Shown: positions 1 to 49,485 of the stretch, piece after piece
Position numbering within the stretch: position 1 is the stretch's first letter
Layout of the letters: every line of letters starts with the position of its first letter
Assembly: GCA_029251865.1 (NCBI GenBank)
Contig: JAQXCN010000056.1
Coordinates: forward strand, 1 to 49,485
Length of the DNA stretch: 49,485 bases
Source: Crocinitomicaceae bacterium
GTDB lineage: Bacteria > Bacteroidota > Bacteroidia > Flavobacteriales_D > Crocinitomicaceae
Direction of reading: 5' to 3'
Translations under genes and position numbers: made by a program
The notes under the pieces: generated by a model
Told to the model about the DNA's origin: nothing
Seen by the model: the letters and a program-made list of their open reading frames with translations, nothing else
Databases searched by the model: none

Positions 1-557
1 GAAGTAACAAAAAAGCTATATGAACCTGTACTTGCTGTAGGCATGACCGTCGTTCCTACTGCTTCAAATGGGGAACCAGACCCAAGTAAAGTTCCACCTG
101 CTGCATCATACCAGTTAAGGGTATATGTGTCAGAAGGTGTTGTATAGTCTATTGTTGCACCAAAACCACCGTTGTTTACCACAGTGCTGTTTTCGTCAAG
201 AAGAGCCCAGCTAATCTCACCATTCCACGCTCCGGATACCCATGTCGCGGTTATTACAGACCCTTCTGGAAAGGTAATAGCAGAAGACCCTGAAGCACCA
301 GTTATAGAGGCTTCGTTTAAAATTAGAGTTCCGTTTGCAAAAAGAGAAACACTCGCTCCATTCCAACCATCTCCGAAAGAATCGATCATGTCCAGTGTAT
401 AAGTTAAAAGAGCCGGTGTAGCGGCAGCTTCCAATGGCACACTGGTCACACCTCCACAGTAAGCAAGCGGACTTGCAGACGTGGGTGCATCACACTGCGC
501 ATTTAAGGTCGATAGACCAAAAAACAATGAGATACTGAATAGTAGTAATTTTTTCAT
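1..557 (-). CDS. Secreted protein, N-terminal part (runs off the window)
   Basis: The ATG at 557-555 opens a minus-strand frame that stays open to the left edge (185 complete codons), so the C-terminus is missing. It begins with a signal peptide (MKKLLLFSIS, then a hydrophobic run ending LNAQ/C at about residue 21). About 60 residues in there is a DSFGDGWNGA motif, followed by SVSLFANG and later Ser/Thr/Gly-rich beta-strand-like sequence. The D-x-x-GDGWNG motif is common in large secreted Bacteroidota proteins that often end in a T9SS sorting domain; that end cannot be seen here. Function is unknown; an adhesin or extracellular enzyme is possible. The gene is divergent from the SDR gene, and the 137-base gap must hold both promoters. 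Confidence 0.8.
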   Translation of the reverse strand, partial: MKKLLLFSISLFFGLSTLNAQCDAPTSASPLAYCGGVTSVPLEAAATPALLTYTLDMIDSFGDGWNGASVSLFANGTLILNEASITGASGSSAITFPEGSVITATWVSGAWNGEISWALLDENSTVVNNGGFGATIDYTTPSDTYTLNWYDAAGGTLLGSGSPFEAVGTTVMPTASTGSYSFFVT

Positions 558-694
558 TTATTTAATTATTTAGATTTGTAATTTAGCGAAAATATGAAAT
601 TCTTGTGATAGAAATAAATTTCGACCCTATTAATTCGCACAAATTTATTATTCATGCAGAAGAAATTATTATTCGATCTTAAAAAACAACAAAT

Positions 695-1486
695 ATGGAA
701 ATCTTAGAAAATAAAGTAGCTGTCGTTTCAGGAAGTTCCCAGGGTATAGGAAAAGAAACCGCAAAACTTTTTGCATCGCGGGGTGCGTCAGTAATTCTTT
801 TAGCTAGAAATAAGTCTAAATTAGAGGGCGTGATAGAAGAACTTGATTCTTCATTACCTTCGCAAAGACACGGTCTTATTGTTGCTGATTTTTCAATGCC
901 AAATACACTTGATCAAGCCCTTCAGGATTTCTTAGCAAAAGAAACGAGACCGATACACATCTTAGTAAACAATACCGGTGGTCCAGCAGGTGGTTTAATT
1001 AAGGATGCTACTCCTCAAGAATTTATAAATACATTTCAGCAGCATTTAATTTGCAATCACATTTTGGCTCAAGCCTTAATTCCAGGGATGATTAATGAAA
1101 AATTTGGTAGAATAATCAATGTGATTTCAACATCTGTCAAGCAGCCTCTAAATGGTCTAGGTGTTTCCAACACGATACGAGGTGCAGTTGCAAATTGGAG
1201 TAAAACCCTTGCCAATGAACTTGGTGAATTCAATATAACCGTTAACAACGTGCTTCCTGGTGCAACTAATACTTCTCGACTTTCGGACATTGCAGCATCT
1301 AAAGCATCCAAAACAGGCCATACGGTTGACCAAATATTCAGCTCCATGGCGGCACAAGTTCCAATGCAAAGAATTGCAGAGCCTGAAGAAGTAGCAAAGG
1401 CCATAGCTTTTCTGGCTTCAAATGAAGCCGACTATGTAAATGGAATCAATCTCCCAGTCGATGGAGGACGGACAAAATCTTTATAA
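695..1486 (+). CDS. SDR-family oxidoreductase-like protein with altered catalytic site
   Basis: 263 residues with a Rossmann fold typical of short-chain dehydrogenases. The nucleotide-binding motif is SGSSQGIG (residues 12-19), the NNAG-type motif reads NNTGG (92-96), and a Ser occurs in INVISTS (141-147). The C-terminal part (LPGATNT, then VDGG near the end) is also family-like. The catalytic YxxxK is missing: the aligned positions are S158 and R162 (GVSNTIRG). Some beta-ketoacyl-reductase-like SDR subgroups are known to lack the perfect tetrad, so this may be a real divergent subfamily and not a damaged gene. Substrate is unknown. The start ATG at 695 leaves a complete N-terminal beta strand. 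Its stop overlaps that of the convergent membrane protein gene by six bases. Confidence 0.85.
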   Translation: MEILENKVAVVSGSSQGIGKETAKLFASRGASVILLARNKSKLEGVIEELDSSLPSQRHGLIVADFSMPNTLDQALQDFLAKETRPIHILVNNTGGPAGGLIKDATPQEFINTFQQHLICNHILAQALIPGMINEKFGRIINVISTSVKQPLNGLGVSNTIRGAVANWSKTLANELGEFNITVNNVLPGATNTSRLSDIAASKASKTGHTVDQIFSSMAAQVPMQRIAEPEEVAKAIAFLASNEADYVNGINLPVDGGRTKSL

Positions 1487-1786
1487 CTTGGGCCTATTTT
1501 TGAGCGTTATTCTATAGGTGATTAAAGCCGGAAAGCCAATCAGAAAACAAGCAGCGAGCGCATAGCCTCTTGCGGTTAAATAAAAGTCAGAAAAAAACTC
1601 CATATCAGGGTCATATCCCCAAGGAGTAAATGAATACAAGCTTAAAGGACCTTCTATTATTACACCTGTTTCTTTTACTACATACTCGCCAGGAAATAAA
1701 TTTAGTGGTACCAGAAGTAAAAGCAGTAATACAGCTAAAAAGCAACATAAAAACATCCAAAAAGGTTTCTTCAAAGCGATTTTCAT
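1481..1786 (-). CDS. Small membrane protein of unknown function
   Basis: 101 residues from the ATG at 1786; the open frame continues upstream to a TTG at 1816, but the ATG is the more likely start. Two hydrophobic segments are visible: an N-terminal one (FWMFLCCFLAVLLLLLLVPL, about residues 9-28) and a second near the C-terminus (YALAACFLIGFPALI), with a polar loop of about 45 residues between them, probably extracytoplasmic. I recognise no family. The gene is divergent from the sensor kinase at 1820 with only about 33 bases between starts, and convergent with the SDR gene. Confidence 0.6.
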   Translation of the reverse strand: MKIALKKPFWMFLCCFLAVLLLLLLVPLNLFPGEYVVKETGVIIEGPLSLYSFTPWGYDPDMEFFSDFYLTARGYALAACFLIGFPALITYRITLKNRPKL

Positions 1787-1819
1787 AGATTCAAAGATAA
1801 GCCTTAATTTTAGCAAAGC

Positions 1820-3355
1820 ATGTCAAACGCAGCAAACGGATTACATATTAATAAACAACGTTGGAAAATATTCCTTGCGTTCATGGTCCTCATTGTTATT
1901 GCAGTTTCGTTATTTCTTTCTAATAATTTTCTCTCGAAGCTTGGTGATAAGGAACAGTCAAAGGCTACACAATGGGTAGAGGCCATTAAGAAGAAAGGGG
2001 CTTTAGTTCAGCTCAGTAATGACATTTTTTCAGAGCTCAAAAAAAAAGAACGTCAAAAAATAAACGTCGTCGTTGAGGCGCAAAAAGTATTACTTCAAAA
2101 GTCCGATCTTTCTAAAAGTCAAGACGTAGAATTTTCTCTGTCGATAATTCAGTCAAATACTGACATTCCTGTAGTGCTTCTTACCGAGGAGAATGGGATC
2201 ATGCAGTATAGAAATATGGAAAGCATATTTGGAAATACTGCAGATGAGGCAAGAAAAGATTCCATCTGTATAGAAAGTGCAAAAGAATGGAAAGCTGCGG
2301 GTCAATTTCAACTTATAGAATATTTAGACGGAGAGTTCCTTCAGTTTATATTTGGATCGTCATTTGAGCTTGGTCGTCTCCAGAACGAAAGTGAACGGCT
2401 GATTGCTTCTTTTAATGAAGAAATAAAGGATAACAAAGCACTTATACCCGTAATGCTTTGGGATGTTTCAACTGATTCTCTTGAAGCAACAAATATTAAT
2501 GTAGGTGCAAAACAAAGCCGTGATCTGAGAGGAGATTGGGCACAAAATAATCCTCCGCTGATATTTGATTTCGGGTCGGGTCAGAAAAGGTTATACTTTT
2601 CCGAGAGTGAGGAGCTTTATTATTTAAAGTGGATTCCAACATTTCAGGTGCTTATTTTGGGCTTGTTGATCCTTGTTGGGTATTTTATTTTCTCGACATA
2701 CCGAAAGGCGGAACAAAAAAGAGTTTGGGCCGGTATGGCCAAAGAAACTGCTCATCAGCTTGGAACACCTTTGTCCTCTTTGATGGGCTGGCAAGCACAC
2801 CTTGAACATCTTAAAGTTGACCCTATGGTTACCCAAGAGATGAAGAAAGATCTTGTGCGTCTTGAAAGAATAACGGATCGTTTTTCAAAAATCGGTTCTG
2901 AGTCCAAGCTTGAAGAAAAAAATATTGTAGCAACCATTCAAAACAATCTAGAGTATTTGGAAGCTCGTCTTTCAAAGAAGGTCGAGCTCATTTTTGAGTC
3001 AAAAGTATCCCCTGATTTATCTGTTTTACACAACGCTGCTTTAATGGATTGGGTAGTAGAAAATTTATGTAAGAATGCGGTGGACGCGATGCAAGGTGTC
3101 GGCAGATTAGAGATTTCTTTGGTCGCTCAAAAGTCTACTGTAGATATAGATTTTAAAGACTCTGGGAAAGGGATTCCCTCATCAAATCAAAAAGCGATTT
3201 TTGAGCCAGGGTTTTCGACGAAAAAGAGGGGTTGGGGTCTAGGTTTGGCTTTAGTAAAACGAATTATAGAGGAACATCATTCGGGAAAAGTTTACGTGGC
3301 GGAATCAAAGCTTGGCGAGGGTACAACCTTCAGAATTACTTTGCCGGTTCGTTGA
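1820..3355 (+). CDS. Sensor histidine kinase (orphan in this window)
   Basis: 511 residues. Membrane segments at about 17-35 and 274-292 bracket a roughly 240-residue periplasmic sensor region with no family I recognise. There is no clear HAMP. The H-box is ETAHQLGTPLSS with phospho-acceptor H312. The ATPase domain has an N-box (ENLCKNAVDAM, 414-424), G1 (DSGKGIP, 447-453), an F-box-like FEPGFST and G2 (GWGLGL, 471-476), and ends ITLPVR, so it is a complete HATPase_c domain. The H-box with QLG in place of the usual E-x-K/R recurs in Bacteroidota kinases, from memory. No response regulator gene lies beside it, so its partner must be elsewhere. The 3' end overlaps the convergent flavoprotein gene by 20 bases. 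Confidence 0.9.
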   Translation: MSNAANGLHINKQRWKIFLAFMVLIVIAVSLFLSNNFLSKLGDKEQSKATQWVEAIKKKGALVQLSNDIFSELKKKERQKINVVVEAQKVLLQKSDLSKSQDVEFSLSIIQSNTDIPVVLLTEENGIMQYRNMESIFGNTADEARKDSICIESAKEWKAAGQFQLIEYLDGEFLQFIFGSSFELGRLQNESERLIASFNEEIKDNKALIPVMLWDVSTDSLEATNINVGAKQSRDLRGDWAQNNPPLIFDFGSGQKRLYFSESEELYYLKWIPTFQVLILGLLILVGYFIFSTYRKAEQKRVWAGMAKETAHQLGTPLSSLMGWQAHLEHLKVDPMVTQEMKKDLVRLERITDRFSKIGSESKLEEKNIVATIQNNLEYLEARLSKKVELIFESKVSPDLSVLHNAALMDWVVENLCKNAVDAMQGVGRLEISLVAQKSTVDIDFKDSGKGIPSSNQKAIFEPGFSTKKRGWGLGLALVKRIIEEHHSGKVYVAESKLGEGTTFRITLPVR

Positions 3356-4304
3356 AATCTGACTTAAGCCTATCAATTACTTCGCTTACGCTCAAAATCT
3401 CTTTCACATATTCGATCGATGGACCTGCACACCAAACCGTTTTATAGGTGGTAGAAAAAGCCGCTTTTTGCAAACTTTTCATTCCTCTCATGAAGGTCAG
3501 CGCCTTGAACCACTTTTTAAGCTTTTTGTTTTTATTTAAAAAGGTCTCTAAAAAATTCTGTGAGGTACCGATTTTACTGACATAAGGTGTATTAATAACG
3601 GTGCATGGTGTTCCCGAAAGTTTTGTTGTGAGTACAATGTCTTTCGCACCATATTGAACACATGCGTCTTTATATCCCTGTGATACTGGCGCTTCTTTTG
3701 TTGCAATAAAGATGCTACCCATAGATACACCATCTGCACCTAGGTCAAGCATTTCTTTTATTCCGTGCCCGTCTCCAATACCTCCTGCCGATATTACTGG
3801 AATCTTACATTCTTTTTTGAGGGCTGGAATGAGTTCAGAAAAAGGAGTCGGCCCTGCATGACCACCTGCCTCTTTATTGACAGCTATGATTGCATCAGCT
3901 CCAAGTTCTTCAACCTTTCTTGCATATTTTGCATCAACAACATCACAGAAAACTTTTACGCCATATTGCTTTGACATAGCGATCGTTTCCGCCGGAGAAC
4001 CTAAAGATGTTATGAAATATGATATGCCTTCCTCACAACAGGCTTTGAGTTGTTCTCTATATAAAAAGTTCGATTTATTGACAATTAAGTTGATTCCGAA
4101 TGGTCCATCAGTGGCTTTTTTAATGCGTCTGATTGCCTCCCGCAGTTCATCAACGGTTCTGTAGTTTAGCGCCGGGATAGCACCGGTTATACCATTTTTT
4201 ATGGCCTCAATAATCATCTCCTCATTTGACACCAAAAACATAGGGGCCATAATAACGGGAAACTCAATATTTAACATTTCACTTAAAGAAGCTTTTTTTG
4301 TCAT
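3336..4304 (-). CDS. Nitronate monooxygenase / FabK-like FMN enzyme
   Basis: 322 residues of the 2-nitropropane dioxygenase/nitronate monooxygenase superfamily, an FMN-binding TIM barrel. Visible motifs are FPVIMAPM (15-22) at strand 1, NKEAGGHAG (143-151) with the candidate catalytic His149, the phosphate-binding ISAGGIGDG (171-179) and GVSMGSIFIA (192-201). The family includes nitronate monooxygenases, which detoxify propionate-3-nitronate, and the enoyl-ACP reductase FabK; sequence alone does not decide between them. It is cytoplasmic with no signal peptide. The ATG at 4304 is preceded on its own strand by TATTTTTG, 20 bases upstream, a plausible -7 element. It stands alone, divergent from the carboxypeptidase gene. 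Confidence 0.85.
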   Translation of the reverse strand: MTKKASLSEMLNIEFPVIMAPMFLVSNEEMIIEAIKNGITGAIPALNYRTVDELREAIRRIKKATDGPFGINLIVNKSNFLYREQLKACCEEGISYFITSLGSPAETIAMSKQYGVKVFCDVVDAKYARKVEELGADAIIAVNKEAGGHAGPTPFSELIPALKKECKIPVISAGGIGDGHGIKEMLDLGADGVSMGSIFIATKEAPVSQGYKDACVQYGAKDIVLTTKLSGTPCTVINTPYVSKIGTSQNFLETFLNKNKKLKKWFKALTFMRGMKSLQKAAFSTTYKTVWCAGPSIEYVKEILSVSEVIDRLKSDFNEPAK

Positions 4305-4324
4305 TACCTTTGTTTTCGTATTTT

Positions 4325-4332
4325 CAAAAATA
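4325..4332 (-). promoter_or_regulatory. Putative -7 element (TATTTTTG) of the nitronate monooxygenase gene
   Basis: On the minus strand this reads TATTTTTG, matching the Bacteroidota sigma -7 consensus TAnnTTTG, 20 bases before the ATG at 4304. I did not identify a convincing -33 TTG. Confidence 0.4.
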
Positions 4333-4356
4333 AGGAATTATAAAATCGTATCCTAA

Positions 4357-5406
4357 ATGAGTATTAAGCAATGGGTTTTTACCCTCTTCTTAGGTCTTCC
4401 TTTATTCGGTATAGCCCAAAAAAAGAAACTCGTCATTAAGGATTCCACGCGTTATTCTTTATCTATGATTTATGAGTCCCTAATAGACTTTTCATATGTA
4501 TATGAAGAATATGTTGAACTTTCGGTTTTAGGGTTTTCAGAGTTCGAACAATCTATCCCGCTACTTAAACTTAGTAATGCAAATGCAGAAGAGAAAAAAA
4601 ACATTCTTATTGTCGGTAATTTGCACGCAAGGGAATTTTTCAGTTCCAAGTTTGTTTTAAAATTTTGTAATGCGTTTTTGTATTCGCTTGATTCTGATAA
4701 AGGAATTTATCCATCTGCTCGTGAACTTCTCGGCAAGTATAATATTTACATTATTCCTGTTGCCAATCCTGATGGTCTAAAAATAGCACAAGAGGACTGG
4801 AAGGGGATTGAATCACACAAATCATCAATAGATTCTATAAAGCGAATAGGGCCATTTTCTGATTGGAAAGCAAATGGCAAGGGAATAGATCTTAATAATA
4901 ATTTTGATGACGGAAACTTTGAGGTCAAGCATGGTCATTTGTTTGAAGAAAAACCGGCCTCACAAGGTCATAAAGGAGCTTTTCCTTGTCAGGCGATAGA
5001 GGCCAAGATAATTCAAGACTTCGTAGACTCAATTGTCCCTCTTTTAACACTTTCTTTCCATACGAAGGGGGATGTCTTATTTTGGGCCGATAGAGGTACC
5101 CATGCTCAATTCAAAGGCTTGGATACTAAACTTAATACAGTTGTTGCTGAGACTTGTGGCTTTATATTGGCAAGAGTATCAAGAAACCCGAAAGAATATG
5201 GCGCGGGTTTAGAGAATTATATTCGTGCCAAGACCAAAAGAATTGGTGTTTGTGTTGAACTTTCAGTGCCAAATGGAACTACTGCCCAGCATCCTCCAAA
5301 TAAGTTTAATTCATTGGTTTGGCAAAAGTGTAAAAACATGCCAATTCTTTACCTTCAAGAGTTAGCGAGGTTATACCCTTCATATTCTTCTATTTTCAAA
5401 GAATAA
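4357..5406 (+). CDS. Secreted M14-family zinc carboxypeptidase
   Basis: 349 residues with an N-terminal signal peptide (hydrophobic to about residue 19, GIAQ then KKK). The M14 metal site is intact: NLHARE gives H90 and E93 (HxxE), and LSFHTKG gives the third zinc ligand H235. CVELS contributes E301 as the likely general base. ANPDG (136-140) and GIDLNNNF (176-183) are the usual substrate-site strands of the family. It probably hydrolyses C-terminal residues of peptides, or muropeptides, outside the inner membrane; specificity cannot be read. There is no T9SS sorting domain, so a periplasmic location is likely. It precedes pnuC by 74 bases. Confidence 0.9.
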   Translation: MSIKQWVFTLFLGLPLFGIAQKKKLVIKDSTRYSLSMIYESLIDFSYVYEEYVELSVLGFSEFEQSIPLLKLSNANAEEKKNILIVGNLHAREFFSSKFVLKFCNAFLYSLDSDKGIYPSARELLGKYNIYIIPVANPDGLKIAQEDWKGIESHKSSIDSIKRIGPFSDWKANGKGIDLNNNFDDGNFEVKHGHLFEEKPASQGHKGAFPCQAIEAKIIQDFVDSIVPLLTLSFHTKGDVLFWADRGTHAQFKGLDTKLNTVVAETCGFILARVSRNPKEYGAGLENYIRAKTKRIGVCVELSVPNGTTAQHPPNKFNSLVWQKCKNMPILYLQELARLYPSYSSIFKE

Positions 5407-5480
5407 GGGGCGATCAAAGGTGGTGAATGTGCAATGGCATTGAAATGCTTTGTAATTTTGAACTGCTTTTAATTATATTC

Positions 5481-6107
5481 ATGGATTTAACTTCAACGTA
5501 TTTTTTCGCTCCATATGAAGACTACTCACAATTAAATATTGTTCTAGAATTATTGGCTGTAATTTTTGGCCTTGTAAGCGTTTGGCTTTCTAAACTGAAT
5601 AACATTTTGGTATACCCGACTGGCTTGATATCAACATCGATATATGTTTATTTACTTTTTCATTGGGGATTATTGGGTGACATGATGATTAATGGATATT
5701 ATGTCGCAATGGGTATTTATGGTTGGTATTATTGGTCGAAGAAAAAAAACGGTTTAGAGGTTCACAAAATTGCAACGGTTACGGGTGCTGAATTGCGAAT
5801 GATTTTTGCACTGTTTTTGAGTACGCTTTTATTTGTTTTTGGTATTTATTCTGTATTTAGTTTTTGGGGAAGTTTAGTCAGTTATATTGACGCATGCACA
5901 AGCGCGCTATTTTTTGTAGCAATGTTTTTGATGGCAAGGCGTAAAGTTGAACATTGGATTTTTTGGATTGTGGGAGATGTGATTTCGATACCTTTATACA
6001 TCTACAAGGGTTTTGCGTTAACAGGACTGCAATACCTCATTTTCACCTTAATCGCTATTGGCGGTTATATTTCATGGAAAAAAGAGCTGGATTATGAAAG
6101 GCGTTAA
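5481..6107 (+). CDS. pnuC: Nicotinamide riboside transporter PnuC
   Basis: 208 residues from the ATG at 5481, giving the N-terminus MDLTSTYFFAPYEDYS usual for Bacteroidota PnuC. An upstream in-frame ATG at 5427 would add 18 residues, has a purine-rich AAAGGTGG before it, and cannot be excluded. The protein is almost wholly hydrophobic with about seven membrane helices. Family signatures are NNILVYPTG (40-48), the aromatic GWYYW (81-85) that lines the vitamin site, and GGYISWKKE at the C-terminus. It is a facilitative inner-membrane importer of nicotinamide riboside (or possibly another vitamin). The overlap of 14 bases with a ribosylnicotinamide kinase gene supports the nicotinamide riboside role, because the kinase traps the imported substrate. 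Confidence 0.93.
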   Translation: MDLTSTYFFAPYEDYSQLNIVLELLAVIFGLVSVWLSKLNNILVYPTGLISTSIYVYLLFHWGLLGDMMINGYYVAMGIYGWYYWSKKKNGLEVHKIATVTGAELRMIFALFLSTLLFVFGIYSVFSFWGSLVSYIDACTSALFFVAMFLMARRKVEHWIFWIVGDVISIPLYIYKGFALTGLQYLIFTLIAIGGYISWKKELDYERR

Positions 6108-6597
6108 AATTGCTTTTACAGGGCCTGAGTGTTCAGGTAAAACAACGCTTTCTGATTGGACGTCGGTTCATTTTGATGCCAATCTTGTTTCAGAATATGC
6201 AAGAGATTACCTAAGTTCGGATAGTAATTATAAAATTAACGATCTAGAAAAGATTGCTCAAGAACAATACAATCAAAACACTATTGAAAACGGACTTACA
6301 ATTTTAGATACAGAGATGTTAGTGATGCGTATTTGGTGCGAGGAGAAATTTGGTTTTTGTTCTCCGTTAATAAAAAGGCTTTACAACAAACAAAAGGTGG
6401 ATTTGTATTTTCTTTGTAAACCTGATTTTAAATGGGAGCCAGATGTGTTAAGAGAAAATCCAAATGATAGAAATCGGTTGTTTGAATATTACATTACGTA
6501 TTTAAATCAGCTTGATGTGCCGTTTATTATTTTGAGTGGTAATTTAGTTGATCGAAAAGCCATGATTACAGCGGAATTAAAAAAAGTATTGGTATGA
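6094..6597 (+). CDS. NadR-type ribosylnicotinamide kinase (AAA family ATPase)
   Basis: 167 residues from the ATG at 6094, which is inside the end of pnuC; an earlier in-frame TTG at 6058 is unlikely. The P-loop is GPECSGKT (10-17), followed by SEYARDYL (33-40) and LDTEMLVMRIW (71-81), the pattern of the C-terminal kinase domain of NadR. It phosphorylates nicotinamide riboside to NMN using ATP. The DNA-binding and NMN-adenylyltransferase domains of full-length NadR are absent, so this is a stand-alone kinase. Together with pnuC it forms an NAD salvage pair. Its stop overlaps the SCO1-like start (ATGA). Confidence 0.9.
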   Translation: MKGVKIAFTGPECSGKTTLSDWTSVHFDANLVSEYARDYLSSDSNYKINDLEKIAQEQYNQNTIENGLTILDTEMLVMRIWCEEKFGFCSPLIKRLYNKQKVDLYFLCKPDFKWEPDVLRENPNDRNRLFEYYITYLNQLDVPFIILSGNLVDRKAMITAELKKVLV

Positions 6598-7253
6598 AGA
6601 AAGTGATTTTTATATTCGGACTTTTATTCGTTTGTGTACCCATAGCCTATTATTTTAACAAACCCGATGGTAAAAAGCAATTGGATATAATCAATCCAAT
6701 AGATTTGGATGAAGATGTTGTAGATCCCGAGCTTAGAAACAAAGGACGTGCTCATTTTATTGCTGATTTTGAATTAACAGATCAAAACAATCAACAATTT
6801 CGTTCTAAAAGCATTAATGGGAAAATCTGGATTGTTGAGTATTTCTTTTCAACCTGTAAAGGGATTTGTCCTATTATGAATGCTGAAATGAAACGCGTTC
6901 AATCGGCTTATGAAAAGGACATAAACGTTGTGATTTTGAGTCTAACTGTAGATCCCGACAATGACAATCCAGAGGTGTTAAAAAGTTACGCTCAGACGCA
7001 TGGCGCTATAAAAGGAAAGTGGTTTTTTCTTACAGGAGCAAAGGCAAAATTGTATGCGTTAGCCCGAAAATCTTTCTTTTTACTCAAGCCGGCAGAGGCG
7101 AAAAACCAGGGCGATGTAGGGAGTGATTTCATTCACACTAATAATTTTGTTTTGATTGATAAGAACAGGCAAATTAGAGGATATTATGATGGTACAAATC
7201 CAGAAGAGGTGAATGAGCTAATAGAAGATATTGAAATCTTGAAAGGTGAATAG
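6594..7253 (+). CDS. SCO1/SenC-family copper chaperone-like thioredoxin
   Basis: 219 residues with one N-terminal membrane anchor (about 4-20) and a thioredoxin-fold domain facing the periplasm. The copper site is complete: FSTCKGICP gives C88 and C92 (CxxxCP), and SDFIHTNNF gives H181. SLTVDPDNDNPEVL is the usual conserved strand of the family. SCO proteins deliver copper to, or reduce cysteines in, the CuA site of cytochrome c oxidase subunit II. The ATG overlaps the preceding stop by four bases, so it is translated with the NAD-salvage genes, although no functional link is known. Confidence 0.92.
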   Translation: MKKVIFIFGLLFVCVPIAYYFNKPDGKKQLDIINPIDLDEDVVDPELRNKGRAHFIADFELTDQNNQQFRSKSINGKIWIVEYFFSTCKGICPIMNAEMKRVQSAYEKDINVVILSLTVDPDNDNPEVLKSYAQTHGAIKGKWFFLTGAKAKLYALARKSFFLLKPAEAKNQGDVGSDFIHTNNFVLIDKNRQIRGYYDGTNPEEVNELIEDIEILKGE

Positions 7254-7285
7254 GATTCATTCTATTCAGAGCCACTGAAATTGCC

Positions 7286-7293
7286 TATCTTTG
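7286..7293 (+). promoter_or_regulatory. Putative -7 element (TATCTTTG) of the rluB-like operon
   Basis: TATCTTTG matches TAnnTTTG 34 bases before the ATG at 7328, in the only gap (74 bases) between the SCO1-like gene and the pseudouridine synthase gene. No good -33 TTG was found. Confidence 0.35.
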
Positions 7294-7327
7294 TCCCCAA
7301 GGGACTAAATCTATTAGAAGATTCGCA

Positions 7328-8155
7328 ATGCGTAGAGATAAAAAAAATCAACAACCAGAAAAAAATGTTTCCAAACGCGATAAGCGTAAGTACATTGAGT
7401 ACAAACAGAAACATAAAAAAGGGGATCCGTTACCATCATTTAGTGATGAGGTGAGATTGAATAAATTCATTTCTAATGCGGGAATTTGCTCCAGAAGAGA
7501 GGCTGATGTGCTAATTGCAGCAGGAGTCGTAATGGTCAACAATAAAGTAACCACAGAGCTGGGGTTTAAAGTGAAGCCTGATGATGAGGTTAAATATGAC
7601 GGTGAGACTATTAAATCATTCAATAAGCGTTATGTTCTACTTAATAAGCCAAAGGGTTTTTACTCCACTTTGGGTGAATCTAAAGGAAGGAAAACAGCCG
7701 TAAAATTAGTTCAGAAAGCTTGCAAAGAATTATTATTCCCTGTTGATAAATTAGATAAAGACGCAACAGGTCTTTTACTTTTCACGAATGATTCAGACTT
7801 ATCCAAAAAATTAAACCACCCCCGTTTTCAGTCTAAAAAGTTATATCATGTTGAGTTAAATAAGCCAGTAACCAAAAGTCATTTGAATAAACTAATTGAA
7901 GGAGTCGACTTGGAGGATGGTAAGACGAAAGTGTTGAGTGCATCACATGTTGAAGATGGCACCTCTCGAGAGGTAGGTGTAGAAATTAGCTCAGGAAAAA
8001 AACAGGTGTTACATAGAATGTTTGAGGCAATGGGTATGGCTGTCGTAAAACTTGATCGTGTTCGTTTTTCAGGTTTAACAAAGAAAGATTTACCAAGGGG
8101 AATGCATAGGCATCTCACGGAGAATGAGATTTCTTTTTTAAAAATGTCTAAATAG
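7328..8155 (+). CDS. rRNA pseudouridine synthase, RsuA/RluB/RluF family
   Basis: 275 residues. A lysine-rich head (1-35) leads into an S4 RNA-binding domain (RLNKFISNAGICSRREAD, 43-60). The catalytic domain has LLNKPKG (104-110) and DKLDKDATGLLLFTND (140-155), corresponding to the family RLDxxTxGLL motif, with D143 as the catalytic aspartate. It isomerises a specific uridine in rRNA; which position cannot be decided from sequence (RluB, RluE, RluF and RsuA share this architecture). It heads a run of four overlapping genes ending in pth, another translation gene. Confidence 0.9.
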   Translation: MRRDKKNQQPEKNVSKRDKRKYIEYKQKHKKGDPLPSFSDEVRLNKFISNAGICSRREADVLIAAGVVMVNNKVTTELGFKVKPDDEVKYDGETIKSFNKRYVLLNKPKGFYSTLGESKGRKTAVKLVQKACKELLFPVDKLDKDATGLLLFTNDSDLSKKLNHPRFQSKKLYHVELNKPVTKSHLNKLIEGVDLEDGKTKVLSASHVEDGTSREVGVEISSGKKQVLHRMFEAMGMAVVKLDRVRFSGLTKKDLPRGMHRHLTENEISFLKMSK

Positions 8156-8856
8156 TGTATCGCCTCTTTTTAATACTGAGTCTTTATTCTTTAGTTTCGT
8201 GCAATTCGGATAACAAAAGCGAAGTGGCACTTACTGGAGAATCCATCCATCCTTATGCAGCATTCTTTTACAATTACGATACATTAACTAAAGTCTACAG
8301 GTACCGTGATATAAAGCATGGTCTAGCAGAACAATTTCATAGAGTCTATGGCGTTGAAGACTCCGAAGGCAAGCATATTATTGTTGAACGCTATTCCCAA
8401 GACGGACGCTTAACAGAGGCATTGAATTATAATCTTGATTCATTAAACGTTATCGATCATATGGTCGTGAATGGATTAGGAGAAAATGAAAAAGCAACGC
8501 TTTACAAGAACAATTTACTGCCATTTAATAGTGAGGAGGAGGTTGCTTTTGCCTCAAAGTTTTCAGGTTTTGTTGATTCTACTTTGATGCTTTTGGAGAA
8601 AAATCGTGTATTAATGGATACGCTAACTTTAGAGGTTTTCTCCAACAAGACAGAAGCTTTTCGAATCAAAGAGAACGCAAGTTATACCTTATTAAATCCC
8701 TTCACAGAAAAAGAGCAAAGACAAAATCTTACGTTATATTATATTTTTGCAAAGGACTTTGGGCTTGTTGAGTGGTATGATGAAGCAAATAAAAGTCATT
8801 ATAAACTTGAAGAAATATTATCTCAGGATAAATGGATAAAAATGTTAACGAGATGA
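8155..8856 (+). CDS. Lipoprotein of unknown function
   Basis: 233 residues from a GTG at 8155 that overlaps the previous TAG by one base; this start supplies a complete lipoprotein signal (MYRLFLILSLYSLVSC, with lipobox LVSC and lipidated C16). The mature part has no domain I recognise; it is rich in Tyr, Asn, Asp and Glu and looks like a beta-rich extracytoplasmic protein. It sits between an rRNA-modification gene and an outer-membrane barrel gene, both overlapping it, so it may work with the barrel. Confidence 0.75.
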   Translation: MYRLFLILSLYSLVSCNSDNKSEVALTGESIHPYAAFFYNYDTLTKVYRYRDIKHGLAEQFHRVYGVEDSEGKHIIVERYSQDGRLTEALNYNLDSLNVIDHMVVNGLGENEKATLYKNNLLPFNSEEEVAFASKFSGFVDSTLMLLEKNRVLMDTLTLEVFSNKTEAFRIKENASYTLLNPFTEKEQRQNLTLYYIFAKDFGLVEWYDEANKSHYKLEEILSQDKWIKMLTR

Positions 8857-9734
8857 AAACGGTATTAATAACCATACTATTAATTTTAGGGAGCTTTGTC
8901 AGTATTGCTCAAAGACGTAATAAACCAAAGCCGAAAAAGTCTTTCAATGCGGGGGCTATTTTTGTACAGTGGGGTTATAATCGAGATTTTTATACCAAAA
9001 GCGATATTAACTTTAGAGGTACAGGTTATGATTTTACACTTCAGGATTGCGAGGCGGTTGACAGACCTGAGCCTTTCAGCGTAGAAAACTACTTCAACAT
9101 CAAAAATATTACTATACCTCAATTCAACTTACGAATTGGATATATGATTAAGCGAAACTGGGCAATATCACTAGGATATGACCATTTGAAATATGTTCTT
9201 AGAGACAATGTTCCTTATACTTTATCAGGAACGATAAATCCGGGTGTCGATCTAGAAACAAATTGGTCTGGAACATACATTAATGAACCAGTTATCACAC
9301 AGGAAGCTACTTTTCATTATGAAAACAGTAATGGTTTGAATTATATCCGTGCTGAGGTTTCAAGAGTTGATCAATGGTATAGAGAGAGGAATTCGGCCTG
9401 GTTCGCATTTTCAACGCTATTTGGTGCCGGTGCGGGTGCAATTTTATCTATTAATGACTTTACTTTTGCGGGTAGAAAATCTGTCTTTACGCCATCCTTG
9501 TCGGGAATGGCTATTTCTTTACATGCGGATGCCAGGTTAGAGTTTTTCAGACATTTTTATATCCAGCCTGGAATAGGATCCGGGTTTATGCTTCAAAACA
9601 ATGTCAGAACGAGACCAGAAGATTATAATTCTGTTGCAAGCCAGTCCTTTGGATATTTAGAAGCCCATGTGCTTGTCGGCTGGTTATTTTATCTAAAACC
9701 GATTAACGCGTGCGATGCATGCCCTCAATGGTAA
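8853..9734 (+). CDS. Outer-membrane beta-barrel-like protein
   Basis: 293 residues from the ATG at 8853, which overlaps the previous stop (ATGA); an earlier ATG at 8832 would put polar residues before the signal peptide and is less likely. The signal peptide is MKTVLITILLILGSFVSIAQ. The mature protein has alternating aromatic and polar strands (NLRIGYMIKRNWAISLGYDH, RLEFFRHFYIQPGIGSGF) typical of porin-like barrels and ends oddly in NACDACPQW, with a CxxC pair. Specific function is unknown. Its stop overlaps the pth start by one base (TAATG). Confidence 0.75.
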   Translation: MKTVLITILLILGSFVSIAQRRNKPKPKKSFNAGAIFVQWGYNRDFYTKSDINFRGTGYDFTLQDCEAVDRPEPFSVENYFNIKNITIPQFNLRIGYMIKRNWAISLGYDHLKYVLRDNVPYTLSGTINPGVDLETNWSGTYINEPVITQEATFHYENSNGLNYIRAEVSRVDQWYRERNSAWFAFSTLFGAGAGAILSINDFTFAGRKSVFTPSLSGMAISLHADARLEFFRHFYIQPGIGSGFMLQNNVRTRPEDYNSVASQSFGYLEAHVLVGWLFYLKPINACDACPQW

Positions 9735-10297
9735 TGAAGTATTTGATTGTAGGTCTTGGAAATCCTGGTATTAAGTATGCGCAAACACGTCATAATATTG
9801 GGTTTGACATTCTTGACGAATTGGTTAAAGGTTCAGGAACATCATTTAATACTGAGCGTCATGCTGATTGCGCAGAAATAAAATTTAAAGGACGTAAATT
9901 GGTTTTAATTAAACCAAATACCTTTATGAATCTCTCCGGAAAAGCAGTTCAATACTGGTTACAAAAAGAAAAAATAGCAGTTTCCAATTTACTTGTAATT
10001 AATGACGACTTAGCACTTCCTTTTGGAACCTTGCGTCTAAAAGGAAAGGGATCTGCAGGAGGACATAACGGATTAAAGGATATTGAAGCCGCGCTTAAAA
10101 CGAGTTTATATAGCCGTTTAAGATTTGGTATTGGAAGCGATTATGCTCGAGGAAGGCAAGCAGATTTTGTATTAGGACCCTGGTCAAAGCAAGAACAATT
10201 AGCCCTCCCTGAACGTATTACTCAAGCAACACGATTTATTGAATCTTTTACTACTTCAGGTTTAAATATGACGATGTCTGCGCTTAACGGGAAGTAA
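9734..10297 (+). CDS. pth: Peptidyl-tRNA hydrolase
   Basis: 187 residues from the ATG at 9734, the start that gives the canonical MKYLIVGLGNPG. Catalytic and substrate residues are in place: N10, H20 (QTRHNIGF), N66 (PNTFMN), the D91-D92 pair (INDDLALP) and N112 (GGHNGLK). It cleaves peptidyl-tRNA released from stalled ribosomes, freeing tRNA in the cytosol. Length is normal for bacterial Pth. It is the last gene of a four-gene overlapping run. Confidence 0.97.
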   Translation: MKYLIVGLGNPGIKYAQTRHNIGFDILDELVKGSGTSFNTERHADCAEIKFKGRKLVLIKPNTFMNLSGKAVQYWLQKEKIAVSNLLVINDDLALPFGTLRLKGKGSAGGHNGLKDIEAALKTSLYSRLRFGIGSDYARGRQADFVLGPWSKQEQLALPERITQATRFIESFTTSGLNMTMSALNGK

Positions 10298-10317
10298 TTA
10301 AATTAAAAACACAGAAG

Positions 10318-11493
10318 ATGGCAGAAAAAACCCTTGTGAAACAAAACCAAAAAGGAACTTACAATTGGAATATGGTTGTTGTCCTTACACTTATACCTTT
10401 AATTGGTGTTTTTGGAACGGGAATATACGTGTATAATCAAGGGGTCGTTTGGCAAGAACCATTGCTTCTATTCATACTATGGTTTCTATCAGGGATGGGT
10501 ATAACGATGGGTTACCACCGGCTATTTTCACACAAGGCCTACAAAACAAATGTTTTTGTTGAATGGCTTCTGATGATTTTTGGTTCTATGGCACTTGAAA
10601 ACACCATTTTGAAGTGGTGCTCAGACCATAGGATTCATCATACTAAAGCAGAAACTAAAGAAGATCCATATTCGATAACAGAGGGATTTTGGCACGCGCA
10701 CATTGGTTGGATTGTTAAAAATGGTTCGGAAGAGAACAACAGAGTGCGTGGGGTTAAAGATTTAAAGTCGAAAAGCGCTGTTGTTTTTCAGAATAAATAT
10801 TACTTTACAATAGGGATTATTGGTGGTTTCATCATTCCATTAGCCATCGGTTTTATTTATGGTAGACCTATGGGAGCTCTACTTTGGGCAGGATTCTTAA
10901 GACTTACTATTGTCCATCATGCTACGTTCTTTATAAATTCGATGTGTCACTATTTCGGACGTCAAACTTATGACATTAAGTCGACCGCTCGAGATTCTTG
11001 GTTTGTCTCATGGTTCACTTTTGGAGAAGGATATCACAATTACCACCATAAGTTTCAGTGGGATTACCGAAACGGAGTAAAGTGGTTCGCCTACGACCCG
11101 AGTAAATGGATCATCAAAGGGCTTTCTTTTTTTGGTATCACATACGATTTAAAGGAAGTAAAGGAAAATGTTATTGAAGAGAATAAACTAAATAATATAA
11201 AGGTTCAGCTTTTTGAAATGTTCAAAATCTCAGGAAGTAAGTTTAAAAAGATGTACTATAATAAGGTGGAATCACTCAACAAAAAATCTGAACAGCTTTT
11301 TGAATTATGGTCAGATATGGAAATTAAATATGCGGAGCAGCTATCAAAAGGCAAATCTAAAAACAAAGAAGTACTTCGCGCTTTGATTGCTGAAAGAAAA
11401 AAGTATAAAGAACAACTCAACAGAATTCGTATCGATCTACAAGGTATTATGAGTTCTATTAAAAGTCAGAAACTAAAGCCAAATTTGACTTAA
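10318..11493 (+). CDS. Acyl-CoA/acyl-lipid delta-9-type fatty acid desaturase
   Basis: 391 residues of the membrane-bound di-iron desaturase family. The three histidine boxes are present: HRLFSH (67-72), HRIHH (104-108) and HNYHH (240-244). Hydrophobic segments near 20-40, 50-65, 80-95 and two around 165-195 give the usual four-helix membrane topology. It introduces a cis double bond into saturated acyl chains, which adjusts membrane fluidity. After residue 300 there is a polar, Lys/Glu-rich extension of about 90 residues that looks helical or coiled-coil. It is read from its own ATG 20 bases after pth. Confidence 0.92.
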   Translation: MAEKTLVKQNQKGTYNWNMVVVLTLIPLIGVFGTGIYVYNQGVVWQEPLLLFILWFLSGMGITMGYHRLFSHKAYKTNVFVEWLLMIFGSMALENTILKWCSDHRIHHTKAETKEDPYSITEGFWHAHIGWIVKNGSEENNRVRGVKDLKSKSAVVFQNKYYFTIGIIGGFIIPLAIGFIYGRPMGALLWAGFLRLTIVHHATFFINSMCHYFGRQTYDIKSTARDSWFVSWFTFGEGYHNYHHKFQWDYRNGVKWFAYDPSKWIIKGLSFFGITYDLKEVKENVIEENKLNNIKVQLFEMFKISGSKFKKMYYNKVESLNKKSEQLFELWSDMEIKYAEQLSKGKSKNKEVLRALIAERKKYKEQLNRIRIDLQGIMSSIKSQKLKPNLT

Positions 11494-11522
11494 TAATTTT
11501 GTATTAAACTTCTATACTTTTC

Positions 11523-11963
11523 TTAATCTTTTGAAACTTCAGGGTGACTGATTTTACCTCCGCTTCTTCCGGTTTCGAAAGACAAATAGGACAGTGCAAG
11601 CGCACCAACAAGAACAATAGGCAGTAGTATCCTTTCTAGGGCCTTCTTTTTCCAACTCATATACAGAGCATAAAGTGAAAATAAAGAAATTAGATAGGAC
11701 AAATACGCATAGATTTCAGCAGATTCCTCATGTTCGTGAATAAGGTCATGGTTGCGTCCAAGTTCCTCTACAAAGTGCTCTGCACCTTCACCGGAAAAAA
11801 ACACAGGTATAGTACACATACCGCTTAATACAATAATGAAGTAACCAATCCTTCTTGAAACTCTAGAATTTATAACAAGAGCAATAATCAGAATTATCGC
11901 CCCGATGATAGGCAGCAGCAGAGGCAAATGGTTGATCATAAGGTGTGTTTGCGCGTCGGACAT
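11523..11963 (-). CDS. DUF2231-like membrane protein (possible heme-binding)
   Basis: 146 residues with four predicted membrane helices. The N-terminus MSDAQTHLMINHLPLLLPI and the C-terminal TGRSGGKISHPE match a pattern in small Bacteroidota membrane proteins related to DUF2231 and cytochrome b561-like families, where histidines at the helix ends may bind heme. A short polar loop (EHFVEELGRNHDLIHEHEE) is His/Glu rich. Function is not established. It is alone on the minus strand, 56 bases beyond the lysozyme gene. Confidence 0.65.
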   Translation of the reverse strand: MSDAQTHLMINHLPLLLPIIGAIILIIALVINSRVSRRIGYFIIVLSGMCTIPVFFSGEGAEHFVEELGRNHDLIHEHEESAEIYAYLSYLISLFSLYALYMSWKKKALERILLPIVLVGALALSYLSFETGRSGGKISHPEVSKD

Positions 11964-12019
11964 AATTCGGGTTTTTTACGAAGATTAAAAAATTATGTCA
12001 AATAAACCAACTTCAAAAA

Positions 12020-12976
12020 TCAAAGTTTAAAAACTTTATGTGTTACGACCTGTCCTTGATTACTTGTGATCTTTAAGTAATAAATACCGGGTTTTAATCG
12101 AGAACAATCTATTTTTTGATTGGAGTAGGGCAGCATTTGATTGACGCCTTTTAAATCAAACATGATTGCGTTTTGAATTCCTGAGTGCGTATTAAGATAA
12201 ATTGAGTTTTTAGTTGGGTTAGGGAAAGCACTCACCTTGAAATCAAGCGTACTAATCATACTTGTTGTTGTTAGCCCTATGAGAGTTTCAAGATCCGCAA
12301 TGGAGCCATTAAAAATGTTTAAGTCAACATCTCCCGAAATCCCAGTAACATCTCCCCACCATGAATATTGTTTGAACTCCCAAGTATCCCAGTTCCCGGT
12401 ATTTGATGGAGGGCTTAGTGTTTCATCCGGTTGCGCAAACCAAAGACCATAGCTATTTAGCTCAGGGGAAAGATGATTTGCATAGTTACCATTAACGTAG
12501 AGAAATGGAGCTACACCCGTTGCATTATGGATTGCTTCCATCCATTCCTGAGCCCAAAGGGAAAGTTCCTCAGAAGAAAAGAGCTCCGTAAGTAAAACGG
12601 CTTGGCCATTAACGTAAGGGTTTTCAAGGTCGAGAACAGGAGGTAAAAACCCTGTACCTATGTATGCTGATGCCACATTTAAAAAGTTAGTGGCGTCTTG
12701 CTGTGCCGTATTATTGTCTGGACGAGCGAAGTGATAGGCCCCCATAATGAGGTCTTCCGAAATACCACCTTCTATATTTGTATAAAATTTAGGGTCTGTG
12801 TAGGTCATTCCTTCTGTAGCTTTTACCCAGGAGAAAACGTAACCATCTTCGGCAACCAGCTCCCAATTAATCGTTCCTTGCCATTTGGATACGTCAATTC
12901 CCAAAACATTTTGTGCCTGAAGTTTAGATGAAAAAACAGCGATAAGAGCGAATAGAATTAATTGTTTGAATACCAT
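12020..12976 (-). CDS. Secreted GH25 lysozyme with T9SS type A sorting domain
   Basis: 318 residues: signal peptide (MVFKQLILFALIAVFSSKLQAQ), GH25 (Cellosyl/Lys1-type) muramidase domain at about 24-235, then a T9SS C-terminal domain at about 245-318. Catalytic-site residues are visible: GIDVSKWQG gives D28, PVLDLE gives D116 and E118, and AYHFARP and DVDLN are further family strands. It should cleave the beta-1,4 bond between MurNAc and GlcNAc in peptidoglycan. The sorting domain (KVSAFPNPTKNSIYL, LKPGIYYLKI, THKVFKL) predicts export across the outer membrane, so the target is likely other bacteria's cell walls and not its own. Confidence 0.92.
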   Translation of the reverse strand: MVFKQLILFALIAVFSSKLQAQNVLGIDVSKWQGTINWELVAEDGYVFSWVKATEGMTYTDPKFYTNIEGGISEDLIMGAYHFARPDNNTAQQDATNFLNVASAYIGTGFLPPVLDLENPYVNGQAVLLTELFSSEELSLWAQEWMEAIHNATGVAPFLYVNGNYANHLSPELNSYGLWFAQPDETLSPPSNTGNWDTWEFKQYSWWGDVTGISGDVDLNIFNGSIADLETLIGLTTTSMISTLDFKVSAFPNPTKNSIYLNTHSGIQNAIMFDLKGVNQMLPYSNQKIDCSRLKPGIYYLKITSNQGQVVTHKVFKL

Positions 12977-13134
12977 CTTGTGCTTTAATAGATTTTCCTT
13001 TTCACGTTATAATTTTGAGCTGAACATTAATTTTTATAAAAAAGGTTGACTTAAAATTGTATCGCTTCAATTGTAAGTTATCATTTCTTTTGAATTGTGA
13101 TGCATTTTGCTTTACGATTCATCGAAAAAACGTT

Positions 13135-13142
13135 TAGTTTTG
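13135..13142 (+). promoter_or_regulatory. -7 element TAGTTTTG immediately before asnS
   Basis: TAGTTTTG matches TAnnTTTG and ends four bases before the asnS ATG. A TTTTG at 13105-13109 is 25 bases upstream, slightly far for a -33 box. If this is the promoter the asnS message has almost no 5' leader. Confidence 0.5.
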
Positions 13143-13146
13143 TGCT

Positions 13147-14592
13147 ATGGCGAGAATAAGAATTTCTGAATTGCTCAAAGATGGAGCAAAGTTTTTAGGA
13201 CAGAAAATAGAGGTTAAAGGTTGGGTTCGTGCATTTCGAAGTAAGCGTTTTGTGCAGCTTAATGACGGCTCATGCATGTCAAATATTCAGGGGGTCCTTG
13301 ATTATGATAATTTTGATGAGGAACAACTTAAGGCGATAAGCACAGGAGCCGCGGTTTGCTTGAAAGGAATACTTATAGAATCTCAAGGTTCGGGTCAGGT
13401 TGTCGAGCTTCAGGTCGAATCATTTGATATAATTGGAAGTGCAGATCCAGAAGCTGTGCAGAAAACGATTCTTCAGCCTAAAAAACACAGCCTTGACTTA
13501 TTGCGAGAACAAGCGCACCTTAGGTTTAGAACCAACACCTTTGGTGCAGTATTTAGAATAAGGCATGCGGCATCTTTTGCTATCCATCAATTTTTTAATG
13601 ACCGTGGATTTAATTATATCCATACACCTATTCTAACGGGTTCAGATGCAGAGGGCGCAGGTGAAATGTTTCGGGTAAGTACGCTTGATCCTAAAAACCC
13701 GCCGCTTGATGAGGATGGAGATGTTGATTATGGCAAAGATTTTTTTGGAAAACAGGTGAACCTCACGGTTTCAGGACAACTTGAAGCGGAGCTTGCAGCG
13801 CTTGGTTTGGGTCAGGTTTATACCTTTGGCCCAACATTCAGAGCCGAAAATTCAAACACCTCTAGACACTTGGCTGAATTTTGGATGATTGAACCGGAGG
13901 TAGCATTTAATGACCTTGTCGACAATATGGATTTAACGGAAGAATTCTTACAGTCTGTATGTGGTTACATCTTAGAAAATTGTGCAGAAGATTTAACTTT
14001 TTTAGACAAACGCTACGGTCAAGAACAAAGTCAAAAGCCACAAAATGAAAGAAGTCATTTAGGGCTCTTGGAAAGCATTAAGTTTGTCGTAGATAATAAA
14101 TTTAAACGTTTGAGCTACACGGAGGCCATAGATGTTCTAAGGAATTCTAAGGCGTATAAAAAGAAAAAATTCCAATTTCCCGTTGAATGGGGTATAGATT
14201 TACAGAGTGAACATGAACGTTATTTGGTAGAAAAGGAATTTAAATGTCCTGTAATATTGAGTGATTACCCAGCGGATATCAAAGCGTTTTATATGCGACA
14301 AAATGATGATGGAAAAACCGTTGCTGCTATGGACGTATTATTTCCAGGCGTTGGAGAAATCGTCGGTGGTTCTCAAAGAGAAGAGCGTTTAGAAGTTTTA
14401 CGCTCGAAGTGTAAAGACTTTGACATAGAAGAAGAAGAGCTTTGGTGGTATATGGATACACGTAAGTTTGGTTCTGTGCCTCATGCAGGCTTTGGAATGG
14501 GCTTTGAACGTCTGATAATGTTTTTGACAGGAATGTCTAACATTCGCGATGTAATTCCATTTCCAAGGACCCCAGACAACGCAGAATTCTAG
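13147..14592 (+). CDS. asnS: Asparaginyl-tRNA synthetase
   Basis: 481 residues. An OB-fold anticodon-binding domain (about 1-105; KVEVKGWVR and GSCMSNIQGVL are typical) precedes a class II catalytic core. Motif 2 is FRAENSNTSRHLAEFWMIEPE-like and motif 3 is HAGFGMGFERL near the C-terminus. PILTGSDAEGAGEMF is the asparaginyl-type start of the core. It charges tRNA-Asn in the cytosol. A TAnnTTTG box abuts the ATG. Length is usual for Bacteroidota AsnRS. Confidence 0.97.
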   Translation: MARIRISELLKDGAKFLGQKIEVKGWVRAFRSKRFVQLNDGSCMSNIQGVLDYDNFDEEQLKAISTGAAVCLKGILIESQGSGQVVELQVESFDIIGSADPEAVQKTILQPKKHSLDLLREQAHLRFRTNTFGAVFRIRHAASFAIHQFFNDRGFNYIHTPILTGSDAEGAGEMFRVSTLDPKNPPLDEDGDVDYGKDFFGKQVNLTVSGQLEAELAALGLGQVYTFGPTFRAENSNTSRHLAEFWMIEPEVAFNDLVDNMDLTEEFLQSVCGYILENCAEDLTFLDKRYGQEQSQKPQNERSHLGLLESIKFVVDNKFKRLSYTEAIDVLRNSKAYKKKKFQFPVEWGIDLQSEHERYLVEKEFKCPVILSDYPADIKAFYMRQNDDGKTVAAMDVLFPGVGEIVGGSQREERLEVLRSKCKDFDIEEEELWWYMDTRKFGSVPHAGFGMGFERLIMFLTGMSNIRDVIPFPRTPDNAEF

Positions 14593-14601
14593 ACATTAAA
14601 A

Positions 14602-14626
14602 AAACCGGAAGACAAGTTTCCGGTTT
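14602..14626 (-). terminator. Intrinsic terminator of the ECF sigma operon
   Basis: A 9-bp stem (AAACCGGAA / TTCCGGTTT) with a 7-base loop. Read on the minus strand the stem runs straight into a T tract, so it terminates the leftward operon ending at 14644. On the plus strand it lies 10 bases after asnS but is not followed by T residues, so it should not terminate asnS efficiently. Confidence 0.85.
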
Positions 14627-14643
14627 ACAATGTGAGACAAATA

Positions 14644-15132
14644 TTATTTGTTCTTTTGTCGTGTTGTGTTTTGAGGAGTCGCGCCTTTCTCATGTCCCCT
14701 CTTCATTCGATCCATGAGCTGCTTTTTAAATTCTTTTTGTACCTCGACTTCAAATTTAAATGCTTTTTCGTAACCAATAATCGCTCCGATTTTTTTTGAG
14801 TAATCATTTTTTATTTTGACCATTAAGAAGTGCTGATCATGCATGTCTTCAAGAAGGCTCTTGTAGGTCTCATCATCAATTTTAGCATCCTCTTCTTTTA
14901 CTGATTTAAATTGCTCTTTTATCGCTTTTCTCGAGGTTCTTATTTCCGCTTCCATTTCATTAACCAAGGGCCAAAAGGCTTGGGATTCTTCTGGAGTCAA
15001 TTCAAGCTTTTTGGTAACGAAACTTACCCTTGCAGCTTCAATTCGCTCTTTTTTTTCGTTTTTGTGTTCTTTTTTTTGAGCAAATAGCGGAAAGCTACTT
15101 ACAATCATACATACCATTAATAAGTTTCTCAT
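14644..15132 (-). CDS. Spy/CpxP-like periplasmic protein (sensor of ECF sigma cassette)
   Basis: 162 residues: signal peptide (MRNLLMVCMIVSSFPLFAQ), then a highly charged, Lys/Glu-rich helical protein. The segment KKLELTPEESQAFWPLVNE resembles the LTPEQ motif of Spy/CpxP/heavy-metal-sensor proteins. The C-terminus is strongly basic (RMKRGHEKGATPQNTTRQKNK). In Bacteroidota such genes commonly follow an ECF sigma factor and a membrane anti-sigma gene, as here, and are thought to act as periplasmic sensors or chaperones. It is the last gene before the terminator. Confidence 0.75.
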   Translation of the reverse strand: MRNLLMVCMIVSSFPLFAQKKEHKNEKKERIEAARVSFVTKKLELTPEESQAFWPLVNEMEAEIRTSRKAIKEQFKSVKEEDAKIDDETYKSLLEDMHDQHFLMVKIKNDYSKKIGAIIGYEKAFKFEVEVQKEFKKQLMDRMKRGHEKGATPQNTTRQKNK

Positions 15133-15144
15133 GATAATTGGGGT

Positions 15145-15645
15145 TTAAAAAATTAATAATTCGTTTTCGTCAAATTCATAGAGGTCAGTTTCTTCATAAA
15201 AGTCGATTTCTTCGTCATCGATATAATGTTCAATATCTGTGATTTGTATGTTGGGGGGTAAAAAGTTTTCTTCGCTTATTAGGTCAACTTCATTTTCTAA
15301 AACAACACTGGCAAGTTCAATAATTTCATCGGTGTAATAATCATCTAGATTACATGATACGTATTCGATAATCTCTATTTCACTTAACTGAGAAAGGTTT
15401 GAAGTTGTTTTTTTTACAATCGTTTCAGGGATATTGGGATCTTTAAAAATAAAAAGTCCAAAAAGGAAAATAGCGGCAACCGCACTCCCGAAATAAATAA
15501 GGCTTTTTCGAAAAGAACGCTGAATTATTCTTCCTTTTTTTTGTCGCTTTATTGCTTCAGTAGCAAGTGTATGGAAAAAGTCCTCTGATGGAGAGTTTTT
15601 TTCTTTTACGGTAACGTGATCTAGTATGTCCTTCTTTTTACTCAT
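15145..15645 (-). CDS. Putative anti-sigma factor, single-pass, acidic periplasmic tail
   Basis: 166 residues: a basic cytoplasmic part (1-48), one membrane helix (about 49-67, YFGSAVAAIFLFGLFIF) and a C-terminal region of about 85 residues. From residue 80 to the end there is no Lys or Arg, while about a third of residues are Asp or Glu, ending in EETDLYEFDENELLIF. Position between an ECF sigma gene and a Spy-like gene argues for an anti-sigma role; I do not see a zinc-binding anti-sigma motif. The basic Spy-like neighbour could bind this acidic tail, but that is inference. Confidence 0.65.
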   Translation of the reverse strand: MSKKKDILDHVTVKEKNSPSEDFFHTLATEAIKRQKKGRIIQRSFRKSLIYFGSAVAAIFLFGLFIFKDPNIPETIVKKTTSNLSQLSEIEIIEYVSCNLDDYYTDEIIELASVVLENEVDLISEENFLPPNIQITDIEHYIDDEEIDFYEETDLYEFDENELLIF

Positions 15646-15669
15646 ACATTCATTGGATGACTTTCAACC

Positions 15670-16230
15670 CTAATGGTTTAATTTTAAATTTATAAAAGCG
15701 GTTATTTTTTTTTTAGCGATGTGATAGCTTGCTTTCAATGCGCCTTGAGAAGTGCCTGTCAACGCCTCTATTTCTTTAAAAGTTTGTTGCTGAAAATACT
15801 TTAGTTCAAAGACTTCAGCTTGTTTTTGAGGCAATACTTGGATCGCAGCGTATAGCACGCTTAGTATTTCTTCAGCGGAATGACCTTCAAGAGTGCTATG
15901 CCCCGGGAGAATCTCAACGATTTCATTATTAATAGAAAGGTGCGTTCTTTTTCTTTCTTTTCTGAGTATGCCTATTGTCTCGTTATGGGTAATTCTATAC
16001 AGCCAAGAATAAAGTGCAGACCTTTCTTCAAATTTAGGCAAGTGCAACCATGTTTTGATGAAGACCTCTTGTAAAATATCTTTCGTCAAAGCCGTGTCGT
16101 TTGTTATTTTGATGATTTGAGCATAGAGTCTGGGGCCGTAGAATACCGAAAGTTCATGAAATGCTTTTTCACCAGCATTACCTCCCGTTTTAATTAATTC
16201 AATCCATTTTTTATCTCTGGTTGTCATCAT
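15670..16230 (-). CDS. ECF-type RNA polymerase sigma factor
   Basis: 186 residues. Sigma region 2 spans about 25-95, with DILQEVFIKTW (51-61) and ALYSWLYRITHN (72-83), and region 4 spans about 125-180, with LPQKQAEVFELKY (133-145) and the helix-turn-helix FKEIEALTGTSQGALKASYHIAKKK. There is no region 1 or 3, as expected for an extracytoplasmic-function factor. Two ATG codons in tandem (16230 and 16227) could both start it. It heads a three-gene minus-strand operon and is presumably held inactive by the membrane protein encoded next. Confidence 0.93.
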   Translation of the reverse strand: MMTTRDKKWIELIKTGGNAGEKAFHELSVFYGPRLYAQIIKITNDTALTKDILQEVFIKTWLHLPKFEERSALYSWLYRITHNETIGILRKERKRTHLSINNEIVEILPGHSTLEGHSAEEILSVLYAAIQVLPQKQAEVFELKYFQQQTFKEIEALTGTSQGALKASYHIAKKKITAFINLKLNH

Positions 16231-16390
16231 CTATTATTTGGATGCCTTATGAACAAAAAGGTTTAAAGTGCCCCCTTTAATTTATTAGTATAAATGCGTT
16301 ATTGTAAATACAAACAAAAAGCATGCAAATCATTTTATTCTTGTCATTCTCTTTTCTTGCAGGTAGGTATTACTTTATTGTGGCTACTAT

Positions 16391-16419
16391 TTTGATTTAA
16401 AATAGGTTTCGTATTTTAG
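16391..16419 (+). promoter_or_regulatory. Possible promoter of the 16444 gene
   Basis: TTTG at 16391-16394 and TATTTTAG at 16412-16419 are separated by 17 bases, close to the Bacteroidota -33/-7 layout but with one mismatch in the -7 box. It lies 24 bases before the ATG. Confidence 0.35.
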
Positions 16420-16443
16420 TATCATCAAACTAAAACCTAAATC

Positions 16444-17184
16444 ATGAAAAAACTATTTCTACTTTCTTTTACAGCGCTATTATTTGCCAATACAACGGCA
16501 GTAGCACAAAAAAAAGTTGCATTGACAACTTTTTGGGTTTCAAAACATATCGGTTTTGAACAACTCGGAGGAGGCGTTGGCTTAGCTGCGGCAATTGCAT
16601 CATTATCTGATGACCCGAACTTCAACTTAAAACCTGTGCTTGATAACTTCTACAAGACTTTTACAGAGGAATATGCTCAAAGCTTTCCTTTTGAATTAAT
16701 GGCGAAAGAAGATGTTGTGAATAGAGCAGAATATTTAGCATATGAAGGACGTTTTAATGAAGACAAGGACGGAGATCGCAACAAATTATTTCAGCGTTAC
16801 CTTACTGCTGATGGTTATAAACCTCTCGTAGAATCGTTATTCAAAGGAGAGAAAAGCAATCAGATGCAAATGGTACAAATGTTTAATGATGCTGATGGCG
16901 TTATGTTTGTTTCTATGGGGTATGACTTTGTTAAAAAGGCAGTGCCTTTTACAGCAGGTGTAAGAGCATTTGTGCGTATTAAGCTTTGGAATAAGGAAGG
17001 CAAACGCGTTTTTACCATCAACGAATATGGCACCTCAAAAAAGTCTGTGGGTATCGTAGCGGGGATTCCTATTATGAAGCCTGAAAAGTTACTTCCATTG
17101 TGTGAAAGTGCTTCTGCCAAGTTGGTTTCTGACCTTGCTAAGAAGATTAAAAAGATGGCGAATAAGGCAGCTAAGAAGTTGTAG
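16444..17184 (+). CDS. Secreted protein of unknown function with DxDGD loop
   Basis: 246 residues with a signal peptide (MKKLFLLSFTALLFANTTAVAQ). The mature protein is mixed alpha/beta and has no domain I recognise. NEDKDGDRNKLFQRY (about residues 108-122) resembles a calcium-binding DxDxD loop. The C-terminus is a Lys/Ala-rich helix (LAKKIKKMANKAAKKL). It is a single-gene transcription unit, with its own likely promoter and a strong terminator 40 bases after the stop, so it is probably expressed and regulated independently. Confidence 0.75.
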   Translation: MKKLFLLSFTALLFANTTAVAQKKVALTTFWVSKHIGFEQLGGGVGLAAAIASLSDDPNFNLKPVLDNFYKTFTEEYAQSFPFELMAKEDVVNRAEYLAYEGRFNEDKDGDRNKLFQRYLTADGYKPLVESLFKGEKSNQMQMVQMFNDADGVMFVSMGYDFVKKAVPFTAGVRAFVRIKLWNKEGKRVFTINEYGTSKKSVGIVAGIPIMKPEKLLPLCESASAKLVSDLAKKIKKMANKAAKKL

Positions 17185-17223
17185 GTTTATCGTTCATTAA
17201 TCAACATTAAATTAAATCTTTAA

Positions 17224-17247
17224 GGGCGCCATTGGTGCCCTTTTTTT
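17224..17247 (+). terminator. Intrinsic terminator after the 16444 gene
   Basis: Stem GGGCGCC / GGTGCCC (7 bp with one G-T pair), 3-base loop, followed directly by seven T residues. It separates the secreted-protein gene from ileS. Confidence 0.9.
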
Positions 17248-17276
17248 ATGAAATATAAATAAGGGTGCTATGATTA

Positions 17277-17305
17277 TTGAATTTGCTTTAATCTTCCTAA
17301 TTTTA
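17277..17305 (+). promoter_or_regulatory. Possible ileS promoter
   Basis: TTG at 17277-17279, an 18-base spacer, then TAATTTTA at 17298-17305 (one mismatch to TAnnTTTG), 23 bases before the ileS ATG and just downstream of a terminator. Confidence 0.35.
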
Positions 17306-17328
17306 TACCCTTCTTTAATGCAATAGAA

Positions 17329-20300
17329 ATGAATAATAAATATCCTGAGTACAAAGGTTTGAATCTCCCTAATATCGCTGAAGAAATTCAAGCGCTTTGG
17401 GATGAGAAGTCAATCTTTGATGCAACTATCAATACTCGAGATGATGAAAACCCCTTTGTTTTTTTTGAGGGACCTCCTTCGGCAAATGGTATGCCTGGAA
17501 TACATCATGTAATGGGCCGCTCCATAAAAGATATTTTTTGTCGTTTTAAAACGCTGAAGGGTTTTCAAGTTAAAAGAAAGGCAGGGTGGGATACACATGG
17601 CTTACCAGTTGAACTCGGTGTTGAAAAAGAGTTAGGTATAACCAAGGAGGATATAGGTAAAAAAATAACTGTTGATGAGTATAACGAAGCTTGTAAAAAA
17701 GCGGTTATGAAGTATACAGATGTTTGGAATGACCTTACCAAAAAAATGGGTTATTGGGTCGATATGGAGGCGCCCTATGTGACCTATCACTCTAAATACA
17801 TGGAGTCTGTATGGTGGCTTATTTCTGAGCTCTATCGAAAAGACCTATTGTACAAAGGGTACACAATCCAACCCTATTCGCCTAAAGCCGGTACGGGGCT
17901 TTCTTCACATGAAATTAATCAACCGGGATGTTATAAAAATGTAAAGGATACTTCTGCAGTTGCACAATTTAAGGCAGTTAAATCCTCCAAAAACCCTTTC
18001 AGTATAGAGGGTGATCTGTATTTATTGGCGTGGACAACAACACCTTGGACCTTACCATCAAACACAGCTTTAACGGTGGGAGAAAAAATCGAATATGTTT
18101 GCGTGACAACGTTCAATCAATATACTTTCCAAAAGACAAATGTAGTGCTCGCAAAAAACCTTGTGGGTTATCAGTTTTCAAAAGGGTTTCTTGAAGCAGA
18201 AAGTATTGATGAATTAGAAACATACCAGCAAGGAGATAAGAAGATTCCATATTTTGTCGGCGAGACCTGTACGGGTAAAGATTTAATTGGTATGCGTTAC
18301 GAACAATTGCTTGACTATTGCCAGCCTTTTGAAAATCCAGAAAATGCATTTCAAGTTATTTCAGGTGATTTTGTAACCACAGAGGATGGAACAGGTATTG
18401 TACATACGGCGCCTACCTTTGGCGCAGATGATGCAAAAGTAGCTAAAGATGCAGGCGTGCCGCCAATGCTTGTCAAAGATGAACTTGATAATTTAGTGCC
18501 ACTTGTAGACCTTCAAGGCCGATTTAGAAAGGAAGTATATGATTTTGATGGGATGTATGTCAAAAACGAATATTATTTAGATGATCAAGCGCCTGAAAAG
18601 TCTGTAGATGTGCTTATCGCGGTTAAACTCAAGGAAGACAACAAGGCCTTTAAGGTTGAAAAATATGAGCATAGCTATCCACATTGTTGGAGAACCGATA
18701 AGCCCATATTATATTATCCTTTGGATTCATGGTTTATTAAGGTTACAGACCATAAAGAAAACATGGTAGCCCTAAACAATACTATAAATTGGAAGCCAAA
18801 ATCAACAGGAGTTGGACGTTTTGGTAAATGGCTTGAGAATGCAAATGATTGGAACTTATCTCGGTCAAGGTATTGGGGTATACCAATTCCAATATGGAGA
18901 ACGGAAGATGGTCTCGAGCAAAAATGTATGCAGTCAGTTGAACATTTGAAATCAGAATGTGATCGTGCTGTCCAGGCTGGTATTATGAAAGAGAATCCAC
19001 TTGGTGCTTTTGTGCCTGGGGATATGTCAGATGAAAATTACGATCAAATAGATTTACATAAGCATATTGTTGATACAATAGTTTTAGTTTCGGATACAGG
19101 CAAGGTAATGCATAGAGAGTCAGACTTGATGGATGTTTGGTTCGATTCAGGTTCAATGCCTTATGCGCAGTGGCACTATCCTTTTGAGAATAAGGAGAAA
19201 ATTGACAATAATACGGCATACCCTGCTGATTTTATTGCAGAGGGCGTGGATCAAACAAGAGGGTGGTTTTATACGCTTCATGCAATTTCTTCCATGGTTT
19301 TTGGAAAAGTTGCTTACAAAAATGTAGTTTCAAATGGACTTGTTTTAGATAAGAATGGTCAGAAGATGTCCAAGCGTTTAGGAAATGGGGTTGATCCTTT
19401 TGAGACGCTTAATAAATTTGGTCCGGATGCAACTAGGTGGTATATGATCACCAATGCGCAACCCTGGGATAATTTAAAGTTTGACGTTGATGGTATTGTT
19501 GAGGTACAACGCAAGTTCTTTGGTACACTTTATAATACGTACTCCTTCTTCTCATTATATGCTAATGTTGATGAATTCGATCATTCTCAAGAACAAATTT
19601 CGATTGTAGATCGTCCAGAAATTGATAGATGGGTGCTTTCTAAACTGCATTCTTTGGTTCAGAACGTTGACGAGTGTTATAGTTTATATGAGCCTACCAA
19701 AGCAGGTCGAGCCATCCAAGAATTTGTAACTGAACAGCTTTCAAATTGGTATGTTCGTCTTTGCAGAAGGCGTTTTTGGAAGAATGACAACCCACAAGAC
19801 AAAGTGGCTGCCTATCAAACCCTATACACGTGTTTAGAAACGATTTCAATTATAGCCTCGCCGATAGCCCCATTTTTTATGGATCGGTTGTATTTGGATT
19901 TAAATAAAAACAATTCGGTATTAGCTTCGGTGCACCTTGAAAATTTCCCTGCCCCCAATCAAAGTGTAATTAATACAAAGCTAGAGACTCAAATGGATTT
20001 GGCACAACGTGTTTGCTCATTGGTTCTTGGACTTCGTAAAAAAGAGAGAATTAGAGTGAGACAACCTTTACAGAAAATAATGGTGCCTGTGTTGAGTAGT
20101 GAAACTTCTGCAAACCTATCTCATGTTAGAGATTTGATTCTTTCAGAGGTAAATGTAAAAGAGCTAGAGATGATCGCGGAAGACAATGATATTTTAGTGA
20201 AGAGCATTAAGCCAAACTTTAAAACAATTGGTCCAAAGTACGGGAAGCAAATGAAAGCGATTGCTCAAGTCATTTCAAGCTGGACGTCTGCAGATATATC

Positions 20301-20721
20301 CATTTTAGAGTCCAATGGTGGTTGGAATGGAACGATCAAAGAAGATGACATTCATTTAGACATGAATGATTTTGTTATACAGACGCAAGATATTCCTGGA
20401 TGGATGGTTTCTAATGAAGATGGTTTAACCGTAGCCTTAGACATTTCTATCTCTGATGATTTAAAATCAGAGGGGATTGCTCGGGAACTTGTAAATAGAG
20501 TGCAAAATTTGAGAAAAGACAAAGGATTAGAGGTTACTGACCGAATCAATTTAACAATTGAAACAAATACCGCAATTCGGAGTGCAATTGAAACCAATAA
20601 AAGCTACATTTCAGACGAAGTATTGGCTGCGTCAATTACATTTGGTCATCATTCCAAGGAAATGCAATTGGAAACAATTGAAACCGAAAATGACCTTAGA
20701 CTTCATCTTGAGAAAAAATAG
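17329..20721 (+). CDS. ileS: Isoleucyl-tRNA synthetase, long type, with GIHH active-site signature
   Basis: 1130 residues, the length of the eukaryote-like type 2 IleRS and not the ~940 of type 1. The class I core begins FFEGPPSANGMP and is followed by GIHH (57-60), exactly where the HIGH tetrapeptide aligns; GWDTHGLPVE follows. The second signature KMSKR is at 679-683. The CP1 editing domain (WTTTPWTLPSNTA, then GDFVTTEDGTGIVHTAPTFG) is intact, so misactivated valine should be cleared. The C-terminal region lacks an evident zinc finger. It charges tRNA-Ile. The swapped G-x-H-H tetrad has been described in some type 2 enzymes as compatible with catalysis but highly resistant to mupirocin. Next gene is a biotin carrier with its own promoter. 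Confidence 0.97.
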   Translation: MNNKYPEYKGLNLPNIAEEIQALWDEKSIFDATINTRDDENPFVFFEGPPSANGMPGIHHVMGRSIKDIFCRFKTLKGFQVKRKAGWDTHGLPVELGVEKELGITKEDIGKKITVDEYNEACKKAVMKYTDVWNDLTKKMGYWVDMEAPYVTYHSKYMESVWWLISELYRKDLLYKGYTIQPYSPKAGTGLSSHEINQPGCYKNVKDTSAVAQFKAVKSSKNPFSIEGDLYLLAWTTTPWTLPSNTALTVGEKIEYVCVTTFNQYTFQKTNVVLAKNLVGYQFSKGFLEAESIDELETYQQGDKKIPYFVGETCTGKDLIGMRYEQLLDYCQPFENPENAFQVISGDFVTTEDGTGIVHTAPTFGADDAKVAKDAGVPPMLVKDELDNLVPLVDLQGRFRKEVYDFDGMYVKNEYYLDDQAPEKSVDVLIAVKLKEDNKAFKVEKYEHSYPHCWRTDKPILYYPLDSWFIKVTDHKENMVALNNTINWKPKSTGVGRFGKWLENANDWNLSRSRYWGIPIPIWRTEDGLEQKCMQSVEHLKSECDRAVQAGIMKENPLGAFVPGDMSDENYDQIDLHKHIVDTIVLVSDTGKVMHRESDLMDVWFDSGSMPYAQWHYPFENKEKIDNNTAYPADFIAEGVDQTRGWFYTLHAISSMVFGKVAYKNVVSNGLVLDKNGQKMSKRLGNGVDPFETLNKFGPDATRWYMITNAQPWDNLKFDVDGIVEVQRKFFGTLYNTYSFFSLYANVDEFDHSQEQISIVDRPEIDRWVLSKLHSLVQNVDECYSLYEPTKAGRAIQEFVTEQLSNWYVRLCRRRFWKNDNPQDKVAAYQTLYTCLETISIIASPIAPFFMDRLYLDLNKNNSVLASVHLENFPAPNQSVINTKLETQMDLAQRVCSLVLGLRKKERIRVRQPLQKIMVPVLSSETSANLSHVRDLILSEVNVKELEMIAEDNDILVKSIKPNFKTIGPKYGKQMKAIAQVISSWTSADISILESNGGWNGTIKEDDIHLDMNDFVIQTQDIPGWMVSNEDGLTVALDISISDDLKSEGIARELVNRVQNLRKDKGLEVTDRINLTIETNTAIRSAIETNKSYISDEVLAASITFGHHSKEMQLETIETENDLRLHLEKK

Positions 20722-20738
20722 GATAAATTTTATATTTG
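20708..20738 (+). promoter_or_regulatory. Promoter of the biotin carrier protein gene
   Basis: TTG at 20708-20710, a 20-base spacer and a perfect -7 element TATATTTG (20731-20738), six bases before the ATG at 20745. This is the best-formed Bacteroidota promoter in the window; its -33 box lies within the last ileS codons. Confidence 0.6.
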
Positions 20739-20744
20739 TAAGCA

Positions 20745-21215
20745 ATGGCAAAAGACGTAAATTTTATAGTAGACGGAGTGGCAATAGAATCTCAATCGGG
20801 AGCAGAGCTTATTTGGAATGATCGTGATTTTTTCACAATCTTATATAAAGGCCAATCCTTTAATGGAGAAATTTTAAATCGTGATATTGAGAACCAAAAA
20901 TTGACACTCAAACTAAACCATCGTGAATTTGAAATCCGTAAAAAATTTGAGCTCGATGCATTAATAGCTGAGCTTGGTCTAGACAAGGTTAAGATTAAAA
21001 AGTTAAGAGAGCTTGGTTCTCCAATGCCTGGAAGAATATTAAGTATCCACGTTAAGGCAGGTGACCATGTTAAAGTTGGAGACCCCATACTTTCGCTCGA
21101 AGCTATGAAAATGGAAAACATTCTTAAGTCTGATGGTGAGGGTATTGTAAAAAGGATCGCAATAGAAAAGGAACAGGTGGTTGACAAAGGTCAACTGCTC
21201 ATCGAATTCGAGTAA
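20745..21215 (+). CDS. Biotin carboxyl carrier protein (acyl-CoA carboxylase)
   Basis: 156 residues. The C-terminal ~70 residues are a biotinyl domain: SPMPGRILSIHVKAGDHV, then EAMKM with the biotinylated K122. The N-terminal half (1-90) is a polar, beta-rich region. The protein carries CO2 on biotin between a biotin carboxylase and a carboxyltransferase. The carboxyltransferase gene at 34063 is a likely partner, because PG-x-I-x-x-I-x-V-K-x-G-D carriers of this short form belong to propionyl/methylmalonyl-type complexes in Bacteroidota; no biotin carboxylase gene is in the window. It ends one base from a convergent gene. Confidence 0.9.
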   Translation: MAKDVNFIVDGVAIESQSGAELIWNDRDFFTILYKGQSFNGEILNRDIENQKLTLKLNHREFEIRKKFELDALIAELGLDKVKIKKLRELGSPMPGRILSIHVKAGDHVKVGDPILSLEAMKMENILKSDGEGIVKRIAIEKEQVVDKGQLLIEFE

Positions 21216-21216
21216 A

Positions 21217-21618
21217 TTACCGAACTGTTATTGAAATCGTTTGTGTTTTGGAGTGGGTGAATGAAGCCTGTCCGAAGCTAGGGGCACTAAAGGTATTCCT
21301 GGCATTCCTTGAGAAACCATAAGGCTCTAAAGGGATTCCTAGTGGATTTTTATCAAGGACACCGTTGCTGTTTAAATCGTGAAATACGGCTATTGCATAT
21401 GCCTTATGCCTCAGTTTTTTAAATGTAAATTGTTGGCCCTTTGATAAGGGAACTATTTCTCCTCTGAGTTGCTTACCAAAAACAGGAAACAAATCTTTAT
21501 TGTCATATAACGCGATGTAGAGTTGTCCTTTTTGTGTTTTACATCCTGAGACCTTAACGGTTAAATCAGAAACTGTTGAGGAGAATGGAAGAAGCATCGC
21601 TAGGATTAAAGCATACAT
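21217..21618 (-). CDS. DUF2141 secreted protein
   Basis: 133 residues with a short signal peptide (MYALILAMLLPFSSTVS). It matches DUF2141: VKVSGCKTQKGQLYIALYD at the start of the domain and the family hallmark AIAVFHDLNSNGVLDKNPLGIP-like stretch, then EPYGFS. The fold is probably an immunoglobulin-like beta sandwich and the D-x-N-x-N-G-x-L-D loop suggests calcium binding. Biological role is unknown. A 42-residue membrane protein is encoded 16 bases upstream on the same strand. Confidence 0.85.
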   Translation of the reverse strand: MYALILAMLLPFSSTVSDLTVKVSGCKTQKGQLYIALYDNKDLFPVFGKQLRGEIVPLSKGQQFTFKKLRHKAYAIAVFHDLNSNGVLDKNPLGIPLEPYGFSRNARNTFSAPSFGQASFTHSKTQTISITVR

Positions 21619-21634
21619 ATTTATTGGCGTTAAA

Positions 21635-21763
21635 TTAAATGATCGTGTAAAGGTAAAAAATCAAACCTAGTGAGACAATAGTGTACAAGATCATCTTTAG
21701 AAGTGTAGTTTTTTTTGGTCGTTCGGGGAGCCGGGACCTGAAATTAAAATCATCATCTCTCAC
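21635..21763 (-). CDS. 42-residue membrane protein (too short for usual ORF cut-offs)
   Basis: A GTG at 21763-21761, directly after an in-frame TAA-GGT, opens 42 codons ending at TAA 21637-21635. The product starts VRDDDFNFRSRLPERPKKTT (first residue would be fMet) and continues into one membrane helix (LLKMILYTIVSLGLIFYLYTII) that ends the protein. A charged, Arg/Lys-rich head before a single helix obeys the positive-inside rule, and the frame fills most of the otherwise empty gap. It is 16 bases upstream of the DUF2141 gene on the same strand, so the two may be co-transcribed. Function is unknown. Confidence 0.55.
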   Translation of the reverse strand: MRDDDFNFRSRLPERPKKTTLLKMILYTIVSLGLIFYLYTII

Positions 21764-21787
21764 ACCTTAAAAATAGTTGAATTTCTC

Positions 21788-21795
21788 TACCTTTG
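21788..21795 (+). promoter_or_regulatory. -7 element TACCTTTG abutting galE
   Basis: TACCTTTG matches TAnnTTTG and ends three bases before the ATG at 21799 and nine before the ATG at 21805. No clear -33 TTG at the right distance. If functional, the start of transcription falls at or beyond 21799, which would favour either a leaderless start there or the second ATG. Confidence 0.45.
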
Positions 21796-21798
21796 AGC

Positions 21799-22824
21799 AT
21801 GTCTATGAAAGTTTTAGTTACGGGAGGAGCAGGTTATATTGGGTCGCATACCATTGTAGAATTAAACAAAGCAGGTTACGAACCAGTAATACTTGATGAC
21901 TTTCGTAATTCAAAACCTTCTGTGATTGACGGACTTCAAAAAATTCTAGGGAAAGAGACCGAGCTTCTAAATTTTGATGTCTGTGACACGGAGCGTATAG
22001 CCCAATACCTTAGCAAGGAAGAAGTTTGTGGTATTATTCATTTCGCAGCCTACAAGGCTGTTGGGGAATCAGTCGTTAATCCATTGAAGTATTATCAAAA
22101 CAACATCGAAGGACTTGTCTCAATTTTAAAGGCCGTATCAAAAGAAGCGGATATTCCATTTGTCTTTTCATCTTCATGTACTGTATATGGAGAGCCTAAA
22201 GGACAGAAAGAAGTTTCAGAGCAAACAGCGAAAACGATACCAACCGCTCCTTACGGTTTTACAAAGTGGCTTGGCGAACAAATCATTGAAGATTTATATC
22301 ATTCAAACCATGAATTACGTATGATGAGCCTCAGATATTTTAATCCAATAGGTGCTCATGAATCTGCCTTTATAGGTGAACTTCCCATTGGTAAACCAAA
22401 TAATTTACTGCCGTTCATTACACAAACTGCGGCCGGTGTCCATGAGAAACTAACTATTTTTGGAAATACTTATCCCACAGTTGATGGTACTTGTGTCCGT
22501 GATTATATTCATGTAGTAGACCTTGCAGCAGCACATGTTAAAGCGCTTGAATTCCTATTAGGTCAAAGGATGGGTTGTAATGAGATTGTTAATATAGGTA
22601 CTGGAAAAGGGTCTAGTGTTTTGGAGGTCGTTGATGCCTTTGAAAAAGTTAATGAAGTCACAGTCAATTATGAATTTGGACCCAAAAGACCAGGTGATGT
22701 TATTGAGATTTATGCCAATGTGGATTATGCAAAATCCCTTTTAGGTTGGCAGGCTAAAAAAACAATAAATGACGCTGTTCGCGATGCGTGGAGGTGGGAG
22801 AAATCAATACGTTCCAAGGAATGA
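21799..22824 (+). CDS. galE: UDP-glucose 4-epimerase
   Basis: 341 residues from the ATG at 21799; the ATG at 21805 gives the equally natural MKVLVTGGAGYIGSH. It is an extended SDR with the NAD motif TGGAGYIG (8-15) and the catalytic Ser in SSSCTVYG and Y152/K156 in PYGFTKW. HVVDLAAAH and RRPGD-like KRPGDVIEIYA are typical GalE segments. It interconverts UDP-glucose and UDP-galactose for glycan synthesis. It starts a four-gene overlapping run; its TGA overlaps the next ATG (ATGA). Confidence 0.95.
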   Translation: MSMKVLVTGGAGYIGSHTIVELNKAGYEPVILDDFRNSKPSVIDGLQKILGKETELLNFDVCDTERIAQYLSKEEVCGIIHFAAYKAVGESVVNPLKYYQNNIEGLVSILKAVSKEADIPFVFSSSCTVYGEPKGQKEVSEQTAKTIPTAPYGFTKWLGEQIIEDLYHSNHELRMMSLRYFNPIGAHESAFIGELPIGKPNNLLPFITQTAAGVHEKLTIFGNTYPTVDGTCVRDYIHVVDLAAAHVKALEFLLGQRMGCNEIVNIGTGKGSSVLEVVDAFEKVNEVTVNYEFGPKRPGDVIEIYANVDYAKSLLGWQAKKTINDAVRDAWRWEKSIRSKE

Positions 22825-23546
22825 AAATACGATTGATCATTCTTTTATTTTGTCTCCCTTTGGCTGCTTTTGGGCAGTCCAAAGTTCAAACTCAAGAAAG
22901 ACCTGGGCTTTTATGGTATTACAGTGGATTTAGACCTTTTAAAGATACTGATAGGCGCAAATATGACCGCTTAATCCTAGATTTCACCTATAATGATTGG
23001 TTAGGTGATAATGGCCCTTTTGAAAACGACTGGAGGTCTATTGGTTTCAGTGCAAGCCTAAACAAGGACATTCAACTGGAAGCAAGAGAAAATATTTGTT
23101 TTGGTTTGGGCATCGGTTATTCTTATCTAAATCATAGGACGCCTCGTGTTTTTTATGTTACACAGTTTGATGCAGTGCAGGCCTCTATTCCATCCCCGTC
23201 CGATAGTATTTTATCTTCTTTTTTGACAATACATCAATTTTATGTCCCCATCGAACTAAGATTGAGGTCAAAAGGTTGGAAGCACAAAAAGTTAATTTTG
23301 GGTATGCGCCTGGGTATACAGCCAATGATGAATGTCAGTTCCTTTAGAAGGATAGACGAGGAAGTTAAATATTCTGAAGTAAAACTGAAAGAACAATACG
23401 ATTGGTTTTACCTCTCTACCTATCTTAGACTTGGGTTTAGAAATTGGTCTTTATTTTTTTCCTATCAACCTTTGACGTTGTTTTCTACAACAGGAAGTGT
23501 AAATATTCAACCTATTCAGATGGGTTTAAGCTTAGCATTATTTTAA
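22821..23546 (+). CDS. Outer-membrane beta-barrel-like protein of unknown function
   Basis: 241 residues from the ATG at 22821, overlapping the galE stop by four bases; the start gives a clean signal peptide (MKIRLIILLFCLPLAAFGQ). An upstream GTG at 22788 is unlikely. The mature protein has amphipathic strands rich in Tyr, Phe and Trp (NICFGLGIGYSYLNHR, WFYLSTYLRLGFRNWSLFFSY) and ends QMGLSLALF, with a terminal Phe like many outer-membrane barrels. I recognise no specific family. Its stop shares a base with the tatD start. Confidence 0.7.
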   Translation: MKIRLIILLFCLPLAAFGQSKVQTQERPGLLWYYSGFRPFKDTDRRKYDRLILDFTYNDWLGDNGPFENDWRSIGFSASLNKDIQLEARENICFGLGIGYSYLNHRTPRVFYVTQFDAVQASIPSPSDSILSSFLTIHQFYVPIELRLRSKGWKHKKLILGMRLGIQPMMNVSSFRRIDEEVKYSEVKLKEQYDWFYLSTYLRLGFRNWSLFFSYQPLTLFSTTGSVNIQPIQMGLSLALF

Positions 23547-24331
23547 TGATTGACACGCATTCACATATGTATAGCGAGCAGTTTAACGAGGATAGAGCTG
23601 CCGCAATAAATCGTTCACAACAACAAGGAATTGAATTTATTTTGTTGCCAAATATAGATGTTGATTCGATTGATGCACTTCATTCATTAGCTGATACTCA
23701 AAAAAATTGTTTGCCAATGATGGGGTTACACCCTTGTAGTGTAGATGAGAATGTGATTAAATCCCTCTCTATTATTAAGCATGAGCTCTTTAATAATCAC
23801 CGAAAATATATAGCCGTTGGGGAGATCGGAATTGATCTTTATTGGGACCGTACGCACATTGAGGCTCAAAAAAATGTTTTTAGAACTCAAATTTCTTGGG
23901 CCAAAGAGTTAGACTTACCTATTGTGATACATGCACGAGACTCGATGGGTGAAATTTTAGATATCCTCGATGAGGAGTACACATCAGAATTACGTGGGGT
24001 TTTTCATTGTTTCTCAGGAGATGATGATGACGCACGTCGCATATTGGCATACAAAACATTCTTGTTTGGAATCGGAGGAGTTGTTACTTTTAAAAACTCA
24101 AAATTACCTTTGGTCCTGAAAGAGATCCCACTGGCGAAAATCCTTTTGGAAACCGATGCTCCATATTTGGCACCGACACCTTTTAGAGGGAAACGAAACG
24201 AAAGTGCTTATCTTTCATACATTGCAGATAAACTTTCGGATGTATACGAATGTTCTGTGGATGTCATTAAAGAAGCAACATCGAAAAATGCTGAGGGTTT
24301 ATTTCAAATCTCAAAATTTGTTAATTCATGA
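23546..24331 (+). CDS. tatD: TatD-family metal-dependent DNase
   Basis: 261 residues from the ATG at 23546 (TAATG overlap), which gives the canonical MIDTHSH. Metal ligands expected for TatD are present: H5 and H7, E93 (VGEIGID), H129 (IHARD), H154 (FHCFSGD) and D204 (LETDAPYLAP). FRGKRNE follows as in the family. It is a cytosolic TIM-barrel hydrolase with 3'-5' exonuclease and possibly D-aminoacyl-tRNA deacylase activity. Its stop overlaps the asparaginase start by four bases. Confidence 0.94.
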   Translation: MIDTHSHMYSEQFNEDRAAAINRSQQQGIEFILLPNIDVDSIDALHSLADTQKNCLPMMGLHPCSVDENVIKSLSIIKHELFNNHRKYIAVGEIGIDLYWDRTHIEAQKNVFRTQISWAKELDLPIVIHARDSMGEILDILDEEYTSELRGVFHCFSGDDDDARRILAYKTFLFGIGGVVTFKNSKLPLVLKEIPLAKILLETDAPYLAPTPFRGKRNESAYLSYIADKLSDVYECSVDVIKEATSKNAEGLFQISKFVNS

Positions 24332-25350
24332 CAAAAGTATTGGTGATATACACAGGTGGCACTATAGGAATGATCAAAAATCCAGAAACAGGCTTGTTGA
24401 ACAGTTTTGATTTTAATTCCGTCTACGAACATATACCTGAACTTAACAGACTGCATACCGAGATAGATACAATGAGTGTTACGAGGCCAATCGACTCTTC
24501 TGAGATGAGCTCTGAAGATTGGATTCAAATGGCGAAGTTGATTCAAAATTCTTATGACCGATACGATGGTTTTGTGATTCTTCATGGAACGGATACCATG
24601 TCATACACTGCCTCCGCACTGAGCTTCATGATTAAAGACCTGCAAAAGCCTGTGATTCTTACTGGATCACAACTACCAATAGGTGTAATTCGAACAGATG
24701 GGAAAGAGAATTTGATTACGGCAATTGAAATTGCAGCGGCAAAAGACTCCAATGGAGAATCAATCATCCAAGAGGTAGCCGTTTATTTTGAATATTCTTT
24801 GTATCGCGGCAATAGAAGCTCTAAGGTTAGTTCTCATCAATTTGAAGCCTTTAAATCACCTAATTATCCTGAGCTAGCTATAGCAGGGGTCAATATTAAA
24901 TATAAGTGGAGTGCTTTATTTAGACCTAAACAATCAAAGCCAAGTTATAATTTTAGCTTATCCAATTCTGTTGCGCTTTTAAAAATATATCCAGGAATGG
25001 ATATAAATTTATACCGTGGACTTTTTGACGTTTCCAAAACAAAAGGGATTGTCTTAGAAACTTTTGGTTCGGGCAATGCACCATCCAATATAGAGATGCA
25101 ATCGCTAATGAAGGATTATGTTGAAGGGGGTGGGGTTATTGTAAATATTACGCAGTGCAGCTCTGGAGGAGTGAAGCAAGGAGCATATCACACAAGTTCC
25201 TTTTTTAATAAAATTGGTGTAATAAGTGGTTCAGATTTGACTGTAGAAGCAGCAATTACAAAACTCATGTTTGCATTAGGGACTGAGTCTAATTCCGATA
25301 ATATAAAAGCATTAATGGCCACGCCTATGTGTGGTGAAATGGAGCGCTGA
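24328..25350 (+). CDS. ansA: L-asparaginase, type I (cytosolic)
   Basis: 340 residues with no signal peptide, so the cytosolic type I form. The nucleophile loop YTGGTIGM places T12, and the second catalytic motif LHGTDTMSYTAS places T88 and D89. ILTGSQLPIG, SSHQFEAFKSPNYPELA-like and TQCSSGGV are further family segments. It hydrolyses asparagine to aspartate and ammonia. It ends one base before the convergent ftsE gene, leaving no space for a terminator between them. Confidence 0.94.
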   Translation: MTKVLVIYTGGTIGMIKNPETGLLNSFDFNSVYEHIPELNRLHTEIDTMSVTRPIDSSEMSSEDWIQMAKLIQNSYDRYDGFVILHGTDTMSYTASALSFMIKDLQKPVILTGSQLPIGVIRTDGKENLITAIEIAAAKDSNGESIIQEVAVYFEYSLYRGNRSSKVSSHQFEAFKSPNYPELAIAGVNIKYKWSALFRPKQSKPSYNFSLSNSVALLKIYPGMDINLYRGLFDVSKTKGIVLETFGSGNAPSNIEMQSLMKDYVEGGGVIVNITQCSSGGVKQGAYHTSSFFNKIGVISGSDLTVEAAITKLMFALGTESNSDNIKALMATPMCGEMER

Positions 25351-25351
25351 T

Positions 25352-26020
25352 TTACTGCTCTATCACCAAGCCATCTTTAACGAGTAATGTACGATGAGGG
25401 AATAATTTTACAATGTGCATATCATGCGTTGCCATAATAATTGCTGCCTTTTTTTCTTGCGCCACAGCAATTAATAGGCGCATTATTTCTTCCGAAGTTT
25501 CAGGGTCAAGATTGCCGGTCGGTTCATCAGCTAAGATCAATTTCGGATCATTTAGTAGCGCTCTTGCTATTGAGACTCTCTGTTGTTCTCCTCCAGATAA
25601 TTCATGAGGCATTTTAGCCCCCATTTCTTCAAGTCCAACCATTTTTAAACATGCTATGCTTCTTTCATGAATCTCCTTCTTCTTTTTCCAACCCGTAGCT
25701 TTGAGAACAAAGTATAAGTTTCGAAGGATATTTCGATCCATTAACAATTGAAAATCTTGGAATACGATTCCAATTTTTCGTCGCATTAAAGGAATGTGTT
25801 TTCTTTTGAGCTTTTTAAAGTTGAATTCAGCAAAATGACCCTCCCCCTCCTCAAGTTGAAGCTCGCCATATAATGTCTTCATTAAACTGCTTTTTCCACT
25901 TCCTGTTTTTCCGATTAAAAAGATAAAATCACTTTCCTGAACCGAAAGCTGGACATTAGAAAGGACCTTAATTCCTTTCTGGAAAATATGGGCATTGGAT
26001 AGCGTAACAACTTCAGACAT
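25352..26020 (-). CDS. ftsE: FtsE-type ABC transporter ATPase
   Basis: 222 residues from the ATG at 26020; a TTG at 26041 is in frame but unlikely. Walker A is GKTGSGKS (37-44), the Q-loop is VFQDFQLL (86-93), the signature is LSGGEQQR (141-148) and Walker B is [12 protein letters not shown] (161-172). The last, with the DEPTGNLD form, is shared by FtsE/LolD/MacB-type ATPases; the short form and the lack of any fused permease fit FtsE, which works with FtsX in divisome control of peptidoglycan hydrolases. No ftsX lies in this window, so LolD is not excluded. Confidence 0.85.
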
Positions 26021-26147
26021 AATACTTATGTGTTTATACAAAAGTGCAGAATCCTCGTTGTCAAAATTTATTTACCCAATAATATCTCTTAACAAGACAA
26101 GGTTTAAAACTTTTGAATTCAAACGAATCTCGGCTTGGTTGAGAATG

Positions 26148-26155
26148 TAAATTTG
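26148..26155 (+). promoter_or_regulatory. -7 element TAAATTTG abutting the giant TPR gene
   Basis: TAAATTTG matches TAnnTTTG and ends four bases before the GTG at 26160. No -33 TTG was found at 17-23 bases. Confidence 0.4.
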
Positions 26156-26159
26156 TTTA

Positions 26160-29100
26160 GTGCGAAAAAGTAGAACATTATTTATTTTAGTGGCCCTTGC
26201 CACAATTCCCTTTCTTGTTTCATCACAAAAAACAGACAAGTACACGAGTCTTTATGACGGGTACTTTCGGGGAGAGGAACTCTATATCAACCTTCAGTAC
26301 GGAGCGGCAAAAAAAGAGTTTAGAGATTTTATTGACCGCTGTGATAATTACAACGATCCGCTTTATCAAAAAGCGATGTATTATGAGGGCTTGTCAGGAT
26401 TAGAACTCTACAACAGTGATGCAATCGATTTATTAATGGATTACAATCGGATTTATCCTGAAAACATTCATCGATTCTTTATCAATTATAAGATAGGTAA
26501 TTCTTTTTTCCAAGACGAAACGTATGATGACGCAGAACTTTGGTTTAGTAAACTTTCGGCAGGCGATTTAGACACCTCGTACCGTGAAGAGTATTACTTC
26601 AAACTTGGATATGCTGCGCTTCAAAATGAGCATTTTGATAAAGCGATAAATACGTTTAGAGAAAACCTGCTGGGCAAATCTCAATATGCACCGCCAAGTA
26701 AATATTTCTTTGCACATCTCTGTTATGAAAGAGGGTCCTATCAACTCGCTTTAGAGCAATTCTCGGAATTGGAAAAAAACACAGATTATTGTGGGATTGT
26801 GCCTTACTACATTGTACAGATATATCATAAGCAGGCAAATTTTGATGCTGTGATTGATTATGCGCCTACCGTTTTGTCTTGTAAGCTTGTCAACCACGAG
26901 AAGGACGTAAACCACATCATAGGGAATGCTTTTTACAATCAACGGAATTACACCGAAGCATTAGATTATTTGTTAAAGTACGCGAAGAAGTCTCGATTAA
27001 CAAGAGATGATGCTTATCAAATTGGATACGCACTTTTTGAAACAAAGGATTTTGAAAGTGCAGTGCATTACTTGGATCAAGTCGTCCGCGTAGACGATAG
27101 TTTAGGCCAAATATCGATGTATAAAATTGCAGAGTGTTACCAAATTATGAAGGAGTTATTGCCAGCACGAAGTGCTTTTGAGGCAGCTTCTCAGATGACA
27201 GCAATACCAAAAATAAATGAGGATGCTCTTTATAATTTTGCGGTAATTTCATTTGCTGTAGATATTAACCCTTATGATGAATCTGTTCGTGCTTTTGAAA
27301 ATTATCTTGAAGCGTATCCAAATTCTACGCGTAAAGAGGATGTGTATCAATATTTAATAAATGCATACAGTTCCACGAGTAATTATAAAAAGGCCATTGA
27401 ATCTTTAAATAAGTTGCCAAAATTAGATACAAGGCTTAAACGTGTATACCAAACCTTATCATATAATCGAGGAGTTGAGCTTTTTCAGAAGCGTTTATTT
27501 AATTCATCAATAGCAGCGTTTGCAGCGGTGAATGACCACCCAATAGACCCTGAATTAGCGGCACTGTCAAGGTACTGGATTGCTGATGCGTATTACCGAC
27601 AAAATAAAATGCGAGAGGCAATTTCGAATTACAAATTATTCATTGCTTCACCTGCATCGAATGCTATTCCAGAAAAGATAGATGCGTATTACAATATAGC
27701 ATATGCATACAGAGAGATAGATGCAGAAACAAGGGCTTCTGAAAATTTCAGAATCTATCTTCAATCGAATCCTAAAAACCCGCGAAAAGAGGTTGATGCA
27801 TGCTTTAGGGTTGCTGATATTTTTTATTTGAATAAAGAAAACGCTTTAGCTATTGAGTTTTATGAAAAGGCACTTGCTTATAATTCCGCCTTAAATGATA
27901 AAGCACTCTATTATGTCGCTAAAACTTATGGATACAGTGGTGAGGGTACCCTTAAGGTTGAAAAACTAAAAGAAATTTTAATGGCTTATGCGAATTCAAA
28001 ATACGCTATGAATGCTACATATGAATTAGCAAATACATATTCATCAATTGGAAATAATGACGATGCCTTAACTTATTATGACAACTTAATCATTGATTTT
28101 CCAAATTCACCGTTTATTACTCAGGCCAAAATAGGAAAAGCAAATTGCTATTTAAAAAAGTGGCAATATGATAAAGCAGAAACAGCGTACCTCAAAGTTC
28201 TTGCAGAGCATGAAAATGAAAATGATGTTTGTGAAGTAGCGGCAAAAGGGCTTGTTGATGTTTATACGGCTCAGCAAAAGCCTCAAAAAGCTGCAGAAGT
28301 TGTGGACCGTTATAGTTGTATAAATTATTCAGATGATGAAAAAGAAAATTTGTTTTACACACCAGCGCTTCAAGCGTATTTGGACACCAATTATCAAGAG
28401 GCCATTGACAAGTTTAAAGTTTACCTAAATAGTTTTTCAGAGACAGGTCAATACGTGGCAGAGACCTATTATTATCTCGGAACATCTTATCTTGCCAGCA
28501 ACGATACAATCAATGGGATTGAGAACTATGAATTATTCTTGGCGTCAACTAGCAATACGTACAGTGAAGGCGCCGCTCGAAGGGTTAGCAGCCATTACTA
28601 TGCTGAAAAGAATTACGAGAAAGCCTTAGAGAATTATGAAAAGCTGGAATCACTCGCTACCACTCCGAGTACATTATTTACAGCCAGGTTTGGGATTATG
28701 AGGTCCGCCTTTTTCACAGAAGGATATGAAAAAAGTAAGGCGTATGCGTCTCTTGTGTTAGAATCCTCAACTTTGACTGAGCTTCAAGAAGCGGAGTCCA
28801 ATTATGCGTCAGGTATTTCTTCATTTAAACTTAATCAATATAATGATGCAATGATACCACTGCAATGGCTCGTTGATCACACTACAACCTTTATGGGTTC
28901 TGAAGCCAAATTTACAATGGCCTTTATGCATTACAAACTTGAAGACTTAAGCACCGCTAATATTGAAATCCAAGAGCTTCTAAAAATGAAGCCCAGCTAT
29001 GATTATTGGATTGCAAAAGGATTGATTTTAAAATCAAGAATTTTCGTCAAGCAACGAGATTTTGTTCAAGCGGAACAAAACTTGAAATCAGTAAAAGAGC

Positions 29101-29234
29101 ATTATCCAACAAAAGATGATGGTATTATAGAAGAGGCAAACCAATTATGGGAGGAAATCCTAATGCTGAAAGAGGCAGATGAAGATAATAATGAAGAAAG
29201 CCCTGAAACTAAAATTGAAATAGATGAAGAGTAG
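26160..29234 (+). CDS. Large periplasmic tetratricopeptide-repeat protein
   Basis: 1024 residues from a GTG that gives a good signal peptide (MRKSRTLFILVALATIPFLVSSQ). The rest is an almost continuous array of TPR-like helix pairs with repeated A-x-x-x-Y/F and YDDA/YEKA patterns (for example ETYDDAELWFSKL, YEKALENYEKLE, NNDDALTYYDNLI). It ends in an acidic tail (EADEDNNEESPETKIEIDEE). TPR arrays serve as protein-protein scaffolds; this one is periplasmic or outer-membrane facing. It overlaps the outer-membrane barrel gene by 11 bases, and large TPR plus barrel pairs occur in Bacteroidota, so a joint envelope complex is plausible. Confidence 0.85.
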   Translation: MRKSRTLFILVALATIPFLVSSQKTDKYTSLYDGYFRGEELYINLQYGAAKKEFRDFIDRCDNYNDPLYQKAMYYEGLSGLELYNSDAIDLLMDYNRIYPENIHRFFINYKIGNSFFQDETYDDAELWFSKLSAGDLDTSYREEYYFKLGYAALQNEHFDKAINTFRENLLGKSQYAPPSKYFFAHLCYERGSYQLALEQFSELEKNTDYCGIVPYYIVQIYHKQANFDAVIDYAPTVLSCKLVNHEKDVNHIIGNAFYNQRNYTEALDYLLKYAKKSRLTRDDAYQIGYALFETKDFESAVHYLDQVVRVDDSLGQISMYKIAECYQIMKELLPARSAFEAASQMTAIPKINEDALYNFAVISFAVDINPYDESVRAFENYLEAYPNSTRKEDVYQYLINAYSSTSNYKKAIESLNKLPKLDTRLKRVYQTLSYNRGVELFQKRLFNSSIAAFAAVNDHPIDPELAALSRYWIADAYYRQNKMREAISNYKLFIASPASNAIPEKIDAYYNIAYAYREIDAETRASENFRIYLQSNPKNPRKEVDACFRVADIFYLNKENALAIEFYEKALAYNSALNDKALYYVAKTYGYSGEGTLKVEKLKEILMAYANSKYAMNATYELANTYSSIGNNDDALTYYDNLIIDFPNSPFITQAKIGKANCYLKKWQYDKAETAYLKVLAEHENENDVCEVAAKGLVDVYTAQQKPQKAAEVVDRYSCINYSDDEKENLFYTPALQAYLDTNYQEAIDKFKVYLNSFSETGQYVAETYYYLGTSYLASNDTINGIENYELFLASTSNTYSEGAARRVSSHYYAEKNYEKALENYEKLESLATTPSTLFTARFGIMRSAFFTEGYEKSKAYASLVLESSTLTELQEAESNYASGISSFKLNQYNDAMIPLQWLVDHTTTFMGSEAKFTMAFMHYKLEDLSTANIEIQELLKMKPSYDYWIAKGLILKSRIFVKQRDFVQAEQNLKSVKEHYPTKDDGIIEEANQLWEEILMLKEADEDNNEESPETKIEIDEE

Positions 29235-30954
29235 TCGCCTGATTTTAATGCTGTGTTTTCTTCTAACACTATCTCATTTTGGTTTCGCACAACCAGACGT
29301 AACCATAGATGGAAAGGGAAGTCGTCAAGTTGAACCCGCTATAAGATTAACGCTTTCACCTCAGGTTATTGATACTGTTAAACCCTCTGAAGTTGCTTCT
29401 TATCCATTACTAGTTTATTTGTATCCTACACAAATTCAATTAAGCCCAATTAAGGCGGCTGAGATCGAGACCACCGAAAAATTACGACAACTCTATCCTT
29501 TCTTTGCTAAAGTAGGTATGGGTTCTGGCGTAATGCCTTTAGGGCAATTTGTTTATAATTCTACGAGGTCTAAAGGTTATCAATATGGAGTTATGGCTGA
29601 TCATATCAGCTCTTTTGCAGCTATTAAAAACAGAGATGGTGTAGCGTATGCCCCCGCGAATTACGACCTAACAAATGCTTCTGTTTACGGTAAAATTGTA
29701 GATAACACCTATATGATTGATGGTCAAGTAAATTACAGAAATCATGGCTTTAATTACTACGGCGTTCCAAATGATACAATTGATAAATCTTTAATACGTC
29801 AGAGGTTCCAAAAAATCGGGGGTAAGTTGGGGTATGTGTCAGATTTTGGTGACAGCGCAGTAATGAATTATGCTGTTGATTTGGACTATCATTTTTTACA
29901 AACTGCAAAACCGGATTTAGATACGATTTCCGAATGGAGAGCGGGAGAGCATAATGCCAGACTAAATGTAAAAGGTTGGTATAACTACAAATCAGAGGAG
30001 TTTTATGCAAATGTAGGTGCGCGTTTTAATAGTTACAACTTCGGTTTAGAAGATTCCGTTATCAGTTCAGGAATTGATACCGGAAGAATAAGAAAAAACA
30101 CGATTATAGATTTCAAGCCAGGAGTGTTAACACAGCTTATGGATAACAGGTTTAAATTAGATATTGGAATGTCCTTGTCTGTCGATATTTCAGATGAAAC
30201 ACGTTTATATATTTATCCGCAGGCTGAAATTAAATATTCGTTATTCAATGATATTTTTATTCCTTTTGCTGGGATTCGTGGAGGGTTAACGCAAAACTCA
30301 TTCTCATCACTCTCTGATGTTAATCAGTTTATCGCGCCATCCATAGTTCTGGCTAATGAGAACAATCCCTACGATATCTATGGGGGTATAAAAGGGACAT
30401 TAAGTAAAAAAATGGGTTTTAATGCCAATGTTAGTTTTAAGAAAATCACCAACAAGGCTTTCTTTGTAACCGATACGTTAGCACCTTTACGAAATCAGTT
30501 CGGGTTACTTTATGATACACTCAACCATACAAGAATCGAAGCATCAATATTCTATCAGTTGGATGAAAAACTGAAGTTTGATGGTATCGCTCGCTATAAT
30601 TCCTATGAAACAATGAATGAAACGTATGCTTGGAACCTACCCATATTAGAATTTCAGGTTCGTGCAGCATATAATTTATTTGATAAGTTTATGTTTAATT
30701 TCGACGGTCATATTGAAACAGGTAGAAAAGCCCTCTTGTATGAAATGGTTGAAGGCGCGGAGGAAGAGAATAACCAATATTATTTTAATCTTGGGAGTAT
30801 TGTTGATTTTAACTTGGGTATATCTTATCACTACAATAAGAGAGTTACAGCTTTCATTCAATTAAACAATATTGCTTCTCAGCGATACAATAATTGGTAT
30901 AATTACCCTGTTCAACCTATTCAAATAATGGGTGGTGTTTCTTTCAGATTTTAA
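29224..30954 (+). CDS. TonB-receptor-like outer-membrane beta-barrel protein
   Basis: 576 residues: signal peptide (MKSSRLILMLCFLLTLSHFGFAQ), a short N-terminal region (about 24-110), then a barrel with repeated aromatic beta strands. The end (LNNIASQRYNNWYNYPVQP then IMGGVSFRF) looks like the last strands of TonB-dependent receptors, with the terminal Phe recognised by the Bam machinery. No TonB box or plug domain is evident and the length is short for a full receptor, so transport by a plug is unlikely. It is co-transcribed with the TPR protein. Confidence 0.8.
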   Translation: MKSSRLILMLCFLLTLSHFGFAQPDVTIDGKGSRQVEPAIRLTLSPQVIDTVKPSEVASYPLLVYLYPTQIQLSPIKAAEIETTEKLRQLYPFFAKVGMGSGVMPLGQFVYNSTRSKGYQYGVMADHISSFAAIKNRDGVAYAPANYDLTNASVYGKIVDNTYMIDGQVNYRNHGFNYYGVPNDTIDKSLIRQRFQKIGGKLGYVSDFGDSAVMNYAVDLDYHFLQTAKPDLDTISEWRAGEHNARLNVKGWYNYKSEEFYANVGARFNSYNFGLEDSVISSGIDTGRIRKNTIIDFKPGVLTQLMDNRFKLDIGMSLSVDISDETRLYIYPQAEIKYSLFNDIFIPFAGIRGGLTQNSFSSLSDVNQFIAPSIVLANENNPYDIYGGIKGTLSKKMGFNANVSFKKITNKAFFVTDTLAPLRNQFGLLYDTLNHTRIEASIFYQLDEKLKFDGIARYNSYETMNETYAWNLPILEFQVRAAYNLFDKFMFNFDGHIETGRKALLYEMVEGAEEENNQYYFNLGSIVDFNLGISYHYNKRVTAFIQLNNIASQRYNNWYNYPVQPIQIMGGVSFRF

Positions 30955-30966
30955 TACGTACGTTCA

Positions 30967-31986
30967 GTGATTTCAGAGGCAATCTTCCTGGTTCAAAAAG
31001 GTCCTGCAAAACAAGCCTTTAAAAGGCAAGAAATCACACTACCTCCTCTAAAAAACAGTGAGGTCCTCATCGAAAGTGAAGCCTTTGGATTAAACTATGC
31101 AGATGTGATGGCGCGGAATGGGCTTTACCGAGAAGCCCCTGCGATGCCTTGCGTAATTGGTTATGAGGTTGTGGGTAAAATCATCGAAGTCGGCCCAGAT
31201 GGTGACAATGAAATAATAGGTCAGAGAGTTCTAGCTTTTTGTAGGTTTGGTGGCTACAGCCGTCATGTTATTACTTCAGCCCTTGCCGCTTTACCCATAG
31301 GAGATTTACCCGCAGAAGAGGTTTTAGCTTTGAGTACGCAGGGTGTAACCGCTTTTTACATGACAGATTATTTAGCGGCAATTCAGAAGGGAGAACGTGT
31401 ATTGATTCATGCGGCTTCAGGCGGCGTAGGGACTCTACTTATCCAATTGGCGAAACGAAGAGGCGCCATTGTAATTGCCAAGGTAGGTTCAGATGATAAA
31501 GCTAAGATCGCTAGAGCAATGGGCGCAGATTTCACCATCAACTATCGAAGTAAGGACTATTATGATGTTCTCAATGCTCAGCCGAAAATAGATATTAGTT
31601 ATAATCCCGTTGGAGGCTCTACATTTAAAAAAGATTTTAAACGTTTAAATGCAGGAGGCAGACTGTTTTTATTCGGTGGTTCTGAGCTTTCTGGTGGTAA
31701 ATTTGGAATATTTTCTTCAATGAATTTCCTGAGAAAAATGGGTCTCCTTTTACCTGCTGTATTAATGATGACCTCTAAAAGTATCTTGGGGGTGAACATG
31801 CTAAAAATAGCAGACAATAAACCTGAAGTCATGCATACTTGCCTTGCTGCTGTTCTTGATTTGTACAAGAAAAAAGAAATCAAGGTTGTTGTTGGAAAAG
31901 TTTATTCTGTTAATGATATTTCGGAGGCACACGATTATTTGGAAAGCGGCACATCTTCAGGGAAAATTTCAATATGCTGGAATTAA
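30967..31986 (+). CDS. Quinone oxidoreductase / VAT-1-like MDR-family NAD(P)H dehydrogenase
   Basis: 339 residues from a GTG at 30967 after an in-frame gap with no better start. It is a medium-chain dehydrogenase of the zinc-free quinone oxidoreductase branch: LNYADVMARNGLY (42-54), GYEVVGKIIEVG (65-76) and the nucleotide-binding AASGGVG (149-155). The structural zinc cysteines and catalytic zinc ligands of alcohol dehydrogenases are absent. It resembles the VAT-1 homologue subgroup (LRKMGLLLPAVLMMTSKS-like segment after residue 250). Probably an NADPH-dependent reductase of quinones or enones. Its stop overlaps that of the convergent small gene by four bases. Confidence 0.85.
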   Translation: MISEAIFLVQKGPAKQAFKRQEITLPPLKNSEVLIESEAFGLNYADVMARNGLYREAPAMPCVIGYEVVGKIIEVGPDGDNEIIGQRVLAFCRFGGYSRHVITSALAALPIGDLPAEEVLALSTQGVTAFYMTDYLAAIQKGERVLIHAASGGVGTLLIQLAKRRGAIVIAKVGSDDKAKIARAMGADFTINYRSKDYYDVLNAQPKIDISYNPVGGSTFKKDFKRLNAGGRLFLFGGSELSGGKFGIFSSMNFLRKMGLLLPAVLMMTSKSILGVNMLKIADNKPEVMHTCLAAVLDLYKKKEIKVVVGKVYSVNDISEAHDYLESGTSSGKISICWN

Positions 31987-32228
31987 GCTTTTTTTACAAA
32001 TAGCTTAACGAGTAGGTTTTTGATTTGAGCACGAAATAAAAACATTAAAATCAAGTACGGTATAACCATAAGAAAAAGTATTCCCGAATTAATATTGCTT
32101 CCAAAAGATGCCTCTTCGAGACCACTTCCTTGCTCAGACAACAGCTTACATTGAGAACACCCTTGGGCCATGAGTGATTGTGATAACGTTACTGATAAAC
32201 CTAAAAAAAGGAGTAATTTTAATTTCAT
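31983..32228 (-). CDS. Small membrane protein with CxxC motif
   Basis: 81 residues: a signal-like N-terminal hydrophobic segment (MKLKLLLFLGLSVTLSQSLMAQ), then GCSQCK (CxxC), a short polar loop and one membrane helix (about 50-66, ILFLMVIPYLILMFLF), ending in a basic tail (KNLLVKLFVKKA). The layout suggests a small anchored protein with a periplasmic dithiol. No family recognised. Confidence 0.6.
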   Translation of the reverse strand: MKLKLLLFLGLSVTLSQSLMAQGCSQCKLLSEQGSGLEEASFGSNINSGILFLMVIPYLILMFLFRAQIKNLLVKLFVKKA

Positions 32229-32264
32229 TTATTTGTAATTAACAAGATGTTATAAAGGTACGAA

Positions 32265-32297
32265 TTGCCTGTAGCAAAACAAAATAAGCTAACTTTA
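32265..32297 (+). promoter_or_regulatory. Possible promoter of the TPR lipoprotein gene
   Basis: TTG at 32265-32267, a 22-base spacer and TAACTTTA at 32290-32297 (one mismatch to TAnnTTTG), four bases before the ATG at 32302. Confidence 0.4.
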
Positions 32298-32301
32298 CAA
32301 C

Positions 32302-33429
32302 ATGAAATTTTTTCTATGTCTTAGCGTGCTAATTTTAATCGTTAGCGCTTGTTCTCAAGAATCAGATCAGGTAACCGAGAACAGTAAGGTTGATGTCTCG
32401 AACACAACAACATATGCCGCTAAAATGGCAGATTTAGATAAAAAACTTCGATCCCAACCTGATGATATACCTCTTTTACTTCAAAGTGCAAATTTAGCGC
32501 TAGAAAATTATGATTATCCGAAAGCACTTGCTGATGCAGCGAGAGCGTTTAGGCTAGACAGTAACAAGGTTGAGACCAAACTTATTTATGCATTATCGAT
32601 AATAAATAAATCAAACCGTTCTGTTTCGGATATAAGGAGGGCCCGGGATTATTTCCAAAATATTATCAAAGAGATGCCTGATAACCCAAAGGCAATGATC
32701 GGATTGGCAAATACTTATGTCCTTCAACAAGATTTTGATGAGGCGAGGAATTGGATTGATAAGACTTTAGAGATTGCTCCTAAGTTTTTTGATGCGCATG
32801 TCCTACAAGGAAGCATTTACAAGGTTTTAGCTGCAGCTTTGACTGGTGACGATGGTTCTGAGTCACTTTCAAGGGTCTATATGGATTCTGCGATTCAAAC
32901 CTATTCGCGTGTCTGCCAATATCACCCTGATCGCCCGGAAACATATATGCAGTTGGGTATTTTATATCAGCAGTCTGACAATAGGAATTGTATTGATCAA
33001 TTTTATTCAGCAGTGCAATTGTCACCAGGGAATTTAGATTTCATGTATGCCCTAGCCTATGCTTACAGTCTTTTTGATCAAGAACGTAAAGCAATGTCCG
33101 TTTACAAAGAAATGCAGGATTTGGATTCGAGCTATAGTGAAGCATTTTGTCAAATGGGTCAAATATACCAGAAGAAGTATAACGAACTTGATAGTGCCTT
33201 GACTATGTATAGAGAGGTGATTTCAATTGATCCAAATCATGTTGATGCCTATGTGAACATGGGTGTTATTTACGAGGCGCAACAACAAAACACAAATGCA
33301 TTGAAAAGTTATGCTAAGGCCCTTGTAATTTTGCCAGAGGACAGAAGTCCTTTTATGTCTTTGCGAGATTTTTCAGCAAATCAAAATTTAGCGAGAGTAT
33401 ATGCAGATGAACTCCAGAAAAAGCTTTGA
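32302..33429 (+). CDS. TPR-repeat lipoprotein
   Basis: 375 residues: lipoprotein signal (MKFFLCLSVLILIVSAC, lipobox VSAC, lipidated C17), a Ser/Thr/Asn linker, then tetratricopeptide repeats from about residue 40 to the end (for example NYDYPKALADAARAFRLD, NPKAMIGLANTYVLQQDF, NHVDAYVNMGVIYEAQQQNT). The protein likely sits on the periplasmic face of the inner or outer membrane and mediates protein assembly; the target is unknown. It overlaps the following membrane-protein gene by four bases. Confidence 0.85.
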   Translation: MKFFLCLSVLILIVSACSQESDQVTENSKVDVSNTTTYAAKMADLDKKLRSQPDDIPLLLQSANLALENYDYPKALADAARAFRLDSNKVETKLIYALSIINKSNRSVSDIRRARDYFQNIIKEMPDNPKAMIGLANTYVLQQDFDEARNWIDKTLEIAPKFFDAHVLQGSIYKVLAAALTGDDGSESLSRVYMDSAIQTYSRVCQYHPDRPETYMQLGILYQQSDNRNCIDQFYSAVQLSPGNLDFMYALAYAYSLFDQERKAMSVYKEMQDLDSSYSEAFCQMGQIYQKKYNELDSALTMYREVISIDPNHVDAYVNMGVIYEAQQQNTNALKSYAKALVILPEDRSPFMSLRDFSANQNLARVYADELQKKL

Positions 33430-34001
33430 AAAAGGTTGAGATTTTCAGTGCAATAATCGGTGATGCAGCCCTTCCTCTTCTCGGCTTTTTGTTTTGGGAT
33501 TGGGGGTTTTATTTTATTGTTTTATATTTTTTGTTTGACATCTTCATTAGGGCGCTTTATTTAATAAAAAGAGTGAAACTCTTGCCAGCAATCGATTTGA
33601 ATTATCGTTTTTCTTTGCTCGGTATTTTTCTGACAATTATTGAAATTTGTTTGTTACATTTTTTAGTCTATTTTTCACTGTCTCCTGTTTCCTTGTTTCA
33701 AGAACTTTGGTTATTCTTAAGTTATGAGGAATTAGGAATTGCGCAAGGAATTGTATTACTGCCTTTATTATTTTTAAATGAGATCATTAAAATTCGGAAT
33801 GAAATTAAAATGAAATCACCACAAAATCTACGTTATGAAATATTGAAGAGCAGTCAATATTTTCAGTGCTATCGAATGATTATTTGGTCTATTCTACTCG
33901 TGTGCACGAACTTTATAACTTTCCCTGAAAGTCTTTTGGTGGCTCTTCTAATCGGAACGCTTTGTATTCAGCCATTTTATGTGTTCAGAAATATCGCATG
34001 A
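33426..34001 (+). CDS. Polytopic membrane protein of unknown function (TTG start)
   Basis: 191 residues. The only plausible start is the TTG at 33426, which overlaps the previous TGA by four bases (TTGA); no ATG occurs in the first two thirds of the frame. About five hydrophobic segments are visible (LPLLGFLFWDWGFYFIVLYF, SLLGIFLTIIEICLLHFLVY, GIAQGIVLLPLLFL, MIIWSILLVCTNFI, LLVALLIGTLCI). The N-terminal pattern is reminiscent of DUF6498 membrane proteins, but that is only a weak impression. Its link to the TPR lipoprotein is co-translation only. Confidence 0.65.
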   Translation: MKKVEIFSAIIGDAALPLLGFLFWDWGFYFIVLYFLFDIFIRALYLIKRVKLLPAIDLNYRFSLLGIFLTIIEICLLHFLVYFSLSPVSLFQELWLFLSYEELGIAQGIVLLPLLFLNEIIKIRNEIKMKSPQNLRYEILKSSQYFQCYRMIIWSILLVCTNFITFPESLLVALLIGTLCIQPFYVFRNIA

Positions 34002-34038
34002 AGGCAAATGATATAAAGAGATAAATTAAATTTTAGCT

Positions 34039-34046
34039 TATTTTTG
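34039..34046 (+). promoter_or_regulatory. -7 element TATTTTTG upstream of the carboxyltransferase gene
   Basis: TATTTTTG matches TAnnTTTG, 16 bases before the ATG at 34063, in the 61-base gap after the preceding gene. No clear -33 TTG. Confidence 0.4.
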
Positions 34047-34062
34047 TTAGCGAGTTAGTACT

Positions 34063-35604
34063 ATGGATAAAAATCAAGAATTACACGATAAAAGAGTTGG
34101 ATCAAAAATTGGTGGTGGCCCTGAAAGAATTGAACGTCAGCACAAACAAGGGAAGCTTAGCGCGAGAGAAAGAATTAAAGTCTTACTTGATGATTCTAGT
34201 TTTCATGAAATAGGAGGCTTTGTTGAGCATCGTGCGACAGCATTTGGATTAGACAAACAGAAGATTCCGGGGGATGGCGTAGTTTCGGGATATGGAACGA
34301 TACATGGGAGATTGGTCTATGTTTTTTCACAAGATTTCACTGTTTTAGGAGGTTCCCTTTCTGAAACACATGCCGCGAAAATTTGTAGGGTTATGGATAT
34401 GGCTATGAAAAATGGGGCTCCTTTAATTGGGCTCAATGATTCAGGAGGAGCTCGTATCCAGGAAGGTGTTGTTTCGTTAGCAGGTTATGCTGATATTTTT
34501 TACAGAAATACACGTGCATCTGGAGTTATTCCTCAATTATCCGTAATTATGGGTCCTTGTGCAGGAGGTGCTGTATATTCTCCCGCCCTAACGGATTTTA
34601 TTTTCATGGTAGAAGACACGTCGTACATGTTTGTTACCGGTCCTAATGTAGTGAAGACAGTGACGCATGAGGAGGTGAGCTCTGAAGATTTAGGAGGTGC
34701 CAAAACACACGCTGAGAAATCAGGAGTTAATCATTTTACTTCGGGAAATGATGTTGAATGTCTTAAAAGTGTGCGCGATTTAATGAGTTACCTGCCACAA
34801 AATGCGCAAGAGGAGGCTCCTTCTCCCGAGCATTTCAATTTTGATTTAAAAAAGGAAAAAAACATTGAAGAGATTCTTCCAGAAAACGCTACAATACCTT
34901 ATGACATTAGAAAAATAGTGGATTGTGTCATTGATGATGAATCTTTTCGTGAAGTCCATAAGGATTTTGCACCTAATATTGTTGTTGGTTTTGCAAGAGT
35001 TGAGGGGAGGACTATCGGTGTTGTTGCGAACCAGCCGGCCTCACTTGCTGGAGTTTTAGATATAGACTCGTCTCGAAAAGGCGCGAGATTTGTACGATTC
35101 TGTGACGCTTTTAATATACCCTTGCTTGTGTTTGAAGATGTTCCGGGCTTTTTGCCAGGGACTGATCAGGAATGGCGAGGTATTATATCCCACGGCGCCA
35201 AATTATTGTATGCTTTTTCCGAAGCAACTGTTCCAAGAATAACCGTAATTACTAGAAAAGCTTACGGTGGTGCTTTTGACGTAATGAATTCAAAAAGTAT
35301 AGGTTCTGATTTAAACTTTGCTTGGCCTACTGCAGAGATTGCTGTAATGGGAGCAAAGGGAGCCGCAGAGATTATTTTCAAAAAGGAAATTGCCAACAGT
35401 CCTGATCCACAAAAAAAATGGCTTGAGAAAGAGGCTGAGTATGCTTCATTGTTTGCTAATCCATATAGAGCAGCTGAAAGAGGTATTATTGATGAGGTTA
35501 TTTTTCCTCATGAAACGAGAAGTAGAGTGATTGCAGGATTTAAAATGCTCGAGAATAAAAATGAAACCTTACCGAATAAAAAACATGGGAATATCCCACT
35601 TTAA
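34063..35604 (+). CDS. Propionyl-CoA-type acyl-CoA carboxylase, carboxyltransferase (beta) subunit
   Basis: 513 residues with the tandem crotonase-like fold of the PccB/MmdA family. [22 protein letters not shown] is the usual N-terminal helix; oxyanion-hole segments are [10 protein letters not shown] and [13 protein letters not shown] in the N-half and [10 protein letters not shown] and [11 protein letters not shown] in the C-half. D406 in GGAFDVM corresponds to the Asp that favours propionyl-CoA over acetyl-CoA in actinobacterial PccB, so propionyl-CoA is the likely substrate. It moves CO2 from biotin to the acyl-CoA, giving methylmalonyl-CoA. The biotin carrier gene is 13 kb away at 20745; the biotin carboxylase gene is not in the window. 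Confidence 0.92.
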
Positions 35605-35613
35605 AATAATAGA

Positions 35614-36597
35614 ATGAAAGAATTAATAGAAGCTTTTCCCGATAACATAAAGGAAGCAATAAAAATTGCAGAGGCTACAAATTTAAAGACACCTTTAAAT
35701 CAAACAGAAAACATCGTGATGTGTGGTTTAGGGGGGTCTGGAATTGGCGCTAAAATGGTGGCTAATTGGGTAATGGATGAAATGAAGATCCCAGTTACAC
35801 AAGTCAATGATTACACGCTTCCTGGTTTTGTGAATGAGAATACACTCGTAATTGGATCAAGTTATTCAGGAAATACCGAGGAAACTGTAATTGCCCTTGA
35901 AGATGCGAAATCGAGAGGTTGTCATATTATAACAATTTGTAGCGGCGGTAAACTTGAGCAGTTTTGTAAGGAGAATAACTACGATTGTATTTTGGTTCCA
36001 GGGGGTAATCCACCGAGAAGCGCATTGGCTTATTCAGTGATTCAATTGCTACACATTTTTGCGACCCTAGGTTTTGCATCTCATGAACGTAAAAACGAGA
36101 TGTTAACTGCAGGAGCATCCATTACGGCCGCCCAAGAAGAAATTCATGCCCGCGCGAAAGAGGTTGCAGCGCATCTTTATGGAAAAGTTGGGGTTTATTA
36201 TGCAGAGGCTAAATATGAAGGGGTTATTGTTCGTGCTAGACAGCAATTCAATGAAAACTCAAAGTATTTAGGATGGCATCATGTTATTCCAGAAATGAAT
36301 CATAATGAACTAGTTGGCTGGACCGGAGGAGATGATAGGTTCGCTCCAATATTTTTCAATACGGGGGATTTACATCCTAGAAACTACAAAAGATTTGAAA
36401 TATCAAAGGCTGCCATTGAGAAAAAATGTGGTAAAGTCCTAAATGTTGATGCTAAGGGAGATTCATTTATTGAGCGATCTATTTATCTTATCAACATTGT
36501 AGATTGGGCCTCATATTATTTGTGTGAAATGAATGGAGCAGATATTATAGACATTGAAATAATTGATTATCTGAAAGGAGAATTGGCGAAGTTTTAG
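35614..36597 (+). CDS. Bifunctional phosphoglucose/phosphomannose isomerase (SIS domain)
   Basis: 327 residues with two SIS-type sugar isomerase lobes. The sugar-phosphate loop is GLGGSGIG (38-45) and SSYSGNTEET (82-91) is the second phosphate-binding motif. GGNPPRSALAY (130-140), with the ring-opening Arg, and the later EMNHNELVGW (from about residue 227) are hallmarks of the PGI/PMI family known in archaea and bacteria. It interconverts fructose-6-P with glucose-6-P and mannose-6-P. It starts nine bases after the carboxyltransferase gene and is followed by lipB. Confidence 0.93.
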   Translation: MKELIEAFPDNIKEAIKIAEATNLKTPLNQTENIVMCGLGGSGIGAKMVANWVMDEMKIPVTQVNDYTLPGFVNENTLVIGSSYSGNTEETVIALEDAKSRGCHIITICSGGKLEQFCKENNYDCILVPGGNPPRSALAYSVIQLLHIFATLGFASHERKNEMLTAGASITAAQEEIHARAKEVAAHLYGKVGVYYAEAKYEGVIVRARQQFNENSKYLGWHHVIPEMNHNELVGWTGGDDRFAPIFFNTGDLHPRNYKRFEISKAAIEKKCGKVLNVDAKGDSFIERSIYLINIVDWASYYLCEMNGADIIDIEIIDYLKGELAKF

Positions 36598-36600
36598 CCT

Positions 36601-37296
36601 ATGAAACCAAGCGTAATTGTTCATGATATCGGATTGATAGATTATCAGGAGGCCTGGGATTTTCAAGAAGAACTATTTAAAGCTACAGTAGATCTGAAAA
36701 TTTCAAATCGTAAAGGTTCTACCGAGAAAAGAACATCGAATCATTTATTATTCTGTGAACACCACCATGTTTATACGCTAGGAAAAAGTGGAAAAGCATC
36801 ACATTTATTACTTAATGAAAAAGAGCTTCAAGACAAGAATGCTGTTTTTTATAAAATAAATCGAGGAGGTGATATCACCTATCATGGCCCAGGTCAGATT
36901 GTTGCTTATCCAATATTGGACCTTGAGCAATTCTTTACCGATATTCATAAGTACATGAGGTTATTGGAGGAGGCTGTCATTCGAACAATCGCAGCTTATG
37001 GTTTGAAAGGAGGAAGGATTGACGGTATGACTGGTGTATGGCTTGATGCCGGCACAACAAAAGAGCGTAAGATTTGCGCTCTAGGGGTTAAAGCCTCACG
37101 CTGGGTCACAATGCATGGTATTGGCTTTAATGTAAACACAGACTTGGATTATTTTTCAAATATTGTCCCTTGTGGAATAGAAGATAAAGCGGTAACTTCA
37201 ATGAAAAAGGAACTTGGTTCTGCGCTAAATATGGATGAAGTCAAGTCCATACTGCTTCAAGAACTCAAAGAATCTTTTGGCTTTAGTGTCTTATGA
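36601..37296 (+). CDS. lipB: Octanoyltransferase
   Basis: 231 residues. RGGDITYHGPGQIVAYPI-like core, GVKASRWVTMHG with the catalytic K164 and VPCGI with the nucleophile C191 identify LipB. It transfers the octanoyl group from octanoyl-ACP to the lipoyl domains of 2-oxoacid dehydrogenases and the glycine cleavage H protein, the first step of lipoate synthesis. The ATG follows the previous TAG by three bases, and the stop overlaps the next ATG by four (ATGA). Confidence 0.96.
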   Translation: MKPSVIVHDIGLIDYQEAWDFQEELFKATVDLKISNRKGSTEKRTSNHLLFCEHHHVYTLGKSGKASHLLLNEKELQDKNAVFYKINRGGDITYHGPGQIVAYPILDLEQFFTDIHKYMRLLEEAVIRTIAAYGLKGGRIDGMTGVWLDAGTTKERKICALGVKASRWVTMHGIGFNVNTDLDYFSNIVPCGIEDKAVTSMKKELGSALNMDEVKSILLQELKESFGFSVL

Positions 37297-38540
37297 TATT
37301 CGGATTTATGACGATAAAAAAACTATTTAAATACATAGCGTACTTTCTTCTTTCGGTGGTTTTGATTGTTAATCTATTCATCGTGCTTTCTGGCAGGTAT
37401 TATCTTTATTCTGGAATTGCGAAGACCTATTTGATTGGTAAGATGGGGCCTGGTATTTATGACTTGGATGTTTTTCCCGTGAATAAAATCTCAAAATCTA
37501 CAAGTCCTAAAAAACTTCAAGTTCGTCAGCCAAACATTAGTCTTACAAGCCAAGAGGAAAGCTATTTAAATGCGATTGATACGCGTGCATTTTTAATTTT
37601 CCAGGATGACACACTTCTTCATGAGCAATATTGGGGACCACATGCGATTAATGAGGTTTCAAATTCTTTTTCAGCTTCTAAAACAGTTATTGGTTTACTT
37701 ATAGGAATCGCTATAGAAGAGGGCAAAATTCCTAGCGTGGATGAACCTGTTAGTACTTTCATTCCGGAATTTGAAACGAATGGTCGCGCACATTTAACAA
37801 TTCGACATCTGTTAACAATGTCTGCTGGTTTTGATTGGCAAGAGAGTGGTAAAAACCCTCTTTCTGAGGCTGCAGAGGGCTATTATGGTTCAGATTTGTA
37901 TGGACTCGTCACAAGGTTGAGAATAATTGAAACACCTGGGAAAAAGTTTCATTATCAGAGTGGTAATTCACAATTATTGGGTTTCATAATTGAAAAAGCC
38001 ACAGGTCAGACACTGACGGCGTATATGCAAGAAAAAATATGGCAACCTATTGGCGCGAGTCAAGATGCCTTTTGGAGCCTTGACAAAGAGGGTGGAGATG
38101 AAAAAGCTTTTTGTTGTTTGTATGCAACAGCTCGCGATTTTGCAAGACTAGGTTTGCTTATGCTTCATAACGGAATGGTTAATGGCGTACAAATCATTTC
38201 AAGTTCGTTTTTAAGTCAGATGATTGAAACACCACGTATGGAAACCGATGATGCTGTTACGAATATGCGTTATGGTTGGCATATATGGGTTTATAAAAAC
38301 CAAAATAAACCTGTGCATTATTTCAGGGGATTAAAAGGGCAATATATAATTATATTGCCGCATTTAAATCGGGTTATCGTACGTTTAGGAGAGAAGAGGG
38401 GGGCTCATTTTAAAATGCCAAGTACTGCTTCAGATAACAAGCTGAAAATCTCCAATAATGAGGAGAAGTTAGGTCATACGATAGATTTATTTGAATATTT
38501 GAAAATTGCTGATCGTATTGTTACTGCTAGAGACATATAA
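37293..38540 (+). CDS. Serine hydrolase of the beta-lactamase/transpeptidase-like fold
   Basis: 415 residues with an N-terminal membrane anchor or signal (about 12-33). The active site is S127-x-x-K130 in FSASKTV and Y221-x-S223 in HYQSGNS; the third motif region reads GLKGQY. This arrangement is that of EstB / 6-aminohexanoate-dimer hydrolase-like serine hydrolases more than of true class C beta-lactamases (which have YxN and KTG). A second, related gene in the opposite orientation lies at 38975; both share EKAFCC followed by an A-x-D-x-A motif. Function may be esterase, peptidase or amidase. It overlaps lipB by four bases. Confidence 0.85.
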   Translation: MIFGFMTIKKLFKYIAYFLLSVVLIVNLFIVLSGRYYLYSGIAKTYLIGKMGPGIYDLDVFPVNKISKSTSPKKLQVRQPNISLTSQEESYLNAIDTRAFLIFQDDTLLHEQYWGPHAINEVSNSFSASKTVIGLLIGIAIEEGKIPSVDEPVSTFIPEFETNGRAHLTIRHLLTMSAGFDWQESGKNPLSEAAEGYYGSDLYGLVTRLRIIETPGKKFHYQSGNSQLLGFIIEKATGQTLTAYMQEKIWQPIGASQDAFWSLDKEGGDEKAFCCLYATARDFARLGLLMLHNGMVNGVQIISSSFLSQMIETPRMETDDAVTNMRYGWHIWVYKNQNKPVHYFRGLKGQYIIILPHLNRVIVRLGEKRGAHFKMPSTASDNKLKISNNEEKLGHTIDLFEYLKIADRIVTARDI

Positions 38541-38947
38541 TGAAAGAGAATTTAAAAGGTCCCAAAGTTGAAAATTTATCTGTAGCTATTGTGCAAACAG
38601 AAGTAGAGGGTGAACTAAGCTATTATGCTTATTTATTGAGTAGTAGAGACGACATAATGGAAGGCATTATCATTTCAAGCACTGGATATGGTCAAGATAC
38701 TAAAACAGGTGAAAAAGTCCGAACCTCAACCTTGCGACATACCATAGAGATTTTATTACCTAATGAAGCGGCGAAGATTGAACCGATTATGCCTGATATC
38801 TTTGGTTTGTCAAATGAATACTGGGTAAGCTTTTGGGTTAATGATGTGATGTATGATAAAAGATTTGTTTTTCCTGCTGAATCGATAGCGAAGGAAAATA
38901 TGAGTATGATTAAGCCTCTAGGGTTATTGGGTGTAATCATAAAGTAA
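38540..38947 (+). CDS. Small soluble protein of unknown function
   Basis: 135 residues, no signal peptide or membrane segment. It starts at the last base of the previous stop (TAATG), so it is co-translated with the serine hydrolase. The sequence is beta-rich (LSVAIVQTEVEGELSYYAYLL, GIIISSTGYGQ, RTSTLRHTIEILLP, YWVSFWVNDVMYDKRFVF) and looks like a compact globular domain. I recognise no family. Confidence 0.7.
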   Translation: MKENLKGPKVENLSVAIVQTEVEGELSYYAYLLSSRDDIMEGIIISSTGYGQDTKTGEKVRTSTLRHTIEILLPNEAAKIEPIMPDIFGLSNEYWVSFWVNDVMYDKRFVFPAESIAKENMSMIKPLGLLGVIIK

Positions 38948-38974
38948 CCTTGTTTAGTTTGTATCTATTACTTT
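38941..38974. terminator. Possible bidirectional hairpin between convergent genes
   Basis: AAAGTAA (38941-38947) can pair with TTACTTT (38968-38974) across a 20-base loop between two convergent genes, with A and T runs outside. The stem is weak, it includes the plus-strand stop codon, and the loop is long, so this is tentative. Confidence 0.25.
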
Positions 38975-40078
38975 TTAGAGCTGGTCTCCAATTTGTCGAA
39001 AGACATTCCACCAGTTCACGCGCTCAGCAATGAGTTTCTTCTCACGATCATTGAGTAAAACAATGATTACATTCTTTTCAGGATAAATGTAGATATGCTG
39101 TTTGTATAATCCGATGGCCATGAAGTCTTCATATTTTTTTAGTCCAATATGCCAAGAATAATTAAAGTTGAAACTACTACCATTTGTACTGTCTCTTCTT
39201 ATACTTTTATCGAACCATTCCTCACTAAAAATAGTCTTCCCATTCCATTTTCCTTTATTTAGGTATAGCCTGCCAAATTTCGCATAGTCTTGGGCCGAAG
39301 CAGTAATGCAACAAAATGCTTTCTCCATATTATTTCGATCTGACGACCACGTTGCATTTTCGCACATTTCAAGGGGTTGCCAAAGTTTTATTTCTGCATA
39401 TTCGGAGAGAGTCATGCTAACAGCTCGAGATAAAAGAATCCCGAGAAGTTGGGTGTTAATGTTAAGGTACTTTTGTTTTGACCCAGGTGCGTGTTCAAAT
39501 TGTAATTTTTTTATTTCCGCAGTACTATTTTTCCCATAGTAGATTCTTGCATCACCGGAAACGGAGTACCGAATTCCTGAGGTATGATTGAGTAAGTGGT
39601 GAATTCTTAAACTGTCTGAGAACGAGTTTTTTTTCAATTCAGGTAACCAACGCGTCACGAGGTCATTTTCACCTTTAATACTTCCTTCGTCGATGGCTAT
39701 TCCCACTAAGCAGGAGACAATTGACTTTGCGATAGAGTATGAAGGGTGCTTGATCTTTAAGTTTGAATCGTAATTTCGATAATTGAAAATCAAGCTGTCA
39801 TTTTGAATAACGAGTAGTTCACGTACTGCATGATTCAGACAGAGGCTATTTAAGTCCTCAAACTGAGGCAGATCACTTGTCCAATTGTTAACACGGATTT
39901 TTTTTTCTTGTTTTGACGTCTTAAATTGAAAACAATCTGTAGACGCATTTATGAAGTTTGAAGAAAATCTTCGGGCATCCTTATTGTCTGGCCTAGCTAA
40001 GAAAAAACTTCGGATTGGAATACATGAATTACATAAGCAAAGCATGAGAAGCAGATGTAATATGTACTTTAAATTCAT
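38975..40078 (-). CDS. Serine hydrolase of the beta-lactamase-like fold, probable lipoprotein
   Basis: 367 residues. The N-terminus is hydrophobic and cysteine-rich (MNLKYILHLLLMLCLCNSC), with a plausible though imperfect lipobox ending at C19. The active site is S115-x-x-K118 (SIAKS) and Y204-x-N206 (KYLNINTQ); the third-motif region is GLYKQH, where the Gly of the usual G-Q is Lys. It is a paralogue of the gene at 37293 (shared KAFCC, A-x-D-x-A and L-W-Q-P motifs). It is probably an esterase or peptidase acting in the periplasm. It follows the SulP gene by 22 bases on the same strand. Confidence 0.85.
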   Translation of the reverse strand: MNLKYILHLLLMLCLCNSCIPIRSFFLARPDNKDARRFSSNFINASTDCFQFKTSKQEKKIRVNNWTSDLPQFEDLNSLCLNHAVRELLVIQNDSLIFNYRNYDSNLKIKHPSYSIAKSIVSCLVGIAIDEGSIKGENDLVTRWLPELKKNSFSDSLRIHHLLNHTSGIRYSVSGDARIYYGKNSTAEIKKLQFEHAPGSKQKYLNINTQLLGILLSRAVSMTLSEYAEIKLWQPLEMCENATWSSDRNNMEKAFCCITASAQDYAKFGRLYLNKGKWNGKTIFSEEWFDKSIRRDSTNGSSFNFNYSWHIGLKKYEDFMAIGLYKQHIYIYPEKNVIIVLLNDREKKLIAERVNWWNVFRQIGDQL

Positions 40079-40100
40079 AACCTTAATTGTATGCTGTCAA

Positions 40101-42356
40101 TTAACCATTGCCATGAAATTCTTTAAGAATGGCAATAAGCTTTTCCATGGTTTTGATTTGATTTTCAATTTCAGGAACAGTTGTAACCCCTACGGGGCTA
40201 ACAATAAGTAATTGTGGTCCATTACATTCAATATGATAGGCTGGATGTTCCACAAAAAACTCTAAGACTTCCGGTTTGAAGTAAGCTCTAATTTCTGATT
40301 CATTGGAGCCTTTGAGGAAGTATTGTCTTGAAAACTCAGGGTTTTCTTTAAAATCGATATCACCCATAGATCCAAATACACGCACCCTATCAATAAACCG
40401 GTCTACGAGCTCTTCTCTTCGTAAGACAAATGTCGGTGCTTTTGCGGGAAGATCTGAAACTTGAATGGTACAATGGTAAACTTCACGTGCAAGCATCGCT
40501 CCTTCAGAAAAAGTCACATCAGTTAATTCCCAATCAATTTCGTCATCAATATAACCGCCTTTTATGATGTTTTCTTTGTACTCAATTGGACGTGAATCAA
40601 AGAAGTGGAAACTTTCTAAACGTCTAAAGTTACTGTCCTGTCCGAGTTGATAATTCCATTTGTTGGTGGCTGCAAGATTTTTTATCTTTCTTTGACGTGG
40701 AGATATTTTTTGAGCGATAGGAGCGATACTACTTTTTAATGCAAACTTGTGTGGTGTAGATGAAACATGTTTATGCAGACCTACGAGTTCTACCTCACCA
40801 CCTGAAAGTTCATGATTTCTTTTAAAGTTATCAATAGCCTCTTGTACAGTAAGATCAATTATTTTTGCTCCCGTAAAATTGATTTTCAAGTTGGCCTTAG
40901 GTGGTACTTCTTCGAGTTTTTTCAAAATCTTCAATAAGGTCATAAAGTTTGCCACACCTCTAATACGCAGCTCTAATTTGCTGCTAGTTGTATCCTTGAA
41001 TTCGATATTTCCGGGCGAGAAGACGTAAAGGAAAAATTGTGGTACGGATAATCGTGCAATAAGAATATGTGTTATAAGTGTCACAATGATTCCTGCAATT
41101 AGGCCGAATAAAAGATTGTTGTAAACGGTAAATAACAAGGTAGAGACCATAAACACGAGCTGTTCAACGCCCTCCTTGTAAACTTCTTTAAATACTCTTG
41201 GTGAAGCTAGTTTGATTCCAGCAAAGACTAATACGGCGGCAAGCGCAGCCAATGGGATCATATTCATGACGGGCTGCAAGAGAACAATAAAGAACAAAAC
41301 CAGAAAGCCATGAAAAAAGTTCGACCATTTCGTTTTTGCATTGTTTTGGACATTCACTGTACTTCTCACAATAACATTCAAAATAGGCAGGCCACCAAGC
41401 ATTCCTGAAACTATTGTGCTTGCTCCGAGCCCCATGAGATCTTTGTTCAGGTTTGTTTTCCTTTTGTAAGGATCTAATTTGTCTATAGCTTTAGCTCCCG
41501 CCAAACTAATGATTGAAGAAATAATAGTCATCGATAAAACAACAAGCCAGAAAACACCACTATTTATTCTCGAGAAGTCTGGAAACAAAAACACTTCAGT
41601 TAAATCCGAAGGAATAGACATTAGATAATTTGAAGGCTCTTGAAATCGAATACCAAGCACTTCTATTTGTTGGGCATCGAGATAATTATACACCAGAACT
41701 ATAGGTACAGATATAGCGAGAACCCATACTGGAGCTGGAATAATATGGAAGACCTTGTAGCTAATCTTAGCATGAAAGAAAAGGAGAAGAATACCAATGA
41801 TTGAGATTAAAGCGATGTAAGGGTTTGCATTTGGAAGCTGATCTACAAGATCTTTTAGAATGCCAACTGCATTTCCAGCATCGGAACTTGTGCCGATAGC
41901 AACATGCATTTGTTTTGCAAATATTATGACACCAATAGCGGCTAAAATCCCATGAATTACAGAAGAAGGAAATATTTCGGCAATCCTTCCCAGTTTTAAA
42001 ATACCTAAGATTACTTGTAGTAAACCTGATACCACGATTGCTGCAAGTACATAGTTAATTGCATGACCACTTCCATCATCCAATGAAACAATTGCTCCAA
42101 AAATAACGGTAATCATCCCTGCTGCAGGGCCATTAATGGTCAGCCTTCCACTTCTGAAAAACGTTGTAACGAACCCGGCAATTACACAAGATAAAAGACC
42201 AGAGAGCGGTTGGACCCCAGAAGCTATAGCAATCGCCATCGATAGTGGCAGCGCAACAAGAGCAACACTCAATGAGGCAATAAGGTCGTCTCTCCAGTTT
42301 TGCTTTAATCCAGCAAATCCTTCTTTAGGAAAATTTATATTGTCAGTATTGTACAT
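40101..42356 (-). CDS. SulP-family anion transporter with STAS and an extra C-terminal domain
   Basis: 751 residues, well above the ~500-570 usual for bacterial SulP. Residues 25-430 form the membrane core; NGPAAGMITVIFGAI (75-89) and GGLPILNVIVRSTVN (321-335) are SulP hallmarks. The STAS domain is about 450-535. A basic linker (535-565) leads into an additional region of about 185 residues (566-751) with EGAMLAREVYHC, DLPAKAPTFVLRREEL and HIECNGPQLLIVSPVGV, which I cannot assign. Substrate is likely bicarbonate or sulfate but is not decided. It lies 65 bases after gpmI and upstream of a serine hydrolase gene. Confidence 0.92.
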   Translation of the reverse strand: MYNTDNINFPKEGFAGLKQNWRDDLIASLSVALVALPLSMAIAIASGVQPLSGLLSCVIAGFVTTFFRSGRLTINGPAAGMITVIFGAIVSLDDGSGHAINYVLAAIVVSGLLQVILGILKLGRIAEIFPSSVIHGILAAIGVIIFAKQMHVAIGTSSDAGNAVGILKDLVDQLPNANPYIALISIIGILLLFFHAKISYKVFHIIPAPVWVLAISVPIVLVYNYLDAQQIEVLGIRFQEPSNYLMSIPSDLTEVFLFPDFSRINSGVFWLVVLSMTIISSIISLAGAKAIDKLDPYKRKTNLNKDLMGLGASTIVSGMLGGLPILNVIVRSTVNVQNNAKTKWSNFFHGFLVLFFIVLLQPVMNMIPLAALAAVLVFAGIKLASPRVFKEVYKEGVEQLVFMVSTLLFTVYNNLLFGLIAGIIVTLITHILIARLSVPQFFLYVFSPGNIEFKDTTSSKLELRIRGVANFMTLLKILKKLEEVPPKANLKINFTGAKIIDLTVQEAIDNFKRNHELSGGEVELVGLHKHVSSTPHKFALKSSIAPIAQKISPRQRKIKNLAATNKWNYQLGQDSNFRRLESFHFFDSRPIEYKENIIKGGYIDDEIDWELTDVTFSEGAMLAREVYHCTIQVSDLPAKAPTFVLRREELVDRFIDRVRVFGSMGDIDFKENPEFSRQYFLKGSNESEIRAYFKPEVLEFFVEHPAYHIECNGPQLLIVSPVGVTTVPEIENQIKTMEKLIAILKEFHGNG

Positions 42357-42421
42357 GGATTCTAAATTAAAAAATAAAGTGGTACGTTGAAGCGGGCAAA
42401 AGGAATTATTTGGACCGCGCT

Positions 42422-43927
42422 TTACGTTATTAAATTTTCACCATCCATTTCTTTTGGAACCTTTATTCCAATCCGGTTAAGTACAGTTGGCGCAATATCT
42501 GCGAGCTTTCCATTTTTCAAGTCTCCCTGTTGTTCCGAAACAAAAATAATAGGGACAGGATTTGTGGTGTGTGCAGTATGAGGACTCAAGTCTTCATTTA
42601 TAGCCAAGTCAGCGTTTCCGTGATCGGCGATGACAATAAATTCATAACCCAACGCTTTCCCTTTTGAAAGGATTTCTTCAAGACATTGGTCCACCGCCTC
42701 TACGGCTTCTATAATTGCTTGAAAAACACCTGTATGACCAACCATGTCAGGATTAGCGAAATTCAAACAAATAAAGTCTGGTTCCTTATTTTCCATGTAG
42801 GTAATTATTTTTTGTTTTACCTCAGGAGCACTCATCTCGGGCTGCAGATCGTATGTGGCTACTTTTGGAGAATTTACCAATATCCTTTCCTCATTTCTAA
42901 ATGGGATTTCCCGACCTCCGTTGAAGAAAAAAGTTACATGCGGATATTTTTCAGTTTCAGCAATTCTTACCTGTGTTTTATCATTTTGCGAAAGCACTTG
43001 CCCGAGTGTGTTTTTAAGATTGTCTTTTTCGAATACAATTTTTACATCTTTGAACGACTCATTATATCGGGTCATACAGCAAAAATGTAACTGCAAAGCA
43101 CTCATTTTAAACTCAGGAAAATCTTTTTGTGTCAAAGCCGTAGTGATTTCTCTGGGTCTATCCGATCTGAAATTAAAGCATATAACAACATCTCCTTGCA
43201 CAATAGACCCTTCTTGGTCTAATAATACAGGGGCAATGAATTCATCTGTAATTCCAGAGTTATAGGATGCTTGAATTGCATCTTCAGGGGAAGAGAAAGC
43301 TGTCCCTTTGCCATGAACCATTAAGTCATATGCTTTTTTAATGCGTTCCCATCTATTGTCTCTATCCATGGCATAATATCTACCTATTATGGAAGCAATC
43401 TTTACCGGTTTGTTTTTAATAAATAATGAGAGCCGTTCCATAAACTTAAGGCCGCTTTTTGGATCACAATCCCTTCCATCTGTAAAAGCATGAATGTAGG
43501 TTTGCTTATGATTTTGTGCCTCAGCCATTTGACAAAGTGCATGAAGGTGTTCTTGGGAACTATGAACTCCACCATCAGAGACAAGTCCAATTAAGTGCAC
43601 TTTTGTACTTTGTTCTTTCGCTTTTTGAAAAGCCTCAAGTAAAACCTCATTTTTAAAGAAAGCTTCACTTTCAATACTTTTATTGATTCTACTGAGTTCC
43701 TGATATACCACTCTTCCAGCGCCAATATTGAGATGGCCTACTTCTGAGTTGCCCATTTGGCCTTTGGGAAGCCCAACAGCCTCTCCAAATGTGGTGAGCG
43801 TTGCGTTGGTGTAGTTTTCTAATAAAGAATCAAAACAAGGCGTTTTTGCTAAATGAATGGCATCCGAGCTGTTTTTTGCACCGATGCCCCAACCATCAAG
43901 AATAATTAAACCAATTTTATTTTCCAT
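42422..43927 (-). CDS. gpmI: 2,3-bisphosphoglycerate-independent phosphoglycerate mutase
   Basis: 501 residues of the alkaline-phosphatase superfamily. D11 in LDGWG and the phosphorylated S61 in GQMGNSEVGHLNIG are the N-terminal metal and catalytic residues. HLIGLVSDGGVHSSQEHL, FTDGRDCDP, FNFRSDRPREIT and, near the end, DHGNAD are family motifs in the correct order. It converts 3- to 2-phosphoglycerate in glycolysis and gluconeogenesis with Mn. Length is normal. Its start overlaps the end of the sensor-kinase gene by 11 bases. Confidence 0.97.
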   Translation of the reverse strand: MENKIGLIILDGWGIGAKNSSDAIHLAKTPCFDSLLENYTNATLTTFGEAVGLPKGQMGNSEVGHLNIGAGRVVYQELSRINKSIESEAFFKNEVLLEAFQKAKEQSTKVHLIGLVSDGGVHSSQEHLHALCQMAEAQNHKQTYIHAFTDGRDCDPKSGLKFMERLSLFIKNKPVKIASIIGRYYAMDRDNRWERIKKAYDLMVHGKGTAFSSPEDAIQASYNSGITDEFIAPVLLDQEGSIVQGDVVICFNFRSDRPREITTALTQKDFPEFKMSALQLHFCCMTRYNESFKDVKIVFEKDNLKNTLGQVLSQNDKTQVRIAETEKYPHVTFFFNGGREIPFRNEERILVNSPKVATYDLQPEMSAPEVKQKIITYMENKEPDFICLNFANPDMVGHTGVFQAIIEAVEAVDQCLEEILSKGKALGYEFIVIADHGNADLAINEDLSPHTAHTTNPVPIIFVSEQQGDLKNGKLADIAPTVLNRIGIKVPKEMDGENLIT

Positions 43928-44813
43928 TCGGTAGTTCGATTATAAATTTTGTTCCTCGAGGACTATTGTTTTCGCATTGAAGTTTTCCGTTGTGAAGCTC
44001 TACAAATTCTTTAGTGATAAATAGACCAAGTCCACTGCCTTTTTTAGATCTTGAAATCTCACTTCCAATTCTATAAAACTTATCAAATATGCGAGTTTTT
44101 TCATAGTTCGGAATCCCAGGTCCTTCATCGGCAATAGATATCGTACATTTCTTATCACGTTGAACTGCTGTTATTGTGATTTTTGGTGTTTCTACTGAAT
44201 ATTTTATTGCGTTCTCAAGTAAATTATTCAGAATGGTTTCAATCATGTAGGTATCTGCTATTATGCTATCGACTTTACAATCAATATCAAAGCTTGCAGC
44301 GGTGTTGATTTTTTTGAGTTCTTCTGTGGTTCTATTTAAAAACGAATTTAATGGGAAGACATCAGCCTTTGGTGCAAAGTCATCGTTTTCTAGACGCGAG
44401 GCGTTTAAAATATTATCGATCAGTGTCGAGAGTCTCTGATTTGCAGAAAGGGCTTTGGAAAGTAAATCTTCCCGATCTTCCTCGTTCAGTTTCCTTTTAA
44501 GGAGTGTTTGCAGCACAAGCTGAATAGAAGTAAGTGGTGTTTTTAACTCATGAGTCACAGAGAGCATAAAATTGTTCTGTCGTTTTGAGAGCTCAATTTC
44601 TTTACCAATGGATTGCTGAATCTTCCAAAAACCAGCCATAAGGATTAGAATGAATACGCCTCCTTCGCCAATAATCATAATTATTCGGCGAGAAGTATCC
44701 TGTTTAGATTGGTCTGCAAGTGCACCGAGATCAAGGATCTGATACCCCCACCAAATAAATTGAAGAAGCACATAAAAGGCCAACAGGTAAATGAGGATTT
44801 TGGATTTTGTCAT
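43917..44813 (-). CDS. Sensor histidine kinase with minimal sensor region
   Basis: 298 residues: two membrane helices (about 6-25 and 43-62) separated by a loop of only about 17 residues, so there is no periplasmic sensor domain. The H-box is SVTHELKTPLTS with H88. N-box LNNLLENAIKYS (195-206), G1 DEGPGIP (229-235), F-box IFDKFYR and G2 GSGLGL (259-264) complete the kinase. It probably senses the membrane or a protein partner. No response regulator is adjacent. It sits between gpmI (11-base overlap) and a polysaccharide deacetylase gene (two-base gap). Confidence 0.93.
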   Translation of the reverse strand: MTKSKILIYLLAFYVLLQFIWWGYQILDLGALADQSKQDTSRRIIMIIGEGGVFILILMAGFWKIQQSIGKEIELSKRQNNFMLSVTHELKTPLTSIQLVLQTLLKRKLNEEDREDLLSKALSANQRLSTLIDNILNASRLENDDFAPKADVFPLNSFLNRTTEELKKINTAASFDIDCKVDSIIADTYMIETILNNLLENAIKYSVETPKITITAVQRDKKCTISIADEGPGIPNYEKTRIFDKFYRIGSEISRSKKGSGLGLFITKEFVELHNGKLQCENNSPRGTKFIIELPNGK

Positions 44814-44815
44814 CT

Positions 44816-45424
44816 TTATGATAAGCGCTGAAAGCTTAGGTTTTTTTGTTTAACAATTCGTATTACACTCGGAAGACTTTCCATCATGTTTCGCTTACTT
44901 TTTATACTATTATGAAATAATAAAATATCCGTTCCTTTGATGCGCTTAGCATTTGAAATAATGGTATTGGGATTCATGTTTTTTTTGTAGTCTTGCGCAT
45001 TCCATGTCCACATAATAATTTTTTTCCCAAGCGCTTTTATTTTTTTCACCTGTTTTAAATTAATCCGGCCGTATGGCGGTCGAAAAAGCGATGAATGGTG
45101 TATTTCATCTGTTTTATTTAAAGCCTGTAAATAGGAATCTATCGATGTTCTAATGCCTTTTTCATGTGCATAGGTATGGTTACCTATTGCATGTCCATCA
45201 TCTAGTATTGATTGAAATATATCGGGATACTTTGTCATGTTTTTCCCAACACAAAAAAAAGTCGCTTTAATGTTTTCTTTTTTGAGTAAATCGAGGACCC
45301 ACGGTGTCGTTAGTTGATCAGGCCCATCATCAAAGGTTAGATATACAGCATTCCTATTTTCGCCCTTCCAGACCCTCCTGCTGAACAGAAGTTGAACGAG
45401 CAAAGGAACCCTGAAAAACATCAT
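44816..45424 (-). CDS. Polysaccharide deacetylase (NodB-type)
   Basis: 202 residues of the CE4/NodB domain. Motif 1 is TFDDGP (D32, D33), motif 2 HTYAH (H83, H87), motif 3 RPPYG (R115-G119) and motif 5 LLFHNS (H171). A metal-dependent deacetylase of GlcNAc or MurNAc residues in peptidoglycan or a polymer is predicted. It has an N-terminal hydrophobic stretch (MMFFRVPLLVQLLF) but no obvious cleavage site. The gap to the DUF2723 gene upstream is five bases, so the two are likely co-transcribed. Confidence 0.93.
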   Translation of the reverse strand: MMFFRVPLLVQLLFSRRVWKGENRNAVYLTFDDGPDQLTTPWVLDLLKKENIKATFFCVGKNMTKYPDIFQSILDDGHAIGNHTYAHEKGIRTSIDSYLQALNKTDEIHHSSLFRPPYGRINLKQVKKIKALGKKIIMWTWNAQDYKKNMNPNTIISNAKRIKGTDILLFHNSIKSKRNMMESLPSVIRIVKQKNLSFQRLS

Positions 45425-45429
45425 ATTGA

Positions 45430-48400
45430 TTACTTTAAGGTGTAATTATATTCAGTGGCCATATTTATCATATGTTCCTTAAATAGTTGATTCAACATCT
45501 CCAAACTTTCAGAAATCCCTGATGTCGACAATTCGTTATCAATTTTTGGGAGTATTTTACCGTATAATTTGTCAAGAACAGCATCGATTTCTTTTTTGAA
45601 TGGTAGCTCTTGAGCAGCTCCTCGCATTTTAAAGCAGGCATCAGCAGCGGCAAAAAGGTCATCTCTATTGCTATTCATTGTTCCTGGAGCAATGGTGAAT
45701 TCAGCAGGGCTATTGTCAAAGTAGTCAAAAACACTTTCGTAGATTTTAAGTAGTTTTCTTCCGAGATCGGTTGCTTTTTTGCCTTCCCCTATAACCGCAT
45801 AAAGCTGCACATATTCAAATAGACAACCACTTGTTCTTGGACTGTAGGCGTTATTTCTAATACGGTTCATATCTAATGATGTGATAGGATCATTTCCAGT
45901 AACCTCACCAAAATCAATAACTGTTTCAACTGGCATGAGTGCTAGAGAGCGGTCTAAGACTTTCGCAGCTTTTTCTTTAGCGCCTTCGTAATACAATTGT
46001 TCGGCGAGTAACAAGAAGTCCGTTCGGTAGTGTGAGGTGTGTCTTCTTGCATAGTAATCTGTGAGAACGTCTGGGTTCGCCATGTCACCATAAGCATATT
46101 CATTCATTAGTTTTGAATACATTTTGTCGACATTGAAAAAGTTTTGTTTTTCATTCGTTAATAATGGATTTTTAGGAGGGCAAGGGTTTAACTCGTAGGC
46201 GACTCCAACTTGTTTAACATATCCTTTTTGAAGTAGTCTTGTTGCAAACTTTGACCCTCTATTACTTGAAAAATAGATGCCTCGTTTCCAATCGAAATTG
46301 CTGAGAATATCAAGCATCATGATTTCTTCCCTAGAAATCCTGTCGATTCCATTATAGCTAATTGAGATACTTTCAGGACAACGTTCTACTTCATCCTCAC
46401 CTATAATACCAGCTTTTAAGGCATTTTCTTTATTCACTTGTAGTGTGAAGTTTTTGGAAGGGAATATATTCGCTTTTGCACCTCTGCGCATTTCAAGAAC
46501 ACCTTTATCCTCGCGCACAAATTGCATTGCTTTAGTCAAGTCAATAGACTCCCATCCCGTTTCGAAGTTTTCAAAAGGGGAGCTTAAAAGATTCAACGCA
46601 CCGATCGTTGCGTTATACTTGTCTTCGTCTCCTTGACCATAACTTCTTAATTTACTTTCGAGTAGAGGGTAGAGCTGCTTAAGAACCATATACTGACTGG
46701 TTATCGAATCACTAAAGCTTTTATTTTGATAGGTATTCAAGAAACTCATGAGTTTCTGTGATTGACTTTTCGTGGTAGGTTCCATAACCTCAATTTGATA
46801 GAGGATGTTTTGAACAGCATTCCGGAAAGCAGGGAATTTAATACGCGCTACATTTTTATTATTACCATTTTCAAGTCGAAGTTCTATAATCTCCTTTATT
46901 GTGGCCCTCGTAATATTTGAGCTTCCAATAATATTACTTAGCTCTGTGAAGTATAATTGATCAGTTGTACCACCATACATTAGAATCTGATCCTCACTAA
47001 ACTTAATTGGTAGAGGTGCTGATTCATAAGCTTTCATCTTCATTTGATTCGTATACCAGTCCGTGCCCATAAGCGATAAATTGCAAACACGTACATCTGT
47101 TCGGAAGCCTTCAACCTCTTGCGCATACCACAGCGGGAAGGTATCATTATCACCATTGGTGAAAATTATACCATTTTTCTCGCAGGATGCCAGATAGTTC
47201 TTTGCAAGATCACGGGCTGTTGTTTTTCCGTGTCTGTTATGATCATCCCACCCCTGAGAACCCATTATTAATGGAACCATTAACCCTATTATAGCTCCTG
47301 AAGAAAGGCGAAGTTTCGCATTATGAAGATTTACACGGCTTTTCAAGAAGTCCATAATTGCATAAACACCGAAAGCAATCCACATGGCAAAGAAATAAAA
47401 CGAGCCAGCATAGGCATAATCTCGCTCTCTTGGTTCAAAGGGCTTTTGATTCAAATACACAACAATTGCAATACCTGTAAAAAGGAAGGCTAAGGTTAGC
47501 ACAAAAGCATCCTTTGGTGACTTACGATAATGGAATATAAGCCCAATAAGGGCAAAGATGAGGGGGATGAAATAAAATTTATTGTTTGATTTATTATCTC
47601 TTGTATACATAGGTGCATAATCTTGATTCCCCAGTCGCGCATTGTCAATGAACCCAATCCCTGAGATCCAGTTTCCTCTCATGTTGTCACCATGTCCTTG
47701 GATGTCGTTTTGTCTTCCTGCAAAATTCCACATGAAGTAGCGGAAGTACATCCAATTCAATTGATAACTAAAGAAATAGCTTAAGTTTTCTCCAAATGTT
47801 GGGATTCGTTCTTTGTCTGTTCCAATTTCACCATTTCCTTCTGCAGTTGGGTCATAACCAGACCAGTATTTATAACCGGAGACATGGCGCGGAGTACTAG
47901 AATACATTCTTGGAAAAAATGTAGTTTGACTGTAGGACGGTGTCGCTCCTTTCCTAATGGAGGCATTACTTTCGAAGTATTTTTCAATAATAGACAAACC
48001 TTCTGAGTTTTGGTTTGCCATCCAAGTTTTGGCATCTTCCTCATTCACAAAAGCTTTTAAATCAGCATCTCCATCTCGAACAACCCACCTTCTCAAGTAG
48101 TAAGCTGAAAGGTCATTCCATTCGTCTTGTGGAGCCATCTCAGAATTCCAATATTGACCGTTAAGAAGTGGCGCACTGCCATACTGCTCTCTTTTTAAAT
48201 AGGAATGAAGGGTAACAAGGTTTTCGGGATCATTCTCATCTAAAGGCGTGTTTGCGTTAGAACGAATAACAATCACTGCAAAGGACCCATATCCAATTAA
48301 TAAAAAGATAAGTCCCATTAGCGAATTCGCAAGCAAGGTGTTTTTTTTCTTGTTCGCATACCTTACTGCCCATATACAAGCTCCGATGAGAAGTGCAAAA

Positions 48401-49215
48401 AACATTATTGATCCAGAATAAAAAGGAAGTCCAAGACTATTAACATAATACACTTCAAATTTGGAGGCTATCGAAATCGTTCCCGGTATAATCCCTTCTT
48501 GAATGAAGCCTAGAACTGCAATGGAAAGTAAACCTGCCAAAATAAATCCTTTAGGCGTTGTTTTTTTAACTCTGAAGTAAATCAGATATCCAATTGCTGG
48601 TACAACGAGGATGCCAAGAAGGTGCACTCCAATAGCCAGGCCGAGCAAAAACATAATTAATAGCAACCATTTATTCGGGGATGTCCCGTTTGTGAAATTG
48701 CTTTTTTCATAAAGTGCCATAGCTTCATCCCATTTTAGGATCGCCCAAAAAATCACTGCTGTGAATAATGAGGCCATTGCATATACTTCGCCTTCAACGG
48801 CAGAAAACCAAAAAGATTCAGAAAACGTATATGCCAAAGCTGCAATCGCAGCGGAGATGAAAACCGCAGCTTTATCAGAATCTTCGAGGTCAGATTTAGA
48901 TTGTAGAACAAGTTTTTTGAGTAAAATAGTCAAGGACCAGTACATGAAAAGAATCGTAAAGGAACTTGAAAATGCAGACAAGGCATTGATGAAGTAAGCG
49001 ACATGCTCTGGTGCAGCAAAAAATGAGAAAAGACGTCCTAGCAGCATGTATAAAGGGGCTCCGGGAGGATGTCCTACCTCAAGTTTGTAAGCGGCGGTTA
49101 TATATTCTCCACAATCCCAAAGGCTTGCTGTATCCTCGATGGTGAAGAGGTAGACTAATGACGCGATAGCAAAGACAGCCCAACCTGTTACTTTATTGAT
49201 AAAAGTATAATTCAT
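45430..49215 (-). CDS. DUF2723 membrane protein (GT-C glycosyltransferase-like)
   Basis: 1261 residues. The N-terminal half is strongly hydrophobic (about 13 membrane helices by eye). It carries the DUF2723 signature: DTASLWDCGEYITAAYKLEVGHPPG near residue 30-50, where the Asp in the first loop is the equivalent of the catalytic acid in GT-C protein mannosyltransferases, and ALAYTFSESFWFSAVEGEVYA. The second half has GDNDTFPLWYAQEVEGFRTDVRVCN and a large soluble C-terminal region (about 700-1261). Role is unproven; O-glycosylation of secreted proteins in Bacteroidota is a reasonable guess. It is the first gene of a minus-strand operon. Confidence 0.9.
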   Translation of the reverse strand: MNYTFINKVTGWAVFAIASLVYLFTIEDTASLWDCGEYITAAYKLEVGHPPGAPLYMLLGRLFSFFAAPEHVAYFINALSAFSSSFTILFMYWSLTILLKKLVLQSKSDLEDSDKAAVFISAAIAALAYTFSESFWFSAVEGEVYAMASLFTAVIFWAILKWDEAMALYEKSNFTNGTSPNKWLLLIMFLLGLAIGVHLLGILVVPAIGYLIYFRVKKTTPKGFILAGLLSIAVLGFIQEGIIPGTISIASKFEVYYVNSLGLPFYSGSIMFFALLIGACIWAVRYANKKKNTLLANSLMGLIFLLIGYGSFAVIVIRSNANTPLDENDPENLVTLHSYLKREQYGSAPLLNGQYWNSEMAPQDEWNDLSAYYLRRWVVRDGDADLKAFVNEEDAKTWMANQNSEGLSIIEKYFESNASIRKGATPSYSQTTFFPRMYSSTPRHVSGYKYWSGYDPTAEGNGEIGTDKERIPTFGENLSYFFSYQLNWMYFRYFMWNFAGRQNDIQGHGDNMRGNWISGIGFIDNARLGNQDYAPMYTRDNKSNNKFYFIPLIFALIGLIFHYRKSPKDAFVLTLAFLFTGIAIVVYLNQKPFEPRERDYAYAGSFYFFAMWIAFGVYAIMDFLKSRVNLHNAKLRLSSGAIIGLMVPLIMGSQGWDDHNRHGKTTARDLAKNYLASCEKNGIIFTNGDNDTFPLWYAQEVEGFRTDVRVCNLSLMGTDWYTNQMKMKAYESAPLPIKFSEDQILMYGGTTDQLYFTELSNIIGSSNITRATIKEIIELRLENGNNKNVARIKFPAFRNAVQNILYQIEVMEPTTKSQSQKLMSFLNTYQNKSFSDSITSQYMVLKQLYPLLESKLRSYGQGDEDKYNATIGALNLLSSPFENFETGWESIDLTKAMQFVREDKGVLEMRRGAKANIFPSKNFTLQVNKENALKAGIIGEDEVERCPESISISYNGIDRISREEIMMLDILSNFDWKRGIYFSSNRGSKFATRLLQKGYVKQVGVAYELNPCPPKNPLLTNEKQNFFNVDKMYSKLMNEYAYGDMANPDVLTDYYARRHTSHYRTDFLLLAEQLYYEGAKEKAAKVLDRSLALMPVETVIDFGEVTGNDPITSLDMNRIRNNAYSPRTSGCLFEYVQLYAVIGEGKKATDLGRKLLKIYESVFDYFDNSPAEFTIAPGTMNSNRDDLFAAADACFKMRGAAQELPFKKEIDAVLDKLYGKILPKIDNELSTSGISESLEMLNQLFKEHMINMATEYNYTLK

Positions 49216-49250
49216 GTTTATTTAAATCCTTTAATAGACTCGCGAATTTA

Positions 49251-49282
49251 CGAATATTCGTTTGTATTTTAAACTATACAAA
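49251..49282. promoter_or_regulatory. Two adjacent palindromes upstream of the DUF2723 gene
   Basis: CGAATATTCG (49251-49260) is a perfect 10-base palindrome. It is followed directly by TTTGTA, ten bases and TACAAA (49261-49266 and 49277-49282), an inverted repeat. Both lie 36 to 67 bases upstream of the ATG at 49215, where a repressor or activator could bind. Confidence 0.3.
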
Positions 49283-49348
49283 TCGTAAAAAGAGAAGCGC
49301 AAGCATATAATTTTTGTTAATAGCGCTTTTTAAATTAAATTTAGTTGT

Positions 49349-49356
49349 TAAATTTG
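49349..49356 (+). promoter_or_regulatory. -7 element TAAATTTG upstream of tRNA-Gln
   Basis: A perfect TAnnTTTG 28 bases before the tRNA. No good -33 box at 17-23 bases. Confidence 0.45.
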
Positions 49357-49384
49357 CACCGAAATTAAAACTAATTTCAAACAT

Positions 49385-49457
49385 TGACCCATAGTGTAAC
49401 TGGCAACACGTCTGTTTTTGGTACAGAAGAGTCTAGGTTCGAGCCCTAGTGGGTCAA
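49385..49457 (+). tRNA. tRNA-Gln (anticodon TTG)
   Basis: 73 bases fold into a complete cloverleaf: acceptor TGACCCA/TGGGTCA (7 bp, beginning with the weak U1-A72 pair expected of tRNA-Gln), D stem GTGT/ACAC, anticodon stem TCTGT/ACAGA with loop TTTTGGT (anticodon TTG), variable AGAGT, T stem CTAGG/CCTAG with loop TTCGAGC and discriminator A73. The 3' CCA is not encoded (CAG follows). Confidence 0.95.
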
Positions 49458-49485
49458 CAGTTATAAAGAGTGAATGTTAGCGCAT

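Follow-up and report, generated by a model that had tools for sequence, protein, structure and literature searches.

Does the ileS gene of this bacterium encode, in place of the class I signature HIGH, a motif whose first and third residues are exchanged? If it does, is the exchange peculiar to the source organism, and what would it mean for the action of mupirocin on the cell? We addressed these questions in the window, i.e. the whole stretch of 49,485 nucleotides that was analysed (contig JAQXCN010000056.1 of a Crocinitomicaceae bacterium).

The ileS gene and its signature motif

The gene and the parts of its protein are as follows:

17329..20721, + strand: ileS, isoleucyl-tRNA synthetase (IleRS) of 1130 aa, type 2 (open reading frame; TIGR00392, PF00133, PF08264, PF19302)
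17479..17481, + strand: Ser51, opposite Tyr59 of E. coli IleRS (alignment mapping)
17497..17508, + strand: swapped class I signature motif G57-I58-H59-H60 (codons; alignments with E. coli IleRS and chain 8c8w_A)
18430..18432, + strand: Asp368 of the CP1 editing domain, opposite E. coli Asp342 (alignment column)
19174..19188, + strand: HYPFE, residues 616-620, by which the text of PMC4861432 distinguishes eukaryotic and eukaryote-like (type 2) IleRS (sequence)
19363..19377, + strand: second class I signature KMSKR, residues 679-683 (sequence)
19624..20076, + strand: anticodon-binding domain PF08264, residues 766-916 (Pfam scan)
20131..20712, + strand: C-terminal DUF5915 domain PF19302, residues 935-1128 (Pfam scan)

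The codons at 17497-17508, GGA ATA CAT CAT, share the reading frame of the ATG at 17329 and give GIHH, with EGPPSANGMP before and VMGRSIKDIFCRFKTLKGFQVKRKAGWDTHGLPVEL after it; the longer stretch enclosing the motif is EGPPSANGMPGIHHVMGRSIKDIFCRFKT. Codons and frame thus confirm GIHH at residues 57-60, where the initial annotation had placed it; the length of 1130 aa and the intact KMSKR (679-683) are also as it claimed, the frame running over 1130 codons with no internal stop. The product scores 976.3 bits with the NCBIfam equivalog model TIGR00392 (cut-off 621.4) and stays below the cut-offs of the ValRS and LeuRS models. Pfam resolves it into a class I core followed by an anticodon-binding domain, with DUF5915 at the C-terminus; IleRS types 1 and 2 are reported to have different C-terminal domains (text of PMC10485003).

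In an alignment of 37 sequences, residues P57, P58, Y59, I64, H65, I66 and G67 of the E. coli enzyme fall, at a constant offset, on residues 49, 50, 51, 56, 57, 58 and 59, and H60 is invariant. The segment MPGIHHVMGR also aligns without gap with LPGVHHALGR of 8c8w_A, the best-scoring solved chain in a phmmer search, and with LPHVGHALGR of 8c8u and 8c8v, the next chains printed. From their letters and the description given in PMC10485003, we take 8c8w, 8c8u and 8c8v to be the P. megaterium IleRS2 of that paper, in its engineered and wild-type forms. An AlphaFold model computed from 39 sequences (that of the window and 38 of the best 80 loci) had a mean pLDDT of 70.3, with 27-43 per block over residues 41-90, and is too poor at the active site, so that the placement of the signature rests on sequence alignment. 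A shifted alignment masking another HxGH is ruled out, since a scan of the whole 1130-aa protein found no H-x-G-H anywhere; GIHH is likewise its sole G-x-H-H. The alignments with E. coli IleRS and with 8c8w_A agree, and both indicate that GIHH sits at the HIGH position, as had been proposed.

Type, copy number and known relatives of the enzyme

With phmmer the protein scores 754-764 bits against 8c8w, 8c8u, 8c8v and 8c9d, 654 against 1ile, and 568 and 601 against two chains named cytoplasmic. Presumed type 2 chains as a whole score 554-764 bits versus 211-318 for the presumed type 1 chains (8c9f, 8c9e, 1ffy, 8wnf and 8wni), the type of each solved chain being our assumption and not an output of the search. 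HYPFE is present at residue 616 and Tyr59 of E. coli is replaced by Ser51. The chain scores and HYPFE support the assignment to type 2 that had been made from protein length.

The natural enzymes that the protein most resembles in its motif are the G/AXHH IleRS2 of Deinococcus radiodurans (ALHH) and Streptomyces griseus. It shares with them type 2, the exchange between the first and third HIGH positions (His at the third, Gly or Ala at the first), a retained KMSKS-type motif and a housekeeping role; it differs from them in phylum and in combining GIHH with Ser51 and KMSKR. Its best solved match is P. megaterium IleRS2 (764.3 bits over residues 18-1106, with the GVHH chain), whose natural motif is however HVGH, the GVHH form being engineered, whereas the swap is natural here. 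The type 1 enzyme of E. coli (938 aa, 26% identity) can be aligned with it over the class I core, at KMSK and at the Asp of the editing domain; that enzyme differs by its canonical HIGH and by Tyr59.

The source genome is a draft of 2,379,665 bases in 86 contigs, with a completeness of 100. A single locus exceeds the IleRS cut-off in it, by a search that was positive in 14 of 14 control genomes. The weaker loci all stay below this cut-off; one of them, located on contig 9 and ValRS-like by its motif, keeps HMGH. With E. coli IleRS as query, no type 1 match at E <= 1e-120 was obtained in 158 Bacteroidota genomes, including that of the source (five candidates scored per genome in the rows shown, 20 of the 158). 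For type 1 enzymes at about 35% identity the margin to this limit would be narrower: a Variovorax protein gave 1e-141 in another search. The single control for the same query and limit, Bacillus velezensis, returned its type 1 enzyme at 47% identity and 1.4e-260.

These data bear on whether ileS could be an acquired resistance gene of the plasmid type. Compared with MupA and MupB, the plasmid-borne mupirocin-resistance IleRS2 of staphylococci, the protein scores 769.9 bits (NF000257) and 744.8 bits (NF000258), both far below the cut-off of 1900, and it is about 37% identical to plasmid mupA. An acquired gene of this type is rejected: the protein fails both cut-offs, the genome has one IleRS, and no second IleRS stands beside a type 1 enzyme, of which no match was found at E <= 1e-120.

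Several PLSDB plasmid records, from Riemerella, Bacteroides, Parabacteroides and Acetoanaerobium, carry an ileS of the housekeeping kind. One Riemerella record has lspA and lepA beside ileS and the Acetoanaerobium record measures 2.6 Mb; such records look like chromosome pieces or mislabelled chromosomes.

Around ileS, 42 of the window's 48 ORFs that reach 100 aa were scanned with Pfam, which returned ordinary metabolic, envelope and translation genes and several proteins without a family; families of transposases, integrases or phages did not appear. The neighbours identified by Pfam include:

9710-10297: peptidyl-tRNA hydrolase, near ileS
13147-14592: class II tRNA synthetase of the D/K/N type, near ileS
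20745-21215, + strand: biotin carrier domain protein, directly downstream of ileS
24328-25350: asparaginase, near ileS
34063-35604: carboxyltransferase
37293-38540, + strand: beta-lactamase-fold (PF00144) protein, about 17 kb downstream of ileS
38975-40078, - strand: beta-lactamase-fold (PF00144) protein, near the preceding gene and on the opposite strand

In Riemerella and Prevotella (one record each) ileS is followed by a gene for a DksA-like or small protein and then by lspA; here the biotin carrier gene takes this place. The carboxyltransferase and biotin carrier genes lie 13 kb apart and may belong together to a single split acyl-CoA carboxylase.

The motif across Bacteroidota

A census of GXHH in Bacteroidota, a check set beforehand, examined 206 loci or genomes. 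The motif was found in all of the 205 readable loci—176 GIHH, 28 GVHH and 1 GMHH; the sole unreadable one belongs to the same genus as the source and its stretch stops before the motif. The census combines 30 loci (60 genomes searched, 54 with a match), the best 80 of at least 596 matching stretches, 28 new loci, 60 loci and 8 further genomes. The first three sets favour the best matches and are biased toward near relatives, and the last two were picked to fill the remaining genera. Leaving aside the second set, the census covers 98 of the 158 genomes of a phylum draw, with at least one genome for each of its 86 genera. This draw comprises same-class and same-phylum-only genomes, hence at least two classes; some species may be represented in both genome collections. 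The closest named relatives among the best 80, by IleRS identity, are a Flavobacteriales MAG (82%) and a Crocinitomicaceae MAG (81%), and a same-genus genome of the phylum draw reaches 87%. Outside the phylum, we read HIGH in E. coli, HIGH in a Paenibacillus type 2 enzyme and GIHH in an Acetoanaerobium type 2 enzyme, the latter two typed by length and similarity.

The swap thus looks fixed in Bacteroidota, and ordinary for the group: as all readable loci carry GXHH, it is neither a chance change nor peculiar to the source organism. It is probably ancestral in the phylum, and since no Bacteroidota enzyme was read without it, an early fixation is the most likely history.

Some readings in the genus of the source are irregular. 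In a 7-contig genome (match 1501-4895 of locus L010), ileS is frameshifted near codon 150 and GIHH lies in the other frame; its two pieces share 84% and 91% identity with the protein of the window, and the frameshift is probably a sequencing error. In three other genomes (G005, G014 and G029), the IleRS matches split at about query residues 218-228, with extra bases between and a single long open frame (1168-1175 aa); an in-frame insertion immediately upstream of the WTTTPWT motif would have this effect.

The draft state of the genome, in 86 contigs, would leave room for an artefact of sequencing, assembly or alignment, or for a decayed enzyme. We hold this to be extremely improbable: 205 readable relatives share the motif, the frame is open over its 1130 codons, and the ValRS-like protein of the same genome keeps HMGH. 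Moreover, as the sole IleRS found in the genome, the enzyme has to work. Chance, error and decay are rejected on the census and on the single gene copy.

We propose, with high confidence, a reading built on these sequence comparisons: ileS is the housekeeping, single-copy type 2 IleRS, with a natural GXHH signature, of a Flavobacteriales bacterium near Crocinitomicaceae; the mupirocin insensitivity of this bacterium is predicted, and the fixation of the swap is most likely an early event in the phylum.

Why the motif has been kept is a further question. With chances about evenly balanced, GXHH in Bacteroidota may be an old, functionally equivalent active-site solution kept by descent, mupirocin insensitivity being an unselected by-product. 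Its occurrence in all 205 readable loci, in at least two classes and in all 86 genera of one draw, agrees with such a history, as does the natural ALHH enzyme of D. radiodurans (DrIleRS2), reported in the text of PMC10485003 to activate its amino acid as efficiently as canonical enzymes. On the other hand, the same text infers that the earliest ancestors of IleRS mostly had HXGH and that the swap was gained at least twice, and it favours antibiotic pressure. Descent of this kind does not contradict our account of how the enzyme works.

Other active-site positions separate classes within the phylum. We compared 141 Bacteroidia sequences (of 147 loci) with 50 from other Bacteroidota classes (of 51), the rest being truncated, frameshifted or without a placeable start, and used thresholds of 97% and 90% to separate the sets. 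Five positions—51, 683, 96, 208 and 811—split Bacteroidia from the other classes, and the first two are located within a signature or next to one. Position 51 is Ser in 141/141 Bacteroidia versus Thr in 50/50 of the others. Position 683, the fifth of KMSKR, is Arg in 138 of the 141 Bacteroidia and Ser in 3; in the other classes it is Ser in 45 of 50, Thr in 4 and Arg in 1, so that KMSKR is not unique to Bacteroidia. Asp368, opposite E. coli Asp342, which we take to be the editing Asp, is Asp in all 191 sequences (141/141 and 50/50).

Tyr59 of E. coli IleRS is a residue of pre-transfer editing, and its position is occupied by Phe or Thr in the eukaryotic and eukaryote-like group, according to the text of PMC4861432; Ser51 departs from both. 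This text also reports that S. griseus IleRS lacks pre-transfer editing, and that enzyme has the same type of non-canonical motif (PMC10485003, in its text). Pre-transfer editing may by analogy be lost in the IleRS of Bacteroidia. We tentatively consider, and rather doubt, that the enzyme depends wholly on its CP1 editing domain and that drug insensitivity is a side effect of the remodelled active site, not its cause. As to KMSKR, the word occurs 16 times in the text of one Plasmodium IleRS paper.

Mupirocin and the meaning of the swap

The motif class itself is already published and common: the type 2 tree of Brkic et al. 2023 (PMC10485003) includes, as its text gives it, 86 G/AXHH and 77 HXGH enzymes among 163 IleRS2. 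Our enzyme is a member of this described kind, which is the rule in its phylum as far as sampled. The words Bacteroidetes and Bacteroidota are absent from the main text of PMC10485003, the tree and source data of which may well include them, and no word beginning with Bacteroid stands in the main text of PMC4861432. We did not find phylum-wide fixation of GXHH spelled out in the literature, judged mostly by titles and abstract openings; beyond the known motif class, it is a modest extension.

The initial annotation had attributed to type 2 enzymes with the swap full aminoacylation and resistance to millimolar mupirocin. The motif class and the millimolar resistance hold for two natural enzymes: the mupirocin Ki is 6.6 mM for ALHH DrIleRS2, falling to 8.1 uM upon exchange to HVGH (text of PMC10485003), and that of the S. 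griseus enzyme is 10 mM (text of PMC4861432). "Full aminoacylation" is too strong, as the data concern amino-acid activation and engineering to GVHH worsened kcat or KM by as much as about 10-fold (PMC10485003, same text). Exchange of the motif in either direction shifted resistance; from HXGH to GVHH, the Ki of two IleRS2 rose about 200-fold and 430-fold, to 35 uM (TtIleRS2) and 460 uM (PmIleRS2) respectively, and type 1 IleRS is reported intolerant of GXHH (text of PMC10485003). With such values for engineered GVHH enzymes, GXHH alone is no guarantee of a millimolar Ki, and the millimolar level of resistance does not extend to every enzyme of the class.

The present enzyme might then be just moderately resistant, with a Ki of tens to hundreds of micromolar. 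The 35 and 460 uM of the two engineered enzymes point in this direction, and the enzyme background matters, Bacteroidia differing at Ser51 and KMSKR. We nevertheless regard this outcome as improbable, since the natural enzymes of D. radiodurans and S. griseus stand at 6.6 and 10 mM.

By analogy with other IleRS2, we favour the following account of a strong insensitivity. In type 2 enzymes the tip of the motif-bearing helix would be shifted, so that His59 could fit the third position without pushing out the adenine of ATP, and His59 would assume the catalytic role of the absent first His. Upon binding of mupirocin the tip would shift back and the third-position His would clash with the drug, as in the model put forward in the text of PMC10485003; this clash would raise the Ki to the high micromolar or millimolar range. 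Resistance of the present enzyme is predicted on this basis, and as the GXHH enzyme is the sole IleRS found, with no type 1 detected, the source cell should be intrinsically insensitive to mupirocin.

A literature search judged by titles and abstract openings found no published mupirocin inhibition data for a Bacteroidota IleRS, and no flavobacterial selective medium with mupirocin was found. A paper on infant gut media states in general terms that mupirocin inhibits non-bifidobacterial strains, an ill fit with insensitive Bacteroidota, and describes a model in which it raised the diversity of Bacteroidaceae; both statements are too indirect to weigh on the phenotype (text of PMC13085705).

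Taken for the source genome alone, the finding is ordinary. Few features of class I synthetases are as conserved as HIGH, and for this reason a phylum seemingly all GXHH makes a useful natural panel. Such a panel could serve to understand why type 2 tolerates the swap and type 1 does not, for which the text of PMC10485003 offers no simple answer. The prediction that follows for the phylum is that Bacteroidota would be spared by mupirocin, a point relevant to selective media and to the effects of the drug on bacterial communities.
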